Assembly (NCBI GenBank): GCA_010672585.1
Contig: JAAHGF010000029.1
Coordinates: 46,776-103,264, forward strand
Source: Okeania sp. SIO1I7
GTDB taxonomy: Bacteria; Cyanobacteriota; Cyanobacteriia; Cyanobacteriales; Microcoleaceae
DNA length: 56,489 nucleotides
Direction: 5' to 3'
In this document: one piece after another, positions 1-56,489 of the stretch
Numbering within the stretch: position 1 is the stretch's first letter
Layout of the letters: each line of letters opens with the position of its first letter
Position numbers and translations under genes: made by a program
The notes under the pieces: generated by a model
What the model was told of the DNA's origin: nothing
The model's input: the letters and a program-made list of their open reading frames with translations, nothing else
The model's database searches: none

Positions 1-1
1 C

Positions 2-1117
2 AATGATTTGACCAGTAATGGCAGTAGAGATAGCTATCTAGCCAAATTCGATAGTGATGGCAATTTGCAGTTTGCTCAAAATATCGGCGGTAGCAGTAGT
101 GACGGGGGCAGAGGCATAGCCACGGACAGCTATGGTAATGTCTGGGCTACTGGATTTTTCAATGGCAGCATCGACATCGACTCTGATGGCACCAATGATT
201 TGATCAGTAATGGCAATGATGATAGCTATTTAGTTAAATTTGCTGAGAATGCCTCTCCTACAGAGATCAGCCTTGATAACAACAGCATCGACGAAAACGT
301 AGCAGCTAACAGCGTAGTTGGTACACTTACTACCACCGATCCTGACTCTGGAGATACCTTTACTTATGATTTAGTCTCAGGAAATACAGACAACACAGCC
401 TTCACCATTGGCGGTACAAACAACGACCAACTGCTAGTCAATAGTTCCCCAGACTTTGAAACCCAGTCTAGTTACAATATCCGAGTTCAGACCACTGATA
501 CAGCAGGAAATACTTATCAACAGCAGTTGACAATTAATGTTAACGACATTAATGAAACTCCCACATTGGAAGGAACTTCTCGCGGGGATATATTTCGAGG
601 CACCAACATTGCAGACAATTACTCAGCATTAGCAGGGAATGACATAGTATACGGCCAAGGAGGAAATGATCACATTGAGGGAAATGAAGGTAATGACATT
701 ATTTATGGTGGTAATAATGATGACACCTTAGATGGAGGTGTAGGCAACGACATACTTAATGGAGGCAGTGGCAACGACCTACTCCTGGGTGACAATGGTA
801 ACGACATCCTCAACGGTGGTAGGGGAGATGACATCCTGGATGGAGGTCTTGGCAACGACAGGTATAATGGCGGTGCAGGAATGGATACATTCATCATCGG
901 TCCAGGAATGGGTATAGACCTGATTCAACGGTTTGAGAATGGCACGGATATTATTCAATTAGAAGGTATAGGTTTTGATGACTTAGATATTGTCAGGAGC
1001 GGCAGTTCCACTTTGATTAACGTTGCTGCGACTGGGGAAGCTTTAGCTAGGTTGTCGGGTATTAATTTTGATAATGTTGGTGCCGATGATTTTAGTGTAC
1101 CTGTTCCTGCTCCTTAA
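2..1117 (+). CDS. Secreted SBBP/cadherin-like/RTX calcium-binding repeat protein (5' end outside window)
   Basis: The reading frame is open from the window edge, so the real start lies upstream. Residues 1-78 contain two beta-propeller SBBP-type repeats (SYLAKFDSDGNLQFAQNIGG, then GNVWATGFFNGSIDIDSDG). Residues 80-185 form a cadherin-like Ig domain (SIDENVAANSVVGTLTTTDPDSGDTFTY). Residues 190-295 carry about ten Ca-binding nonapeptides of the GGxGNDxLx type, as in type I-secreted RTX proteins, followed by a C-terminal tail rich in I, L and D that would be the export signal. Such proteins are exported directly by an ABC/MFP/TolC channel and fold on meeting calcium outside. No exporter genes are visible here. 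Its cellular role (adhesin, sheath protein or enzyme) depends on the missing N-terminus. Confidence 0.85.
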   Translation, partial: NDLTSNGSRDSYLAKFDSDGNLQFAQNIGGSSSDGGRGIATDSYGNVWATGFFNGSIDIDSDGTNDLISNGNDDSYLVKFAENASPTEISLDNNSIDENVAANSVVGTLTTTDPDSGDTFTYDLVSGNTDNTAFTIGGTNNDQLLVNSSPDFETQSSYNIRVQTTDTAGNTYQQQLTINVNDINETPTLEGTSRGDIFRGTNIADNYSALAGNDIVYGQGGNDHIEGNEGNDIIYGGNNDDTLDGGVGNDILNGGSGNDLLLGDNGNDILNGGRGDDILDGGLGNDRYNGGAGMDTFIIGPGMGIDLIQRFENGTDIIQLEGIGFDDLDIVRSGSSTLINVAATGEALARLSGINFDNVGADDFSVPVPAP

Positions 1118-1586
1118 CCGGAACCGACTCCTGACTGAAATTACCAGTAATATCATGTCCGGATAAGAGCGTGATAGAACTCCGTTCCGCTTACGCGACC
1201 AAAAACTTTCTCCTTCAACTCCAGTTCTTCTTCTTCCTTCCCTCTTTCCTCCTGTCTCCTGTCTCCAGTATAGCTGTCTCCTCCGTCATTATTTATTTAT
1301 AACTGTTCAACCGGACATGATATTAGACAGCATTTCTTCTGTAGTTAATTCCATCCTATCTAGGACAATACTATTTCGTATAGGAAAATCTGCTAGATAG
1401 TTATACAGCAGATTGTATCTTGGTGAGGCACGACCATCGCGGGCAAGATGCCCGCACTTGCATTCATTCCCCCATTAACATCAGCTTGTAAGGGCAAATG
1501 GCATTCGCCCCTACTTTAGTTTAAATCCCCTTCTAAACCTTTACTGCTGAAAGCTGATTGCTGAAATGCTGACCGCTTTTTTTAAA
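1118..1586. other. Intergenic 469 bp holding a TIR element and fragments of another repeat
   Basis: No gene seen. It contains the element at 1148-1325 (listed separately). After that, 1401-1470 carries pieces of the family that is complete at 47576-47681: the end sequence TATACAGCAGATT and, in inverted orientation, the hairpin GCGGGCAAGATGCCCGC. At 1490-1520 there is a short piece of the dispersed 'GGGGCGAATGGC' type repeat. Confidence 0.6.
1148..1325. repeat. 178-bp MITE-like element, 15-bp perfect terminal inverted repeats (family B)
   Basis: The left end is TAATATCATGTCCGG (1148-1162) and the right end is its exact reverse complement CCGGACATGATATTA (1311-1325). The interior is non-coding and includes a C/T-rich minisatellite (TCTTCTTCCTTCC type). 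Single ends of the same family recur at 20110-20124 (right-end orientation) and 51915-51929 (left-end orientation, one mismatch), each adjoining a GAGCG(T/C)GATAGAACTC-like subterminal sequence. It looks like a non-autonomous element; no matching transposase is in the window. Confidence 0.7.
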
Positions 1587-2480
1587 TTAGCCAATTTCCG
1601 CAGTCATACTAATAACTGTTTCCACAGTTTTACCAGGTTCAGCAATTAATAAACTTTCCCCAGTATTCATAGCATTCCGAGGTGCAGTCCAAGGTTCTAA
1701 ACAATAAAAATCTTTACCTTTCACAGTCCAAAAAACTAGAGTAGAGTAATTACTATCGTAGTTAATAGTTAACTTTAAATTACGACTTTTATCAGTAACT
1801 ACCGCTGATTGTTTCGACAAATTTACAAAAGCCCAATCAATTTCTTCCGCATTAAAATCAAACTCTCCAGAAAAAGTATTAACAGTTTGTTCGCCCTTAA
1901 GTTTATATTCATTAGAAGGTAAATCAAACTCTAATTGACTCTTATCAGTCACAGCAAAATAAGGATGAATTCCTGTAGCAAATGGCATAGGTTTCTGAGA
2001 CAAATTCGTGTGAGAATATCTCATCTCCAGAGTATTTCCTTTGAGAATGTAGGTATAATTCAACTCAAAATTAAATGGATATACTGCGCGGGTTTCATCA
2101 CTGCTGCGAAGAGTCACAGTAATACTTGCACCATTATCGGTAGACTGTTGTGTAACTTCCCAAGGGAGGGTACGAGCAAAACCATGTTGCTTGATTTTGT
2201 AGCTTTCTCCATCTAACGTATAGGTATCGTCAACCACATTGCCACAAATAGGAAACAATAGAGGAATACCACCGCGTACCGAAAGAGTGGGGTCAGCAAA
2301 ACGTTCCTTATCAAGGTAAAATATTTTTTGGTCTTGAGTACGCCAGTCAGTAATAATGCCACCTCGTTCGGGAACAACTACGACTAAAGACTGAGTGGTC
2401 TCATCAGAAAGAAGATAGGGTTGATTTTGATTTTGTCCAACATTAGCAGGCATAGATAATTCACCTAAAACAACTGCCAT
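1587..2480 (-). CDS. Aldose 1-epimerase / D-hexose-6-phosphate epimerase-like protein
   Basis: A 297-aa galactose-mutarotase-fold protein, full length for the cyanobacterial aldose-epimerase family. Landmarks are VVPERGGIITDWR near the N-terminus, RGGIPLLFPICGN around residues 68-80, the HGFARTLPWEV segment with the conserved His, the ATGIHPYFAV segment around 168-177 with the second conserved His, and CLEPWTAPRNAMN near 258-270, where the Glu acts as general base in this fold. It would interconvert alpha and beta anomers of a free or phosphorylated hexose in the cytoplasm. The ATG at 2480 gives the expected length. It is monocistronic: both flanks are repeat-rich. The exact substrate cannot be read from sequence. 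Confidence 0.85.
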   Translation of the reverse strand: MAVVLGELSMPANVGQNQNQPYLLSDETTQSLVVVVPERGGIITDWRTQDQKIFYLDKERFADPTLSVRGGIPLLFPICGNVVDDTYTLDGESYKIKQHGFARTLPWEVTQQSTDNGASITVTLRSSDETRAVYPFNFELNYTYILKGNTLEMRYSHTNLSQKPMPFATGIHPYFAVTDKSQLEFDLPSNEYKLKGEQTVNTFSGEFDFNAEEIDWAFVNLSKQSAVVTDKSRNLKLTINYDSNYSTLVFWTVKGKDFYCLEPWTAPRNAMNTGESLLIAEPGKTVETVISMTAEIG

Positions 2481-2866
2481 TAAAATCTCATAAAATAGTC
2501 TGAAAAACTATCCATTTTGGACATAATGTAGAATTTTAGTTAGAGAAAAATCCTTTAATTGCTTAAACTTGTAACTTTATTATTTATAGCAGTCGAAGAA
2601 AAGGTTAGGACAGAGCAAAAGCTTAAAACTCAGACAACGTAAAATTTTTCCTTCTTCCTTCTTTCTTCTTCCTTCTTCCTTCTGCTATAAATGAACTTAA
2701 AACAAGTGTAAGTGCAAGGGTGAATATCTACAGAAAATTTAAGTTTTTTTCAGGCTTTTAAACCTTCTTCCCTCTTCCTTATTCCTTCTTCCCTCTTCCT
2801 TCTTCCCTCTTCCCTCTTCCCTCTTCCCTCTTCCCTCTTCCCTCTTCCTTCTTCCTTCTTCCTTAC
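2481..2866. other. Intergenic 386 bp with polypyrimidine minisatellite
   Basis: No gene seen. A first (CTTCCTTCTT)-type tract lies at 2650-2682. A longer array of CTTCCCT/CTTCCTT units covers about 2764-2866 and touches the stop codon of sasA. Between them is AT-rich single-copy sequence. Confidence 0.7.
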
Positions 2867-4117
2867 TCACCGATAAACTGGTAAAGTAAACTTAAAACAA
2901 CTACCATTATTTGGGCTAGACTCTACCCAAATTTTGCCATAGTGGGATAAAATAATCCTCTGACATAAAGCTAGACCAATACCATAACCTTCTTTTGACT
3001 CATCACGCTTGAGCCTAAAACTATCTTCAAAAATACGACCGTGATTTTCTTTAGGAATACCAGGACCACTATCACAAATTGTCACTTGAATCTTTTGAGT
3101 CGTGCGATCGAGGATTAAAACCTGTATTTTTCCTTGTTTAGGAGTATACTTAATGGCATTATCCAGCACATTAACTATTACCTGACGTATTCTTTCTCGG
3201 TCAGCATAAACTAATGGTAAATCATTAGGAATATCCGTTTTCAACTGCAAATCTTTTGACTTAAGTCGGTCTCGAAAACTAATTATCACCTCGCGACACA
3301 ATGCCCCCAAATCTAATTTTTCAGGCTGAATTTGTAACCGCGTACTTTTGCCTCTTGGCCTCTCCAGAATATCTGTAATCATTCTGTCAATCACACGAAC
3401 TTGGTAACGTGCCTGCTTGATTAACCTTTCCATAAGAGTTGGAGAACTTCTTGGAAATTCACTATTAGCATTTTTTTGAGTTGATTCTAAAGTCTCTAAA
3501 GCCAATGAAACTGCTGTCAAAGGGTTGCGTAAGTCGTGAGCCAACATGGCCACAATACGGTCTTTAAATCTTAGTTGAGCTTGAAGTTGTTCCTTTTCCT
3601 GTTTGAGACGAAAAATCTCATCTGACATTTGCATTAATTCTGCAGCACAGTCGATGGAACTAACAGATAATTTTTGTTCTGGGACTTGTTTAGACTGAGG
3701 CTGAGAGTTATGAGTGTGCCAATATTCGGCGATGGAACGTTGCCAGCGTGGCCACCAATATTCCAATTTGGCAATTAAATCTGTACCAGTTAAGGTTTGT
3801 CTCGGTTCAGGATAAATTTTGAGTAGGGCAGGAGTAGCAATCAACTTGAAGTGCTCTGCCATATAAGGTTTTTCTTCTACATCAATGACTTGAAATTCAA
3901 AAGGATAATCATAATCTTTTTTTAAATTATTTAGAGACTTACGAATGGCTTGAATTTGCTCTTGAGAGCCAGGACGTTTATTGATAAACAATAAAATCTG
4001 TAAAAATCCCTGCTCATTATTATTATTATTAGATTTTTCTGAAGACACCTGTACAAAATCTCTAGGTAAGTGGGATAGGCTATTAGAATCTCTTTTGCAA
4101 ATAGAATAATTTACCAT
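2867..4117 (-). CDS. sasA: Circadian clock sensor histidine kinase SasA
   Basis: 416 aa. Residues 37-125 are the KaiB-like thioredoxin-fold sensor that docks on KaiC (LQILLFINKRPGS, VIDVEEKPYMAEHFKLIATPALLK). A linker and coiled coil (160-185) lead to the DHp helix with the phospho-acceptor His194 (MLAHDLRNPLTA). The HATPase_c domain shows the N box (NVLDNAIKYT, 316-325), DSGPGIP (349-355) and GYGIGLAL (377-384). SasA autophosphorylates on KaiC and phosphorylates the output regulator RpaA, linking the clock to transcription. It is somewhat longer than the well-known 387-aa homologue because of about 35 extra N-terminal residues including an Asn run; a later start is possible but no good internal ATG precedes the KaiB-like domain. 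kaiABC and rpaA are not in this window. Confidence 0.95.
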   Translation of the reverse strand: MVNYSICKRDSNSLSHLPRDFVQVSSEKSNNNNNEQGFLQILLFINKRPGSQEQIQAIRKSLNNLKKDYDYPFEFQVIDVEEKPYMAEHFKLIATPALLKIYPEPRQTLTGTDLIAKLEYWWPRWQRSIAEYWHTHNSQPQSKQVPEQKLSVSSIDCAAELMQMSDEIFRLKQEKEQLQAQLRFKDRIVAMLAHDLRNPLTAVSLALETLESTQKNANSEFPRSSPTLMERLIKQARYQVRVIDRMITDILERPRGKSTRLQIQPEKLDLGALCREVIISFRDRLKSKDLQLKTDIPNDLPLVYADRERIRQVIVNVLDNAIKYTPKQGKIQVLILDRTTQKIQVTICDSGPGIPKENHGRIFEDSFRLKRDESKEGYGIGLALCQRIILSHYGKIWVESSPNNGSCFKFTLPVYR

Positions 4118-4568
4118 CTAGTAGTAATCCATATTGAATATTCCCGCCTACCTAGATATTTGGCCTTATCAAGTAAGTGGGGCGGGGTTTACCACTTACG
4201 ATTAAAAAATTAATTTGATGAATTTTATATTTTTCTATTAATGGCCTATAAAAGAAAATTAGTTCCTGAGATAATTTAATATCTATTTCATATTGTGACA
4301 CTAATACTTGAAATTCGCCTTTTAGACTGTATCAAGATTATCTAATACTTACTTGACATAATTGATATTTTATAGTATAAAAGCACAGATAAATCTTACC
4401 AGTGGTTATGATGACTCAAGTGAGGGATAATTTTCTGGTAAGTGGTATACTGCAAGCTTAAATTTTATAGTGGTTGAAGGTTTGCTGTAGGATACTCTCA
4501 GAAATTCGTGCGTCAGTCACGAAAAAATATATTTTTAAATTTTAAATTTTGAATATTTCTAAAAATGG
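4118..4568. other. Divergent intergenic region between sasA and the DUF2079 gene
   Basis: 451 bp, AT-rich, presumably carrying both promoters. I see short direct repeats of AAGTGG/TAAGTGG (near 4172, 4187 and 4440) but no recognised operator and no coding frame. Confidence 0.4.
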
Positions 4569-6221
4569 ATGAAGTTGGTTAGCTGGCAAAAAAATCAGTC
4601 CCTCAGAATGGTGCTTGTGGCGGCGATCGCCTTCTTTGTTCTCTGTTTATTATTTAATTTACACCGCTATTATAGTTTTTACGCCTCTTACGACCAAGGT
4701 ATATTTAACCAAGTATTCTGGAATAGTACACACGGTCGTTTTTTTCAAAGCTCTCTCTCTTCTGCTCTTTCCACAAATGTAGTTCATCAAGGCCAAGTAC
4801 CAGAGGTATACTATCACCGCTTAGGCCAACATTTTACTCCAGCCCTATTGCTGTGGTTGCCAATATATGCTCTATTTCCATATCCCATCACCCTAACAGT
4901 ATTACAGGTCACATTAGTTACTGGTGCTGGTTTAGTTTTATACATTCTAGCTAGACAGTATCTCCAGCCACCCTTATCAGCAATAATTACTATTAGCTTC
5001 TATTGTGCTAATGCAGTAATTGGCCCTACTCTCGCAAATTTCCATGATATTTGTCAGATACCTATATTTGTATTTAGCCTACTATTGGCAATGGAAAAAC
5101 GCCGATGGTCTATATTTTGGATTTTAGCAATATTAATTTTAGCAGTCAGAGAAGATGCGGGAGTAGTTTTATTTGGAGTAGGATTCTATCTAATATTGAG
5201 TAAACGCTACCCCAAAATAGGTTTAGCTATTTGTACTCTCAGTTTTGCCTATATGGTAGCTTTAACAAATCTAATTATGCCTATATTTTCCGAAGATATT
5301 TCCCAGAGATTTATGATGGAAAGATTCGGTCAATATGCAGATGGAGACGAAGCTTCTACTCTGGAAATAATTTGGGGTATGATTAGCAACCCTTGGCGTT
5401 TAATTGGAGAAATTTTTACCCCATTCTTTGGCACTATCAAATATTTATTAGGTCAATGGTTGCCTTTAGCATTTGTGCCTGCTGTTGCTCCCGCTTCTTG
5501 GATGATAGCAGGATTTCCTTTGTTAAAATTATTTTCTGCTCAGGGTTTGTCTGTACTGTCAATTACAATTCGCTACGCAATGACAGTAGTACCTGGATTA
5601 TTTTACGGTGCAATTTTATGGTGGGGAAACAGAGAATCAGAAGTTGAAAATTCACCACTACCATCACCAAAGTTCCAGCGTTTCTGGGTAATTTGTATTT
5701 GCTTGTCACTATTTTTTACCTTTACTTCTAATCCTAATCGTACCTTCTATTTTTTAGTACCAGATTCAGTACAACCTTGGGTTTATGTACCTGCACACCA
5801 ACAATGGCAGCACGTTAGTCAAATGCGACCGTTGTTAGCAAAAATTCCTGATGATGCTAGTGTGGCAGCAACTACTTATATTATTCCCCATTTATCAGGT
5901 CGTCGAGCAATTTTGCGGTTCCCCAGAATGCAATTTAGAAATGATGCTAGGGAAGTTGAAAAAGTAGAATATATTATTGTTGACTTATGGCGGTTGAATA
6001 GATATCGGGTAGCATTTAAGAGCGATCGGCAACGACTGGAAAAAATTGTGCCTCGAATTGAAGAACTTTATAAATCTGGTGAATATGGAATTACTGGTTT
6101 TGCAGATGGTGTGATTTTGATGGAAAAAGGAGTTGTTTCTAACTTGGATGCTGTGGATAGATGGGAAGATTTCCGGCGAGAAATTGTAGGAGCGATTTTT
6201 ACTAAAAACTCTGATAAATAG
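4569..6221 (+). CDS. DUF2079 family multi-pass membrane protein
   Basis: 550 aa with about ten hydrophobic segments, starting with one at residues 13-32 (LVAAIAFFVLCLLFNLHRYY). The conserved DUF2079 landmarks follow: a YDQGIFNQVFWNSTHG loop with acidic Asp, then the HRLGQHFTPALLLWLPIYALFP segment, and LAVREDAG around 190. The family is thought to resemble the GT-C glycosyltransferases, with the acidic loop after the first membrane helix, but no substrate has been established. The start at 4569 is preferred over the overlapping out-of-frame ATG at 4565. The C-terminal 120 residues are soluble. It precedes the putative toxin gene by only about 80 bp on the same strand, but that is probably chance insertion of a cassette. 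Confidence 0.85.
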   Translation: MKLVSWQKNQSLRMVLVAAIAFFVLCLLFNLHRYYSFYASYDQGIFNQVFWNSTHGRFFQSSLSSALSTNVVHQGQVPEVYYHRLGQHFTPALLLWLPIYALFPYPITLTVLQVTLVTGAGLVLYILARQYLQPPLSAIITISFYCANAVIGPTLANFHDICQIPIFVFSLLLAMEKRRWSIFWILAILILAVREDAGVVLFGVGFYLILSKRYPKIGLAICTLSFAYMVALTNLIMPIFSEDISQRFMMERFGQYADGDEASTLEIIWGMISNPWRLIGEIFTPFFGTIKYLLGQWLPLAFVPAVAPASWMIAGFPLLKLFSAQGLSVLSITIRYAMTVVPGLFYGAILWWGNRESEVENSPLPSPKFQRFWVICICLSLFFTFTSNPNRTFYFLVPDSVQPWVYVPAHQQWQHVSQMRPLLAKIPDDASVAATTYIIPHLSGRRAILRFPRMQFRNDAREVEKVEYIIVDLWRLNRYRVAFKSDRQRLEKIVPRIEELYKSGEYGITGFADGVILMEKGVVSNLDAVDRWEDFRREIVGAIFTKNSDK

Positions 6222-6302
6222 GATTTTAGAGTTTTGAAGTACACTTGTATAAATTTCATGGATGAGATTTCTAAACCCAACCCCATCAGGAGAAAAAATT
6301 TG

Positions 6303-6713
6303 ATGAAAATTATACAAAAGTATATAATAGGTAAAACTATCGAAGTTGGTAGTGGCTTTGAATGGAGAGGTACAGGAAAAGAACCTCAGTGGAATAATCC
6401 TAAATCTACCAAAGCTTACGACCATATCGAACGGCATCATGGCCCTAAACTTAAATTGGAGGATTTTAGAGGGAGAATTGCTAGTACAAATACTAACCAA
6501 GGACAATGGTTAAACACACAAGACTGGGTAGAGGCAGAAAAATTTATCCCCAAATATTATGGTGAATATATAGTCGATTTTCAACGACCAATTGGTAGAG
6601 TTCATCATACTGATGGAACGGTAACAGAAAATGTCACTAGAGCTTTTATTATCAGAAACAAATATGGAACCCTCAAAACCGCCTATCCTGTTTTAAATAC
6701 TGACGATTTATAA
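6303..6713 (+). CDS. Small protein resembling a polymorphic-toxin C-terminal domain
   Basis: 136 aa from the ATG at 6303, chosen because AGGAG lies about nine bases upstream; the frame is open further (TTG 6234, ATG 6258). I do not recognise a named family. Its size, the motif AYDHIERHHGP followed by a basic DFRGR segment, SxxxxxQGQWLNTQDW and a C-terminal GTLKTAYPV resemble RNase-type toxin tips of contact-dependent or polymorphic toxins, often written with a D-H-x3-H-H-G core. It has no signal, delivery or pretoxin domain, so it would be an orphan tip. The next gene starts 22 bp downstream after AAAGGAG, is acidic and is the natural immunity candidate. It could instead be a non-toxic conserved hypothetical. 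Confidence 0.5.
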   Translation: MKIIQKYIIGKTIEVGSGFEWRGTGKEPQWNNPKSTKAYDHIERHHGPKLKLEDFRGRIASTNTNQGQWLNTQDWVEAEKFIPKYYGEYIVDFQRPIGRVHHTDGTVTENVTRAFIIRNKYGTLKTAYPVLNTDDL

Positions 6714-6735
6714 TCTTTAAAAAGGAGTAGTAAAA

Positions 6736-7275
6736 ATGAATAATCTTCATAAATTTCAAATCAGATGGGGAGAACCTTTATTAGAAAAATTTGCCCATCC
6801 TCCGGAAGATGTCTTAGGAGAATTGTCTCATTTTGAAATGGGAATTAGGCGTTTTTGTTATGAGAGCGATCGCCCCATCTCGATCAAAATAGGTAAAGAA
6901 CAAGTCAAAGTTTTCTTAGACCCCGATATCTCAATGCTCCTGGAAGAAGATTTACCTACACAAATCGACCAGTTATCAAGAGGGGAAAAAATACACCTAG
7001 AATTTGTTGAGAGTTGTTGCGTCACAATAGAATTAGTGCCTCTTGACAACAAGGTTAACTGCAACTTAGGATATTTTGGCTATTCGGATAGCAATAAAAA
7101 CTTTTCTCTAGGTAGCAGTTACAAACAATTTCAATTAGACCGCAAAGAAGTCTTGGAAACTTTAACTGACTTTTGCATCAAGATTGCAGACATGGCAACA
7201 GAAACAGGTTATATTACCAGGCAAGAAAGAGACGATTTTATCTCTCCTGTGGAAATACATAAAATCAGCTCGTAA
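6736..7275 (+). CDS. Acidic hypothetical protein, candidate immunity partner
   Basis: 179 aa, no recognised domain, no signal peptide or membrane segment, rich in Glu and Asp. It begins MNNLHKFQIRWGEPLLEKF with an AAAGGAG ribosome site eight bases upstream and is probably co-transcribed with the preceding 136-aa gene. A second, decayed copy lies at 8060-8604, with near-identical DNA over its last 200 bp. Pairing with a small toxin-like gene plus an extra orphan copy is the usual layout of immunity genes in polymorphic-toxin loci; the immunity role is inferred from that layout alone. Confidence 0.55.
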   Translation: MNNLHKFQIRWGEPLLEKFAHPPEDVLGELSHFEMGIRRFCYESDRPISIKIGKEQVKVFLDPDISMLLEEDLPTQIDQLSRGEKIHLEFVESCCVTIELVPLDNKVNCNLGYFGYSDSNKNFSLGSSYKQFQLDRKEVLETLTDFCIKIADMATETGYITRQERDDFISPVEIHKISS

Positions 7276-7368
7276 AAGCTTGAAAACTAGCTTGTCTGAA
7301 ATGGCGATCGCTCGCTTTAAGCTTCGGAGGAGGAAACAGTTTAAATTCTGCATCCATTGAAAATAAAA

Positions 7369-7821
7369 TTAAACCGGAGCAGTTACTAACTCTTTGTCTG
7401 CTGTTTCTGTTGCTTCTGGAGGTGTTTCTGCTTCCATATCCATGAGCGCTTTTATCCTTTTAAATAAATCTACTTCTGCAGGTTCTTGATCTGTTAATTT
7501 CTCATAAAAATAGGTGTCTTTCAACCAGTGGGGAAAAGCTATTTCTAATAAACCATTTTCCCAGAGTTTAAAGCGCCAGTATTTGGATACTCGGTCATCG
7601 ACTACCTCAAATAATGGGGCGCAATGTTTCTGAGGATAATAGATAAAATTATCGTCGCAAATGTAGTACCAAACATTTCCTTCTGCTTCATCAATAGCAT
7701 AAACAACATATTCTTTGCCTACTGTTAATCGAAAGACTGTTTCTGTGGTTCGGTTAACCGCAGGATCGAGATAATTTTCTGGAACAGATGTGCCAGTGTT
7801 GGCGATACAACGAATTTTCAT
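7369..7821 (-). CDS. Hypothetical protein, 150 aa
   Basis: Soluble protein with no family I recognise. The N-terminal 70 residues look like a small beta-rich domain (FRLTVGKEYVVYAID, NVWYYICDDNFIYYP, APLFEVVDD), followed by a WRFKLWENGLLEIAFPHW segment and an acidic, Ala/Thr-rich tail. An in-frame coding-like stretch ending at 7834 sits only 12 bp upstream on the same strand and may be the last part of a toxin gene, which would make this another immunity candidate. It is convergent with the 179-aa gene. Confidence 0.6.
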   Translation of the reverse strand: MKIRCIANTGTSVPENYLDPAVNRTTETVFRLTVGKEYVVYAIDEAEGNVWYYICDDNFIYYPQKHCAPLFEVVDDRVSKYWRFKLWENGLLEIAFPHWLKDTYFYEKLTDQEPAEVDLFKRIKALMDMEAETPPEATETADKELVTAPV

Positions 7822-7833
7822 AGTTGATTTTCC

Positions 7834-8004
7834 TTATTTCAATTCCAATGCTTCAAGCAGAAATGCTGATAACTGATAACTGATAACTGATAACTGAAAT
7901 GGCGTTCCTTGAATTTCTATGGCTACTCCTGTCTTAGCCTGTTCTAAAAGCAGTTGCTCTTCTAAGTTATTAGGAGTTTCATCGGGAATGGGGCCAGTTG
8001 TCAC
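7834..8004 (-). pseudogene. Fragment with toxin-like linker motif, interrupted by repeat units
   Basis: From a GTG at 8004 the frame reads MTTGPIPDETPNNLEEQL, then LLEQAKTGVAIEIQG, and then runs into the dispersed TGATAACTGATAACTG repeat, which supplies the last 22 residues. The part before the repeat resembles the E-E-Q-L/M-A-L-x-E-A-x-x-G stretch found just before the tips of many polymorphic toxins. The frame is open upstream to about 8038 without ATG. I read it as a truncated remnant, at modest confidence. Confidence 0.35.
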
Positions 8005-8059
8005 GATTTTATTTACTGCTTGGTAAAAAAGGTTAATTGTGATTATAAAACGCGATATA

Positions 8060-8604
8060 CATCTTCATAAATTTCAAATCAGATGGGGAGAACCTTTATT
8101 AGAAAAATTTGCCACTTCTCCCAAATATGTCTTAGGAGCAATACCGTTCAGATCAGAGGAAAATTTGCTTGCCAGGAAACTTCAGGATAGGCTTTTGCCA
8201 GTTACAAATTTGCCCAAAAAATCCTTAACTGAACCGTATTTGTCTTAGAGAATTATCTCATTTTGAAATGGGAATTAGGCGTTTTTGTTACAGGTGCGAT
8301 CGCCCCCATTTCCATCGAAATAGGCACAAAAAAAATCAAAATTAGTCAATCAATTCCGTTTTCTTTTGAGAGGTAATTATTAATGATTAATTATTGAAGA
8401 TATTTTGGCTATTCGGATAGCAATAAAAACTTTTCTCTAGATAGCAGTTACAAACAATTTCAATTAGACCGCAAAGAAGTCTTAGAAACTTTAACTGATT
8501 TTTGCATCAAGACCGCAGACATGGCAACAGAAACAGGTTATATTACCAGGCAAGAAAGAGACGATTTTATCTCTCCTGTGGAAATACATAAAATCAGCTC
8601 GTAA
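8060..8604 (+). pseudogene. Decayed second copy of the 179-aa putative immunity gene
   Basis: 8060-8120 repeats the DNA of 6744-6805 (LHKFQIRWGEPLLEKF), then the frame is lost. 8246-8340 matches the GELSHFEMGIRRFCY and SDRPISI region with frameshifts. 8341-8396 is occupied by a dispersed repeat fragment. 8397-8604 matches 7067-7275 almost base for base (YFGYSDSNKNFSL to EIHKISS and its stop). The similarity continues past the stop to about 8639. Frameshifts, a deletion and the repeat insertion make it non-functional as a whole. Confidence 0.85.
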
Positions 8605-8679
8605 AAGCTTGAAAACTAGCTTGTCTGAAATGGCGATCGTTTGTTGCGTCGTAAGTTTCACACCTTGCCAGTAGCTATT

Positions 8680-8801
8680 ACAGCAGATTCCTCCCATAAG
8701 AAGTACAGATATTAATAATTAAATGTTCCCAGTCCGAGCATCTTGCTCGCGAGGAAGCATCTTGCTCGCGCGGGTTACTTCACCAAAGTGGAATCCCCTG
8801 T
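8680..8801. repeat. MITE-like element, family C copy with one degenerate end
   Basis: The left end is ACAGCAGATTCC (8680-8691) and the right end GGAATCCCCTGT (8790-8801), a three-base departure from the perfect inverted repeat of the 47576-47681 copy. The two copies share CATAAGAAGTACAGA next to the left end and a hairpin core (GAGCATCTTGCTCGCG here). Confidence 0.6.
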
Positions 8802-8838
8802 AAATCAGCGATCGCAATCTTTGTCATCAATCATGCCA

Positions 8839-9039
8839 TTATGGATCTAGATTAAATTTAGATTTAAACATCGCTTCAACTTCTTTATCAGGTATATTCT
8901 GAGCATAGGAGAAAACTTGAAAATTAGAATTTCTGCGATTAATAAATAATTCTCGAATTGCTTCATCATCTGTTGGATGAGACAAGATATATTTTGTTAA
9001 TTCCTTACGAGTCGTTTTGGAAAAATCAGGTTTCGTCAT
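8839..9039 (-). CDS. DUF6887-type small cyanobacterial protein
   Basis: 66 aa from the ATG at 9039 (MTKPDFSKTTRKELTKYILS), which matches the usual start of this family; an in-frame ATG at 9063 would add eight residues. The characteristic T-R-K-E-L-x-x-Y-x-L-x-H-x-x-D-D-E-A-I core is present. These small proteins are usually encoded with a DUF6888 partner in cyanobacteria and may form two-gene stress or toxin-antitoxin-like modules, but function is not established. No partner is recognisable on either side, so this one appears solitary. Confidence 0.7.
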   Translation of the reverse strand: MTKPDFSKTTRKELTKYILSHPTDDEAIRELFINRRNSNFQVFSYAQNIPDKEVEAMFKSKFNLDP

Positions 9040-9063
9040 TTTGGAGAAACTCCCAGATTCCAT

Positions 9064-9476
9064 TTTATAAAATAGTAATTTCTAAATTTTCTTCTCTACC
9101 AGCTCAGTACGAAAATGAATTTATACACAGAATTTATCTAAATATCCAAATAGACATCCAAAAAATAAATTAGCCTTTGATTTAACCATTAAACTAAAGA
9201 TAACTGAAGAAAGTATAAAGTCCCCAAAGTTTGCAATTCTATATTATTTACCACATAAGTGGTCTAGATAGTCTAAAATACACTCGTAGTGCTGGCACTA
9301 AAATTGGTAAGTCAACCTGTCTACCCTTCCCGGCCAAGGTTTCAGGATATTGGACTTTTTATAAAATTATCTTGACTCTGCCTGACGGGTATTTTGCTAG
9401 CACCAATCATGGTTTTTGTCAACTTACCAAATTGCCGTATCAATGAAGCTAGGATTAGCAGCATAGGAATAGCACT
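9064..9476. other. Intergenic 413 bp
   Basis: No convincing gene. A short frame at 9231-9446 has no family resemblance and low-complexity composition. An inverted repeat pairs AATTGGTAAGTCAAC (around 9303) with GTCAACTTACCAAATT (around 9418), possibly ends of a small mobile repeat. The rest presumably holds the promoter of the next gene. Confidence 0.4.
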
Positions 9477-9926
9477 GTGGCTCATACTTTTATACTAGAA
9501 TCAGGCCAATGGATCATAGAAGGAAATTGGCTAGAGCGTAATGGAATGTTAATTACTGTTAAGGGTAAAACTATTGTGACCTGGGACCGCACAGATTGGT
9601 TCTCTATGGTTACAAAACTGATATTTCCCAGTAAAGACCGTGAGGATATTATTTTACAATACAGAGGACGTCTTGACAGTGACGAACGACACTATACTTT
9701 TCTTCTTCAGCATAGCGAACTAGGAAAAGTAGAAGGAGAAGGATGGCTGGGCATTGATTCAATTATTCAGCGCTATTGGGTAATTGGGAATGATGTCCAA
9801 CGTCGTAGTGGTTTTGAAACTTTACTACGGTTAGACCCAGAGCGATATTATTCTACTGGCGGGGTTTTAAGTGGTCTTTCTTTGAGTAGTGCGATGGAAG
9901 CTACTATGGAACGTCAACCAGACTAA
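9477..9926 (+). CDS. Conserved cyanobacterial hypothetical protein
   Basis: 149 aa with a GTG start (MAHTFILESGQWIIEGNW); no ATG is available at the N-terminus. It is beta-rich, with WIIEGNWLER, LITVKGKTIVTWDR, IILQYRGRLDSDERHYTFLLQHS and GEGWLGIDSIIQRYW, which suggests a small beta-barrel such as a lipocalin-like fold. I cannot name a family with certainty. No signal peptide or membrane segment is visible, and it stands alone between repeat-bearing gaps. Confidence 0.65.
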   Translation: MAHTFILESGQWIIEGNWLERNGMLITVKGKTIVTWDRTDWFSMVTKLIFPSKDREDIILQYRGRLDSDERHYTFLLQHSELGKVEGEGWLGIDSIIQRYWVIGNDVQRRSGFETLLRLDPERYYSTGGVLSGLSLSSAMEATMERQPD

Positions 9927-10354
9927 TTCATAAACAATTATTAATATTTTTTAATATTCTTGAGTCTTCTTAATTTTTTAGATAGTCACTCAATGATGTT
10001 TTTAATACTTATACTTGTAATATTTGTAAATTTATACCAATGCAATTAATAAATAATTTCGGGCAATATATATTGATATGAAATAATTGCCTAAAGTTGT
10101 TGTCTACTAAACTTCTTAGCTCATAAAATCTTACTTTTAAGTTCAGTGAAACAGTATTAGTTAACCCAAAAATTTGGGTAGTTACGCTTCCTCTTTTAAG
10201 AGGATAAAAAAAGAAGATTCCGTATTTTCGTCGCCTCTTTATTGCAGAGGTACTGATAACTGATAACTGAAATGACGCCCCATGATCCCCGACTCTCTTT
10301 CATTAGTTTGAAAATGAGTGAGAGAAAGAGGTCGTCCCTAAGACAACTTCCGTT
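9927..10354. other. Intergenic 428 bp with degraded repeat at 10190-10330
   Basis: No gene seen. 10190-10270 contains a decayed copy of the CCTCTTTTAAGAGGATAAAAAAAG / TGATAACTGATAACTG repeat context found at several other sites in the window. 10290-10335 shows CTCTTTCATT...AATGAGTGAGAGAAAGAG, an imperfect hairpin just downstream of nblA on its strand that could serve as a terminator, though without a clear U-tract. Confidence 0.4.
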
Positions 10355-10552
10355 TTAATCAAAATCAGGGTTCGATTCTAATCCCCACTTATGCTTTAAA
10401 AATTGTTGATAAAGAGTTTCCCTCATCAACATCTGTTCATATAATTGAACCAAGCAATCTTGAGCCTGTTGTAAACTCATCTGGCGTACCTGAGCCTCAA
10501 AAGACCGAACGCTAAATTGCTTTTCCAGTGGCATTTCCATCGGTTGGTCCAT
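10355..10552 (-). CDS. nblA: Phycobilisome degradation protein NblA
   Basis: 65 aa, the normal NblA length. The family signature is clear: LEKQFSVRSFEAQVRQMS, then QAQDCLVQLYEQMLMRETLY and QQFLKHKWGL. NblA is a helical dimer that binds phycobiliprotein alpha subunits and a ClpC chaperone, tagging phycobilisomes for degradation when nitrogen or sulfur is short. The ATG at 10552 is followed by another in-frame ATG at residue 5. It stands alone in the window, with a long upstream region (10553 onward) that should hold its starvation-responsive promoter; I found no exact GTAN8TAC NtcA site there. Confidence 0.95.
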   Translation of the reverse strand: MDQPMEMPLEKQFSVRSFEAQVRQMSLQQAQDCLVQLYEQMLMRETLYQQFLKHKWGLESNPDFD

Positions 10553-11188
10553 AGCTTTACTCCATATTTATAATAACAACTATGTACTGAGCCTACTTCA
10601 GAGTAGAATCAGTAAATTTAGATACAAAAAAACTATCTGGATTGCTCCAAATATGCCTTGTTTGATTCAGCGATCGCCTTAACGAAGTCAGAAGTCAGAA
10701 GTCAGAAGCGAGTGTGTAATTCTGAGGTCTCCTTAGAATGTAAGACACACTTCATTTCAGTCAAAAGTTGTTTTTGTCAGGGGAATTTGAGCAAGCCTCA
10801 AAAACATTTCGCCTTAAAAGGTGGGGTTGCGCGACCCAATCCTGTTTGATAAATTTTATACAACTTGTGAGAATTCATAAGACGACCGCATCATATTACA
10901 AAATATAACAAATATTTGACAAAACTGCCATCATTTTCCTTGTATCACGGATATAAAAATAGCAAATATTTAGAATTTGATTGTGCTTTAAAGAAATCCT
11001 AGATAAGAGTCAAGAGTAAAAATGCTCATTTTGAACCAATTTCTGATGAGTAGACAATTTCTCAAGAGCCTTAAGCAGAAATTTGAACAAGTTGAGTTCT
11101 CTTAAGATTTATTTCACAAAGAGGGGATCAAATCTAAAAATAAGTAGTATGCTGAAACAAGTAACTATGAGTACTATAATTCTTAAAA
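10553..11188. other. Intergenic 636 bp between nblA and the TPR gene (divergent)
   Basis: Contains both promoters. 10672-10700 has HIP1 (GCGATCGC, 10671) and a GAAGTCAGAAGTCAGAAG minisatellite. A frame at 10658-10849 runs through repeat DNA and has no protein resemblance, so I do not call it. Confidence 0.45.
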
Positions 11189-11707
11189 ATGTTTTATAAA
11201 AAATCTAAGTACAACTTATTGGCCATAGCCACAATACTAAGCTTAGTCAGCACTACTTCAGCCTATGCTTCAACTCTCAAACCAACCGCAAAACAAACCC
11301 AATTAGCTAATACAACAATTATTGCCTTGGAAGGAGAAGCTAAAGCAGAATTTGATCGTGGGGTGAAACTCTATAAGGAAGGAGACCTGACATCAGCAGA
11401 AGCAGCATTTCGCAAAGCGATTGAACTAGATTCAGAATTTGCAGAAGCTTATGCTAATCTCGGCAGTCTTTTAGCGAATCAAAATAATTTGTCAGAAGCA
11501 ATTTCCCAATTTGAAAATGCTGTTCGTCTCAAACCAGACTTAGCAGTGCTTCATTATCAACTAGGGGTAGCATTATACTTGGAAAATAAACGACCTGAAG
11601 CATTAGTATCTCTCACTAAAGCTAGAGACCTATTAAAAGAGCAAGGTAAAGGAGAAGATGCAGAAAAAATTGAGAAAGCAATACAAAGAATTCAAGCAGA
11701 ATCTTAA
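11189..11707 (+). CDS. Exported TPR repeat protein
   Basis: 172 aa. An N-terminal signal peptide (YNLLAIATILSLVSTTSAYA, cleavage likely after YAYA-like Ala at about residue 27) precedes three tetratricopeptide repeats: FDRGVKLYKEGDLTSAEAAF (about 57-90), AEAYANLGSLLANQNNLSEA (about 91-124) and AVLHYQLGVALYLENKRPEA (about 125-158). TPR arrays are protein-binding scaffolds; in the periplasm or thylakoid lumen they commonly assist assembly of envelope or photosynthetic complexes. No partner gene is next to it, so the target is unknown. Confidence 0.85.
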   Translation: MFYKKSKYNLLAIATILSLVSTTSAYASTLKPTAKQTQLANTTIIALEGEAKAEFDRGVKLYKEGDLTSAEAAFRKAIELDSEFAEAYANLGSLLANQNNLSEAISQFENAVRLKPDLAVLHYQLGVALYLENKRPEALVSLTKARDLLKEQGKGEDAEKIEKAIQRIQAES

Positions 11708-12132
11708 GATATAGCGCTGTGCGCAGGCAACAGCTCCGGAAAGCAACAGGCAACAGGGAACCCACCCCTCGCCCCTCCCCCTCCCAGGAGGGGAATAAAA
11801 AAACGATAATATAAGACTTTTAGCTATTTAGCACCTCCTGCAATTTGTAAATATACCAGCGCTCATTGCTATAAATGTAGTTCAACAATTAATAATTAAT
11901 AATTACCTCTTTTTATAAAGAATGAGGATTGGCTAAAAAAAATTTTTTTCTTCTTTCTCCATGAATGGGAAGGCTTTAGACCACAATTTCTTGGTAAAAA
12001 GATATAGTGGCTTGCGATCGATTTATATGCAAACCACTATTTTTTTTGTTGTTAGTTTTTAAGGGAAAGCTTTGCTAACGCTACAGTTGTTATGGCGTTA
12101 ATTAAGAAAACAGCGTCACCTTATTCATCAGA
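11708..12132. other. Intergenic 425 bp, repeat-rich
   Basis: No gene seen. 11740-11800 has a CAACAGGCAACAGGGAAC unit and the CCCCTCCCCCTCCCAGGAGGGG repeat that recurs near 51570. 11880-11960 contains AATTAATAATTAATAATTACCTC and a decayed copy of the family E repeat (GAGGATTGGCTAAAAAAAATTTT). Confidence 0.5.
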
Positions 12133-12942
12133 CTATACAGCGAAAGTATCTACAAATACTGAACCTGTTGTGTTACCATTAACAGTCGCGAGTGATAAAG
12201 TAGTGCCGTTGTTTTGCGCGAATGTGGCTCCATCTAATAGATCGTTATACAATGTATGAGCATAGCCGTGATTACCTACAAAACTAAAGGAACCTGGTTG
12301 AAATAGATCGTTCCAGTTAATGTATAAATCTAAGTCAGCTAATGGAGCATCGTATCCCAATGTACTGCTGGTATGGAAAGCAACAACTCTATCCGCATCA
12401 CTTGGATCTAGGCGATCGTCTGTGGGGTTAGCACTAGAGAACCAACCTCCTTCAAACTCAGGACCTGCTGGATCGAGACCAATAAGTTGATCGACTTCGC
12501 CACTACGTTCGCGAAATTCTTCTCCTGCTTCACCCATCACATGAGCACCTAAACTGTGACCAATAAGTGTGGTATCAGCAGGATTAACACCTTGACCCAA
12601 CAAGTAGTCTGCTACTTCAACTCCCACATCATCAACTCTATCAGCAGCAGCCCAATAATTGAGAGTATCAGCGCCATCTTGCCAATCTACTAATAAAATG
12701 TTAGCATCATTTCCTTCCAAATCTCGTATATTTTGTGCCATTTCTGACATCCAACTTTCAGGGGTGAAGTTATTACCTGAATTTCCACCCGTACTTTGGA
12801 AACCATGTACGATTACATAAGTAGGATCGCTTGTGTCTATAGAGCGTGAATTATTTAATCCGCCATTATCCCAAGAATTAAAGAAAACGTCTAGCATATT
12901 TTTAGTTTGTTCCCATGTATAAGTGTTTACTGAAAATATCAA
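12133..12942 (-). CDS. Pancreatic-lipase-family triacylglycerol lipase / esterase
   Basis: 269 aa. An alpha/beta-hydrolase with the lipase catalytic triad visible: nucleophile Ser130 in IGHSLGAHV, Asp157 in LIGLDPAGPEF, and a His in the VGNHGYAHTL segment (His225 or His229). TYVIVHGFQSTGG (41-53) is the oxyanion-hole strand. This is the arrangement of the animal-type lipase family (PF00151), which in cyanobacteria is often found in RTX proteins; here no RTX repeats or signal peptide are attached, although the C-terminal ATVNGNTTGSVFVDTFAV may be a type I secretion-like tail. Substrate could be triacylglycerol or phospholipid. It is flanked by repeats and monocistronic. Confidence 0.85.
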   Translation of the reverse strand: MIFSVNTYTWEQTKNMLDVFFNSWDNGGLNNSRSIDTSDPTYVIVHGFQSTGGNSGNNFTPESWMSEMAQNIRDLEGNDANILLVDWQDGADTLNYWAAADRVDDVGVEVADYLLGQGVNPADTTLIGHSLGAHVMGEAGEEFRERSGEVDQLIGLDPAGPEFEGGWFSSANPTDDRLDPSDADRVVAFHTSSTLGYDAPLADLDLYINWNDLFQPGSFSFVGNHGYAHTLYNDLLDGATFAQNNGTTLSLATVNGNTTGSVFVDTFAV

Positions 12943-13346
12943 ACTTTTTTTGATGGATTTTTTCCATCTATAGTTATCTACAAGTTTTTTATAGCATTTT
13001 CAGGACTTACGCAAATTTACCTTGAAAATGCTATATGTAGGGGCGAATGGCATTGGCGTTCCGCCAAGCTCCGCTAACGCCCTCACTGGATTTAGTTTCC
13101 GTCCGTAAGTTATGAAAATATAAGTAGAACTCTCAAAAAAAAATCAAGCAAAGATTTAGAGGCTGAATTCCTTATGTAGGGGCGAATGGCATTGGCGTTC
13201 CGCCAAGCTCCGCTAACGCCCTCAATGGATAAGCGTGTCCGTGGGTAAGTTATGAAAATATAAGTAGAACTCTCAAAAAAAAATCAAGCAAAGATTTAGA
13301 GGCTGAATTCTTTGCTTGATAAGTTAGCTATGAGGAATTTTTATGG
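12943..13346. repeat. Tandem duplication, 139-bp period, inside a dispersed repeat
   Basis: Units at about 13035-13173 and 13174-13311 are nearly identical; both begin ATGTAGGGGCGAATGGCATT and include CGTTCCGCCAAGCTCCGC and AAGATTTAGAGGCTGAATTC. A family A end, CAGGACTTACGCAA, lies at 13001. The region separates the convergent-free lipase and FG-GAP genes and has no coding frame. Confidence 0.8.
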
Positions 13347-14657
13347 TTATTTTTTCTGCTGCTTCTTTCGGGATAAGGCGGCGATCGCGAAAGTGCCTGC
13401 TATTCCTAAGAGTGATGATGGTTCTGGCGTTGATTGAGGGTTGGTGGCAAACAGGTAGGCTGAACCACTGTTTATTCCATTGTCATCATCTCCTAAAGAA
13501 CCTATCAGAGCTGTGTTATCCATTAGAGCTACTGAGTATCCGAATTGGTCGCCAGCAGAACCGTCGGGTGCGGTAAATTCCTGGAGCAAACTGCCAGTAG
13601 TAGTGTCAAATAGGTAGGCTGAACCACTGTTTATTCCTTTGTCGTCGTCTCCGCGGGAACCTATCAGAGCTGTGTTATCGCTTAGAGCTACTGAGTATCC
13701 AAATTGGTCGTAAACAGAACCGTCGGGTGCAGTAAATTTCTGGAGAAAACTGCCAGTAGTAGTGTCAAATAGGTAGGCTGAACCACTGTTTATTCCGTTG
13801 TCGTCATCAAGCTGGGAACCTATCAGAGCTGTGTTATCACTTAGAGCTACTGAGTATCCGAATCGGTCGCCAGCAGAACCGTCGGGTGCGGTAAATTTCT
13901 GGAGCAAACTGCCAGTAGTAGTGTCAAATAGGTAGGCTGAACCACTTGCAAAGCCCTTGTCGTTGTCAAACCGGGAACTTATCAGAGCTTTGTTATCGCT
14001 TAGAGCTACTGAGTATCCGAATTGGTCTTGAGCAGAACCGTCGGGTGCGGTAAATTTCTGGAGCAAACTGCCAGTAGTAGTGTCAAATAGGTAGGCTGAA
14101 CCACTGTTTATTCCGTTGTCGTCGTCAAGCCAGGAACTTATCAGAGCTGTGTTATTGCTTAGAGCTACTGAGTATCCGAATTGGTCGCCTTCAGAACCGT
14201 CGGGTGCGGTAAATTTCTGGAGCAAACTGCCAGTAGTAGTGTCAAATAGGTAGGCTGAACCACTTGCAAAGCCCTTGTCGTCGTCTTTTATGGAACCTAT
14301 CAGGGCTGTGTTATCGCTTAGAGCTACTGAGTATCCGAATTGGTCTTGAGCAGAACCGTCGGGTGCGGTAAATTTCTGGAGCAAACTGCCAGTAGTAGTA
14401 TCAAATAGGTAGGCTGAACCACTTGCAAAGCCCTTGTCGTCGTCTTTTATGGAACCTATCAGGGCTGTGTTATCGCTTAGAGCTACTGAGTTTCCAAATT
14501 GGTCGCCAGCAGAACCGTCGGGTGCGGTAAGTTTCAGATCGACAGCGTTAGCTGGAGTTGTAAAAGCCAGGAGGATGAATAGCTGAAAGCAGGCTCTTTT
14601 ACTAATTTTTTTTAGGTTAGTTGCTTGGCTGTTAATTGCTGGTTTTTGTTTGTGCAT
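13347..14657 (-). CDS. FG-GAP/integrin-like repeat protein with PEP-CTERM sorting signal
   Basis: 436 aa. A signal peptide (about residues 20-38, ACFQLFILLAFTTPANA) is followed by seven repeats of 53 aa with the pattern FTAPDGSAxDQFGYSVALSD, NTALIGSxxDDD and SGSAYLFDTTTGSLLQ, matching the beta-propeller FG-GAP type with D-x-D-x-D-G-like calcium loops. The C-terminus TPEPSSLLGIAGTFAIAALSRKK is a PEP-CTERM tripartite signal, read by an exosortase/archaeosortase-type enzyme for surface anchoring or release. The repeats are almost identical in DNA, so the copy number may vary between strains. No exosortase gene is in the window. Confidence 0.88.
   Translation of the reverse strand: MHKQKPAINSQATNLKKISKRACFQLFILLAFTTPANAVDLKLTAPDGSAGDQFGNSVALSDNTALIGSIKDDDKGFASGSAYLFDTTTGSLLQKFTAPDGSAQDQFGYSVALSDNTALIGSIKDDDKGFASGSAYLFDTTTGSLLQKFTAPDGSEGDQFGYSVALSNNTALISSWLDDDNGINSGSAYLFDTTTGSLLQKFTAPDGSAQDQFGYSVALSDNKALISSRFDNDKGFASGSAYLFDTTTGSLLQKFTAPDGSAGDRFGYSVALSDNTALIGSQLDDDNGINSGSAYLFDTTTGSFLQKFTAPDGSVYDQFGYSVALSDNTALIGSRGDDDKGINSGSAYLFDTTTGSLLQEFTAPDGSAGDQFGYSVALMDNTALIGSLGDDDNGINSGSAYLFATNPQSTPEPSSLLGIAGTFAIAALSRKKQQKK
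13479..14540 (-). repeat. Seven in-frame 159-bp tandem repeats inside the FG-GAP gene
   Basis: Each unit encodes 53 residues. Long stretches are identical between units, for example the block coding SGSAYLFDTTTGSLLQKFTA. Differences cluster at two positions: the residues before DQFG (SAG, SAQ, SEG, SVY) and the loop DDDKGFAS versus DDDNGINS. Confidence 0.85.
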
Positions 14658-15056
14658 ATCTAGTTAGTTCTCAATTATTTTTGTTTTTTATTGTTTTACT
14701 CAGATCATTTAGTTATGTCTATAGAATTAGACTTGTCACTTTATGACTTCAAAAATCCTACAAACTTTTGCTATGTAGGTACTAGCTATTGCTGGCTAAA
14801 AAAGCCAGGAATGATAATTTTTTCTAGTTTTGAGAAATTTTTTCGGTTATATGCACACCTGTACAATTAGCATAACATTTTATTTAGGCAAGAGGCAATA
14901 GGTTATACCAAAACTTTACCAAAAATTTAAATTTAATTAGTATTTTGGAGTTTCTGAGATTGCTTCCCTCCACTCCATTCCAGTCGCAATGACTAGGGTA
15001 TAGTAATTATCAGGTCTAACTTCTGTTCGGGCGAATAGCCATTCGCCCCTACAACT
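14658..15056. other. Intergenic 399 bp
   Basis: AT-rich, no gene seen. Holds the promoter of the FG-GAP gene near 14660-14750. 15030-15055 carries a 'GGGCGAATAGCCATTCGCCC' hairpin, a short dispersed repeat. Confidence 0.4.
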
Positions 15057-15455
15057 TCAAACTTCAAATGTCACTCCTTCATACAAAAGTTCCATCGGAC
15101 ATTCAAACTCTATACTTTCTAAAGCGATCGCCTCTCCCGCTTCATAAAAATTGCAAAGCCACATTTTCCCCTCTCTTCGACGATAAATTTCCACTGAATT
15201 TGATTCCGAGTCTACCAATACATATTCCTGCAAACTAGGAATTTGACGATAATATTTAAACTTATCGCCGCGATCGTAACTTGCTGTACTTGGCGAAAGC
15301 ACCTCAACAATTACTTTTGGATGTTGGATAAAGTCACGCGATTTTAGATCGTCAGGGTGACAAGTAACAACTAGATCGGGATAGAAATAACGACTATTTT
15401 CATTTGCCTGAACCTTTACACCTGCAACATACGTTTTGAAATTAATCCAGTAGTT
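15057..15455 (-). pseudogene. Uma2-family endonuclease remnant, N-terminus missing
   Basis: The frame reads [20 protein letters not shown], then [19 protein letters not shown], then [20 protein letters not shown] and [20 protein letters not shown] to the normal Uma2 (DUF820) C-terminus. The catalytic PD-(D/E)xK pattern is partly visible ([15 protein letters not shown]). Upstream an in-frame TAA lies near 15467 and the first 60 or so residues of the family are absent; the first ATG in frame is only at 15302. Uma2 proteins are PD-(D/E)xK nuclease-fold proteins abundant in cyanobacteria, with poorly known roles. I regard this as a 5'-truncated relic. Confidence 0.8.
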
Positions 15456-15463
15456 TTTTGCAA

Positions 15464-15765
15464 TTTAATAGCGATCGCACCTTGACAACTAGAAAAAGTT
15501 GCTATATTCTCATATTAGATTGGTATTGTGGAAAAATAGTGGCTCTTTTTTTAGAACCTGAATAACCGTAGGGGTTTGGTCTCCAAACCCTAATCCCTTG
15601 ACAATCAGAAAAAGTTGTTCTTTACTTGCTGCGCATATGTACAACAATAACGCGCGAAAACTGCTGTAACTATTGGACAATAGTAACGCACTGAAATATT
15701 TGGAATAGCGAAAAACTACTCTTTAGCCACATCAATAGTTCGGGCTAAAGCCCTACTACAAACTA
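15464..15765. other. Intergenic 302 bp with short dispersed repeats
   Basis: No gene. Contains CCGTAGGGGTTTGGTCTCCAA and ACTATTGGACAATAGT (palindromic, 15670-15685, also present at 21311-21326 inside a family A element). Confidence 0.5.
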
Positions 15766-18315
15766 TCACAAATTCATAGGATCGACATCCACAGTCAAAC
15801 TGACCGCTGCCTGGCAAAAATTAATCAACTTAGTCAGATCGGGTACATCATCACATCCAGGCAATAACTTTAACAAAATCTGCCACCGATAACGATTAGC
15901 GACTCTAGCAATAGGAGCAGGTGCAGGACCTAATAAATCATATTTTCCTGCTTCCGCTTTTTCCATCAGCACACTTGCTAACTGTTGAGCAGTCACTGCT
16001 ACCTCGGTCGGATCATAACTACTCAGACGCAATAAAATCAACCGCCCGTGAGGAGGATATCGCAATTCTGCTCTTGCTTGTAATTCAGTCTCCACAAAAG
16101 ACTGATAATCATTACGTTGCACTGCTTGAATCACAGGATGTTCGGGAGTATAAGTCTGAATAATTACTCGCCCTGGGTTATCTCCACGACCAGCACGACC
16201 TGCCACTTGCAACAACGTTTGAAAAGCACGCTCATTAGCGCGATAATCTGAAAAATGGAGTAACCCATCCGCAGAAACAACTCCTACTAATGTTACCTGC
16301 GCTAAATCTAAACCCTTGGTCAACATTTGAGTACCAATTAATAAATCTGCTTCTCCATTAGCAAACTGAGTTAACAATATTCGATGTGCATCTTTAGTGC
16401 GGGTAGTGTCGCTATCATATCTAATACATCGTAAATCGGGAAACTGTCTGGTTAACTCTTGAGTTACCTTTTGAGTACCGCTGCCAAAAAATTTAAAGAA
16501 AGGAGAATCACATTCAGGGCAACGTTGGGGTTGTAGTTGAGTGTAATTGCAGTAATGACAACGTAACAGTTGAGTCCCCCCTTCGTGGGTGTAATGATAG
16601 GAAAGTGAAACATCACAGTGGGGACATTCCATTACATAACCGCAACTACGACAAGACACAAATGTACTATGACCGCGACGGTGGATAAATAAAATTCCTT
16701 GTTGTTTTGTTTCCTGTAATTGTTGCAGTGCTTCTTGTAGAGGATAACTGAACATTGTGCGGTTTCCCTGCCGCAGTTGTTGGCGCATATCCACTATTTC
16801 TACAGGTGGCATCGGTCGTGAGTGGACGCGCTCTGGTAATGACAGGTAATAGGTGTTTGGTTTTGAGGAAACAGTTTCATCTGTATGGTGTTTCCTTGTT
16901 TCTAACCAACTTTCTAAAGAGGGTGTTGCGGAACCTAATATTAAGGGGCAGTTTTCCAATTCTGCTCGCCATTTCGCTACGGTGCGAGCATGATAACAAG
17001 GAGCAGGACGGTCTTGTTTGAAACTATTATCGTGTTCTTCGTCTAATACTATTAAACCTAGTTTTGGCAATGGGGCAAAGATAGCGGAGCGAGTGCCAAT
17101 AATAACTTGAGGAATACCCCATGTCATATTACGCCAGGTATCGTATCGTTCGCCCGCAGAAAGGGCGCTATGGTAAACGTAGGCTTTGTTTCCGAAACGA
17201 GCGCGAAATCTATCAGTGAGTTGGGGTGTTAGACCAATTTCGGGAACAAGTACAAGAGCAGATTTGCCATTTTCCAGGATGGGAGCGATCGCCTGTAAGT
17301 ATACTTCTGTTTTTCCAGACCCCGTAACTCCATGCAGCAATATTTGAGCAAATTCTTGAATCTGGGTAATAGTTGTTAATGCTTCTGCTTGATAGGGTGT
17401 CAGCGTTTTAATTTCATCTCTGATATTGCCCCTACCTTCCTCTCGTCGCAACACTTCCTGTGCTTCTATGATGACACAACCTTTTTCTTCTAGTTTTCTT
17501 ACCACAGAAGAGTTAGTTTTGCAACTATTAAGCAATTCAGTTAACCATGTTTCCCCACCGTTTCGCCGTAGTACTTCCATAACTTCTTGTTGACGTGGGG
17601 TTAAATCTTTGGGTAAGTTTTGAACAACTAAAGTTACAGCTTGTCTCAATTTTGGTTTTGGAGGAGAAGGAGGTTCGAGATAACTTTCTACCCAACCTCG
17701 TTGGAGTAAATCTTTTAATCCTCTGTTAGCACCTTTTACTTGACGTTGGATATATTGCCAGGTGTAATCTTTGGTTTTGGAATTTTGCAGAACTTCCAGA
17801 ATTTTTTTAGCGGTAGCATTGAGGAAAATTTCTGCACCTGTTGGTATTGCTTCTGGTATAATGCGGATGCGTCGTTGACTACGTTTGAGTAACCCTGGTG
17901 GTAGAGCTGTACGAATAACTCTAATAATAGGTGTTTGATAATAACTAGCAACTTTTTCTATAAGTTGCCAATAAGTGGGAGGGAAAAAACCTCTAGTAAT
18001 AATGTCCGATACATTTTTTATGCGATCGCTCGTTAACCCTTCTGGTAGTTGGGAGGTTTTACGAATAGCGATCGCTCCTACCTGCTGACTGCCAAAGGGT
18101 ACTGTTAAAATGTCTCCTGGTTGAATGTCCAGATCGGGAGGTATTTTGTAGGTAAATAATTTTTCCTCCTCTTCAGCATCATCTGTTGAAGTTTTGAAAG
18201 GAACATCAACCAAAACTTCCACCCACTCTTGCGACTCTTGAGGATGGTTGCTCGTGTAAGAAGATCCAGGTTCAGCCAATATTGGTTTTGAGAGTGCTTG
18301 AGTAGTTTGGGACAT
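15766..18315 (-). CDS. priA: Primosomal protein N' (replication restart helicase PriA)
   Basis: 849 aa, typical of cyanobacterial PriA. The N-terminal 3'-DNA-binding domain (about 30-135: VEVLVDVPFKTS, LTVPFGSQQVGAI) is followed by a winged helix, then the SF2 helicase core: Walker A HGVTGSGKTEVY (about 328-339), DEEHDNSFKQ (about 423-432) and the GSATPS motif. The Zn-binding module has paired cysteines (CRSCGY, CPHC, CHYC, CPEC, about 555-605). The helicase C domain shows GTQMLTKGLDL and QVAGRAGRGDNPG. PriA reloads the replisome at stalled forks. The ATG at 18315 fits family length. Several HIP1 sites lie within the gene. Confidence 0.97.
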   Translation of the reverse strand: MSQTTQALSKPILAEPGSSYTSNHPQESQEWVEVLVDVPFKTSTDDAEEEEKLFTYKIPPDLDIQPGDILTVPFGSQQVGAIAIRKTSQLPEGLTSDRIKNVSDIITRGFFPPTYWQLIEKVASYYQTPIIRVIRTALPPGLLKRSQRRIRIIPEAIPTGAEIFLNATAKKILEVLQNSKTKDYTWQYIQRQVKGANRGLKDLLQRGWVESYLEPPSPPKPKLRQAVTLVVQNLPKDLTPRQQEVMEVLRRNGGETWLTELLNSCKTNSSVVRKLEEKGCVIIEAQEVLRREEGRGNIRDEIKTLTPYQAEALTTITQIQEFAQILLHGVTGSGKTEVYLQAIAPILENGKSALVLVPEIGLTPQLTDRFRARFGNKAYVYHSALSAGERYDTWRNMTWGIPQVIIGTRSAIFAPLPKLGLIVLDEEHDNSFKQDRPAPCYHARTVAKWRAELENCPLILGSATPSLESWLETRKHHTDETVSSKPNTYYLSLPERVHSRPMPPVEIVDMRQQLRQGNRTMFSYPLQEALQQLQETKQQGILFIHRRGHSTFVSCRSCGYVMECPHCDVSLSYHYTHEGGTQLLRCHYCNYTQLQPQRCPECDSPFFKFFGSGTQKVTQELTRQFPDLRCIRYDSDTTRTKDAHRILLTQFANGEADLLIGTQMLTKGLDLAQVTLVGVVSADGLLHFSDYRANERAFQTLLQVAGRAGRGDNPGRVIIQTYTPEHPVIQAVQRNDYQSFVETELQARAELRYPPHGRLILLRLSSYDPTEVAVTAQQLASVLMEKAEAGKYDLLGPAPAPIARVANRYRWQILLKLLPGCDDVPDLTKLINFCQAAVSLTVDVDPMNL

Positions 18316-18926
18316 TTTGCCAAATTAACTAGAGGACAATTAGGGTATTTTGCTAATGTATTTCCCTAAATTTGTTTGCACTAGCTTACTATATCTGGCA
18401 AGATTTTGCTAGCAACTTCAATAATGGATAATTGATAATTATCTCTCCCTAAAAGGAAGAGGATTGAATCAAAGGAAAATTTTTTCTCTCTTGGTCGATG
18501 GTCGGACAGCTCCGAGACCTCGCCATCCCACCCTACGGGGAGCTGCGCTAACGACCGCTTGTTTCTTCTTTAAAGGAGAGGTATTTTACATTAATTATTC
18601 GGTAATGGATGTTTTATACAACCCATTTGGTATCTGTGTACGCGGTATGTGCTTTTATAGCAACCCCCTGGTTAGTGTTTGAAAATTAGTGCGAGCATCT
18701 TGCTCGCGTCATAAATTATCATAATTACCCAATGTCCTAGCTATAGTGGCGACTGCTATAGCATATTTGTAGGGGTGAATGGTATTTGCCTTCGCTGTAT
18801 GTAGAGTCTCTGCGTAAGTCCTGAAAATGCTCCCATCTCACCCCAATTCTAGAAAAATTAATGATTATGAGATAAATATGAAAAGAATATGATACAATTA
18901 TGAAATGAAGTATATTTATTTCTCGA
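18316..18926. repeat. Intergenic 611 bp with a family E repeat and family A end
   Basis: 18430-18604 is the longest copy of family E: ATTATCTCTCCCTAAAAGGA, GAGGATTGAATCAAAGGAAA, a central segment CTCCGAGACCTCGCCATCCC and TTTAAAGGAGAGGTATT. An inverted relative lies at 28925-29076. 18811-18823 is a family A right end (TGCGTAAGTCCTG). The mntC promoter should lie in 18830-18926. The short frame at 18464-18682 runs through repeat DNA and is not a gene. Confidence 0.7.
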
Positions 18927-19925
18927 ATGGTAAAATTCTGTTGGACGCGAAGCATTATTCTCCTCTCTAGTATAATCTTAGGGGTTTGGTTTACTGCTTG
19001 TGGTGGAACTGAAGGAACTTCAAATTCTGCTGCTCCAGATAATACTCAAACAACGGAAGTTGATTCTAATCAAACTGCTAATACCGAGGGCAAAAAGAAA
19101 GTTTTGACTACTTTTACAGTCTTGGCAGACATGGCTCAAAATGTTGCAGGGGATAAGCTCGTGGTAGAATCAATTACCCGCATTGGTGCAGAAATTCACG
19201 GCTATGAACCTACTCCCAGCGACTTAGTTAAAGCTCAAAATGCCGACCTACTTCTTTATAATGGTATGAATCTTGAGCGTTGGTTCGAGCAATTTTTAGG
19301 GAATTTAGAAGATGTTCCTGCAGTAATACTAACAGAAGGAATTGAACCTATTCAGATTGCAGAAGGACCCTACACCGATAAACCCAATCCTCATACCTGG
19401 ATGTCACCAAAAAATGCTTTAATCTATGTAGAGAATATTCGTAAAGCTTTTGTGGAACTAGACCCAGAGAACGCCGAAACTTACAACGCTAATGCAGCAA
19501 CCTACAGTGAAAAGCTAAAAGAAATTGACCAACAGCTCAGGAATGATTTAGCTAAAGTACCTGAAAATCAACGCATTTTAGTCACTTGTGAAGGAGCATT
19601 CTCTTATTTGACCCGTGATTACGATATGAAAGAAATTTATATATGGCCGATCAACGCAGAACAACAGTTTACTCCCAAACAGGTGCAATCTGTGATTGAG
19701 GAGGTGAAAGCGAATAATGTGCCGACTATTTTTTGTGAAAGCACCGTCAGTAGTGAAGGGCAAAAGCAAGTAGCCAAAACAACAGGAGCGCGGTTTGGGG
19801 GCAACCTCTATGTGGATTCACTATCTACCGAAGAAGGACCAGTTCCTACTTTTTTAGATTTACTCGAATATGATGTCCGCACTATTACTAATGGTTTACT
19901 AGCTGGTAGTAAAACTCAGGATTGA
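18927..19925 (+). CDS. mntC: Manganese ABC transporter substrate-binding lipoprotein MntC
   Basis: 332 aa. Residues 9-25 form a lipoprotein signal with lipobox FTAC and lipidated Cys25 (Lgt, which attaches the diacylglycerol, is encoded at 43428). The cluster A-I metal-binding fold shows the expected four ligands: His91 (IHGYEPTPSDL), His156 (NPHTWMSPKN), Glu222 (CEGAFSYL) and Asp297 (YVDSLS). It captures Mn2+ in the periplasm and hands it to MntB, supplying the water-splitting cluster of photosystem II. It is first in an mntC-mntA-mntB set on one strand. Zn specificity (ZnuA) is less likely because the His-rich loop is absent. Confidence 0.93.
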   Translation: MVKFCWTRSIILLSSIILGVWFTACGGTEGTSNSAAPDNTQTTEVDSNQTANTEGKKKVLTTFTVLADMAQNVAGDKLVVESITRIGAEIHGYEPTPSDLVKAQNADLLLYNGMNLERWFEQFLGNLEDVPAVILTEGIEPIQIAEGPYTDKPNPHTWMSPKNALIYVENIRKAFVELDPENAETYNANAATYSEKLKEIDQQLRNDLAKVPENQRILVTCEGAFSYLTRDYDMKEIYIWPINAEQQFTPKQVQSVIEEVKANNVPTIFCESTVSSEGQKQVAKTTGARFGGNLYVDSLSTEEGPVPTFLDLLEYDVRTITNGLLAGSKTQD

Positions 19926-20210
19926 AGAAGGAGTCAGGAGTCAGGAGGCAGAAGGCAGAAGGCAGAAGGCAGAAGGGTACAAAAGGCTAGAAGGAAGAAA
20001 GTTTTTTGTTTAGCTGGCGCAAAACTTTCCTGTCGGAATGCTATCGCAAACGTTAACGCTACGCGACATGAAACGCGGAGCGTGGAGCGGAGTTCTTTCA
20101 CGCTATTATCCGGACATGATATTAGATAAAATAAGCGCAAATATTCGTATCTTTTGACAGAGAATTTTACTGTAACAATTTTTCTTAAATTTACTGAAAG
20201 TTTAAAAATT
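19926..20210. repeat. mntC-mntA spacer with minisatellite and family B end
   Basis: 19928-19975 is GGAGTCAGGAGTCAGGAGGC followed by AGAAGGC units. 20040-20124 includes CGTTAACGCTACGCG and ends in CCGGACATGATATTA (20110-20124), one end of family B. The 285-bp spacer is long for an ABC operon and is largely repeat DNA, so read-through or a separate promoter must drive mntA. Confidence 0.65.
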
Positions 20211-21056
<846 letters not shown>

Positions 21057-21386
21057 AAATTGCTTAAGGACACGGAGATCGGGAGAGGGGGTTATTGAGG
21101 ACACCGAGAGAGGGAGAGAGGGAGACGCGGAGAAGGGGATTTCACGGTGTCACCGCGTCTCCATGTCTCCGTTTCCTCGAGGGATGTCACCGTGTCCTCG
21201 TGTCTCCGTTTCCTCATGGGGAGATAGAGAAAGATTTGCTAATGGCGCTCAGATAGAGCATTTTTTTATAGTTAGGACTTACGCAGATATGCTATATATA
21301 GCGCTCACAACTATTGGACAATAGTTAATGGACTCTATAAATAGTGCCTTTGCGTAAGTCCTGATAGTAAATTAAACAGATTTGAT
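21057..21386. repeat. mntA-mntB spacer, 330 bp of repeats
   Basis: After the GGAGTCAG array come GAGAGGGGG / ACGCGGAGAAGGGG and TCACCGTGTCCTCGTGTCTCC units (about 21070-21220), then the family A element at 21274-21362. No coding capacity. Confidence 0.75.
21274..21362. repeat. Family A MITE-like element, 12-bp perfect inverted ends
   Basis: AGGACTTACGCA (21274-21285) and TGCGTAAGTCCT (21351-21362). The interior has the palindrome ACTATTGGACAATAGT. It sits between mntA and mntB, 25 bp before the mntB start. Confidence 0.85.
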
Positions 21387-22295
21387 ATGAATAATTTGAT
21401 TGCTGCTATTCCTGTTGTAGATTGGTTACTCGAACCTTTACAGTATGGATTTTTAATTCGAGCTATCTTGGTCAGTGCTTTTGTAGGTTTAGTCTGTGCG
21501 GTGCTTTCTTGTTATATTACCCTCAAGGGATGGTCGTTGATGGGGGATGCGGTTTCTCATTCTGTAGTACCAGGGGTTGTAGTTGCATACGCTCTCAATA
21601 TTCCTTTTGCAGTGGGAGCGTTTGTGTTTGGTTTTGGTTCCATTGTTGCTATTGGTTATATCAAATCAAACACCCGTCTCAAGGAAGATGCGGTTATCGG
21701 GGTGATTTTTACGGGTTTTTTTGCTTTTGGTCTGGTACTGCAGACTAAAATACCCAGTTCAATTGACTTATTTCATATCTTATTTGGGAATGTTCTGGGA
21801 ATTTCTGACGGAGATATTGTTCAGACTTTGATTGCAGGTACTATTACCTTGGCAGTGATTCTGCTGCGACGTAGAGATTTATTGCTATTTTGTTTTGATT
21901 CTAATCATGCTAAGGCAATTGGTCTGAATACGCAATTTATGTACTATACTCTGCTTTCTGTATTAGCTCTAACTATTGTAACTGCCTTACAAACTGTGGG
22001 GATTATTTTAGTTATTGCTATGTTAGTCACGCCAGGATCGATTGCCTACTTATTGAGCGATCGCTTCGACCGGATGTTAATTATTTCTGTGATCAGCAGT
22101 GTGTTTTCTTGTGTGATGGGAACATATCTAAGTTATCATCTGGATATATCAACTGGTGGATCTATTGTGGTGCTTTTGACCTTCTTATTTTTAGTGACAA
22201 TAGTATTGGCACCCAAGTATGGAATTTTGGTTCAAAATTGGAGACGCAACTCTCAAGCAGTTTTGAATGAAGCAGAAGGTACAGATAATTTTTAG
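21387..22295 (+). CDS. mntB: Manganese ABC transporter permease MntB
   Basis: 302 aa, an ABC-3 family permease with eight to nine membrane helices. Characteristic segments are LVCAVLSCYITLKGWSLMGD, AVSHSVVPGVV (coupling region), IPFAVGAFVFGFGSIVAIGY, TALQTVGIILVIAMLVTPGS (the conserved G-x-I-L-V-x-A-M-L-x-x-P motif) and STGGSIVVLLTFLFL. It forms the dimeric Mn2+ channel across the plasma membrane. ATG 21387 lies just after a family A element, so its ribosome-binding region borders inserted DNA. Confidence 0.93.
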   Translation: MNNLIAAIPVVDWLLEPLQYGFLIRAILVSAFVGLVCAVLSCYITLKGWSLMGDAVSHSVVPGVVVAYALNIPFAVGAFVFGFGSIVAIGYIKSNTRLKEDAVIGVIFTGFFAFGLVLQTKIPSSIDLFHILFGNVLGISDGDIVQTLIAGTITLAVILLRRRDLLLFCFDSNHAKAIGLNTQFMYYTLLSVLALTIVTALQTVGIILVIAMLVTPGSIAYLLSDRFDRMLIISVISSVFSCVMGTYLSYHLDISTGGSIVVLLTFLFLVTIVLAPKYGILVQNWRRNSQAVLNEAEGTDNF

Positions 22296-22893
22296 AGACT
22301 TGAATGCAGCTTTTCTATTATTTAGTAGTCGGAATTAATATTAACTCTGGTAGCGTCTTGTAGGGTGTGTTAACGTTTGCGCAGCATTCCGGAGGAAAGT
22401 GTAACGCACCTCAAACATTTAAAAATCAAAAAATACAAAGAAATTAAAATGCGCTCGTATTAATCTCCCATTGTCTGCATCAGGATTTACAAAATTAAAG
22501 AATATTCAGCAAACCCTATTTATATACTTCCTAGAATCGCCTCTTGTAGCACCCTACAATGGTGCGTTACGACGGACTTTTCAATCAATTTCGAGGGCAA
22601 GTAATTGTCACTGTCTAACGCACCCTACTGGACTGTTTCATCTAAAATGGTGCATTAGGGAGTAGGGGAGTAGGGGAGTGGGGGAGTAGGGGAGTGGGGG
22701 AGTAGGGGAGTGGGGGAGTAGGGGAGATTAAAGACACCTATAAATAAAAATCTATTGCACAGTTTTAGCTGTGTCAGTCTACTACAATAATGCTATTTTT
22801 CAAAAAATCATCAAATTTATCTCACTATCAGGAATGAACAATTACTCAAAACCTATTGAGATGTTTTATTTCACCACAATATTGAGATGAAAA
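22296..22893. repeat. Intergenic 598 bp with repeats including (GGGGAGT)n
   Basis: 22358-22410 and 22545-22655 contain GTAGGGTGTGTTAACG and GTAACGCACC units of a palindromic dispersed repeat (with GCGCAGCATTCCGGAGGAAA). 22661-22727 is a GGGGGAGTAGGGGAGT array, also present at 28352-28415. The rest is AT-rich. No gene. Confidence 0.7.
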
Positions 22894-24012
22894 TTATAAT
22901 TTTGAGACTAAATATTTGACGTTTTTGACAGCTTCTTCATATCTATCTTTAGCCAAAGTAATTTCTTTTCCATCTGGCATTTTAAATTTTTTCCCTTTAT
23001 CAGGAAGTTGATGTAAAGGAATGCCAAGAGATGCAGATACTTTTCCTGAAGAATGAAAATCTTTTACATCGGTAACATAAGCATTTTGCCATGTACTGAG
23101 AGAATCTAATGAATTATCATTCTTAGTAAAATATTCAGGAAATTTTTGCTATGAACAATATCAAAAATTAATTAATTCTTGTTTGATAGAATTATAAGCA
23201 TTAGCTATACCTTTATTACTCGTGTAATTGTTAAAAACAAATTGTTTAATTTTAGGTAATGTAAGCTCGAATCTCTGAACCTGTTTATTAAAGGTGATAA
23301 TATTACTGGCATATTTTTTCAGAGATTCTGAAGGATATTGTTCATAAAGTAGCATTAAAATTCCTTTGATTCCTTCCAATGAAGTAAAATCAGCCATCAT
23401 CGGAATTATTAAATAATCAGAAGAAAGTAGTGCCATCTGTGTATATATGGAAAAACTAGGATTACAATCTATAAAAACCACTAACTCTTTATATTTTTCT
23501 TTGTTTTTTGTATTGTCAAATACACATTCACATAATCTTTTGATTGCTGTCATATGATTTTTCCACGCAGCAATATTTGCTGGATTAATTACAGAATAAT
23601 TAAGATCTAACGACAAAGATTCTAAAAAAGAATCACCAGCGATTAAATACAGATTTTCTGGAATATAGTCATTATAAAGTGAAGCTTTTACTGTATAAGT
23701 AGAATTTTTGGGTAATGATTTAAAGTCAGCATTACCTTTCAAAATCCAATCAACAAAGCCTACTACATTACTTCTTGAGTAAGCTACTTGCAACTTTTGA
23801 TTATTATCATATCCTTTTTTTCCGCCTCCAAGTAAAAATTGAGAAATGTTAGCTTGAGGACACATATCAATAACTAAAATTTGCTTATCTAGATTTTTCT
23901 CAGCATAAAGTATTGAAGCATTGGAACATAAAGTTGTTTTACCAACACCACCTTTATTATTGTAAAAAGCATAAACCTTTATCGATATAAGTACTTTCTC
24001 ATCAACTTATAC
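22894..24012 (-). pseudogene. ParA-family ATPase, inactivated
   Basis: The frame contains VYAFYNNKGGVGKTTLCSNA (deviant Walker A, about 23930-23975), LVIDMCPQANISQFLL (Walker A'), LVVFIDCNPSFSIYTQMALL and LIIPMMADFTSLEGI, which is a ParA/Soj-like partition ATPase. Two defects are visible. First, the open frame begins after a TAA at about 24015 and has no ATG, GTG or TTG before the Walker motif; the first ATG is at 23865, beyond it. Second, after ELINF come in-frame TGA (23161) and TAG (23149), yet the same frame continues QKFPEYFTKNDNSLDSLSTW to VKYLVSKL and a stop at 22894, in family-like sequence. ParA proteins move plasmids or protein cargo; no parB is adjacent. Confidence 0.75.
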
Positions 24013-24224
24013 TCAATTATTATAGCATTTTAGAAAAATCATAACTTCGTTTACAAACAGTCTCTAAAAACTCTGAAATGCTTTGACGAGTTTCATCACA
24101 CTCCTATGTTTTTATAGATTTACTTTGGGTTTAAATTTCCTAAAACGCAAAGCATTAGTAACTACAGAAACAAAACTAAAAGCTTATGTCGGCGACAGTA
24201 GAAACAGACCGGAGAATACGTCAA

Positions 24225-24626
24225 CTAATGTGGATTTGTTTTCAGAGCAGTAATAATCTGATGATTTGCTTGAGGAAATTTAAATTGCTCGATATTATCT
24301 AATGTCACCCACTTAAACTCATCACATTCTATAGCTTTTGGTGTTCCCCCCAAATAGCGACAATGATAGACATGAAGTGTTACTTTCATTTCAGAATAAC
24401 TATGTTCTATAGTAATTAAATGTTCTTCTACTGCAATCTCAATTCCTAACTCTTCTAAGATTTCTCTTTTAATACAATTTTCTATAGTTTCCCCTGCTTC
24501 TTTTTTGCCACCAGGAAATTCCCATAAACCACCAAATGCACCCCCAGGTAGTCGTTTATCAATTAAAATTTGTCCTGCTTCATTCCAGATGACAGCAACA
24601 CCAATTAACTTATGAGGCAATATCAT
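24225..24626 (-). CDS. mutT: Nudix hydrolase, MutT-type 8-oxo-dGTP diphosphatase
   Basis: 133 aa. The Nudix box GX5EX7REUXEEXGU is complete at 40-62 (GKKEAGE...REILEELGI). The N-terminal VAVIWNEAGQILIDKR and the C-terminal ECDEFKWVTLDNIEQFKFP (with the residues that recognise the purine in MutT) support the nucleotide-sanitising subgroup. It would hydrolyse 8-oxo-dGTP to the monophosphate, preventing A:T to C:G transversions, useful in an oxygen-evolving cell. Stand-alone, not fused to the MutY-like or thiamine phosphate domains seen in some relatives. Confidence 0.88.
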   Translation of the reverse strand: MILPHKLIGVAVIWNEAGQILIDKRLPGGAFGGLWEFPGGKKEAGETIENCIKREILEELGIEIAVEEHLITIEHSYSEMKVTLHVYHCRYLGGTPKAIECDEFKWVTLDNIEQFKFPQANHQIITALKTNPH

Positions 24627-24802
24627 ATTTCAATCTTTATCTATAGCAGGGAACAGGGAACAGGGAACAGGGAACAGTTAGAAAAACATTTCCTAGTCTA
24701 AAATTCATCATTCACATAAGTCCTAACCAATTCTTTCTTAGGTATATTTCAAACAAAAATCCCCTGGTTAATTAACCAAGAGGACGATCAATACTTAATC
24801 AA

Positions 24803-25144
24803 TTAACCTTCATTATTGCTGATTTGATTTCCTGGCAAGGATTTTTCAAATGTCATTCTCTGTTCAGCATTTCTGAGAAAATAGCCACTGATCATTGCTG
24901 AAGCTAATAACTTACCTAAATTTTCTCTACTGGTTGTTATACTCACATTAAACTGTTCTGAGGGTAAATTGCCTAAAAGTCCCACAATGTTTCTTTCCAT
25001 CACTTGAAAAACTTCTTGAGAATTTGGTTTTGATAATTGAGACACTGTGTCTGGACTCATAGATTGGACATATTCCCAGAGTAAATTACTTCCTTCTGAA
25101 CTTTCTTCAAAAAACTCTCGCGTTTGATTTCTTCTATTTGTCAC
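24803..25144 (-). CDS. DUF760 family cyanobacterial/plastid protein
   Basis: 113 aa. Core motifs NLLWEYVQSMSPDTVSQLS, EVFQVMERNIVGLLGNLPSE and LGKLLASAMISGYFLRNAEQ are those of DUF760, a helical family conserved in cyanobacteria and plants, where chloroplast members have been linked to interaction with the Clp or DegP-like machinery; function in bacteria is unproven. ATG 25144 is well placed. It stands apart from other genes. Both flanks are intergenic. Confidence 0.85.
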   Translation of the reverse strand: MTNRRNQTREFFEESSEGSNLLWEYVQSMSPDTVSQLSKPNSQEVFQVMERNIVGLLGNLPSEQFNVSITTSRENLGKLLASAMISGYFLRNAEQRMTFEKSLPGNQISNNEG

Positions 25145-25872
25145 TTTACTAACTCCGTTTCAGAAACTTGATTTATATCGACAAGCCAAGCGTGGCTGAT
25201 TGACTTAACCACATCATATATTGCGATTGTTAATATCTTTACATCCTATAAACTAATGTAACAGCATAATTGCCATCTCAAAGTAGGTATAACCGAACTT
25301 ATGACTGGAGCTATTTCCAAGAACTATTATGTTAAGCAAACTTTAGATATTTGTACAAAATTATGGCGACTAGAATTCTAGCCATTGGTTGGGAGAAAAT
25401 TCGATAGTCATTTTGCCAGGCTACCTAGAAATATACTATCGAAAATTACATTTTGAAACCTTCAATGCTCGTTAATTAATAAATTGACTTAGAAGCTGAA
25501 AACCTGCAGAAAAGTTGCAGTTGATACAGAGGAGATATATCACCCCTGTATTCATCAGGGCTGTTTCAAAGTATTGTAGATTAACGATTTAAGGAGAAAG
25601 GGAGATGAGGGAATCGTGGAACAGTAAAATTTACCAAAATTTGCCAATTTTTCAGGCAATAAGCGTCCCTTTTGCTCTGACTAAAATGGTGAAAAGTCAA
25701 CTTAATATCATAAATTCAAAGCCTTCATCCCCGTGTCTGGTGTGTCTGGTGTGTCCCCGTGTCTATCGAGAATGAAACAGCCCTTCCCCTGTATCCTTTA
25801 GTATAACCTATTCTGGCTCTCCCATACGGCGCTGAATCAAATATTATAGCAGGGGACTTCCTGCTAGAAAAG
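25145..25872. other. Intergenic 728 bp upstream of DUF760, downstream of the sigma gene
   Basis: No gene seen. 25550-25565 (CATCAGGGCTGTTTC) and 25770-25795 (GAATGAAACAGCCC) pair as an inverted repeat about 220 bp apart, enclosing GTGTCTGGTGTGTCTGGTGTG units (25733-25760), the layout of a small mobile repeat. 25260-25460 is unremarkable AT-rich sequence. Confidence 0.45.
25847..25866 (-). terminator. Hairpin just after the sigma factor gene
   Basis: On the minus strand, TAGCAGGAAGTCCCCTGCTA forms a seven-base stem starting six bases after the stop codon at 25873; only a weak U-rich stretch follows, so it is a plausible but imperfect intrinsic terminator. Confidence 0.45.
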
Positions 25873-26892
25873 TTAACTAGCTAAATAATCATTCATATCT
25901 TGTTTTCTCTTACGAAGTTTACTCAGAGCTTCTCTTTCTATTTGTCTTACTCTTTCACGACTAATATTCAGGCGATCGCCAATTTTTGAGAGAGTCATAC
26001 TTTGTCCATCCTCCAAGCCAAATCTTAAGGCCAAAACTTGCTTTTGTTGGGGAGTCAAGTCAGTCATAATTGATTCTAAATCAGTACGCATGGAAGATTG
26101 GAGAGCATAATCTTCTGGAGAAGCTCCCGTATCTTCAAGTAAGTCTCCTAACTCCGTATCTTGATTGTCCCCTACTCGTAAATCCAGTGACAGAGGTAAG
26201 CGAGCGCGTTCCAAACATTCACGAATTTGTTTTGGAGTGAAACCTAGTTCTTCTGCTAGTTCATGGGTAGTAGCAGAACGTCCTAACTCTTGAGTTAGTT
26301 GGCGTTGGGCTTTTTTAATCTTATTCAGCTTTTCTGTAATGTGGATCGGCAAACGAATTGTACGACCTTTTTCTGCTATGGCCCTAGTTATGGCCTGGCG
26401 AATCCACCAATAAGCATAAGTGGAAAATCTATAACCCTTGGTAGGGTCAAACTTTTCTACCCCTCTCTGCATACCGATAGTGCCTTCCTGAATTAAGTCA
26501 AGCAAATCTACATTTCGTTTGATATACTTTTTAGCAACAGATACTACCAATCGTAGATTTGCCTCCACCATTTTTCGTTTGGCTCTTTCACCTTCGCGAA
26601 TAATTCGCTGCAATTCATGACTCGATAAGTTTGTGGCCTCAGCCCATTCTGCTATTGTCGGTTTACGGCCTAAACTCTCAGTAAGGGTCTGATTTACTTC
26701 ATGTAAAGCTGTAAAGCGTTGGACTTGTTTTCCATAAAGAATTTCTTCTTCGTGGGTTAATAAGGGTACACGGCCAATTTCTCTAAGGTAAGTGCGTACA
26801 GAATCGGTGTCTGAGGTTTTTGTCTTCATAACTCTTTTCCCGCTAGATATCTCTACTGGTAGGGTTTGAATTACCCTGCTTTGAGTTAGCAA
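25873..26892 (-). CDS. Group 2 RNA polymerase sigma factor (RpoD-like)
   Basis: 339 aa. Regions in order: 1.2 ([20 protein letters not shown], 30-50), 2.1-2.4 ([60 protein letters not shown], near 105-175), region 3 ([20 protein letters not shown]) and 4.1-4.2 ([20 protein letters not shown] and [20 protein letters not shown], 280-335). It lacks the long N-terminal region of the primary sigma factor SigA, so it is a non-essential alternative (SigB-SigE class), used in cyanobacteria for carbon, nitrogen or stress adaptation. Which class cannot be decided by eye. The start ATG at 26892 precedes a second in-frame ATG at residue 22. Confidence 0.93.
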
Positions 26893-27581
26893 GAAAAGCG
26901 GGCGGGTATTGTGCTTTCCTTGGATTTTTTTAAATAAATTTGTTTTATGGCCATTTATTAGTTAATTTGGCCTACAGAAATCCTAAGTTTATAGGTTTGA
27001 GATTTCTGAGATTTTAGAGCTGGTCAAATATCTTTTATCTTTTGAATCTATTTGTAAGAATTTGTGGACAATAAAAGAAGTTTTACTATTTTTTGAGAAT
27101 TTTAGATTATGTCTTAACTAAGGTTTAAGTACTTTAGTACATAATCCAGAGCGGATTGGCCTAAAGTAGGGCTTTTTCGTTTCTGATCTCTTCAGATAAT
27201 TACTATGGCCTTTACACTACTCAATACTATGTTAAGAATGTTAACATTTATTACGTATTATGGCTATACCTAAAGCATGATTTTCCGGATGAGTAAGTTT
27301 AATTACCTAAATAAGTTGAATTAACTATAAGAGGGTACTCATAAATCCTGAAAAAAATTGCATCCTGCACAACAAAATCACAAAAATTTTGCAAAAATAC
27401 TTAAAAAGGTCAAAAAAAGAGTATATAAAATATTTGTTTAACTTTTGACTTTTAATTTTAGACTTTTGACTTTCTTGAGTGTGTATTTAATTCTGTTTGC
27501 GTAGCATTTCTGCACCGAAAAGTTTCTTCAGAATTACGTACTCGTTTTTGGCTTCCGCGAAACGGTTGAGTGACTTAATAT
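26893..27581. other. Divergent intergenic 689 bp between sigma factor and Anbu genes
   Basis: AT-rich and likely to contain both promoters. 27441-27475 has CTTTTGACTTTTAATTTTAG and a partial direct repeat of it; 27495-27515 is GTTTGCGTAGCATTTCTGC, a fragment of the palindromic repeat described at 33821-34118. No coding frame. Confidence 0.45.
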
Positions 27582-28349
27582 ATGACTTATTGCCTTGGTA
27601 TTATTACTGAATCTGGTATTGTAATGGCCTCTGACTCTCGTACTAATGCGGGAGTAGACTATATTTCCACTTACCTAAAGCTATTTGATTTTTCTGTGAC
27701 TGGAGAGAGGGTTATCCTCATCAGCACTTCTGGAAATTTGTCAATTACTCAAGGAGTAATCACTGAACTAAAAAAAGACTTCAAGATTTCTGAGGATACT
27801 AATCTTCATACTATTCCTACCCTTTACGAAATTGCTCGCTACATTGGAGGTAAAATTCGAGAGATTCAAGAAAAAGACCGCTCTTGGCTACAAAAGGATC
27901 GAATTGACACGGGATGCAGTATTTTACTGGGGGGTCAAATTAAAGGACAAGACCCAGAATTATTTTTGATTTATTCTCAAGGGAATTGTATTTCTGCTAC
28001 GAAAGAAACACCTTTTTTACAAATAGGTGAGACTAAGTATGGCAAACCAATTTTAGACCGTGCTTTGAGTTTCTCTACTTCTCTAGAAGCTGCTGCTAAA
28101 TGTGCTTTAGTTTCTCTAGACTCGACAATGAAATCTAATCTTTCTGTGGGACCTCCGATTAATTTGGTGATGTATGAAAAGGATAGTTTTCAAATTCGGC
28201 ATCGTCTGCAAATGCGTCTGGGCGATCCTTATTTAGCTAAAGTACGAAAGTTATGGGAGGAGTCTATTAAGCAAGCTCTTGATGAAATGCCAGATTTAAA
28301 CTGGTTACATGATTCTCAAGAATCTCAGGAAGATATTTTGATTGATTGA
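27582..28349 (+). CDS. Anbu / proteasome-type peptidase (HslV-like)
   Basis: 255 aa. N-terminal-nucleophile fold: after Met removal the protein starts with Thr (Thr2 in the precursor), with Asp18 (MASDSRTNAG) and Lys33 (STYLKLFDF) in the positions of the proteasome/HslV catalytic Thr-Asp-Lys triad. Further marks are VILISTSGNLSITQGV and the GCSILLGGQIKGQDPELFLI strand. This is the Anbu (ancestral beta subunit) family, reported to form helical or ring assemblies. In many bacteria anbu sits with alpha-E, ATP-grasp and transglutaminase genes; none is next to this gene. The start ATG is preceded by GAGTG. A GGGGGAGT array begins right after the stop. Confidence 0.88.
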   Translation: MTYCLGIITESGIVMASDSRTNAGVDYISTYLKLFDFSVTGERVILISTSGNLSITQGVITELKKDFKISEDTNLHTIPTLYEIARYIGGKIREIQEKDRSWLQKDRIDTGCSILLGGQIKGQDPELFLIYSQGNCISATKETPFLQIGETKYGKPILDRALSFSTSLEAAAKCALVSLDSTMKSNLSVGPPINLVMYEKDSFQIRHRLQMRLGDPYLAKVRKLWEESIKQALDEMPDLNWLHDSQESQEDILID

Positions 28350-29366
28350 ATGTGGGGGAGCGGGGAGTAGGGGAGTGGGGGAGTGGGGGAGTGGGGGAGT
28401 AGGGGAGTGGCTCACACGGATTATGGCACGGATACACGGATACGGAAGAGAGTGGGGGAGTGAGGGAGTAGGGACGTTGCATGCAACGTTCGTACAGAGA
28501 AGTAATTAATGCGCTCCTAGCGTGGTAATTATCAAAAAGGTGATTCTCTGTCTGTGTTAATTACTTACAGGACTTAGGCACGGACTACTAAACCCACTGA
28601 GGGCGCAATTCGGAGCTTTGCGGAACGCAAATGCCATTTGCTTGGCATAACTATCGTTAACACCCCTACATATGGCGTTTTAAATGTGAAGTATGCGTAA
28701 GTCCTGACTTAATTAGGAATTACGCAGTAGAGCGATCGCCCAACTAGAACAGAATTCTATCCCTCTGATGTAGCTTCACCCCTCTCCCGGAGTGCTTTCT
28801 TAGACGATAAACCTTGATCGTTTGTTAAAAAAATTTCAGATGCGTTATAGAACTACAAGAATTGGGTTAAGACATTTTTCAATCCTAAAATCCTTTTACC
28901 CAATAATTAAGGTAAAATTCCTCTCACTCGCCGTGGAGAAACAAGCGGTCGATATTCATCGCGAACCGTAGGGTGGGATGGCTCCGAAACCTGCGCCATA
29001 TCCATCAGACCAAGAGAAGGAAAAATTTTCATTATTAGTCAATCCTATCCATTTTCACTCTTGAGGTAATTAGGGCTTGCGCTCATAAAATTGTAATTAA
29101 TACCTGTAAAGGCTTCCAGGGTTAAATATTGCTGAGGGGGTGCAAGGTTTTTGACTCTTTTTGTCTCAAAATGCTAATATTTTTCCCCTTACTATTAGAA
29201 AATTTGGTCGTATTAGATGGTCTAAACTGTTCCCTGTTCCCTGTTCCCTATACCACCATCAGACTTTTTCAGCAAACCCTAATTATTAATTATTAATTAT
29301 TAATTATTAATTGTTGAAAGTTCCCTGCTATACAATGTAACGGTTGTTTTAGTTTTATTATAGAGT
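28350..29366. repeat. 1-kb repeat-filled gap between anbu and purB
   Basis: In order: a GGGGGAGTGGGGGAGTAGGG array (28352-28475); the palindrome ACGTTGCATGCAACGT (28473-28488); a family A element (28568-28706); an inverted family E relative (28925-29076, with ACAAGCGGTCG, CGTAGGGTGGGATGG and AGAGAAGGAAAAATTTT); CCCTGTTCCCTGTTCCC (29229-29248); and an (ATTAATT)n stretch (29280-29315). No coding frame was supported. The purB promoter lies in its last 50 bp. Confidence 0.75.
28568..28706. repeat. Family A MITE-like element, longer variant
   Basis: Ends CAGGACTTAGGCA and TGCGTAAGTCCTG, one mismatch. The interior, unlike the 21274 copy, contains a CCATTTGCTTGGC / CGTTAACACCCCTAC unit, so the family has a variable middle. 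Confidence 0.75.
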
Positions 29367-30662
29367 GTGATTGAACGTTACACCTTGCCCGAAATGGGTG
29401 AACTTTGGACTGAGAATGCCAAGCTAAAAACTTGGTTACAAGTAGAAATAGCTGTCTGTGAAGCTCAGGCAGAACTTGGTTATATCCCTACTGAGGCTGT
29501 AGAAGAAATCAAGGCCAAGGCTAATTTTGACCCAAAGCGGGTTCTGGAAATTGAGGCAGAAGTCCGCCATGATGTGATTGCTTTCTTGACAAATGTGAAT
29601 GAGTATGTTGGTGATGTTGGGCGGTATATTCACTTAGGGTTGACAAGTTCTGACGTTTTGGATACTGCATTAGCATTACAGATGGTTGCGAGTCTGGATC
29701 TGTTGTTGTCATGTGTTGAAGAGTTGGGACAAGCAATTCGCTATCAGGCACAACAGCATCGGGAAACTGTGATGGTGGGTCGTTCCCACGGTATTCATGC
29801 GGAACCTATGACTTTTGGTTTTAAGTTAGCAGGATGGTTGGCAGAGGTTTGTCGCAACCGCCAGAGATTGGTAAAAATGCGGGATAATATTGCTGTGGGT
29901 AAGATTTCTGGAGCAGTGGGAACTTATGCAAATATTGACCCACGAGTTGAGGCGATCGCTTGCCAAAAACTGGGACTTCAACCGGATACTGCATCTACTC
30001 AAGTAATTTCACGCGATCGCCATGCTGAATATGTGCAAATTTTAGCGTTGCTGACTGCTTCTATAGAACGTTTTGCTGTGGAAATTCGTAACCTCCAGCG
30101 TACTGATGTTTTAGAGGTTGAGGAATATTTTTCTAAGGGTCAAAAAGGCTCGAGTGCCATGCCTCATAAACGTAACCCCATTCGTTCGGAAAGGTTAACG
30201 GGAATGGCGAGAATTGTGCGGGGTCATGCTGTTGCTGCTTTGGAAAATGTTGCTCTCTGGCACGAACGGGATATTTCCCACAGTTCTGTTGAAAGAGTGA
30301 TTTTGCCGGATGCTTGCATTTTAACTCATTTTATGCTCAAAGAAACTACTAATTTAGTCAAAAATTTGTTAGTTTATCCAGAAAACATGAAGCGAAATAT
30401 GAATGTTTATGGAGGGGTAATTTTTAGTCAGCGAGTGCTTTTGGCTTTAGTAGAAAAAGGGATGATTCGAGAGGATGCTTATCAAGTTGTTCAGTCTTGC
30501 GCTCATCAAGCTTGGAATCAACCCAATGGTAATTTTCAGGATTTGATTTGCAAAAATGAAGAAATTAAAAGTAAGTTATCTGAGGCAGAAATTGCAGCTT
30601 GTTTTGACCCGAAACATCATTTAAAACATTTGGATGATGTGTATCAAAGATTAGGTATTTGA
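29367..30662 (+). CDS. purB: Adenylosuccinate lyase
   Basis: 431 aa, full length. The fumarase/ASL superfamily signature GSSAMPHKRNP is at 261-271, with HGIHAEPMTFGFKLAGWLAE (conserved His near 140), TSSDVLDTALALQ and HERDISHSSVERVI. It catalyses two steps of purine synthesis: SAICAR to AICAR plus fumarate, and adenylosuccinate to AMP plus fumarate. The start is GTG at 29367 (MIERYTLPEMGELW matches the family N-terminus); no ATG is available. It is monocistronic in the window. Confidence 0.97.
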   Translation: MIERYTLPEMGELWTENAKLKTWLQVEIAVCEAQAELGYIPTEAVEEIKAKANFDPKRVLEIEAEVRHDVIAFLTNVNEYVGDVGRYIHLGLTSSDVLDTALALQMVASLDLLLSCVEELGQAIRYQAQQHRETVMVGRSHGIHAEPMTFGFKLAGWLAEVCRNRQRLVKMRDNIAVGKISGAVGTYANIDPRVEAIACQKLGLQPDTASTQVISRDRHAEYVQILALLTASIERFAVEIRNLQRTDVLEVEEYFSKGQKGSSAMPHKRNPIRSERLTGMARIVRGHAVAALENVALWHERDISHSSVERVILPDACILTHFMLKETTNLVKNLLVYPENMKRNMNVYGGVIFSQRVLLALVEKGMIREDAYQVVQSCAHQAWNQPNGNFQDLICKNEEIKSKLSEAEIAACFDPKHHLKHLDDVYQRLGI

Positions 30663-31059
30663 AGTTTGGTTTTGAGTATGTAGAGATTTTTTCTCCGTTG
30701 ATAGTAACTTTCAAATGTTGAGCGATCAAGATAAAATGCTTGGTTATTTTTGCCAGTCAAGTTGAATTATTGAAGCTATAAATTACTTATTTATTCATGC
30801 CAAATTATAGCGTTAAATTTGGTTTATTTTTTTTGAAACTGAATTAATCAGTAATTTCAATTAAGGATTTTGGTAGCTCTTAAACTGAAGTTTCTATAAG
30901 AAAAAATCTCAATTTGTAGTTCCGCTAACTGTACCCAATTCAAGTAATATCGGGTTGAGCGGAACTATAGAAAATTACTCCTTTTAATGGGCGATAATTC
31001 AGAAAAACTAGGAACCCAGATATCTGAGTTCTCTAGCTATTATTTTTTGTTACCAATTA
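30663..31059. other. Intergenic 397 bp with a hairpin at 30917-30967
   Basis: TAGTTCCGCT (30917-30926) pairs with AGCGGAACTA (30958-30967), enclosing a further GTACCCAA/TCGGGTTG partial pairing; probably a short palindromic repeat rather than a terminator, being 250 bp from purB. The rest is AT-rich without a frame. Confidence 0.5.
31003..31036 (-). terminator. Intrinsic terminator of the 176-aa gene
   Basis: On the minus strand, CTAGAGAACTCAGA pairs with TCTGGGTTCCTAG through a tight loop and is followed by TTTTT (AAAAA at 31003-31007 on the plus strand). It begins 23 bases after the stop codon of the gene ending at 31060. Confidence 0.65.
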
Positions 31060-31590
31060 TTAGTCGGTAACAATGTCGCACTCAGCTTCTTCATAAAAAT
31101 ATGTAGTCGCATACCAATTCTTTAACTTCTCCCCTTGTTTTGGGAACTCTGTTTCGATCGCCCGAATAGTTGGATAAGCTATAATCATATTGAACGCAAC
31201 GAATAGATACCACTTGAAAAACATTAGCGGTTCTAAAAAGTGCTGGATGTGAGTTTCGGGAAAACTATAGCTTACAAGGTTCTTGTAATAGTCAAATGAA
31301 ACTGACCAAAGTGTATTCTTAGTATCGGACATTAAATTAATTCGAGCTTTCGTAGTGCCGCCAGTACCATTACCATTGCGACCGTCAAAGGGATTTCTTG
31401 CACGCACTCCAGTTGCTGACTCGACTGGTCGATATATGTGGTTATGAACTATAGTTAAAAAGTATCCTTCTCCTGAATTTCTGACTGCTTGCAAAAACCC
31501 TACTTTGGCTACTTTTTTAGATAAATTAGTGAAATAATTAAAAGGAACAAATTCCTGTCTTTCGGGATTTATTTGTACAATATTTTCCAT
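31060..31590 (-). CDS. Hypothetical protein, 176 aa
   Basis: No family recognised. The N-terminal half contains a basic/aromatic region and a Gly/Asn-rich stretch (FDGRNGNGTGGTTKARINL, 72-90). A hydrophobic segment at about 122-142 (LMFFKWYLFVAFNMIIAY) could be one membrane helix; the C-terminus is acidic (YEEAECDIVTD). The gene has a clear terminator downstream and a purine-rich site before ATG 31590, so it is probably expressed. It points away from the accessory island starting at 31822. Confidence 0.6.
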   Translation of the reverse strand: MENIVQINPERQEFVPFNYFTNLSKKVAKVGFLQAVRNSGEGYFLTIVHNHIYRPVESATGVRARNPFDGRNGNGTGGTTKARINLMSDTKNTLWSVSFDYYKNLVSYSFPETHIQHFLEPLMFFKWYLFVAFNMIIAYPTIRAIETEFPKQGEKLKNWYATTYFYEEAECDIVTD

Positions 31591-31821
31591 GTTTATTTTC
31601 GCTCCTTTGAGCTGAGTTGAATCTGTAATAAACTCATTTTCTATTATTTATTGGTAGAGCGCGAGATACATTTAGGGCTGAATTACTGCCCCAACTGCCC
31701 TTGACTAAAGGGTATAATTTAGTTAATAAACTATTCCAAAAATCAAATGCTTTATCTGCCCTTGTAGAAAAGTAATGATGATTTAAAATGTTATTAAATG
31801 CCAAATTTTCAGGATTATATT

Positions 31822-32757
31822 ATGGAAACAAATAGACCTCGTAGCGTTAGGGCAAATTACCAAGGAATAGAAAAACTTAAACAAGCACAGAAAGATAGAC
31901 GAGCTAAAAATGAAGGACGTTTAAGTTATGCAAAAATAGCAGAAAAAATTTATGTAGAAGAAAGCACAGTTAAGCGTTTTTTTAGAGGAGATAAAGTTTT
32001 CACAGAGAATGCTGAAATGATATGTGAAGTGCTAGAATTAACATTAGCTGAAGTTGTCGATATAGAAGATTATGATCAAAATGGAACGCAAATTACTTTG
32101 AGAGGCGATATTGATGAAGTTAAGTCACAAGTAGATGAAATACTTGAATTATTAAGAAAACAATCGGGAGATAAAACAATAACTATACGCATAATCAAAC
32201 CAGGTAGTGTCATTATAATTATAGATGGTTCTAATGAAGGATTGACACGAATTGAATCTCTATTTAAAGCCGGAGAATTACAGGAAATAGCAGGTTTTAA
32301 AGTAGAAGATATACGTCCAGAGTGGGAAGAACGACCAGTTAATTTGACTCAATGGTTTGATAATATCTTAACTACTGGATGGCAAGCAGCAAATCAATTA
32401 TTAACTTCCTCACAATTAGCATTAGTTAGAAGCGAAGAAATTAAAGCTGGAAAATTAATTAATTTACGAGCAGATATGTTAAGTCATGCTGTAGTTTTAT
32501 TGGTCAATTTAAGACGAGAAGATGATGAACTTCCTGAAGTAGAAATAACTTTACGGGTTTATCCCACTGGGGATGATGTTTATCTTCCTCCTAATTTGAA
32601 ACTTATTGTTTTAAGTGAAAATGAAATTTTTCAAGAAGTGACAGCTAGAAGTGAAGATAGGATTATTCAATGTCAACTTGAAGGAGAAGTAGGGGAAGAA
32701 TTTACGGTACAATTAGTGTTAGGTGAAGCTATAATTACAGAGGATTTTGTTATTTAA
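31822..32757 (+). CDS. HTH regulator fused to DUF1822
   Basis: 311 aa from ATG 31822, chosen because AGGA lies seven bases upstream and METNRPRSVRANYQG is the typical start of such HTH proteins; ATG 31798 is in frame. Residues 12-82 are a Cro/C1-type helix-turn-helix (LSYAKIAEKIYVEESTVKRF). Residues 90-165 form an alpha/beta module (TITIRIIKPGSVIIIIDGSN, EGLTRIESLFKAGELQEIAG) of a kind seen beside STAND and effector-associated proteins in cyanobacteria. Residues 172-311 are DUF1822, ending VQLVLGEAIITEDFVI. DUF1822 genes are often neighbours of CHAT-type giant proteins, as here (35347), so this may be the regulator or accessory of that gene, now separated by inserted DNA. Confidence 0.8.
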   Translation: METNRPRSVRANYQGIEKLKQAQKDRRAKNEGRLSYAKIAEKIYVEESTVKRFFRGDKVFTENAEMICEVLELTLAEVVDIEDYDQNGTQITLRGDIDEVKSQVDEILELLRKQSGDKTITIRIIKPGSVIIIIDGSNEGLTRIESLFKAGELQEIAGFKVEDIRPEWEERPVNLTQWFDNILTTGWQAANQLLTSSQLALVRSEEIKAGKLINLRADMLSHAVVLLVNLRREDDELPEVEITLRVYPTGDDVYLPPNLKLIVLSENEIFQEVTARSEDRIIQCQLEGEVGEEFTVQLVLGEAIITEDFVI

Positions 32758-32781
32758 TAAAGTTAGATTTGTTTTAAAACT

Positions 32782-33231
32782 ATGCCAGCTAAAGACATTT
32801 TTCATCATGCTGTTAAATCAGCTTTAATCAAAGATGGTTGGAAAATCACGGACGATCCTCTATTTATTAAACCTAGCACTAGAATATCTATGTACATTGA
32901 TATAGGTGGGGAACGAGCTATTGGTGCAGAAAAAGATGGTCAAACAATAGCAGTAGAAATTAAAAGTTTTTTGTCAATGTCACCCTTGGCAGAATTTCAT
33001 ACTGCTCTTGGTCAATTTCTTAGTAAGCATTTCCTCCGGAATGCTGCGCAAACAGCAGTCAGCTATTAGCTATCAGCTATCGCGATGCAACAGCTACGAG
33101 GTACTGATAACTGATAACTGATAACTGATAACTTAAATGACCCTTTTATGAAACTTTCTGTAAGTACCTATCAAGTTAAATTATTAATTTTCAATCCTTC
33201 AGAAGAGGTAATTATTTTATGGAGCGATTAA
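32782..33231 (+). pseudogene. xisH: xisH, disrupted by an inserted repeat
   Basis: Residues 1-80 are a normal XisH N-terminus (MPAKDIFHHAVKSALIKDGW, then AEKDGQTIAVEIKSFL with the PD-(D/E)xK-like E-x-K, then EFHTALGQF). At about 33023 the coding sequence is replaced by repeat DNA (GTAAGCATTTCCTCCGGAAT, CAGTCAGCTATTAGC, then TGATAACTG units) with a stop at 33067. From about 33150 the XisH C-terminus reappears in the same frame (TYQVKLLIFNPSEEVIILWS, stop 33229-33231), overlapping the xisI start by 13 bp as in intact pairs. About 30 residues of the centre are missing. XisH and XisI were named from fdxN-element excision in Anabaena. Confidence 0.88.
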
Positions 33232-33551
33232 ATTATCCGGAAATTGTCACCCAAATACTTAAAGAACACTATCAGTATCATACTCAAGATTCACAATATG
33301 AAACACAACTGATTTTGGATTCGGAAAGAAATCATTACCTCTTAATTTCTTTGCGTTGGCAAAATGAACAACGGGATTATGGTTGTTCTATTCATGTTGA
33401 TATTAAAGATGGAAAAATTCGGATTCAACAAGATTTTACCGAGCAAGGAATTGCTCAACAATTATTAGATTTAGGTGTGCCAAAATCGGATATTGTTTTG
33501 GCTTTTCGTTCGCCTTTTGTGCGGCAATTTTCTAATTTTTCTGTAAACTAG
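33219..33551 (+). CDS. xisI: XisI-family protein
   Basis: 110 aa, full length: MERLNYPEIVTQILKEHYQY, LISLRWQNEQRDYGCSIHVD, GKIRIQQDFTEQGIAQQLLD and DIVLAFRSPFVRQFS are the XisI family blocks. XisI was named as an excision-controlling factor for the Anabaena fdxN element, but most cyanobacterial genomes carry many xisH-xisI pairs unrelated to that element and their role remains open; XisH has a nuclease-like fold and XisI is its constant partner. Here XisI is intact while its XisH partner is broken. Confidence 0.9.
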   Translation: MERLNYPEIVTQILKEHYQYHTQDSQYETQLILDSERNHYLLISLRWQNEQRDYGCSIHVDIKDGKIRIQQDFTEQGIAQQLLDLGVPKSDIVLAFRSPFVRQFSNFSVN

Positions 33552-34190
33552 AAATTTTTACTTTAAGTGCTTATGCAAAATTAATTGTATATTCTGTGCC
33601 AAAGTTTTTCCTATGGATTTTCTACTGCACTAAAACACTCATATAATTGTCATAAGCTTCTATTCAATAATTGATAATTGATAATGGATAATTGATAATT
33701 ACCTCTCCCTAAAACCGATAGGATTGAATAAAAGGAAAAAATTGATTTTTTTCCCCTTGAAAGGGGAGGATTTTTACCTGAATTATTAAATTATTGAATT
33801 ATTGAATTATTAATTATTCGGTAAGCATTTCCTGCGGACTGCTGCGCAAACAGCTATTAGCAGTCAGCTAGCCTCCTCCGGAAGAACTGCGTTAACAGCA
33901 ATAATACCCTGTGCTTAAGGACGAGGTTTAAATGAAAATAGACTTTGGAGCTGACTTTTGTAGCTAGATTTTTCGTTTCTCAATTAAATATTGCTTTTAT
34001 CACTCACTAAGAGCAATAGCTGAGAGCTGTTAGCGAAGATCCTCTGTTTGCGTAGCATTCCGCAGGAAAAGAGGCTAGCTGACGGCTGTTTGCGCAGCAT
34101 TCCGCAGGAAATGCTTACAGCTTCTATTTCTCACTATTTAAGTGCTTATGCAAAATTAATTACCTATTCTGTTGATTCCGTTCTACTAAA
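33552..34190. repeat. Repeat block with a 300-bp imperfect palindrome
   Basis: 33665-33820 is a family E relative (GATAATTACCTCTCCCTAAA, GATTGAATAAAAGGAAAAA, CCCTTGAAAGGGGAGG). The arms GTAAGCATTTCCTGCGGACT... (33821-33854) and their reverse complement at 34085-34118 match in 33 of 34 bases and continue inward imperfectly (CAGTCAGCTAGCCTC versus GAGGCTAGCTGACG). The loop is about 200 bp. No protein-coding frame. The same arm sequence makes a perfect small hairpin at 54382-54407. Confidence 0.8.
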
Positions 34191-34204
34191 CTTACCCAAA
34201 CTTA

Positions 34205-34313
34205 CCCAAAACATATTTTGAGCTTTGGAGCTAGCTTCCTGCTTCACAGAAGACCACTGACCGCAGTCTGTAACTTATCTTCTCCACAGGCTTAAAATCG
34301 CTTGGAACTCAAG
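34205..34313 (-). ncRNA. Candidate right end / guide-RNA region of the tnpB element
   Basis: The 110 bases after the tnpB stop codon (read on the minus strand) are GC-richer than surroundings and contain CAGACTGCGGTCAGTGGTC, TGTGAAGCAGGAAGCTAGCT and CCAAAGC, similar in layout to the structured 3' regions that yield the omegaRNA of TnpB and form the IS200/IS605 right end. The exact end could not be fixed. Confidence 0.5.
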
Positions 34314-35312
34314 CTACTGATACACATAGTTTTTCAAGTTGATAGCAGCATTCAAATCTCTATCAGCTTCAAAACCGCATTCACTACACTCATAAGTTCT
34401 CAAGTGTAACGGCATTTTCTGTTGATGCCCACAGTTTGAACAGATTTGAGAACTTGGATAAAATCTATCCGCTATGACTAATTTACTGCCGTACCATTCA
34501 CATTTGTATGTAAGTTGACGTTTAAATTCATAAAATCCACAGTCTGCTATGGCACTTGCTAATTTATGATTTTTGAGCATTCCACTTACATTCAAGTCCT
34601 CAATTACTATGGTGCTGTGGTTTTTAGCTAACCATGAAGTGAGTTTATGTAGTGCATCTGCTCTAATATCGGCTACTTTTTTGTGGACTTTGGCTAGTTT
34701 TTTTACTGCTTTGCGTCTGTTTTTAGAGCCAATAACTTTTTTGTTGACACGATTTTGATAACGAGTTAATCGTTTTTTGGCTTGCTTATAGGCTTTAACG
34801 TTAGTAAATTTCGTTCCATCGCTACAAGTTGCTAGAGTATTTATACCAACATCTACACCGATGATATCTCGTTCTTTAGCATTAGGAGTTGGTCGATAAT
34901 CATATTTAAAGCTGATGTACCAATTATTTGCTTTTTTTGAGATGGTGACATTTTTTACTGGTACAGATGGTAAGATTTCATAAGTTTTTACTATTCCTAT
35001 TCTGGGTAGTTTGATATAGTTTCCTTTCAGGATTTTAATACTTCCTTCTAGATAAAAACTGTCTTTTCTACCTTTTTTCTTGAATTTAGGAAATCCACGA
35101 AGAGAAATAGTTAAAAAGTTTTTGAATGCCCTTTCTAAATCTCTTAATGCTTGTTGTGGGGCACACTTTGATACCTCATAATACCACGGATTTTGAGATT
35201 TAACTTCTGCAACTAAACGCTTATGCAAAGTGATGGCACTAGGACGTTTTTTGGTTTTTTGGTACTCAGTAATACAAGTAGCTAATCCCCAGTTATAGGC
35301 ATGACGAGCCAC
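34314..35312 (-). pseudogene. tnpB: IS200/IS605-type TnpB nuclease gene, probably 5'-truncated
   Basis: 332 aa from GTG 35312. RuvC residues are present: Asp154 (IIGVDVGINTLAT), Glu238 (TIVIEDLNVSGM) and the Asp in EADRDLNAAINL (317/319); the zinc ribbon has Cys291, 294, 309 and 312. TnpB is an RNA-guided DNA nuclease that helps keep IS200/IS605 elements in place. Upstream of the GTG the frame still reads family-like residues (KVNNYQKTILAKHAG) for about 15 codons, but then passes into sequence belonging to the neighbouring CHAT gene with no start codon before a TGA near 35404. The first 10 or so residues of the family are missing. No tnpA is present. It may still be translated from GTG. Confidence 0.8.
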
Positions 35313-35346
35313 ACCTGCGTGTTTGGCAAGTATTGTTTTTTGGTAG

Positions 35347-38300
35347 TTGTTAACTTTTAATGCTGAAATTGCTCTAGCTTCTCCTAATTTTCAACGAGTT
35401 GATACGACGAAAAATTTAGACAAAAAAGATAAGGTAAAAATTTTAGTTATTTTGGGAGATGATGCGGGGACTGATGCTGATGAACAGGTAATTAGAGAAT
35501 TAATTCCTGATGCAGAAATTTGTTGGTTAATAGAACCTCAACGCTCCGAATTAGACGAACCTTTGTGGCAAAAATCTTGGGATATTTTATTTTTTGCTGG
35601 TCATGGCAAAACTAAAGATAATGGCAGTATTGGCACGATTCAAATTAATGGTCAAGATGTTTTGACTATTTCTGAAATAAAAAATCATCTTCTACAAGCT
35701 GTTAAGTCTGGTTTAAAATTGGCTATTTTTAATTCTTGTGATGGTTTAGGTTTGGCTTATCAATTGGCAGAAGGTGAGGATTTACATTTACCGCAAATTA
35801 TTGTGATGCGGGAAAATTTACCTGTGGCTATTGCTCCGCAGTTTCTCGAATTTTTTCTTAAAAATTATACTCAAGGTTTATCTTTATATAGTTCTTTGCG
35901 GGAGAGTCGGCAAAGGTTACAAATATCAGAAGAAAAATTTCCTTGTGTGAGTTGGTTGCCTGTTTTATGTCAAAATCCTGCGGAAATTCCTCCCCGTTGG
36001 TTCGAGTTGGGAGGAAAGATTCAGACTCCCTATAAAGGATTGAGTGCTTTTACTGAAAATGATACTGAGATATTTTTTGGCAGGAAAGTGTTGACTAATT
36101 CTTTATTATTAAAGCTGGCAAGGCAAAATTTAGTGGCTGTAATTGGTGCTTCTGGTAGTGGTAAATCTTCTTTGGTTGCTGCTGGTTTAATTCCTCAATG
36201 GTTGGCTCAAGGTACAGAAATTTTACCTCGTTTTTTGGTAAAAATTCGTCCTGGTTTTCCTCATCCTAATCCTTGGGAAAATTTGGCTGAGGAATTGGGG
36301 AAAATTTTACCTAATTTAACTACAAATAATAAATTTGTGGGAAATTTGGAGGCTAATTATGGGGAGTTAGCTAAATGTTTAACTGCCATTGTGCAAGAAA
36401 AGAATGGTTGTCAAATTTTGTTGGCAATCGACCAATTTGAAGAACTTTATACTTTATGTTCTGAGGAGAAACGTCGGTCATTTTTAGCAGGTTTGGTTGA
36501 TGCGGTTCGGGAAGAGAGTTGGAAGATTGTTTTAACTTTACGGGCAGATTTTTTATCTCAAGCTTTGGATGAAGATTTGGGTAAGATTTTTGATGAACGG
36601 GATAAGTTAATTACTCCTATGAATGATGAGGAGTTGAGGGAGGCGATCGCTCTCCCTGCTGAAAAGTTTGAGGTGGAATTTGCGGATGAGTTAATTAAGA
36701 GAATGATTCAAGATTATCGGCAAAATTCCGGTCATTTACCGATGCTGCAATTTGCTTTGGAGGAGTTATGGAAAAGGCAAAAATATGGGGTAATTTCTCT
36801 GGCTAGTTATGAAGAAATTGGGGGTTTAACTCAAGTTTTAGGGGATTATGCCGAAAAGATTTATGGTCTGTTAAGTCAGGAGGAAAAAGAGCAGGCGCGA
36901 TATATTTTTACTCAATTAGTACAACCTATAAGTCAGGAAAAATCGGGGGAAGTTAGTCGCATTGCTACTCGGAAAATTGCTACTTTTGCAGATATTGGCA
37001 AAGAAAATTGGCAGTTAGTAATTAAATTTGCCGACGAGCGTTTGGTGGTGACAAATAAGGAAAAAGATGTAGCTTCTGTAGAGTTGATTCACGAAGTTTT
37101 AATTACCGCTTGGAGTCGGTTAAAAAATTGGATAGAGCAAGATTGGGAATTTCGACGTTGGCAAGAGAAATTAAGGGATAATTTGAGTCAGTGGGAAAAG
37201 GAAAAGAAGGATGACTTTTTGTTGCAAGGAGGTTTGTTAAAGGAGGCAGAAAGTTGGTTGGAAAAAGCAGAGCAAAAAATTCCTGAGAAAGAGAGGGAGT
37301 ATATTGATAAAAGTAGGAAAAGACGAGAAAGAGAGCGGCAAAAACTTATTTCTGGGTTGACTGGTGGTTTGGTTATGGTGTCATTATTTGCTGTGGGAGC
37401 GGTGTGGCAATGGCAACGTGCGGAAAGACAAAGTTTGATTAATGAAGTAGATAGTTTGAGTAATTTAGCATTGAATCAATTTGAATCTGGGGAAGGTGGA
37501 ATTAGTGCTTTAATGACAGCGATGGATGCAGGGCAAAAGTTGAAAAAATTGGTTAAAGATGATGAAAAGTTGGGGAATTATCCTACAACTCGTTCTTTTT
37601 TAGCACTACAAACTATTCTTAACAACATAAAGGAAAAAAATGAGTTTATGAGCGGTAACCGGGGTAATAACACAGTTAGTCGAGCTATTTTTACTCCTGA
37701 TGGCAAACAAATTGTTTCGTCTAGTTTTAGAAAGGTAATAATTTGGAATTTAGCTGGTGAAAAGGTTAATGAGTGGGAAATACCTACAGAATTCTTTGAG
37801 AGTTATAGCAGCATAATAACAGATTTAGCAATTAGTCCAAATGGTAAATATATTGCCACTCTGACCAAAGGAGCTGTTAATATCTGGGATTTTTCTGGAA
37901 AAAATATAGCAAAAATAAAACCTGGAGCTGTTAATATCTGGAATTTTTCTAGAAAAAATAGAGCAAAAACAAAACCTAATGCCTCCAATAATTATCTTCC
38001 ATATTCAATTGTTAAATTCACACCGGATAGTCAATATCTTACTCTGTCATCAACAAATAGTAATAAGATACAGTTTTTTACTGTATCAGGTCATAAAGTT
38101 ATAGATTTAATAATTGATGGTGATAATAGCATTGTAGAGAGCTTAGAATTTACTCCTGATTCTGAAGAAATTGCCATAGGAAATAATTGGGGTATGGTGC
38201 AATTTTGGAGCTTAAAAACTCTCTACGATCCCTTACTTGGGCTTGAATCTTCTTTAGACTTGCCAAAAATGGATTGGGAAAAGACTAGAGAATTTAAAGT

Positions 38301-40236
38301 GAATACCCACAAAGTTACCAAAATAGCTATTAGCTCTGATGGACAACGATTATTAACTTTAGGGGTTGATGTCAATGCAGATAAAACTTCAGGTGTTGCG
38401 CCAAAACTATGGGATTTATCTGGGAAAAAAATTGCTGATTTTGGTTTTTATCAAAACAACCTTAACTTTTACTTTTGGGGTGCAGTTAGTTTTAGCCCTA
38501 ATAATAAAGAGATTGCCATAGCAATTTTGGGTGAAGGAGAAGTCAAATTTTATGATGCTCTATCAGGAAAACTTATTGCTCGAACAATAACAAATGTGGG
38601 CAGCGGTTATACTATAGACTATAGCCCAGACAGCAAGCTCATTATTTTGTCTGGAGTAACTGGAATGAAGTTACTATCAAGTAATGATTCTGGATTTGCT
38701 CCTATTGAATTACCATTTAACTATGCAGCAGAAACTCATAACATTCCGATAGAACTTGATTATAGTGCTGACGGTAAAAAGCTTGTTGTGATAAGTAAGC
38801 ATTATGATGATCGGCATAATTACATAGATGTTTGGGATTGGCAAAAAAAAGAAAAAAGAAGAATTGCTCTTAGTAAGAGTTATATAAAGAATGGAGAGAA
38901 GGAGATATGGATTCCTGATTTTGCTAGTGTAACTCCTGATGGTAAAAGCATAATTATTATTAACAACGAAGTCCTTAAAAAATTTGATTTAGAAGGGAAT
39001 TTAATTTCTCAATTAAGAACAAATTTGAATTCAGACGAAATAGCACTAGATGCTTGGGCTCAGGCCGGGTATATAGGAAATAAACATTATAGTTCTAGTT
39101 TTGATGGTAGTGTCGTCAGTACAATAGGGCTATCACTTTCTCCAGTTTATGGGTTAGCACGACCACTACGCTTATGGAATTTTTCGACGCAGCAAGTGAA
39201 GGAGTTTAATAGTAAATCTCTTTATACTGATCCACAACGGGTATTAGTTAGTCCAAATGGTAAATATTTTTGGAAAAGTTTATCAGGTGGAATTGGTCAA
39301 CTTTGGAATACTTATGGAAAATTACTCGATCCGTTGGATGTAAGTGCTAAATCCTCCTCAAATAAAAACAAAGTTTCAGCGTTAGCTATTTTATTAAATG
39401 GTGAGGTGAAAAAAAATCCGTTGGGTTATTGGCAGGTAGATATAGTTAGTGTCTTTGAAAATTCTACAGCAATGAAAGCAGGTTTAAGAAGTGGCGACAC
39501 AATTGTTGAAATAAACGGTCAAAAAATTCCAGGCGATCTAACTGAAATATACAATTTACTTAAAGGGGAAGCTGGTACTACTGTGAAAGTCAAAATTTTT
39601 AGTCCTGAAGAAGGAGATTTTAAGGAAAAGACAATTACTCGAGAGGAATTTATCCTTGATTTTAGCAGTTTTTCACTTTTGAGTGGAAATACAGCAAAAT
39701 TTAGCCCTGACAGTAAATATTTAGCAACATGGGGTGTAGGAAGTCAAAATTTATCCTTGAGAAATATCAAGACTAAGAAACTTGTTGAAATTAATAATCA
39801 AGGCGGAATTGTGGGTGTATTTTTCAGTCGTGATAATCAACTATTGGCAACAGTAGGTATAGATTATACAATCAAAATATGGGATTTTTCTGGAAAGCTA
39901 ATAAGCAATATTAAACTGGAACAAATTCCTGCAAATATGACTTTCAGTCCTGATAGCCAGCAAATTGCTATTTTAGGTCATCCCAATGAATTAAGTATCT
40001 GGAGTATTGACGGAAAACAAATTGCTAAATATACAGTTCCCGAATCAGACCAAACTAAAATAGTCTTTTCCCCCGATGGTAAATATATAGCAACTGGTCA
40101 AAGTAAAGTGTTTATTTGGCAGAATAAAAACTTAAACGAACTATTAGCAACAGGATGCGATTGGTTGCAAGAATATTTAACTACTCGCCCCGAAGAAAAA
40201 GAGAAATTAAAAGTGTGTCAAGAGGAAGTCAAATAG
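35347..40236 (+). CDS. CHAT protease-STAND NTPase-TM-WD40-PDZ giant protein, N-terminus truncated
   Basis: 1629 aa from TTG 35347. Domains: CHAT caspase-like protease (about 28-212) with catalytic His86 (FFAGHGKT) and Cys131 (FNSCDGLG); nSTAND-type NTPase (about 226-560) with Walker A GASGSGKSS (Lys273) and Walker B LLAIDQFEELY; helical linker; one membrane helix (about 667-690, GGLVMVSLFAVGAVW); WD40-like blades (about 770-1340); a PDZ domain (about 1345-1434: VSVFENSTAMKAGLRSGDTI, VEINGQKIPGD); then further WD40 blades to the end. STAND proteins with CHAT are conflict/suicide switches: the sensor opens the NTPase, which releases the protease. The usual N-terminal block of about 150 residues, whose end would be the 'NAEIALASPNFQRV' seen here at residues 5-18, is absent and is replaced by tnpB DNA. 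Expression is therefore doubtful. Confidence 0.82.
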   Translation: MLTFNAEIALASPNFQRVDTTKNLDKKDKVKILVILGDDAGTDADEQVIRELIPDAEICWLIEPQRSELDEPLWQKSWDILFFAGHGKTKDNGSIGTIQINGQDVLTISEIKNHLLQAVKSGLKLAIFNSCDGLGLAYQLAEGEDLHLPQIIVMRENLPVAIAPQFLEFFLKNYTQGLSLYSSLRESRQRLQISEEKFPCVSWLPVLCQNPAEIPPRWFELGGKIQTPYKGLSAFTENDTEIFFGRKVLTNSLLLKLARQNLVAVIGASGSGKSSLVAAGLIPQWLAQGTEILPRFLVKIRPGFPHPNPWENLAEELGKILPNLTTNNKFVGNLEANYGELAKCLTAIVQEKNGCQILLAIDQFEELYTLCSEEKRRSFLAGLVDAVREESWKIVLTLRADFLSQALDEDLGKIFDERDKLITPMNDEELREAIALPAEKFEVEFADELIKRMIQDYRQNSGHLPMLQFALEELWKRQKYGVISLASYEEIGGLTQVLGDYAEKIYGLLSQEEKEQARYIFTQLVQPISQEKSGEVSRIATRKIATFADIGKENWQLVIKFADERLVVTNKEKDVASVELIHEVLITAWSRLKNWIEQDWEFRRWQEKLRDNLSQWEKEKKDDFLLQGGLLKEAESWLEKAEQKIPEKEREYIDKSRKRRERERQKLISGLTGGLVMVSLFAVGAVWQWQRAERQSLINEVDSLSNLALNQFESGEGGISALMTAMDAGQKLKKLVKDDEKLGNYPTTRSFLALQTILNNIKEKNEFMSGNRGNNTVSRAIFTPDGKQIVSSSFRKVIIWNLAGEKVNEWEIPTEFFESYSSIITDLAISPNGKYIATLTKGAVNIWDFSGKNIAKIKPGAVNIWNFSRKNRAKTKPNASNNYLPYSIVKFTPDSQYLTLSSTNSNKIQFFTVSGHKVIDLIIDGDNSIVESLEFTPDSEEIAIGNNWGMVQFWSLKTLYDPLLGLESSLDLPKMDWEKTREFKVNTHKVTKIAISSDGQRLLTLGVDVNADKTSGVAPKLWDLSGKKIADFGFYQNNLNFYFWGAVSFSPNNKEIAIAILGEGEVKFYDALSGKLIARTITNVGSGYTIDYSPDSKLIILSGVTGMKLLSSNDSGFAPIELPFNYAAETHNIPIELDYSADGKKLVVISKHYDDRHNYIDVWDWQKKEKRRIALSKSYIKNGEKEIWIPDFASVTPDGKSIIIINNEVLKKFDLEGNLISQLRTNLNSDEIALDAWAQAGYIGNKHYSSSFDGSVVSTIGLSLSPVYGLARPLRLWNFSTQQVKEFNSKSLYTDPQRVLVSPNGKYFWKSLSGGIGQLWNTYGKLLDPLDVSAKSSSNKNKVSALAILLNGEVKKNPLGYWQVDIVSVFENSTAMKAGLRSGDTIVEINGQKIPGDLTEIYNLLKGEAGTTVKVKIFSPEEGDFKEKTITREEFILDFSSFSLLSGNTAKFSPDSKYLATWGVGSQNLSLRNIKTKKLVEINNQGGIVGVFFSRDNQLLATVGIDYTIKIWDFSGKLISNIKLEQIPANMTFSPDSQQIAILGHPNELSIWSIDGKQIAKYTVPESDQTKIVFSPDGKYIATGQSKVFIWQNKNLNELLATGCDWLQEYLTTRPEEKEKLKVCQEEVK

Positions 40237-40672
40237 TTAGAAAATCCATAGTTGATAATTAATTATTCAAACTTGCCCAAAAAATAAATGGAACCTCTAC
40301 CCAATAACTGGGCAGATATTCAGCCCGATAAAATATACCAAATAACCAACAGTCAGTTAGTATCTTTTAGCAAAGAGCAAATACAACTGGGGATAAAATA
40401 TGACCAAAATAACAAACATTTAAAAGCTATTGAAAAAGGAATAGTTCCCCCTCGCGGTAATATTGGACTTGTTGCTTCCGAAATAGAAGTTTTGACCTAA
40501 AATCAAAAGTAAAAGGAGGCGATCGCCAATTTCACGGAATAATTATAGATGAATTTTTACACTTTCCTGGTTTTATAACAGAACATTAATTATCAATTAA
40601 CTATGACTCAAATAGAATTAAAAAATAACCCTGTTTGGCAAGATTTAACAGAAGTAATAGAAAATTATATAC
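40237..40672 (+). other. Short coding-like stretches after the CHAT gene
   Basis: 40288-40500 reads as a 70-aa protein (MEPLPNNWADIQPDKIYQIT) with no family; 40517-40590 carries a frame GGDRQFHGIIIDEFLHFPGF ending in a stop; 40603-40716 is a 37-aa frame starting [20 protein letters not shown]. All three look like debris or small genes of the accessory island; none could be assigned. The first is the most gene-like. Confidence 0.4.
40288..40500 (+). CDS. Small hypothetical protein, 70 aa
   Basis: ATG 40288, 51 bp after the CHAT gene on the same strand. No recognised domain; central PDKIYQITNSQLVSFSKEQI and RGNIGLVASEIEVLT. Composition is soluble and mildly acidic. It may be a truncated or unassigned member of the conflict island; reality uncertain. 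Confidence 0.4.
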   Translation: MEPLPNNWADIQPDKIYQITNSQLVSFSKEQIQLGIKYDQNNKHLKAIEKGIVPPRGNIGLVASEIEVLT

Positions 40673-41296
40673 TTGAAATATTCTGTAATATTGACTCTAT
40701 TTTTATTGCTACTTAAGTCGAGCGATCGCCCCACAGAAAAAGAGAATGAGCAGCAAATTATCGCAGCCCATCGACAGGTTGCTCTGGAGTCTCAACTACG
40801 CAATGGTCAGATCACAATGAAAGATTTCATTCAAGGTTTGTTGCTTTCTGAGTCATTCCGGCGACTGATCTATGATGGTAACAGTAACTATCCTTGTGTT
40901 GAGCTTTGTATTCAAAGGGTTTTAGGACGCCCTGTCTATAACAATCAAGAGAAACTTGCCTGGTCTATTGTATTGGCAATAAAAGGACTTCAGGGTTTTG
41001 TCAATGACCTGTTAAACAGCGAAGAATATGATCAGCATTTTGGCTATAACTTTGTTCCCTACCAACGTTGCCGAATTTTACCTCAACGCACTCAGGGAGA
41101 GCTGCCTTTTGCTCGGATGGCTCGTTACGACAGCTATTACCTAAAGCAGTTATATCAAACAGGGCAACTAAGGAAATTTGATCCAGGTATGTTAGATAGT
41201 AGCGCTGATGTTTATCGCAAAGCTCTATTATTTGTGGGAATACTCTCTGTTGCAGTTTTATTAGTTACTCTGACTCTAGTACTTTCGCCCAAATAA
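40673..41296 (+). pseudogene. CpcL-like membrane-anchored phycobilisome linker, N-terminus missing
   Basis: From residue 24 ([20 protein letters not shown]) to about 155 the protein is a phycobilisome rod-core linker domain (CpcG/CpcL type): [60 protein letters not shown]-like ending. After a linker, residues 181-204 ([20 protein letters not shown]) form a C-terminal membrane helix, the hallmark of CpcL (CpcG2), which ties small rods to photosystem I. The first 55 or so family residues are absent; the frame begins with TTG 40673 and a non-homologous hydrophobic stretch ([16 protein letters not shown]). It is either a truncated relic or an unusual short linker with a new start. Confidence 0.75.
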
Positions 41297-41306
41297 TATC
41301 AATAAT

Positions 41307-41402
41307 CAGGACTTACGCAAAATACGATATTATACACCATCTGTAGGGGAAAAATGCCTTTTTCTCCTACTATATGTAGTGGTTATGCATAATTCCGGTA
41401 AG
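41307..41402. repeat. Family A element with degenerate right end
   Basis: CAGGACTTACGCAA at 41307-41320; the interior has TATTATACACCATCTGTAGGGG, found in inverted form in the 46217-46309 copy. The right end (TTATGCATAATTCCGG, about 41384) no longer matches well. Confidence 0.5.
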
Positions 41403-41529
41403 AAATGTAACATTGTGACAAACATCACAAAAACTTACATATCTACTTCACTCGATCTACAGCAAAAAATCACAGTTAGTTGTACTATTAATCACTACCA
41501 AATCAAGAAAAAGAGTGGATGATTGAAAT

Positions 41530-41745
41530 ATGGAATTCAAGGTTGATCTTATGCTTCAAATTAACTTACTTCCCGGTGCAATCAACGAAATTATGGCTTC
41601 TGCTGCCAAAAGTGGCTTTCTCACAAAATTAGACTGTTATGGCCTCATGGCTGCTGTATTAGACGATTCTCTAAGCACAGAAGATCGTTCTACTGTTAAG
41701 CGACTTTCATATTTTGTGCTCAGAGGATGGGTACAAGTAGAATAG
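41530..41745 (+). CDS. Conserved small cyanobacterial protein, 71 aa
   Basis: MEFKVDLMLQINLLPGAINE followed by IMASAAKSGFLTKLDCYGLM and AAVLDDSLSTEDRSTVKRLS. All-helical by appearance, no cysteine pair or signal; a CopG/ribbon-helix or small antitoxin-like protein is possible but I do not recognise it. The ATG at 41530 has GGATGATTGA just before it. Single gene between gaps. Confidence 0.6.
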   Translation: MEFKVDLMLQINLLPGAINEIMASAAKSGFLTKLDCYGLMAAVLDDSLSTEDRSTVKRLSYFVLRGWVQVE

Positions 41746-42215
41746 AGTTGGCGATCAATACTTTGTCTAAATTTTATGCCTCAAAAGGTTCATAGTTAAT
41801 AATTCTAATAAGAAAATTCTGATAGCTGATCGTCAATAAAGTTAACTTTGAAGAGGATCAGTTACACTAAATCCGGCGATCTATCTATAGAGTATCTTTA
41901 ATTACGAGGGTAAACCAGAGGGCACAAAGGTTATATGAGAATTGAAAAGTACCTTTTGCTTGGCAGATTTAGTATCAAGAGTATGGTATGGGAGTTGTAT
42001 TAGGATAACCGTAGAATTGGCGACATACAGAATTCCGCCCAGGTTTGGGAAAATTGACAAGATCCGTATATTTTTCTAACCTAATTAATGAGGGTTAAGA
42101 GCATTTATTTAAGTCTATTTAATATAAAACATCTCAATTTAGTTTGGGTTTTTAACTCATTTCTAGCCGCTTATTTTAACCTTTTTACCCTACATATCTA
42201 ATTTACCCTATATGT
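41746..42215. other. Intergenic 470 bp
   Basis: No gene supported. A short frame at 42018-42090 (GDIQNSAQVWEN, stop, QDPYIF) might be a decayed coding remnant but is too short to assign. Confidence 0.35.
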
Positions 42216-42644
42216 CTAAGTTTTAATTCTTCTTGAAAGTAATTGTTCTTCTAATGCAGCAATTCTATTATAAGCCGCCGTCAATTGAGCTGTTAGCCGT
42301 TGAATTTGAATCTCTGATGTTAATTCTCCATCCATATTTTGACTGCCTTGATTCATATAGTCATCATCTAATAGCACATCTTTGTGTTCTAATTCTAGAT
42401 CAAAACCGTTATATTTTTGTTTTAGCTCATTGACCTGTATCACATTAGAAGTAATTTCTGTAGATTGATGTTTATTTACCTCCTGTTTAATTATAAAGGT
42501 TGATACCTGGTCGTTCAGTTTTTCAATAATTGTGTGTATTGCTTCAATTTTTTTACTCAAAACAACAATTTGTTCTTGCAATAGTTCCATATATTTCTTC
42601 ACTACCCGAAAATTAAGTTTACATTCTTCAATCTTAATAAACAT
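42216..42644 (-). CDS. Hypothetical coiled-coil protein, 142 aa
   Basis: Two heptad-rich regions are visible: residues 15-50 (YMELLQEQIVVLSKKIEAIH, TIIEKLNDQVSTF) and 108-138 (EIQIQRLTAQLTAAYNRIAA, LEEQLLSRRIKT). Between them is an acidic, Asn-rich linker (ELEHKDVLLDDDYMNQGSQN). No enzymatic motif, signal peptide or membrane helix. It may be a structural or gas-vesicle-associated type of coiled-coil protein, but there is no supporting neighbour. Start could also be the internal Met18. Confidence 0.6.
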   Translation of the reverse strand: MFIKIEECKLNFRVVKKYMELLQEQIVVLSKKIEAIHTIIEKLNDQVSTFIIKQEVNKHQSTEITSNVIQVNELKQKYNGFDLELEHKDVLLDDDYMNQGSQNMDGELTSEIQIQRLTAQLTAAYNRIAALEEQLLSRRIKT

Positions 42645-43427
42645 TGAGTATAATTGGCTATTATTTCCAATTTCTTAACTTTATAATAAGAATTAATTTC
42701 TTAAAAAAAGATTAAATTCTGAGATGTTTAAAGAGATGTTAAAGTCAAAAGTCAAAAATAACTCTCTACAGGTGTAATATGAATTAGTTGTGTAAAGTTT
42801 GTTGTAAATAACTTTACTTTATTTAACAGTAATTTTTCAAGAAGTTTAGGAGGCAGAAGGGAAACTATACTCTATAAATAAATTTAGGCGCTTTTAAGCA
42901 TCTTTTTTTATTTGTAAAAAATTCAAAATCTAGATAGAAAGTATAGCAAATATTGAGTTGCTTAGGACATAGAGTAATGATAAATCGAATACGAGGAAAT
43001 TTTTTCCGCTGTTGCCTCTTTTGGTGCGCTACCAAGTTTGTCTGTCGCCGATGCGGGGTCGCACCGCTTTTCCCTGCTATATGAAACTATTAACCCGATT
43101 GCTTTTGTCAGAGAAAAATATACAAATCCCATCACTCTGAGAAATAATTGACTAAAAACTAAATTAATACTATAGAGATGGCAATACTTTGAGGGAAAAA
43201 CGATTTCGATTTACTTATTGCACAAAGAAGAAGGCTTTAGTTATCTAGGAGAGAAGGAAGGACTGAAAAATCTGGTGTTGTCTGAGTTTTAAGCTTTTGA
43301 TATCTCCTCGCCCTTTGCTTCAAATGCTATAAGTATATACTGTGCGATCGCTATATTTATCAAAATTTCTAACTTTTGACTTTTAGCTATTAAGGTATTC
43401 TTATAAGTAATTTTTCTATGTAAATCT
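42645..43427. other. Intergenic 783 bp upstream of lgt
   Basis: AT-rich, without a supported gene. 43030-43085 has GCCGATGCGGGGTCGCACCG, a GC-rich hairpin-like patch. 43270-43305 (GGTGTTGTCTGAGTTTTAAGCTTTTG) is the inverse of the sequence at 2615-2640, a dispersed repeat. HIP1 at 43347. Confidence 0.45.
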
Positions 43428-44312
43428 ATGACAGTAGAGATTCCCTTATTGCTTTTAGGCTTTCAATTTACTTCTCCAGGTCCAATTATTTTTGAATTGG
43501 GGCCTTTGGCAGTCCGTTGGTATGGACTTTTAATTGCCACAGCAGTATTAATTGGAGTTACTCTTTCCCAATATTTGGCTAAACGACGTCATGTTAACCC
43601 AGATTTATTAGGCGATCTAGTGGTTTGGTTGGTATTAGCTGCAATTCCTGGAGCAAGGTTGTATTATGTTCTGTTTGAGTGGGAGAAGTACCAACAAAAT
43701 CCCATAGATATGATTGCAATTTGGAAAGGAGGTATTGCAATTCATGGAGCAATTATTGGTGGAGCGATCGCTGCTTTAATTTTTGCCAGAATTAATAAAA
43801 TCTCTTTTTGGCAGTTGGCAGATTTAGTGGCTCCTTCTTTGATTTTGGGACAAGCTATCGGTCGGTGGGGTAATTTTTTCAATTCTGAGGCTTTTGGTAG
43901 TCCCACTGATTTACCTTGGAAGTTATATATTCCTGCAGAACGTCGTCCACCGGAATTAGTAAATTTTGATTATTTTCATCCCACCTTCTTATATGAGTCT
44001 CTATGGAATTTGATGGTATTTGGACTATTACTATTCCTATTTTTTAGAGATTTGCGTGGTAGATATCGACTTAAGGTAGGGACTTTATTTCTTGTTTATA
44101 TGGCAGCTTATAGTAGTGGGCGAATTTGGATTGAGGGATTACGGACTGATAGTTTGATGTTAGGGCCACTACGAATTGCCCAATTTGTGAGTTTAGCTGG
44201 AATTTTGTTGGGGTTGGCAGGTTTAGCTTGGCTATATTTGTTGAAGCTACCTTTACCTGATGTATGGCCTTCAGAGAATAGGTATAGGGAGGAAGAAACG
44301 CAGAGAGAGTGA
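43428..44312 (+). CDS. lgt: Prolipoprotein diacylglyceryl transferase
   Basis: 294 aa with seven membrane helices. The Lgt signature [13 protein letters not shown] is at 145-157; the catalytic-region His106 lies in [12 protein letters not shown]; other conserved parts are [28 protein letters not shown] and [16 protein letters not shown]. Lgt transfers diacylglycerol from phosphatidylglycerol to the lipobox Cys of prolipoproteins in the inner membrane; MntC in this window is one client. The C-terminal [17 protein letters not shown] tail borders a GAAGAAGG minisatellite. Confidence 0.96.
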
Positions 44313-44860
44313 AATGCTGGTAATGATTAAGGCAGAAGGCAGAAGGAAGAAGGAAGAAGGAAGAAGGAAGAAGGAAGAAGGAAGAAGAAAAAATTGCATG
44401 GCGATAGTCTTTGACGCGCTACTTCGTGTCTTATTGCCCCAAAAAATTTTCAGCACCCCTGTTGACGGTGCAGGGCTAATTCTTTGTCATCAGAAAATAT
44501 TTACAACTCTATATTTTTGGTTAACTAATTCTAGCAAGATATACGAGATTTCAAAGGATACAATTTTTCTAAGCGTGACAATAAATTGACCCTGCGTTGA
44601 CGCTGAGATATTATACCAGTTTGATAAATGTTTGCGACGAATCTCTGTTACCTATTCCCTGTTCCCTATAACTAGAGTTTGTAGCATTCTTTTTTCACCC
44701 TTGGTATTAAACTCGCAAAAGATAAAGATAAAAAAAGCTCTAGACAAAAAGTCCAGAGCTATACCAGGGTGCATCTACCATTCCTTTTCTCTGAATATAG
44801 GTACTAACATCAGGAAAAATCACGAGTACTGAAGAAAATTTTTTGGCTAATACTAAATAA
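44313..44860. other. Intergenic 548 bp with GAAGAAGG array and a minus-strand terminator-like hairpin
   Basis: 44328-44390 is a GGCAGAAGGAAGAAGG array. 44736-44760 has the hairpin listed next. 44430-44680 shows no gene. The cobM promoter must lie within the last 100 bp. Confidence 0.55.
44731..44760 (-). terminator. Intrinsic terminator on the minus strand, no known gene upstream of it
   Basis: Read on the minus strand: AGCTCTGGAC, loop TTTTT, GTCTAGAGCT, then TTTTTTTAT. A nine-pair stem with one mismatch and a U-tract is a textbook terminator. No protein gene on the minus strand ends near it; the sequence before it (44761-44860) could encode a small RNA transcribed opposite to cobM. Confidence 0.6.
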
Positions 44861-45658
44861 ATGAATAATACAGAAAGTCTTGAAGCAGCAGTCTACATTG
44901 TAGGGGCAGGTCCAGGAGACCCGGATCTATTAACAGTGAAAGCTTATAATCTCTTGGCGAAAGCAGATGTGATTCTATATGCAGATTCTTTAGTACCCAA
45001 GCAAATGTTACGAGATGTACGTCCTGATGCTGAGGTGATTGGAACGGCAAATAAAACCCTAGAAGATATTTTGCCTTTAATGATAGACCGAGTGAGAAAA
45101 GGTTGTTCTGTAATACGTCTCCATTCTGGAGATCCAAGTTTGTATGGGGCAGTTTATGAGCAAATGCAGCTTTTGGTAGAGGCAGAAATTGATTTTGAAA
45201 TTGTGCCGGGAATTAGTGCATTTCAGGATGCAGCAGCTAAGTTAAAAGTGGAGTTGACTGTACCTGGGTTGGTGCAGACAATCATATTAACTAGGATTAG
45301 TGGAAAAGCTACAGGAGTTCCTCCTAGTGAAGAGTTGGGTAGTTTGGCTGCTCACGGGGCGAGTTTATGTTTGTATTTGAGCGCTCGTCATATTTGGGAA
45401 GCACAACAAAAGTTGATAGAACATTACTCGCCTCAAATACCTATTGCAATATGCTATCGTTTGGGATGGCCTGATGAACAGATTTGGGTTGTACCTTTAG
45501 AGAAAATGGCAATTGTTACTGAAGAGAAACAGTTAGTCAGAACAACCCTCTATGTGATTAGTCCAGCGTTGGAGAAAGTGGAAAAAGTAGGGCGTTCTGG
45601 TCTTTATAATCCTCAACATACTCATCTATTTCGAGGGAATAGGCAACAGGTTACTTGA
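44861..45658 (+). CDS. cobM: Precorrin-4 C11-methyltransferase (CobM/CbiF)
   Basis: 265 aa, an SAM-dependent tetrapyrrole methyltransferase. VYIVGAGPGDPDLLTVKAYN (N-terminal SAM loop, 12-31), VIRLHSGDPSLYGAVYEQMQ (about 86-105), FEIVPGISAFQDAAAKL and the LVRTTLYVISPAL C-terminus are the CobM/CbiF landmarks. It adds a methyl group at C11 of precorrin-4 or cobalt-precorrin-4 in cobalamin synthesis; cyanobacteria make pseudocobalamin. ATG 44861 is preceded by an AT-rich leader without a cobalamin-riboswitch consensus. No other cob gene is in the window. Confidence 0.95.
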   Translation: MNNTESLEAAVYIVGAGPGDPDLLTVKAYNLLAKADVILYADSLVPKQMLRDVRPDAEVIGTANKTLEDILPLMIDRVRKGCSVIRLHSGDPSLYGAVYEQMQLLVEAEIDFEIVPGISAFQDAAAKLKVELTVPGLVQTIILTRISGKATGVPPSEELGSLAAHGASLCLYLSARHIWEAQQKLIEHYSPQIPIAICYRLGWPDEQIWVVPLEKMAIVTEEKQLVRTTLYVISPALEKVEKVGRSGLYNPQHTHLFRGNRQQVT

Positions 45659-45931
45659 CAGATTCTAAACTTCAAGGTGCGGAGATTCTCCTGAAACCAA
45701 AATTCTTGGTTTGTGCTCCGAAAGTCTGAAATTTCAGAGTTAGTAAGGATTGTATTTCTTTTTTATGACTCAGATGTGGGTGAGATATATATGTGTATTG
45801 CTGATTTTACCGGGGTTGACCAGAGCAAATCAGCTTGGGGGAGTCCATGTATCCCGGCGCTGCAATTAATAGATAAAGCGCGGGATTTATCGCTCCCCCA
45901 GACCCCCTCATTTAGTTAAGTTTTCTTGCTG
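45659..45931. other. Short intergenic segment before the first orphan IS605-like element
   Basis: No gene. Contains imperfect palindromes such as AAATTCTTGGTTTGTGCTCCG and GGGGGAGTCCATG...CGCTCCCCC (45837-45900). Confidence 0.4.
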
Positions 45932-46197
45932 ATCTCAACGTTGGTTGAAGACCCGCGCTCTCCCGAAGGGGAGCGTCGTATGGGAAAACCAATCAATAAG
46001 AGCGGTTTTTACACATAGTATGCTATAGTAAACAAATCTAGGCTGCTGGGCTAGCAGTGTCAGTCTGTGGAGCGACCGTAAGACCAGAAAGAGGTTTGGC
46101 CTCGGAGGCAGGTGCGTTAGAAGCAGAAAGTCCTGAGCCGTGAGGTTTAGGAATCCCGCGTTGTCGCGCCATGCGCAACGTCGGGAGGATGTCAATT
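45932..46197 (+). mobile_element. TnpB-less IS200/IS605-like element retaining a guide-RNA-like right end (copy 1)
   Basis: The left end ATCTCAACGTTGGTTGAAGA contains a hairpin (GCGCTCTCCC/GGGGAGCG) enclosed by TTGGTT/AACCAA. The body holds GCTGCTGGGCTAGCAGTGTC, AGAGGTTTGGCCTCGGAGG, AGCAGAAAGTCCTGAGCC and TTTAGGAATCCCGCGTTG, ending in a hairpin CCCGCGTTG...CAACGTCGGG followed by GGAGGATGTCAA, the ending I know from 3' regions of cyanobacterial tnpB genes. No tnpB or tnpA coding sequence is present, so this would be a non-autonomous element or solo omegaRNA locus. A second copy is at 51146-51432. Confidence 0.65.
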
Positions 46198-46216
46198 GTT
46201 CTTTGTTATTATTTCT

Positions 46217-46309
46217 CAGGACTTACGCATAACCACCACTTATGCTAAGGGTTAACGGCCGCCCGCCCCTACAAATGGTGTATAATTTCGTATGCATGCG
46301 TAAGTCTTG
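46217..46309. repeat. Family A MITE-like element, 93 bp
   Basis: Ends CAGGACTTACGCA (46217-46229) and TGCGTAAGTCTTG (46297-46309), one mismatch. It abuts the 3' end of the TerB/Mo-nitro_C gene, whose stop codon lies at 46315. Confidence 0.8.
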
Positions 46310-46314
46310 TTTCT

Positions 46315-47037
46315 TCAACAATACTTGGAAATATCCTCCTGACATTCATCTGCCAAATAAGATAAAGCACGGAAACGTATACCAACTAACTGTTCGTACA
46401 GTGGGTTAAGTTTGCACATAGCTGGAATATGGGCTACTTTCTTACCAAAAATCACAATATCTCGCTCAAAGGGACATTGAGGGGGAATCATTTTACATAC
46501 CATGTGAGCCACTTTTGGGTCATGGATATCCCATCCATCCAACCAGTCTTTAATCGGAGCAAGTACAGTTTGATGATGTTCGGGGTCGTGGGGAATAATG
46601 AAAGTGCCAGTATGTTCGGTTTCTTCAATCCAACTTTCTAAATCATCTTCTCCTGCTTGTTCCTTGGCTTTTTCCAGATTTTTTCTAAGTGCATCTAAAG
46701 CTTTAACTTTTAGTCCTAAAGCGTTACAATATTTATGAAGGATATCATCCTCAGTAATAGAATAAATTCCATCCGCTAAGGCTACCATCACAGCAGTTCT
46801 CATAAAATTTTCTGCTATGTTAGGATTTTCTCCAAGTACCCTAGCTAAATCATCTGGATTAATAGGTTGTAATTCTGAGATTTCAATTTTAGAAGCAAAC
46901 TCTTCGTGACTAAAATGGTCAAATAAATCTTTCTCTGTCGCATCTAATTCCCCATCAGCATAAGCAACGGTCATTAGTCCTCTTAACCAGGTAGTAGTTT
47001 GTTCTTTGTTTAGGGGAGATTTGACGATGCTAGTCAT
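46315..47037 (-). CDS. TerB-like / Mo-dependent nitrogenase C-terminal domain protein
   Basis: 240 aa. Residues 15-125 form a TerB-like helical domain (LRGLMTVAYADGELDATEKD, VMVALADGIYSITEDDIL). Residues 165-240 are the Mo-nitro_C domain (PF06967): PIKDWLDGWDIHDPKVAHMV, CPFERDIVIFGKKVAHIPAM, CKLNPLYEQLVGIRFRALSY and a Cys-rich end CQEDISKYC. Despite its name the domain is not part of nitrogenase; it is a cyanobacterial family of unknown role, with conserved cysteines that suggest metal binding. TerB-type domains occur in stress and metal-resistance proteins. Its presence does not show that the organism fixes nitrogen. Confidence 0.85.
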   Translation of the reverse strand: MTSIVKSPLNKEQTTTWLRGLMTVAYADGELDATEKDLFDHFSHEEFASKIEISELQPINPDDLARVLGENPNIAENFMRTAVMVALADGIYSITEDDILHKYCNALGLKVKALDALRKNLEKAKEQAGEDDLESWIEETEHTGTFIIPHDPEHHQTVLAPIKDWLDGWDIHDPKVAHMVCKMIPPQCPFERDIVIFGKKVAHIPAMCKLNPLYEQLVGIRFRALSYLADECQEDISKYC

Positions 47038-47311
47038 GGCTTAACCTCTGATTAATAACTAAAATAAATACTGTTTTTTGACTGACTCCTAAAACCAATT
47101 ACAAATTAAGTTGGTATGGGAGCTATTACTTATATTTTACCTCACTATCTCAAGCTTAAAATCCTCATATTTCCGATTTATGTGAACTTTATTTATTAGG
47201 GTTTTAGTAGTTATGGCTACATCATTTTTAATGAAATTATGATGATAATCTGTAGCTATTACCCAAAAGTAAAAATTAAATCTTCTTCCTTGTTCTCTAC
47301 AAATAAATCAC

Positions 47312-47568
47312 CTAACTTATTTCTTCTAAACTTACCCAACTTTGCCATAATTCAGAATTATTGAAGGAACCAGAGTTGATTAATTCTAAAATATCTTGTG
47401 TCATTTTCGTGCCAATATTATCTATAGGAAGGAAGATAGTTACTGTCATAACCGAAAGGATTTTCTATTTCTAGACCGATGGCTTCTATTCCTAATAAAG
47501 CAAAACTAATAATACCTGCTACAGGAATAGTCCACTAACTTAATTCAGCAAAAAATTGAATAGGAAAA
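47312..47568 (-). pseudogene. C-terminal remnant of a bestrophin-like (UPF0187) channel protein
   Basis: Translating the minus strand gives FPIQFFAELS, an in-frame TAG, then WTIPVAGIISFALLGIEAIG and LEIENPFGYDSNYLP, where a four-base duplication (TTCC) shifts the frame, after which IDNIGTKMTQDILELINSGS and a normal stop follow at 47312. The I-E-x-x-x-E-I-E-x-P-F-G-Y-D core is the C-terminal signature of bacterial bestrophin homologues. The stop, the frameshift and the missing N-terminal two thirds make it a relic. The family C element at 47576 abuts its broken end. Confidence 0.75.
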
Positions 47569-47575
47569 ATATATT

Positions 47576-47681
47576 ACAGCAGATTCCTCGCATAAGAAGT
47601 ACAGAGATTAACAATTAAATGAATGCAAGTGCGGGCATCTTGCCCGCGATTAATTTATAACATAAAAGTGGAATCTGCTGT
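47576..47681. repeat. Family C MITE-like element, 106 bp, 12-bp perfect inverted ends
   Basis: ACAGCAGATTCC (47576-47587) and GGAATCTGCTGT (47670-47681). The core hairpin is GCGGGCATCTTGCCCGC (about 47631-47647). Other copies: 8680-8801, and fragments at 1401-1470. Confidence 0.85.
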
Positions 47682-48023
47682 ATAAGTTAGTATTAAAATT
47701 AGTTATTAATTTTTATTTATTCAGAAGTTATTCGTCTTTTTTTAGTTGAGGACAATTATTCATAGAGCTTACACAAAATTAATTAAATATTTTCCATTAT
47801 TCAAACCTTTTTGCTGCAAAATTTACTGGTAACTGACAACTGATAACTGAAATTATCCATTACCAAAAAATTGTGGTATAAAGCCTCCCCTTTTAAGGGA
47901 ATAAAAAGAAAAAATTTCCTTTGAGTCAATCAATTCCGTTTTAAAGGAGAGGTAATTCTAAATTCTAAATTCTTGAACAATTATAATTATTGTCTTCTGC
48001 ATTAATCCATCACAAAAGTAACC
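47682..48023. repeat. Intergenic 342 bp with a family E copy
   Basis: 47865-47960 contains AAATTGTGGTATAAAGCCTC, CCCCTTTTAAGGGA, CCTTTGAGTCAATCAATTCC and TTTTAAAGGAGAGGTAATTC, also found at 54455-54540. 47830-47848 is a TGATAACTG unit. The promoter of the methyltransferase-HIT gene presumably lies after 47960. Confidence 0.6.
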
Positions 48024-48890
48024 TTGTTGACCAATAAACAACTAAATCAATATAGCCACCTTACTGCTAAAGAACGTAGATTTATTTCATTTCCAGCTCA
48101 ATTATTACTAGATAAAAATCTGCTAGTTGGTAAAATTCTCGACTTTGGCTGTGGGTTGGGAAATGATGTTAAACTACTACAACAAAAAAGCTTTCAAGTC
48201 ACTGGCTATGACCCTTATTATTTTCCACAATATCCCCAGGAAAAATTTGATACTATTCTCTGTTTTTATGTCTTAAATGTTTTATTTGAACAACCACAAA
48301 CTCAGGTTTTGATGGAAGTTTCACAATTATTAAAACCTGGAGGTAAAGCTTATTATGCTGTTAGAAGAGGTTTGAAGCGCGAGGGTTTTCGAGAACACTA
48401 TATACACAAGAAACCAACTTATCAGTGTTTAGTTAATTTACCTTTTAAATCTATCCACACAGATGAGTTGTGTGAAATTTATGAGTATATTCATTATAAT
48501 CAGCAAAAAAATTCGACAAACAATTGCTTATTTTGTAACCCGCGTAAAAATTTACAGTTAATAACAGAGTCAGCAAAAACTTATGCAATACTTGATGGCT
48601 ATCCAGTCACAAAAGGGCATACTTTAGTTATACCGAAGCGTCATCTAGCCAATTATTTTGAGTTACCTGTAGATGAACAATTAGAATGTTGGTTAATGGT
48701 AAATCAGGTACAGAAAATTTTACAGGAAAAGTATAATCCGGATGGGTTTAATGTAGGGATAAATGTTAATCGTGCCGGAGGACAAAAAATGATGCACACA
48801 AATATTCATGTCATTCCTCGGTATCAGGAAGATGCTTCAGGAGTGAAGGGAGGAATGAGATTTGTGATACCAAAGAATTCAAGAATTTAG
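48024..48890 (+). CDS. Class I SAM methyltransferase fused to a HIT domain
   Basis: 288 aa with a TTG start (48024 or 48027; an in-frame TAA lies at 48003). Residues 1-165 form a Rossmann methyltransferase (KILDFGCGLGNDVKLLQQ, TGYDPYYFPQYPQEKFDTIL, LLKPGGKAYYAVRRG). Residues 172-285 form a histidine-triad (HIT) nucleotide hydrolase/transferase domain (CLFCNP, VTKGHTLVIPKRHLANYFEL, GFNVGINVNRAGGQKMMH). The triad, normally H-x-H-x-H, reads HTNIHVIPRY: the middle His, which is the nucleophile in HIT enzymes, is Asn. The fusion is known in cyanobacteria as a bifunctional protein; its physiological substrate is unknown. With Asn the HIT half may bind nucleotides without hydrolysing them. Confidence 0.85.
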   Translation: MLTNKQLNQYSHLTAKERRFISFPAQLLLDKNLLVGKILDFGCGLGNDVKLLQQKSFQVTGYDPYYFPQYPQEKFDTILCFYVLNVLFEQPQTQVLMEVSQLLKPGGKAYYAVRRGLKREGFREHYIHKKPTYQCLVNLPFKSIHTDELCEIYEYIHYNQQKNSTNNCLFCNPRKNLQLITESAKTYAILDGYPVTKGHTLVIPKRHLANYFELPVDEQLECWLMVNQVQKILQEKYNPDGFNVGINVNRAGGQKMMHTNIHVIPRYQEDASGVKGGMRFVIPKNSRI

Positions 48891-48983
48891 AATTTAGAAT
48901 TTAGAATTTAGAATTACCGAATAATTAATAATTAATAATTAATAATTAAACAATAAAGAAAATGTGATACAAATTATTCTCAG

Positions 48984-49853
48984 TTAAATATCAGTTAAAT
49001 TAGAGAATAAACTATTCTTAGTATTAGTACGAGTAAAAGAATTCCAGGTTCCCAAATCTTTGCCAGAATATCCACATAACATAGCTCTCGTAGAATCACT
49101 TAACCCCTGCACTAAAGTAAAATCAACTCCAGCAATACTAGGAATATTATCTAAACTCGCCCCCGTTAAATCCGCAGCACGCAGATCGGCCCCCTCTAAC
49201 TCTACCCCATTGAGTCGAGCATCACGCAAATTAGCACCTACTAAAAAGACTCCCTTCATATTAGAACCACTAAGAGCTGCACCTTGCAAGTTAGCACCTG
49301 TCAAGTCAGTGCCACTCAGATAAGCACCCCGCAGATTTGCCCCTTGAAGGTCAGCTCCTCGGAGGTAAGCTGTATTTAAGAAAGCTCCACTTAAATCAGC
49401 TCCTGGTCCAACTGCTCCTGATTTTTTATAAGCAAATCCTTCAGGCCAAATTGTTTCACTATTATAGTAAGCTACTTGTAATTTAGCTCCTGCCAAATTA
49501 GCATTAGTCAAATTAGCCTTTTGTAATTCAGCTCTATTGAGATACGCATCAGTTAAATCTGTTCCACTCAAATTTGCTCCCTGAAGATTTGCTCCTCGTA
49601 AATCAGCGCCTTTGAGATTTGCTCCACTTAAGTTTGCTTCACTCAAGTTAGCTCCAATGAGGATTGTATTATTGAGATTGGCCTGTTGTAAATTGCTTTG
49701 ACTAAGATTGACTTGATATAGTTCAATTTGACTGATATCTATATTTTGTAGGTTACTACCTGTCAGATTTTTGTCTTGCTGATAAGCTTGAATAATTTCT
49801 GTAGCTGATTGAAACTGCATTTTGTTTGAAGAGTTTTCGCTATTTATAGTCAA
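48984..49853 (-). CDS. Pentapeptide repeat protein
   Basis: 289 aa. From about residue 50 to 240 the A-(D/N)-L-x-x pattern repeats about 35 times (ANLSEANLSGANLKGADLRG, AYLRGADLQGANLRGAYLSG), forming a right-handed quadrilateral beta-helix. The run is interrupted near residue 130-150 by AYYNSETIWPEGFAYKKSGA, a known insertion seen in many cyanobacterial members. The N-terminus (ATEIIQAYQQDKNLTGSNLQ) is a typical cap. No membrane helix or kinase domain is attached. Such proteins are abundant in cyanobacteria; most have no assigned function. Confidence 0.93.
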   Translation of the reverse strand: MTINSENSSNKMQFQSATEIIQAYQQDKNLTGSNLQNIDISQIELYQVNLSQSNLQQANLNNTILIGANLSEANLSGANLKGADLRGANLQGANLSGTDLTDAYLNRAELQKANLTNANLAGAKLQVAYYNSETIWPEGFAYKKSGAVGPGADLSGAFLNTAYLRGADLQGANLRGAYLSGTDLTGANLQGAALSGSNMKGVFLVGANLRDARLNGVELEGADLRAADLTGASLDNIPSIAGVDFTLVQGLSDSTRAMLCGYSGKDLGTWNSFTRTNTKNSLFSNLTDI

Positions 49854-50177
49854 TTTGTAAGGTATATATTTTGTAAAGTATACATTTAATTAATCCTATA
49901 CTTTTATAACTCTCAATAGAATTTTTATTGATTTTTCTTAAGTGACATATCTATTGTGGCTATTTGTTCTGAGTTGGGCCTTAATTTATATTGGTAGGCA
50001 GTGCGCATTGTGGAAAATTTCCGGGGTTATTGCAATATCATAATACAGGTTTTTTAACCAGGGCGAAAGCTTCTGCTGGAATGGTATGCAAATTGAATGG
50101 GCATCTGACTTATTCAATTTGCTGCCAATTCAGCTAAAAATATCTTAGATTTTAACAAAACTTTAGAGGTAAAAAAA
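49854..50177. other. Divergent intergenic 324 bp
   Basis: Upstream of both the pentapeptide gene and cpcS. No coding frame. 50168-50177 carries AGAGGTAAAAAAA before the cpcS start. Confidence 0.4.
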
Positions 50178-50765
50178 ATGAAATTTACACCACCAATGAC
50201 AATGATGGATTTTTTTCTCAAAAGTGAGGGAATATGGTTTTCTCAACGTACTGTCCATCATTTTGATTCTGTTCAAGATGAGTCAGGAAAATCTAATTTT
50301 ATCGTCAAAGTTTTAACAAAAGATGACCCTAAAGTTTTGGAAGTTTGTGAACAACAAAATGTCAATCCAGCTTTAGCAACAGGTGGTGCAAGTTTTAATT
50401 GGCAAGATAATTTAGATAATGATGAACCTAATCCAAATTATGCTGCTATTTTAGTAGATATTCCTGATTCGGAAATAGGCTCAACAGGCAAATTTTTGCG
50501 TAATCGTGGTTATGTTGAAGGTATTCCTGTAGTGGGTAGATATCATTTTGCCACAGATGGAGTCTTGACAATTGACACAGAATATGAAAGAAATCAAGGA
50601 CAAGAACGTTGTTGGTTTCTGACAGATGATTTTCGAGTCCGTGTGAGTACAGTACGGATGATGAATGGTGTTAATTTAATGAGTTATTCCTCTGAGCGTC
50701 GTTGTGTAACTCGCGAACAATTAGAAGCAATGATTGAGAAGAATATTGCTAGAATATCGTCCTAA
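50178..50765 (+). CDS. Phycobiliprotein chromophore lyase, CpcS/CpeS family
   Basis: 195 aa, full length. The S-type lyase signature MMDFFLKSEGIWFSQRTVHH lies at 9-28, followed by DSVQDESGKSNFIVKVL, GRYHFATDGVLTIDTEYERN, ERCWFLTDDFRVRVSTVRMM and YSSERRC. These lyases are lipocalin-like beta-barrels that attach phycocyanobilin to Cys84-type positions on phycobiliprotein subunits. Family members are named cpcS, cpeS or cpcS-III depending on substrate, which cannot be decided here. A degenerate second 3' end lies downstream at 50949-51057. ATG 50178 has GAGG 11 bases upstream. Confidence 0.92.
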   Translation: MKFTPPMTMMDFFLKSEGIWFSQRTVHHFDSVQDESGKSNFIVKVLTKDDPKVLEVCEQQNVNPALATGGASFNWQDNLDNDEPNPNYAAILVDIPDSEIGSTGKFLRNRGYVEGIPVVGRYHFATDGVLTIDTEYERNQGQERCWFLTDDFRVRVSTVRMMNGVNLMSYSSERRCVTREQLEAMIEKNIARISS

Positions 50766-50948
50766 ATAATAGACTTGTTGCTAAATGGATTGAAAAAAAT
50801 GCTCAAACTACACCAAGAGTTTTGGCAATTTTTTACCAGCTCAAGCCACAAGTTTAATATCGAGTTAGGAAATAGAAAACTGGGATCGGACTTTCTAATT
50901 TTTCATCTATATTCAGGATTTTATACAAATCATTTAGGACTGCTATAA

Positions 50949-51057
50949 GGTTTGATGGTTTTAATTTGATGAGTTATTGCTCTGAAAGTCGTTGTATTCT
51001 TCGCAAACAATTAGTAAGAAATGATTGAAAAAAATGTTGCTAGAGCTAATTTAAAAT
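50949..51057 (+). pseudogene. Relic of a duplicated cpcS 3' end
   Basis: The translation FDGFNLMSYCSESRCILRKQ LV... parallels residues 164-190 of the lyase (VNLMSYSSERRCVTREQLEA), and the following AATGATTGAAAAAAATGTTG parallels the DNA coding MIEKN, one frame off. No 5' part is present. The intervening 50766-50948 shows no gene. Confidence 0.75.
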
Positions 51058-51145
51058 AAAAAATGTCCAATAAAAAATTAACAAAAATTCCCAGTCTCTA
51101 TTACATTTTTTTCTTGATTTCTTGCAAATCCCAACCTGTTAATTT

Positions 51146-51432
51146 ATCTCAACGTTGGTTGAAGACCCGCGCTCTTCCGAAGGGGAGCGTCGCATGGGAA
51201 AACCAATCAATTTTGCGGCGCATGCCAATAGTGTGCTAGTATTAAAATTTTGCTGCTGGGCTAGCAGTGTCAGTCTGTGGAGCGCGCCTTTAGACCAGAA
51301 AGAGGTTTGGCCTCGGAGGTAGGTGCTACGTTAGCGCAGCTCCTCTGTCAAGAAGAAGCAGAAAGTCCTGAGCCGCGAGGTTTAGGAATCCCGCGTTGTC
51401 GCGCCATGCGCAACGTCGGGAGGATGTCAATT
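51146..51432 (+). mobile_element. TnpB-less IS200/IS605-like element (copy 2)
   Basis: It starts ATCTCAACGTTGGTTGAAGA and ends GGAGGATGTCAATT, like copy 1. It matches copy 1 closely at both ends and over GGCTAGCAGTGTCAGTCTGT and CCAGAAAGAGGTTTGGCCTC. It differs by a divergent stretch after AAACCAATCAA and by a 28-base insertion near 51330 (CTACGTTAGCGCAGCTCCTC), itself a palindromic dispersed repeat. Confidence 0.65.
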
Positions 51433-52117
<685 letters not shown>

Positions 52118-54112
52118 CTAATTGATTGCTATTGCTACTTTCAACCAACTATCAAATAATTCTTGATGATTGACAACCCATTCTTCAGCATGACGGCGAA
52201 TATCTACAGGTTTATTCTCACCATTTTTAACTTTTTCTTGTTGGAGGTTGACATCCTGAAGCGGAATTTGAATCTGTTCAAATAAACTTTTAGCAACTGG
52301 ATTATCCTGCAAAAAATTCTTATTTGCTAATATCCCGACTCTATCGACTGGAACACCAAGATTTTTTCCATTCACTGAAGTATCTTTTTCAGTCAAGTCT
52401 CCCTGACTTTCTAATAAGGATGTAAAAGGAACACCCAACCATTCCACATCCTCCTCAACTTTTAAAATTGAAGCTAACCAATGAGGAGTCCAAGTAAAAT
52501 AAATAATAGGTTTACCTTGCCGATAACGGGTCAAAGTATCTACCATTAAAGAAGAATAATCTCCTTCAATTTGCTCAACAGTATCCTCAAGTCCGTAAAC
52601 CTGTAAATGATGATTTATTACTCTTTCACACACCCAACCAGCAGTACAACCAATTAAATTTGCCTTACCATCACCATCTGAATCAAAAAGTTTCGCAATT
52701 TTTGGATCTTTGAGTTGTGATAAATCAGTAATATTATATTTCTCAGCCGTCTGTTTATCTATCTGATACCCCGCTTGACAATCAGAAATCAGCGTTCCAA
52801 CGCGTTCTAATTTATCTTCTCCACCATTTTTTTCAAAAAATTCTTTGTGCGCAACTTGCCAATGGACACCAGTAAAGTCCACATCATTATTACTAACAGC
52901 AATGTGCATTGCCGGAACATTCAATTGTTTTGGTCTTTTCACCTGATAGCCTAATTTCTCCAGCCCAATATTCACAATTTCTGTCACAAATATACCGGAT
53001 GTTTCCAGACCAGAAGTAGACCGGACAATTATTCCATTTCCTGGTAATGCTTCATTTTTTGAGTTGATAGTAGTTTGGGACATTAATTGCCAGCTAGTAA
53101 CACCAACCAGCAAAGCAACCAAAATACTTATCCCTAAAGTTGTGCCTTTCTTTTTGGAAAAGCCACGAGACCGCCACCATCCAATTAAACCTCGCTCTTG
53201 CCAAGAAAGAACATTTCCCTGACTAACAGATTGAGTGATACGGTCGAGCATCACTGCAATTAAAACAATACCCAAACCACCTACAGCAGCTAGTCCGACA
53301 TTTAAACGACCCAGACCTTGCAATACCATTTGTCCTAATCCCTCTACCCCAATCATTGAGGTGACAACTGACATTGATAAGGCCAACAAAATTGCTTGAT
53401 TTGTACCAGCCAGAATAGTAGGCAAAGCTAAAGGAATTTGCACTTCTAATAAAACTTGTTGGCGAGTTGAGCCAAAAGCTAAAGCTGCTTCTACTGCTTC
53501 TGGAGATACTTGCCTAATGCCCAGATTTGTCAGACGAATTAGAGGGGGGACTGCAAAAACAAATGTGGCAATAATACCTGAAACTTCTCCAATGCCAAAC
53601 AACATTACTACAGGTACTAGGTAGACGAAACTCGGAAGAGTTTGCATCGCATCTAGGAGAGGACGTAATATTTTGTTGAAGCGATCGCTAATGGCGCTAA
53701 TAATACCTAGAGGAATACCCACTAACATACAAAATATTACGGCAGTTAGAACTAGGGCCAGGGAAACCATTGCTGCTTCCCAAGCGCCACAAAAACCAAT
53801 TATACAAAGAGCGATGATGCTGTAGATGGCTATTTTTCTTCCTGCTAATTGCCAGACCAGCAAAGCAATAATTATCAGAAAAATTAAGGGGGGAATAGCT
53901 AAAAAGCCAGATTTAATTATTTCCAGAGTATTTTTTATGGGTAAGCTGATAGCTTGAAATAGGGGACGAAAGTTATCAACTAGAAAATTAACAGCAGTGT
54001 TAACCCATTCGTCTAGGGGTAAAGTATAAGATTCAAATGGGTTAAATAAAATTTCTAATCCTCCTTGAGTTTCAGCTATGAAGTGGTGAGGTAAATAATT
54101 CAAAATCAACAA
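52118..54112 (-). CDS. Betaine/proline-type ABC transporter permease-substrate-binding fusion (copy 1)
   Basis: 664 aa. Residues 1-320 are a ProW/OpuAB-like permease with about seven helices; the EAA loop reads EAALAFGSTRQQVLLEVQIP followed by LALPTILAG. A last helix (TLGISILVALLVGVTSWQLM, about 327-346) leads to a ProX/OpuAC substrate-binding domain (about 365-650) outside the membrane. Its aromatic residues that commonly cage quaternary ammonium ligands are visible in GVHWQVAH, GYQID, GCTAGWVCE and YFTWTPHW. Such systems import glycine betaine or proline as osmolytes, fitting a marine cell. The ATPase gene is not in the window and may lie beyond 56489. The Asp-rich DSDGDGKANL looks like a calcium-binding loop. 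Confidence 0.9.
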   Translation of the reverse strand: MLILNYLPHHFIAETQGGLEILFNPFESYTLPLDEWVNTAVNFLVDNFRPLFQAISLPIKNTLEIIKSGFLAIPPLIFLIIIALLVWQLAGRKIAIYSIIALCIIGFCGAWEAAMVSLALVLTAVIFCMLVGIPLGIISAISDRFNKILRPLLDAMQTLPSFVYLVPVVMLFGIGEVSGIIATFVFAVPPLIRLTNLGIRQVSPEAVEAALAFGSTRQQVLLEVQIPLALPTILAGTNQAILLALSMSVVTSMIGVEGLGQMVLQGLGRLNVGLAAVGGLGIVLIAVMLDRITQSVSQGNVLSWQERGLIGWWRSRGFSKKKGTTLGISILVALLVGVTSWQLMSQTTINSKNEALPGNGIIVRSTSGLETSGIFVTEIVNIGLEKLGYQVKRPKQLNVPAMHIAVSNNDVDFTGVHWQVAHKEFFEKNGGEDKLERVGTLISDCQAGYQIDKQTAEKYNITDLSQLKDPKIAKLFDSDGDGKANLIGCTAGWVCERVINHHLQVYGLEDTVEQIEGDYSSLMVDTLTRYRQGKPIIYFTWTPHWLASILKVEEDVEWLGVPFTSLLESQGDLTEKDTSVNGKNLGVPVDRVGILANKNFLQDNPVAKSLFEQIQIPLQDVNLQQEKVKNGENKPVDIRRHAEEWVVNHQELFDSWLKVAIAIN

Positions 54113-54587
54113 AATCGACTATCTCCTAGTAATGTTGGTTTAATCCAAATTTTGATTTGGTTGCCCCAAACTTGTAAGAACATCAACTGCTTCTACCATA
54201 ACTTGAAATTCTTTTTTTGTGCTTAACCACTGCTAGGGGAAACCTTGTTTATAAAAGTCAAACAAAAATATTCTTTAGGCAAATATAAGTGTTTACTATC
54301 AGTTGCATCATAATTTTTATTCAATTTCCCCAAACTTGTAATTACATCATAGAATTCTGAATTAGTAAATTTACCTTTCATTCGTAAGCATTTCCTACGG
54401 AATGCTTACTTTAATTTTAAATTCTACACTTTAAATTCTAAATTACTTACCGAAAAAATGTGGTATAAAGCCTCCCCTTTTAAGAGGATAATAAAGAATA
54501 ATTTTCCTTTGAGTAAATCCTTTTTTTTTAAAGGATAGGTAATAATTAATAATTAATAATTAATAATTAATAATTAATTGTTAACAT
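54113..54587. repeat. 475-bp spacer between the two fusion genes
   Basis: 54382-54407 is a perfect hairpin GTAAGCATTTCC/GGAATGCTTAC. 54455-54540 is a family E copy shared with 47865-47960. 54541-54582 is an (AATTAAT)n stretch. 54113-54300 has no frame. Confidence 0.65.
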
Positions 54588-56489
54588 CTAACTTATTGCT
54601 CTTTCCCACCAAATATCAAATAATTCTTGATGATTAGTCACCCATTCTTCAGCATGACGACGAATATCTTCAGGTTTATTTTCCCCATTTTTAACTTTTT
54701 CCTGTTGAATATTAACATCCTCCATAGGAATCTCAATTTGTTCTAATAAACGTTGAGCAACTGGGTTAGCCTGCAAAAATTCCCTATTAGCTAATATCCG
54801 GATATTATCAATAGCAAAACCAAGATTTTTACCATCCCATGAAGTCTCTTCTTCCGTGAAATTTTCCATAGTTCCTAATAAGGATGTAAAAGGAACATTC
54901 AACCATTCTACATCTTCTCCTTCTCTTAAAATAGAGGCAGACCAATGGGGTTTCCAGGCAAAAAATAGAATTGGTTCTCCTTGACGATAACGAGCTACAG
55001 TGTCTGCTAATATCGCAGAATAATCTCCTCGAACTTGCTCAACAGTATCCTCAAGTCCGTAAACCTGTAAATGATGAGTGATAGTTTTTTCACATATCCA
55101 ACCAGAAGTACAACCAATTAAATTTGCCTTACCATCACCATCCGAATCAAAAAGTTTAGCAATTTCTGGGTCTTGAAGTTGTGATAAATTAGTAATGTTG
55201 TATTCCTCAGCAGTTTTTTTATCTATTTGATACCCCTGAGTAGAATTAGAAATCAGAGTTCCTAACCGTTCTAATTTTTCTTCCCCACCATTATCGTCGA
55301 AAAAACCTTGGTGGGCAACTTCCCAATGAGCTGTAGTAAAATCTAAATCTCCATTACTAAGAGCAATGTACATTGCTGCAAAATTCAGTTGTTTTTGATC
55401 TTTCACCTCATAGCCTAATTTTTCCAGTCCCATACTCACAATGTCTGTGATAAATACACTATAGGTTGACGAACTAGAAGCTGGATGAACTACTGTTCCT
55501 TTCCCTGGTAATGGTTCTTCTGTTAAGTTGGTATTTGTTTGAGACATTAATTGCCAACCTGTCACACCTACTAGCAAAGCAAGCACGATAGCTATCCCTA
55601 AAGTTATACCATTACGTTTGGAAGGCTTACGAGACCGCCACCATCCAATCAAACCTCGCTCTTGCCAAGAAAGAACATTTCCCTGACTAACAGATTGAGT
55701 GATACGGTCGAGCATCACTGCAATTAAAACAATACCCAAACCACCTACAGCAGCTAGTCCGACATTTAAACGACCCAGACCTTGCAATACCATTTGTCCT
55801 AATCCCTCTACCCCAATCATTGAGGTGACAACTGACATTGATAAGGCCAACAAAATTGCTTGATTTGTACCAGCCAGAATAGTAGGCAAAGCTAAAGGAA
55901 TTTGCACTTCTAATAAAACTTGTTGGCGAGTTGAGCCAAAAGCTAAAGCTGCTTCTACTGCTTCTGGAGATACTTGCCTAATGCCCAGATTTGTCAGACG
56001 AATTAGAGGGGGGACTGCAAAAACAAATGTGGCAATAATACCTGAAACTTCTCCAATGCCAAACAACATTACTACAGGTACTAGGTAGACGAAACTCGGA
56101 AGAGTTTGCATCGCATCTAGGAGAGGACGTAATATTTTGTTGAAGCGATCGCTAATGGCGCTAATAATACCTAGAGGAATACCCACTAACATACAAAATA
56201 TTACGGCAGTTAGAACTAGGGCCAGGGAAACCATTGCTGCTTCCCAAGCGCCACAAAAACCAATTATACAAAGAGCGATGATGCTGTAGATGGCTATTTT
56301 TCTTCCTGCTAATTGCCAGACCAGCAAAGCAATAATTATCAGAAAAATTAAGGGGGGAATAGCTAAAAAGCCAGATTTAATTATTTCCAGAGTATTTTTT
56401 ATGGGTAAGCTGATAGCTTGAAATAGGGGACGAAAGTTATCAACTAGAAAATTAACAGCAGTGTTAACCCATTCGTCTAGGGGTAAAGT
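54588..56489 (-). CDS. Betaine/proline-type ABC permease-substrate-binding fusion (copy 2; N-terminus beyond window)
   Basis: The frame is open to the window edge, corresponding to position 54025 in copy 1, so about 29 N-terminal residues are outside. From the edge to about 55630 the DNA equals copy 1 with one mismatch noticed (55649 versus 53185), hence the permease parts are practically identical proteins. The substrate-binding halves differ clearly (for example AHWEVAHQGFF, GCTSGWICEK and FFAWKPHWSA), though every cage aromatic is kept. This points to a tandem duplication whose permease part was recently copied or converted while the binding domains diverged, possibly for different ligands. 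Stop at 54588. Confidence 0.9.
   Translation of the reverse strand, partial: TLPLDEWVNTAVNFLVDNFRPLFQAISLPIKNTLEIIKSGFLAIPPLIFLIIIALLVWQLAGRKIAIYSIIALCIIGFCGAWEAAMVSLALVLTAVIFCMLVGIPLGIISAISDRFNKILRPLLDAMQTLPSFVYLVPVVMLFGIGEVSGIIATFVFAVPPLIRLTNLGIRQVSPEAVEAALAFGSTRQQVLLEVQIPLALPTILAGTNQAILLALSMSVVTSMIGVEGLGQMVLQGLGRLNVGLAAVGGLGIVLIAVMLDRITQSVSQGNVLSWQERGLIGWWRSRKPSKRNGITLGIAIVLALLVGVTGWQLMSQTNTNLTEEPLPGKGTVVHPASSSSTYSVFITDIVSMGLEKLGYEVKDQKQLNFAAMYIALSNGDLDFTTAHWEVAHQGFFDDNGGEEKLERLGTLISNSTQGYQIDKKTAEEYNITNLSQLQDPEIAKLFDSDGDGKANLIGCTSGWICEKTITHHLQVYGLEDTVEQVRGDYSAILADTVARYRQGEPILFFAWKPHWSASILREGEDVEWLNVPFTSLLGTMENFTEEETSWDGKNLGFAIDNIRILANREFLQANPVAQRLLEQIEIPMEDVNIQQEKVKNGENKPEDIRRHAEEWVTNHQELFDIWWERAIS

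Follow-up and report, generated by a model that had tools for sequence, protein, structure and literature searches.

A tandem WD40 propeller sensor is coupled to a STAND switch and a caspase output in the Apaf-1 apoptosome. In DegS and HtrA, an extracytoplasmic PDZ domain reads peptide C-termini and switches a protease, and the PDZ domains of C-terminal processing (CTP) proteases bind C-termini. The Tricorn protease carries propellers, a PDZ domain, and a protease in one chain, with the PDZ in the protease core and no STAND NTPase. Closer to the locus described here are bacterial conflict systems in which, according to passages of Kaur et al. 2021 (PMC8195603), TRADD-N genes lie beside a gene with a constant N-terminus of EACC2 and caspase domains and a variable C-terminus, with PDZ, STAND, and CHASE2 among the C-terminal domains listed. 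DUF1822 genes are described in related neighborhoods in the same passages.

The window, that is, the whole stretch of 56,489 nucleotides of Okeania sp. SIO1I7 DNA that was analyzed, contains a receptor gene with a partner gene upstream of it (Table 1). The receptor has a caspase-superfamily domain (CHAT, with His86 and Cys131), a STAND family match with a Walker A motif, and a highly variable C-terminal region beginning with a drop in identity at about residue 750. Because the upstream gene encodes TRADD-N and DUF1822, the locus is similar to the caspase/TRADD-N conflict systems of Kaur et al. 2021. As those systems are set out in the passages of PMC8195603, the caspase domain, the variable C-terminus, and the TRADD-N neighbor are held in common, whereas here the PDZ lies between WD40 blades, TRADD-N and DUF1822 occur in one protein, and the window copy is missing the N-terminal constant region. 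A sequence-only reading of the window had known of no description of the architecture. This was correct only in part: passages of PMC8195603 report PDZ in the variable C-terminus of TRADD-N-adjacent caspase proteins, but the literature searched, which included passages of PMC7159879 and PMC10907252, gave no case of a PDZ within a WD40 array. The PDZ-in-WD40 receptor can be placed close to the caspase/TRADD-N systems, as a variant of them. When PADLOC anti-phage models were searched, the receptor gave only a 24-residue match (17.9 bits, to mad3) around the Walker A motif, and the partner gene gave none. No close PDZ-bearing paralogue was found in the same genome, where the best match to another receptor was 37% over the NTPase.

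Table 1. Features of the receptor locus in window positions
Feature	Position	Strand	Basis or remark
Partner gene, TRADD-like_N (49.8 bits)-DUF1822 (80.2 bits), ends ITEDFVI	31798..32757	+	Profile search
TnpB insertion element	34176..35361	-	Own TnpB start gone at junction
Open frame (1,629 aa), CHAT-nSTAND1-TM-WD40-PDZ-WD40 protein	35347..40236	+	5'-truncated; TTG first codon directly after stop
Start of homology to full-length orthologue L115 (its residue 159); insertion element before	35362..35364	+	tblastn
CHAT (caspase-like) domain, residues 37-196, His86 and Cys131	35455..35934	+	Whole in comparison with L115
nSTAND1 NTPase, residues 228-623, Walker A Lys273	36028..37215	+	Pfam
Single predicted membrane helix, residues 668-686	37348..37404	+	10 K/R in the preceding 20 residues and 2 in the following 20
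WD40 blades N-terminal to PDZ (variable part)	37678..39336	+	Pfam, AlphaFold2 model, identity comparison
PDZ domain, residues 1342-1436	39370..39654	+	Pfam and AlphaFold2 model
WD40 blades C-terminal to PDZ, four strand sets, the last with three strands	39676..40146	+	Pfam and model
C-terminal motif; its Cys1604 and Cys1624 are the only cysteines downstream of the TM helix	40156..40218	+	Sequence

The CHAT-nSTAND1-TM-WD40-PDZ-WD40 architecture is real, conserved, and shared. CHAT scored 30.1 bits in the whole protein (Pfam, residues 37 to 196; cutoff, 24) and 36.0 bits when searched alone, and nSTAND1 scored 354.8 bits (Pfam, residues 228 to 623), with the Walker A sequence GASGSGKSS. The protease with His86 and Cys131 and the STAND-type NTPase with Lys273 had thus been assigned correctly from the letters, as had the single membrane helix and the WD40 blades; WD40 models matched on either side of the PDZ (Pfam). 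Blade counts by sequence pattern were too noisy for use. The C-terminal cysteine pair was spaced by 20 to 21 residues in 15/15 helix-bearing proteins.

For the PDZ domain, earlier proposed at residues 1345 to 1434, the whole protein matched PDZ_6 at 46.3 bits (Pfam, 1367 to 1417; cutoff, 27) and PDZ_2 at 31.4 bits. The PDZ stretch alone matched PDZ_6, PDZ_2, and PDZ at 47.9, 36.9, and 24.4 bits, respectively, every one above its cutoff, with PDZ_Tricorn just below (24.5 bits; cutoff, 25). PDZ-type strands and helices were found at 1342 to 1436 in an AlphaFold2 model, so that the fold was supported by both the HMM search and the structure prediction. The earlier assignment to the HtrA/CTP type agreed with the closest models, which were those of C-terminal processing proteases. 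The best NCBIfam match was TIGR00225 (C-terminal processing peptidase) at 45.9 bits over 1312 to 1434, far below its whole-protein cutoff of 218.6; matches to CTP models were limited to 1311 to 1447, around the PDZ, and no S41 catalytic domain was found in the protein. Among solved chains, the stretch matched HtrA/DegQ, RseP-type, and CTP PDZs as well as syntenin and GRASP, with 4ynn_A as the best (E = 1.5e-8). CTP-sized frames made up most of the hits listed when the PDZ was searched in cyanobacterial genomes. Core PDZ residues were conserved among the copies.

The PDZ is therefore closest by sequence to those of the CTP proteases (CtpA, CtpB, and Prc; S41), but the receptor differs from these in having no S41 domain, in carrying the PDZ within a propeller array, and in the loss of the loop glycine in the window's family. 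Relative to DegS and HtrA, the protease is caspase-like and predicted to lie across the membrane, with an NTPase between. Relative to Apaf-1, the protease is in the same chain, and a membrane helix and a PDZ insert are present, while relative to Tricorn, the PDZ is in the propeller and a STAND NTPase is present.

The placement of the PDZ between WD40 blades, also claimed earlier, was seen in the models of the window protein and of its relative L083. In the window model (residues 746 to 1611, 10 sequences; pLDDT, 75.9; pTM, 0.54), the blade before the PDZ had three assigned strands with the fourth unassigned, and the blade after it was complete. The L083 model had 14 strand sets, with the PDZ between sets 9 and 10, both complete. 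The pTM values of the models were low (0.47 to 0.54). In a Foldseek search, the L083 model matched tandem propellers at an rmsd of 13 to 27 Å, matches that do not fix the mutual placement of the propellers, and Apaf-1 (3shf and 3sfz) ranked behind the bacterial WD40 protein 2ymu. By eye, from the sequences, the PDZ followed about blade 13 of 21 in L047, blade 5 of 14 in L082, and blade 2 of 14 in L118, none of which is a propeller boundary if the propellers are seven-bladed. Therefore, it appeared that the kind of site, a blade-to-blade loop, is constant and the blade number is not; to the earlier question of whether homologues keep the PDZ at the same point, the answer was yes for its location inside the WD40 array in several species but no for the blade junction, which varies. 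In the close homologue L049, the PDZ was absent as a clean gap, and the flanking blades aligned.

Cyanobacterial genomes were searched in three sets of 148, 388, and 388 (about 714 distinct), and a PDZ inside a WD40 array was found in 18 of these about 714 genomes (G000, G057, G074, G104, G219, G320, G424, G581, G585, G587, G599, G611, G623, G628, G634, G639, G640, and G649). The PDZ-in-WD40 array is a reusable module. Its N-terminal partners were CHAT-nSTAND1 (window family, L046, L047, L081, and L118), caspase C14-nSTAND1 (L048), TIR with no NTPase match (L082), TPR-nSTAND1 (L083), AAA_35 (L124), and nSTAND1 with no protease match (L114). The TIR protein, at 6658 to 9735 of L082, reads TIR-TM-WD40-PDZ-WD40 (TIR_2, 98.4 bits), the same sensor with a TIR effector. 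The C-terminus of the window's family was detected at ≥63% identity over about 180 residues in 9/61 genomes, plus a 233-aa piece in G599, and the PDZ was kept in 9/9 family copies. L118 is located on plasmid Cy782205 of Gloeothece verrucosa PCC 7822. A plasmid search with a PDZ-blade query returned 198 records, of which the best match (H11) was examined, so further plasmid-borne cases may exist.

The window protein was compared domain by domain with the four Okeania-group copies covering both CHAT and nSTAND (L115, L117, L122, and L123). Identity over CHAT and nSTAND was 91 to 94% (dS, 0.09 to 0.20), as against 41 to 58% in the WD40 part before the PDZ (dS, 0.79 to 1.18), 46 to 51% in the PDZ (dS, 0.52 to 0.88), and 61 to 84% in the blades after it (dS, 0.17 to 0.80). 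L116, which covers part of nSTAND only, gave 89% in nSTAND, 55% in the sensor, and 49% in the PDZ. Among the Okeania-group copies, the drop at about residue 750 coincided with the start of the sensor. The dN/dS was 0.43 to 0.76 in the PDZ (eight comparisons) versus 0.14 to 0.37 in CHAT and nSTAND of the same relatives, and PurB of the same genomes was 93 to 99% identical. High dS confined to one half of the gene speaks for the variable half having been replaced by recombination, as it would appear from these substitution rates, rather than altered by amino-acid selection alone. As a control for variability, one PDZ-less caspase C14-nSTAND-WD40 protein of the same genome (L253) was followed in three comparisons. 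Against L255 (G581), identity fell from 89 to 100% to 70 to 81%, a weaker drop than that of the PDZ family against the same genome (76 to 100%, then 30 to 68% up to residue 1450). Against L256 (G634), no drop was observed, the WD40 part being better conserved, and against L261, 75 to 95% in the N-terminal part was followed by 39% or less in the C-terminal part. With a weaker drop, none, and a full swap, the constant/variable split is no fixed rule for such proteins. L255 and L261 are neighbors (G581:C27:3728-11343) that both match L253 over about 720 N-terminal residues (86%); their C-termini differ, which makes them another constant/variable pair.

The window copy of the receptor is beheaded, having lost its start codon and the 158 residues that precede CHAT. 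The same-genus orthologue L115 has 1,753 aa and starts MGKLV. With its residues 1 to 230 as the tblastn query, residues 159 to 230 matched the window from 35362 at 93%, and residues 1 to 158 had no credible match in the window. The lost piece was also not found elsewhere in the genome, where there was only a 34% paralogue. The region of L115 directly before CHAT had no Pfam match; its equation with EACC2 would follow from position. The TnpB element has nine near-full copies elsewhere in the genome at 84 to 86% and two at 77 to 81%, and these align to about 35361. All six other copies inspected have a TnpB start codon in frame beyond the point matching 35361, whereas the window passes directly into CHAT-gene sequence without one, so the receptor and TnpB genes, head to head, both lack starts. 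The missing TnpB start and the missing receptor N-terminal piece speak against a simple transposon insertion and make a deletion at the 35361/35362 junction more likely; a misassembly at this point may also account for it. A plasmid search with the junction region gave 41 records, none covering 80% of the region.

In-frame start candidates before codon 154 were TTG and GTG only; codon 154 is the first ATG and lies past the catalytic cysteine. The window copy is therefore probably non-working, without residues 1 to 158 and a credible start, and we consider it quite probable that this copy is a pseudogene or remnant from which no working receptor is made, its promoter probably also lost at the TnpB junction. 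Such a reading concerns this copy only and is compatible with the others considered below. Against it, 1,629 codons are open, CHAT is whole, and dN/dS relative to L115 is 0.22 to 0.50 outside the PDZ and 0.76 in it; by these signs the loss, if it is one, is recent. The CHAT profile match begins at 101 in the window, but a truncated CHAT was ruled out because the full-length L115 itself matches only from 82. In L115, L119, L121, L122, and L123, the frame runs open from an MGKLV-like N-terminus. The G640 copy (L116, 3789 to 10236) is likewise broken, in the NTPase; it has an OrfB_IS605 frame upstream, and its contig carries purB and the partner gene in the order of the window.

The sequence-only reading had also suggested binding of exposed C-termini. 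The central Gly of the carboxylate-binding loop (GxG motif) was by eye present in 9/9 PDZ-in-WD40 copies outside the window's family and in 0/9 copies within it (the window and eight close relatives). The family loops read LAI, LAV, LPI, VAI, IAI, or PSV, whereas a full GxG was found in 7/9 nonfamily copies (YAGVGL, FSGIGV, YIGLGV, FTGAGL, YTGIGI, IIGVGL, and FSGIGI), the remaining two having TVGI; CTP loops take the form SGVGI and similar. The suggestion may thus hold for the other copies, but at the level of sequence the lost loop glycine is what argues most against simple recognition of C-termini in the window's family. In a tree of 58 PDZ domains, 18 PDZ-in-WD40 rows were split from 40 CTP rows by a branch with support of 67, which is compatible with a single origin without establishing it.

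A helix between the NTPase and the sensor was predicted in 15/19 proteins, including the PDZ-less L049, flanked by 5 to 11 K/R in the preceding 20 residues and 1 to 4 in the following 20. Positive charge marks the cytoplasmic side under the positive-inside rule, so the sensor would lie outside. No helix was predicted in L048, L114, L124, or L120 (L120 is truncated by the end of its contig), so an outside location is not general. The earlier idea that the PDZ feeds the protease with substrates agrees poorly with a predicted topology that places the PDZ outside and CHAT inside. Poverty in cysteines was rejected as proof of an outside sensor, because the helix-less L048 also has only three cysteines after residue 1141.

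A TRADD-N-DUF1822 gene lies upstream in the window, L046, L081, and L115, and a DUF1822 gene without a TRADD-N match in L047 and L118 (as L171); homologous partner genes are upstream in L116/L126, L121, and L122. No DUF1822 gene was found in the stretches examined around L048, L082, L083, L114, L123, and L124. Identity of the partner to that of the window was 87% in G640 and 60 to 68% over the last two thirds in G581, G623, G611, and G634. The Okeania-group genome G631 had neither the receptor nor a close partner gene (best, 33%). Elsewhere in the neighborhood, an XisH and XisI pair (PF08814 and PF08869; 32782 to 33551) lies directly after the partner and before the receptor gene. Directly after the receptor, at 40661 to 41296, a phycobilisome linker is encoded (PF00427, 119.9 bits); it has a hydrophobic stretch at its C-terminus, in which it is like CpcL-type linkers, and an unusual-looking N-terminus. 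Two adjoining large frames on the minus strand (52118 to 56327) share the C-terminal motif RHAEEWV.NHQELFD and are probably tandem paralogues.

The domains and their order, the PDZ between blades, the partner gene, the sharing of the module, and the constant N-terminal and variable sensor halves were observed here. Our best reading of them, to which we give somewhat less than an even chance, is that of a peptide sensor on the outside that controls a caspase-like switch on the inside, with the topology, ligand, NTPase assembly, and protease target all putative. In an intact receptor, the CHAT protease and nSTAND1 switch would be cytoplasmic, with one helix crossing the membrane to a two-propeller WD40 array in the periplasm or thylakoid lumen and the PDZ inserted in a blade-to-blade loop of that array. 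The ligand of the PDZ/propeller surface would be a peptide exposed on a misfolded, processed, or foreign protein, probably as a hairpin or free C-terminus; its binding would lead to NTPase assembly and firing of the protease, with the TRADD-N-DUF1822 neighbor as the likely target or relay. This reading is supported by PDZ scores of 46 to 48 bits and the fold in both models, by the similarity to CTP PDZs with the loop Gly in all nonfamily copies, and by retention of the PDZ in every family copy despite fast divergence of the region. The charge bias of the helix, the upstream TRADD-N-DUF1822 or DUF1822 genes, the divergence of the sensor relative to CHAT/nSTAND and PurB, and the joint absence of receptor and partner from G631 also favor it. 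It is weakened by the glycine missing throughout the window's family, the four proteins without a helix, the six loci where no DUF1822 gene was found, the low pTM values, and the missing N-terminus of the window copy.

The degenerate carboxylate loop of the family and the higher dN/dS of the PDZ would also be expected if the domain were an internal clamp or spacer that keeps the propellers off, binds no outside peptide, and varies by drift. We regard this as unlikely: the loop glycine is intact in the other copies, none of the nine family copies has lost the PDZ, and the remainder of the array is retained in L049, which has no PDZ, so that the fold does not depend on this domain. Somewhat less probable still is a passenger domain without a function of its own, in which a CTP PDZ was once caught up by chance in a WD40 array and then carried along with the array by shuffling. 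The presence in few of the genomes searched and the position of the PDZ-in-WD40 rows on one side of a branch, with support of only 67, would suit it; the conserved core residues, the retention within the family, and the occurrence behind at least five kinds of N-terminus argue against it. Least probable, by a little, is docking of the receptor's own partner, in which the PDZ would bind the hydrophobic C-terminus of the TRADD-N-DUF1822 protein and so join target and protease. The C-terminal residues of the partner are EDFVI in the window, L115, L126 (the same gene as L116), L121, and L122, EEFVI in L047, ERFVV in L046, and EYFTI in L081, so that the ending is hydrophobic at 8/9 PDZ loci tabulated, the L118 partner ending EKFGLE. 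However, an F-x-[VIL] ending is general in DUF1822 (27/42 distinct rows, 19 of them not beside a studied PDZ gene, including those of the PDZ-less L049 and the window-genome genes L172 and L173), and the predicted topology puts the PDZ and the partner on opposite sides of the membrane. Being so general, the -EDFVI ending was rejected as a specific PDZ ligand, and the partner-ligand idea is kept only as a rival. The receptor's own C-terminus was likewise rejected, as the ends KVCQEEVK, HLCDGIGTKRR, and RRICN are not hydrophobic.

Carried further, the outside-sensor reading leads to a transmembrane immune-type receptor whose PDZ-propeller would detect exposed peptide termini of exported proteins that are foreign or damaged and fire the inner caspase-like protease, its sensor replaced or recombined between related species with the output half kept constant, in the manner of NLRs. 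This extended proposal is no more probable than the clamp. Little is known about the signals that bacterial caspase-like STAND receptors detect. The constant/variable split of this receptor points to an arms race, and the same sensor behind CHAT, caspase C14, TIR, and AAA_35 suggests one class of signal with several outputs. The PDZ gives a handle on the ligand, since peptide libraries allow its ligand class to be screened directly.
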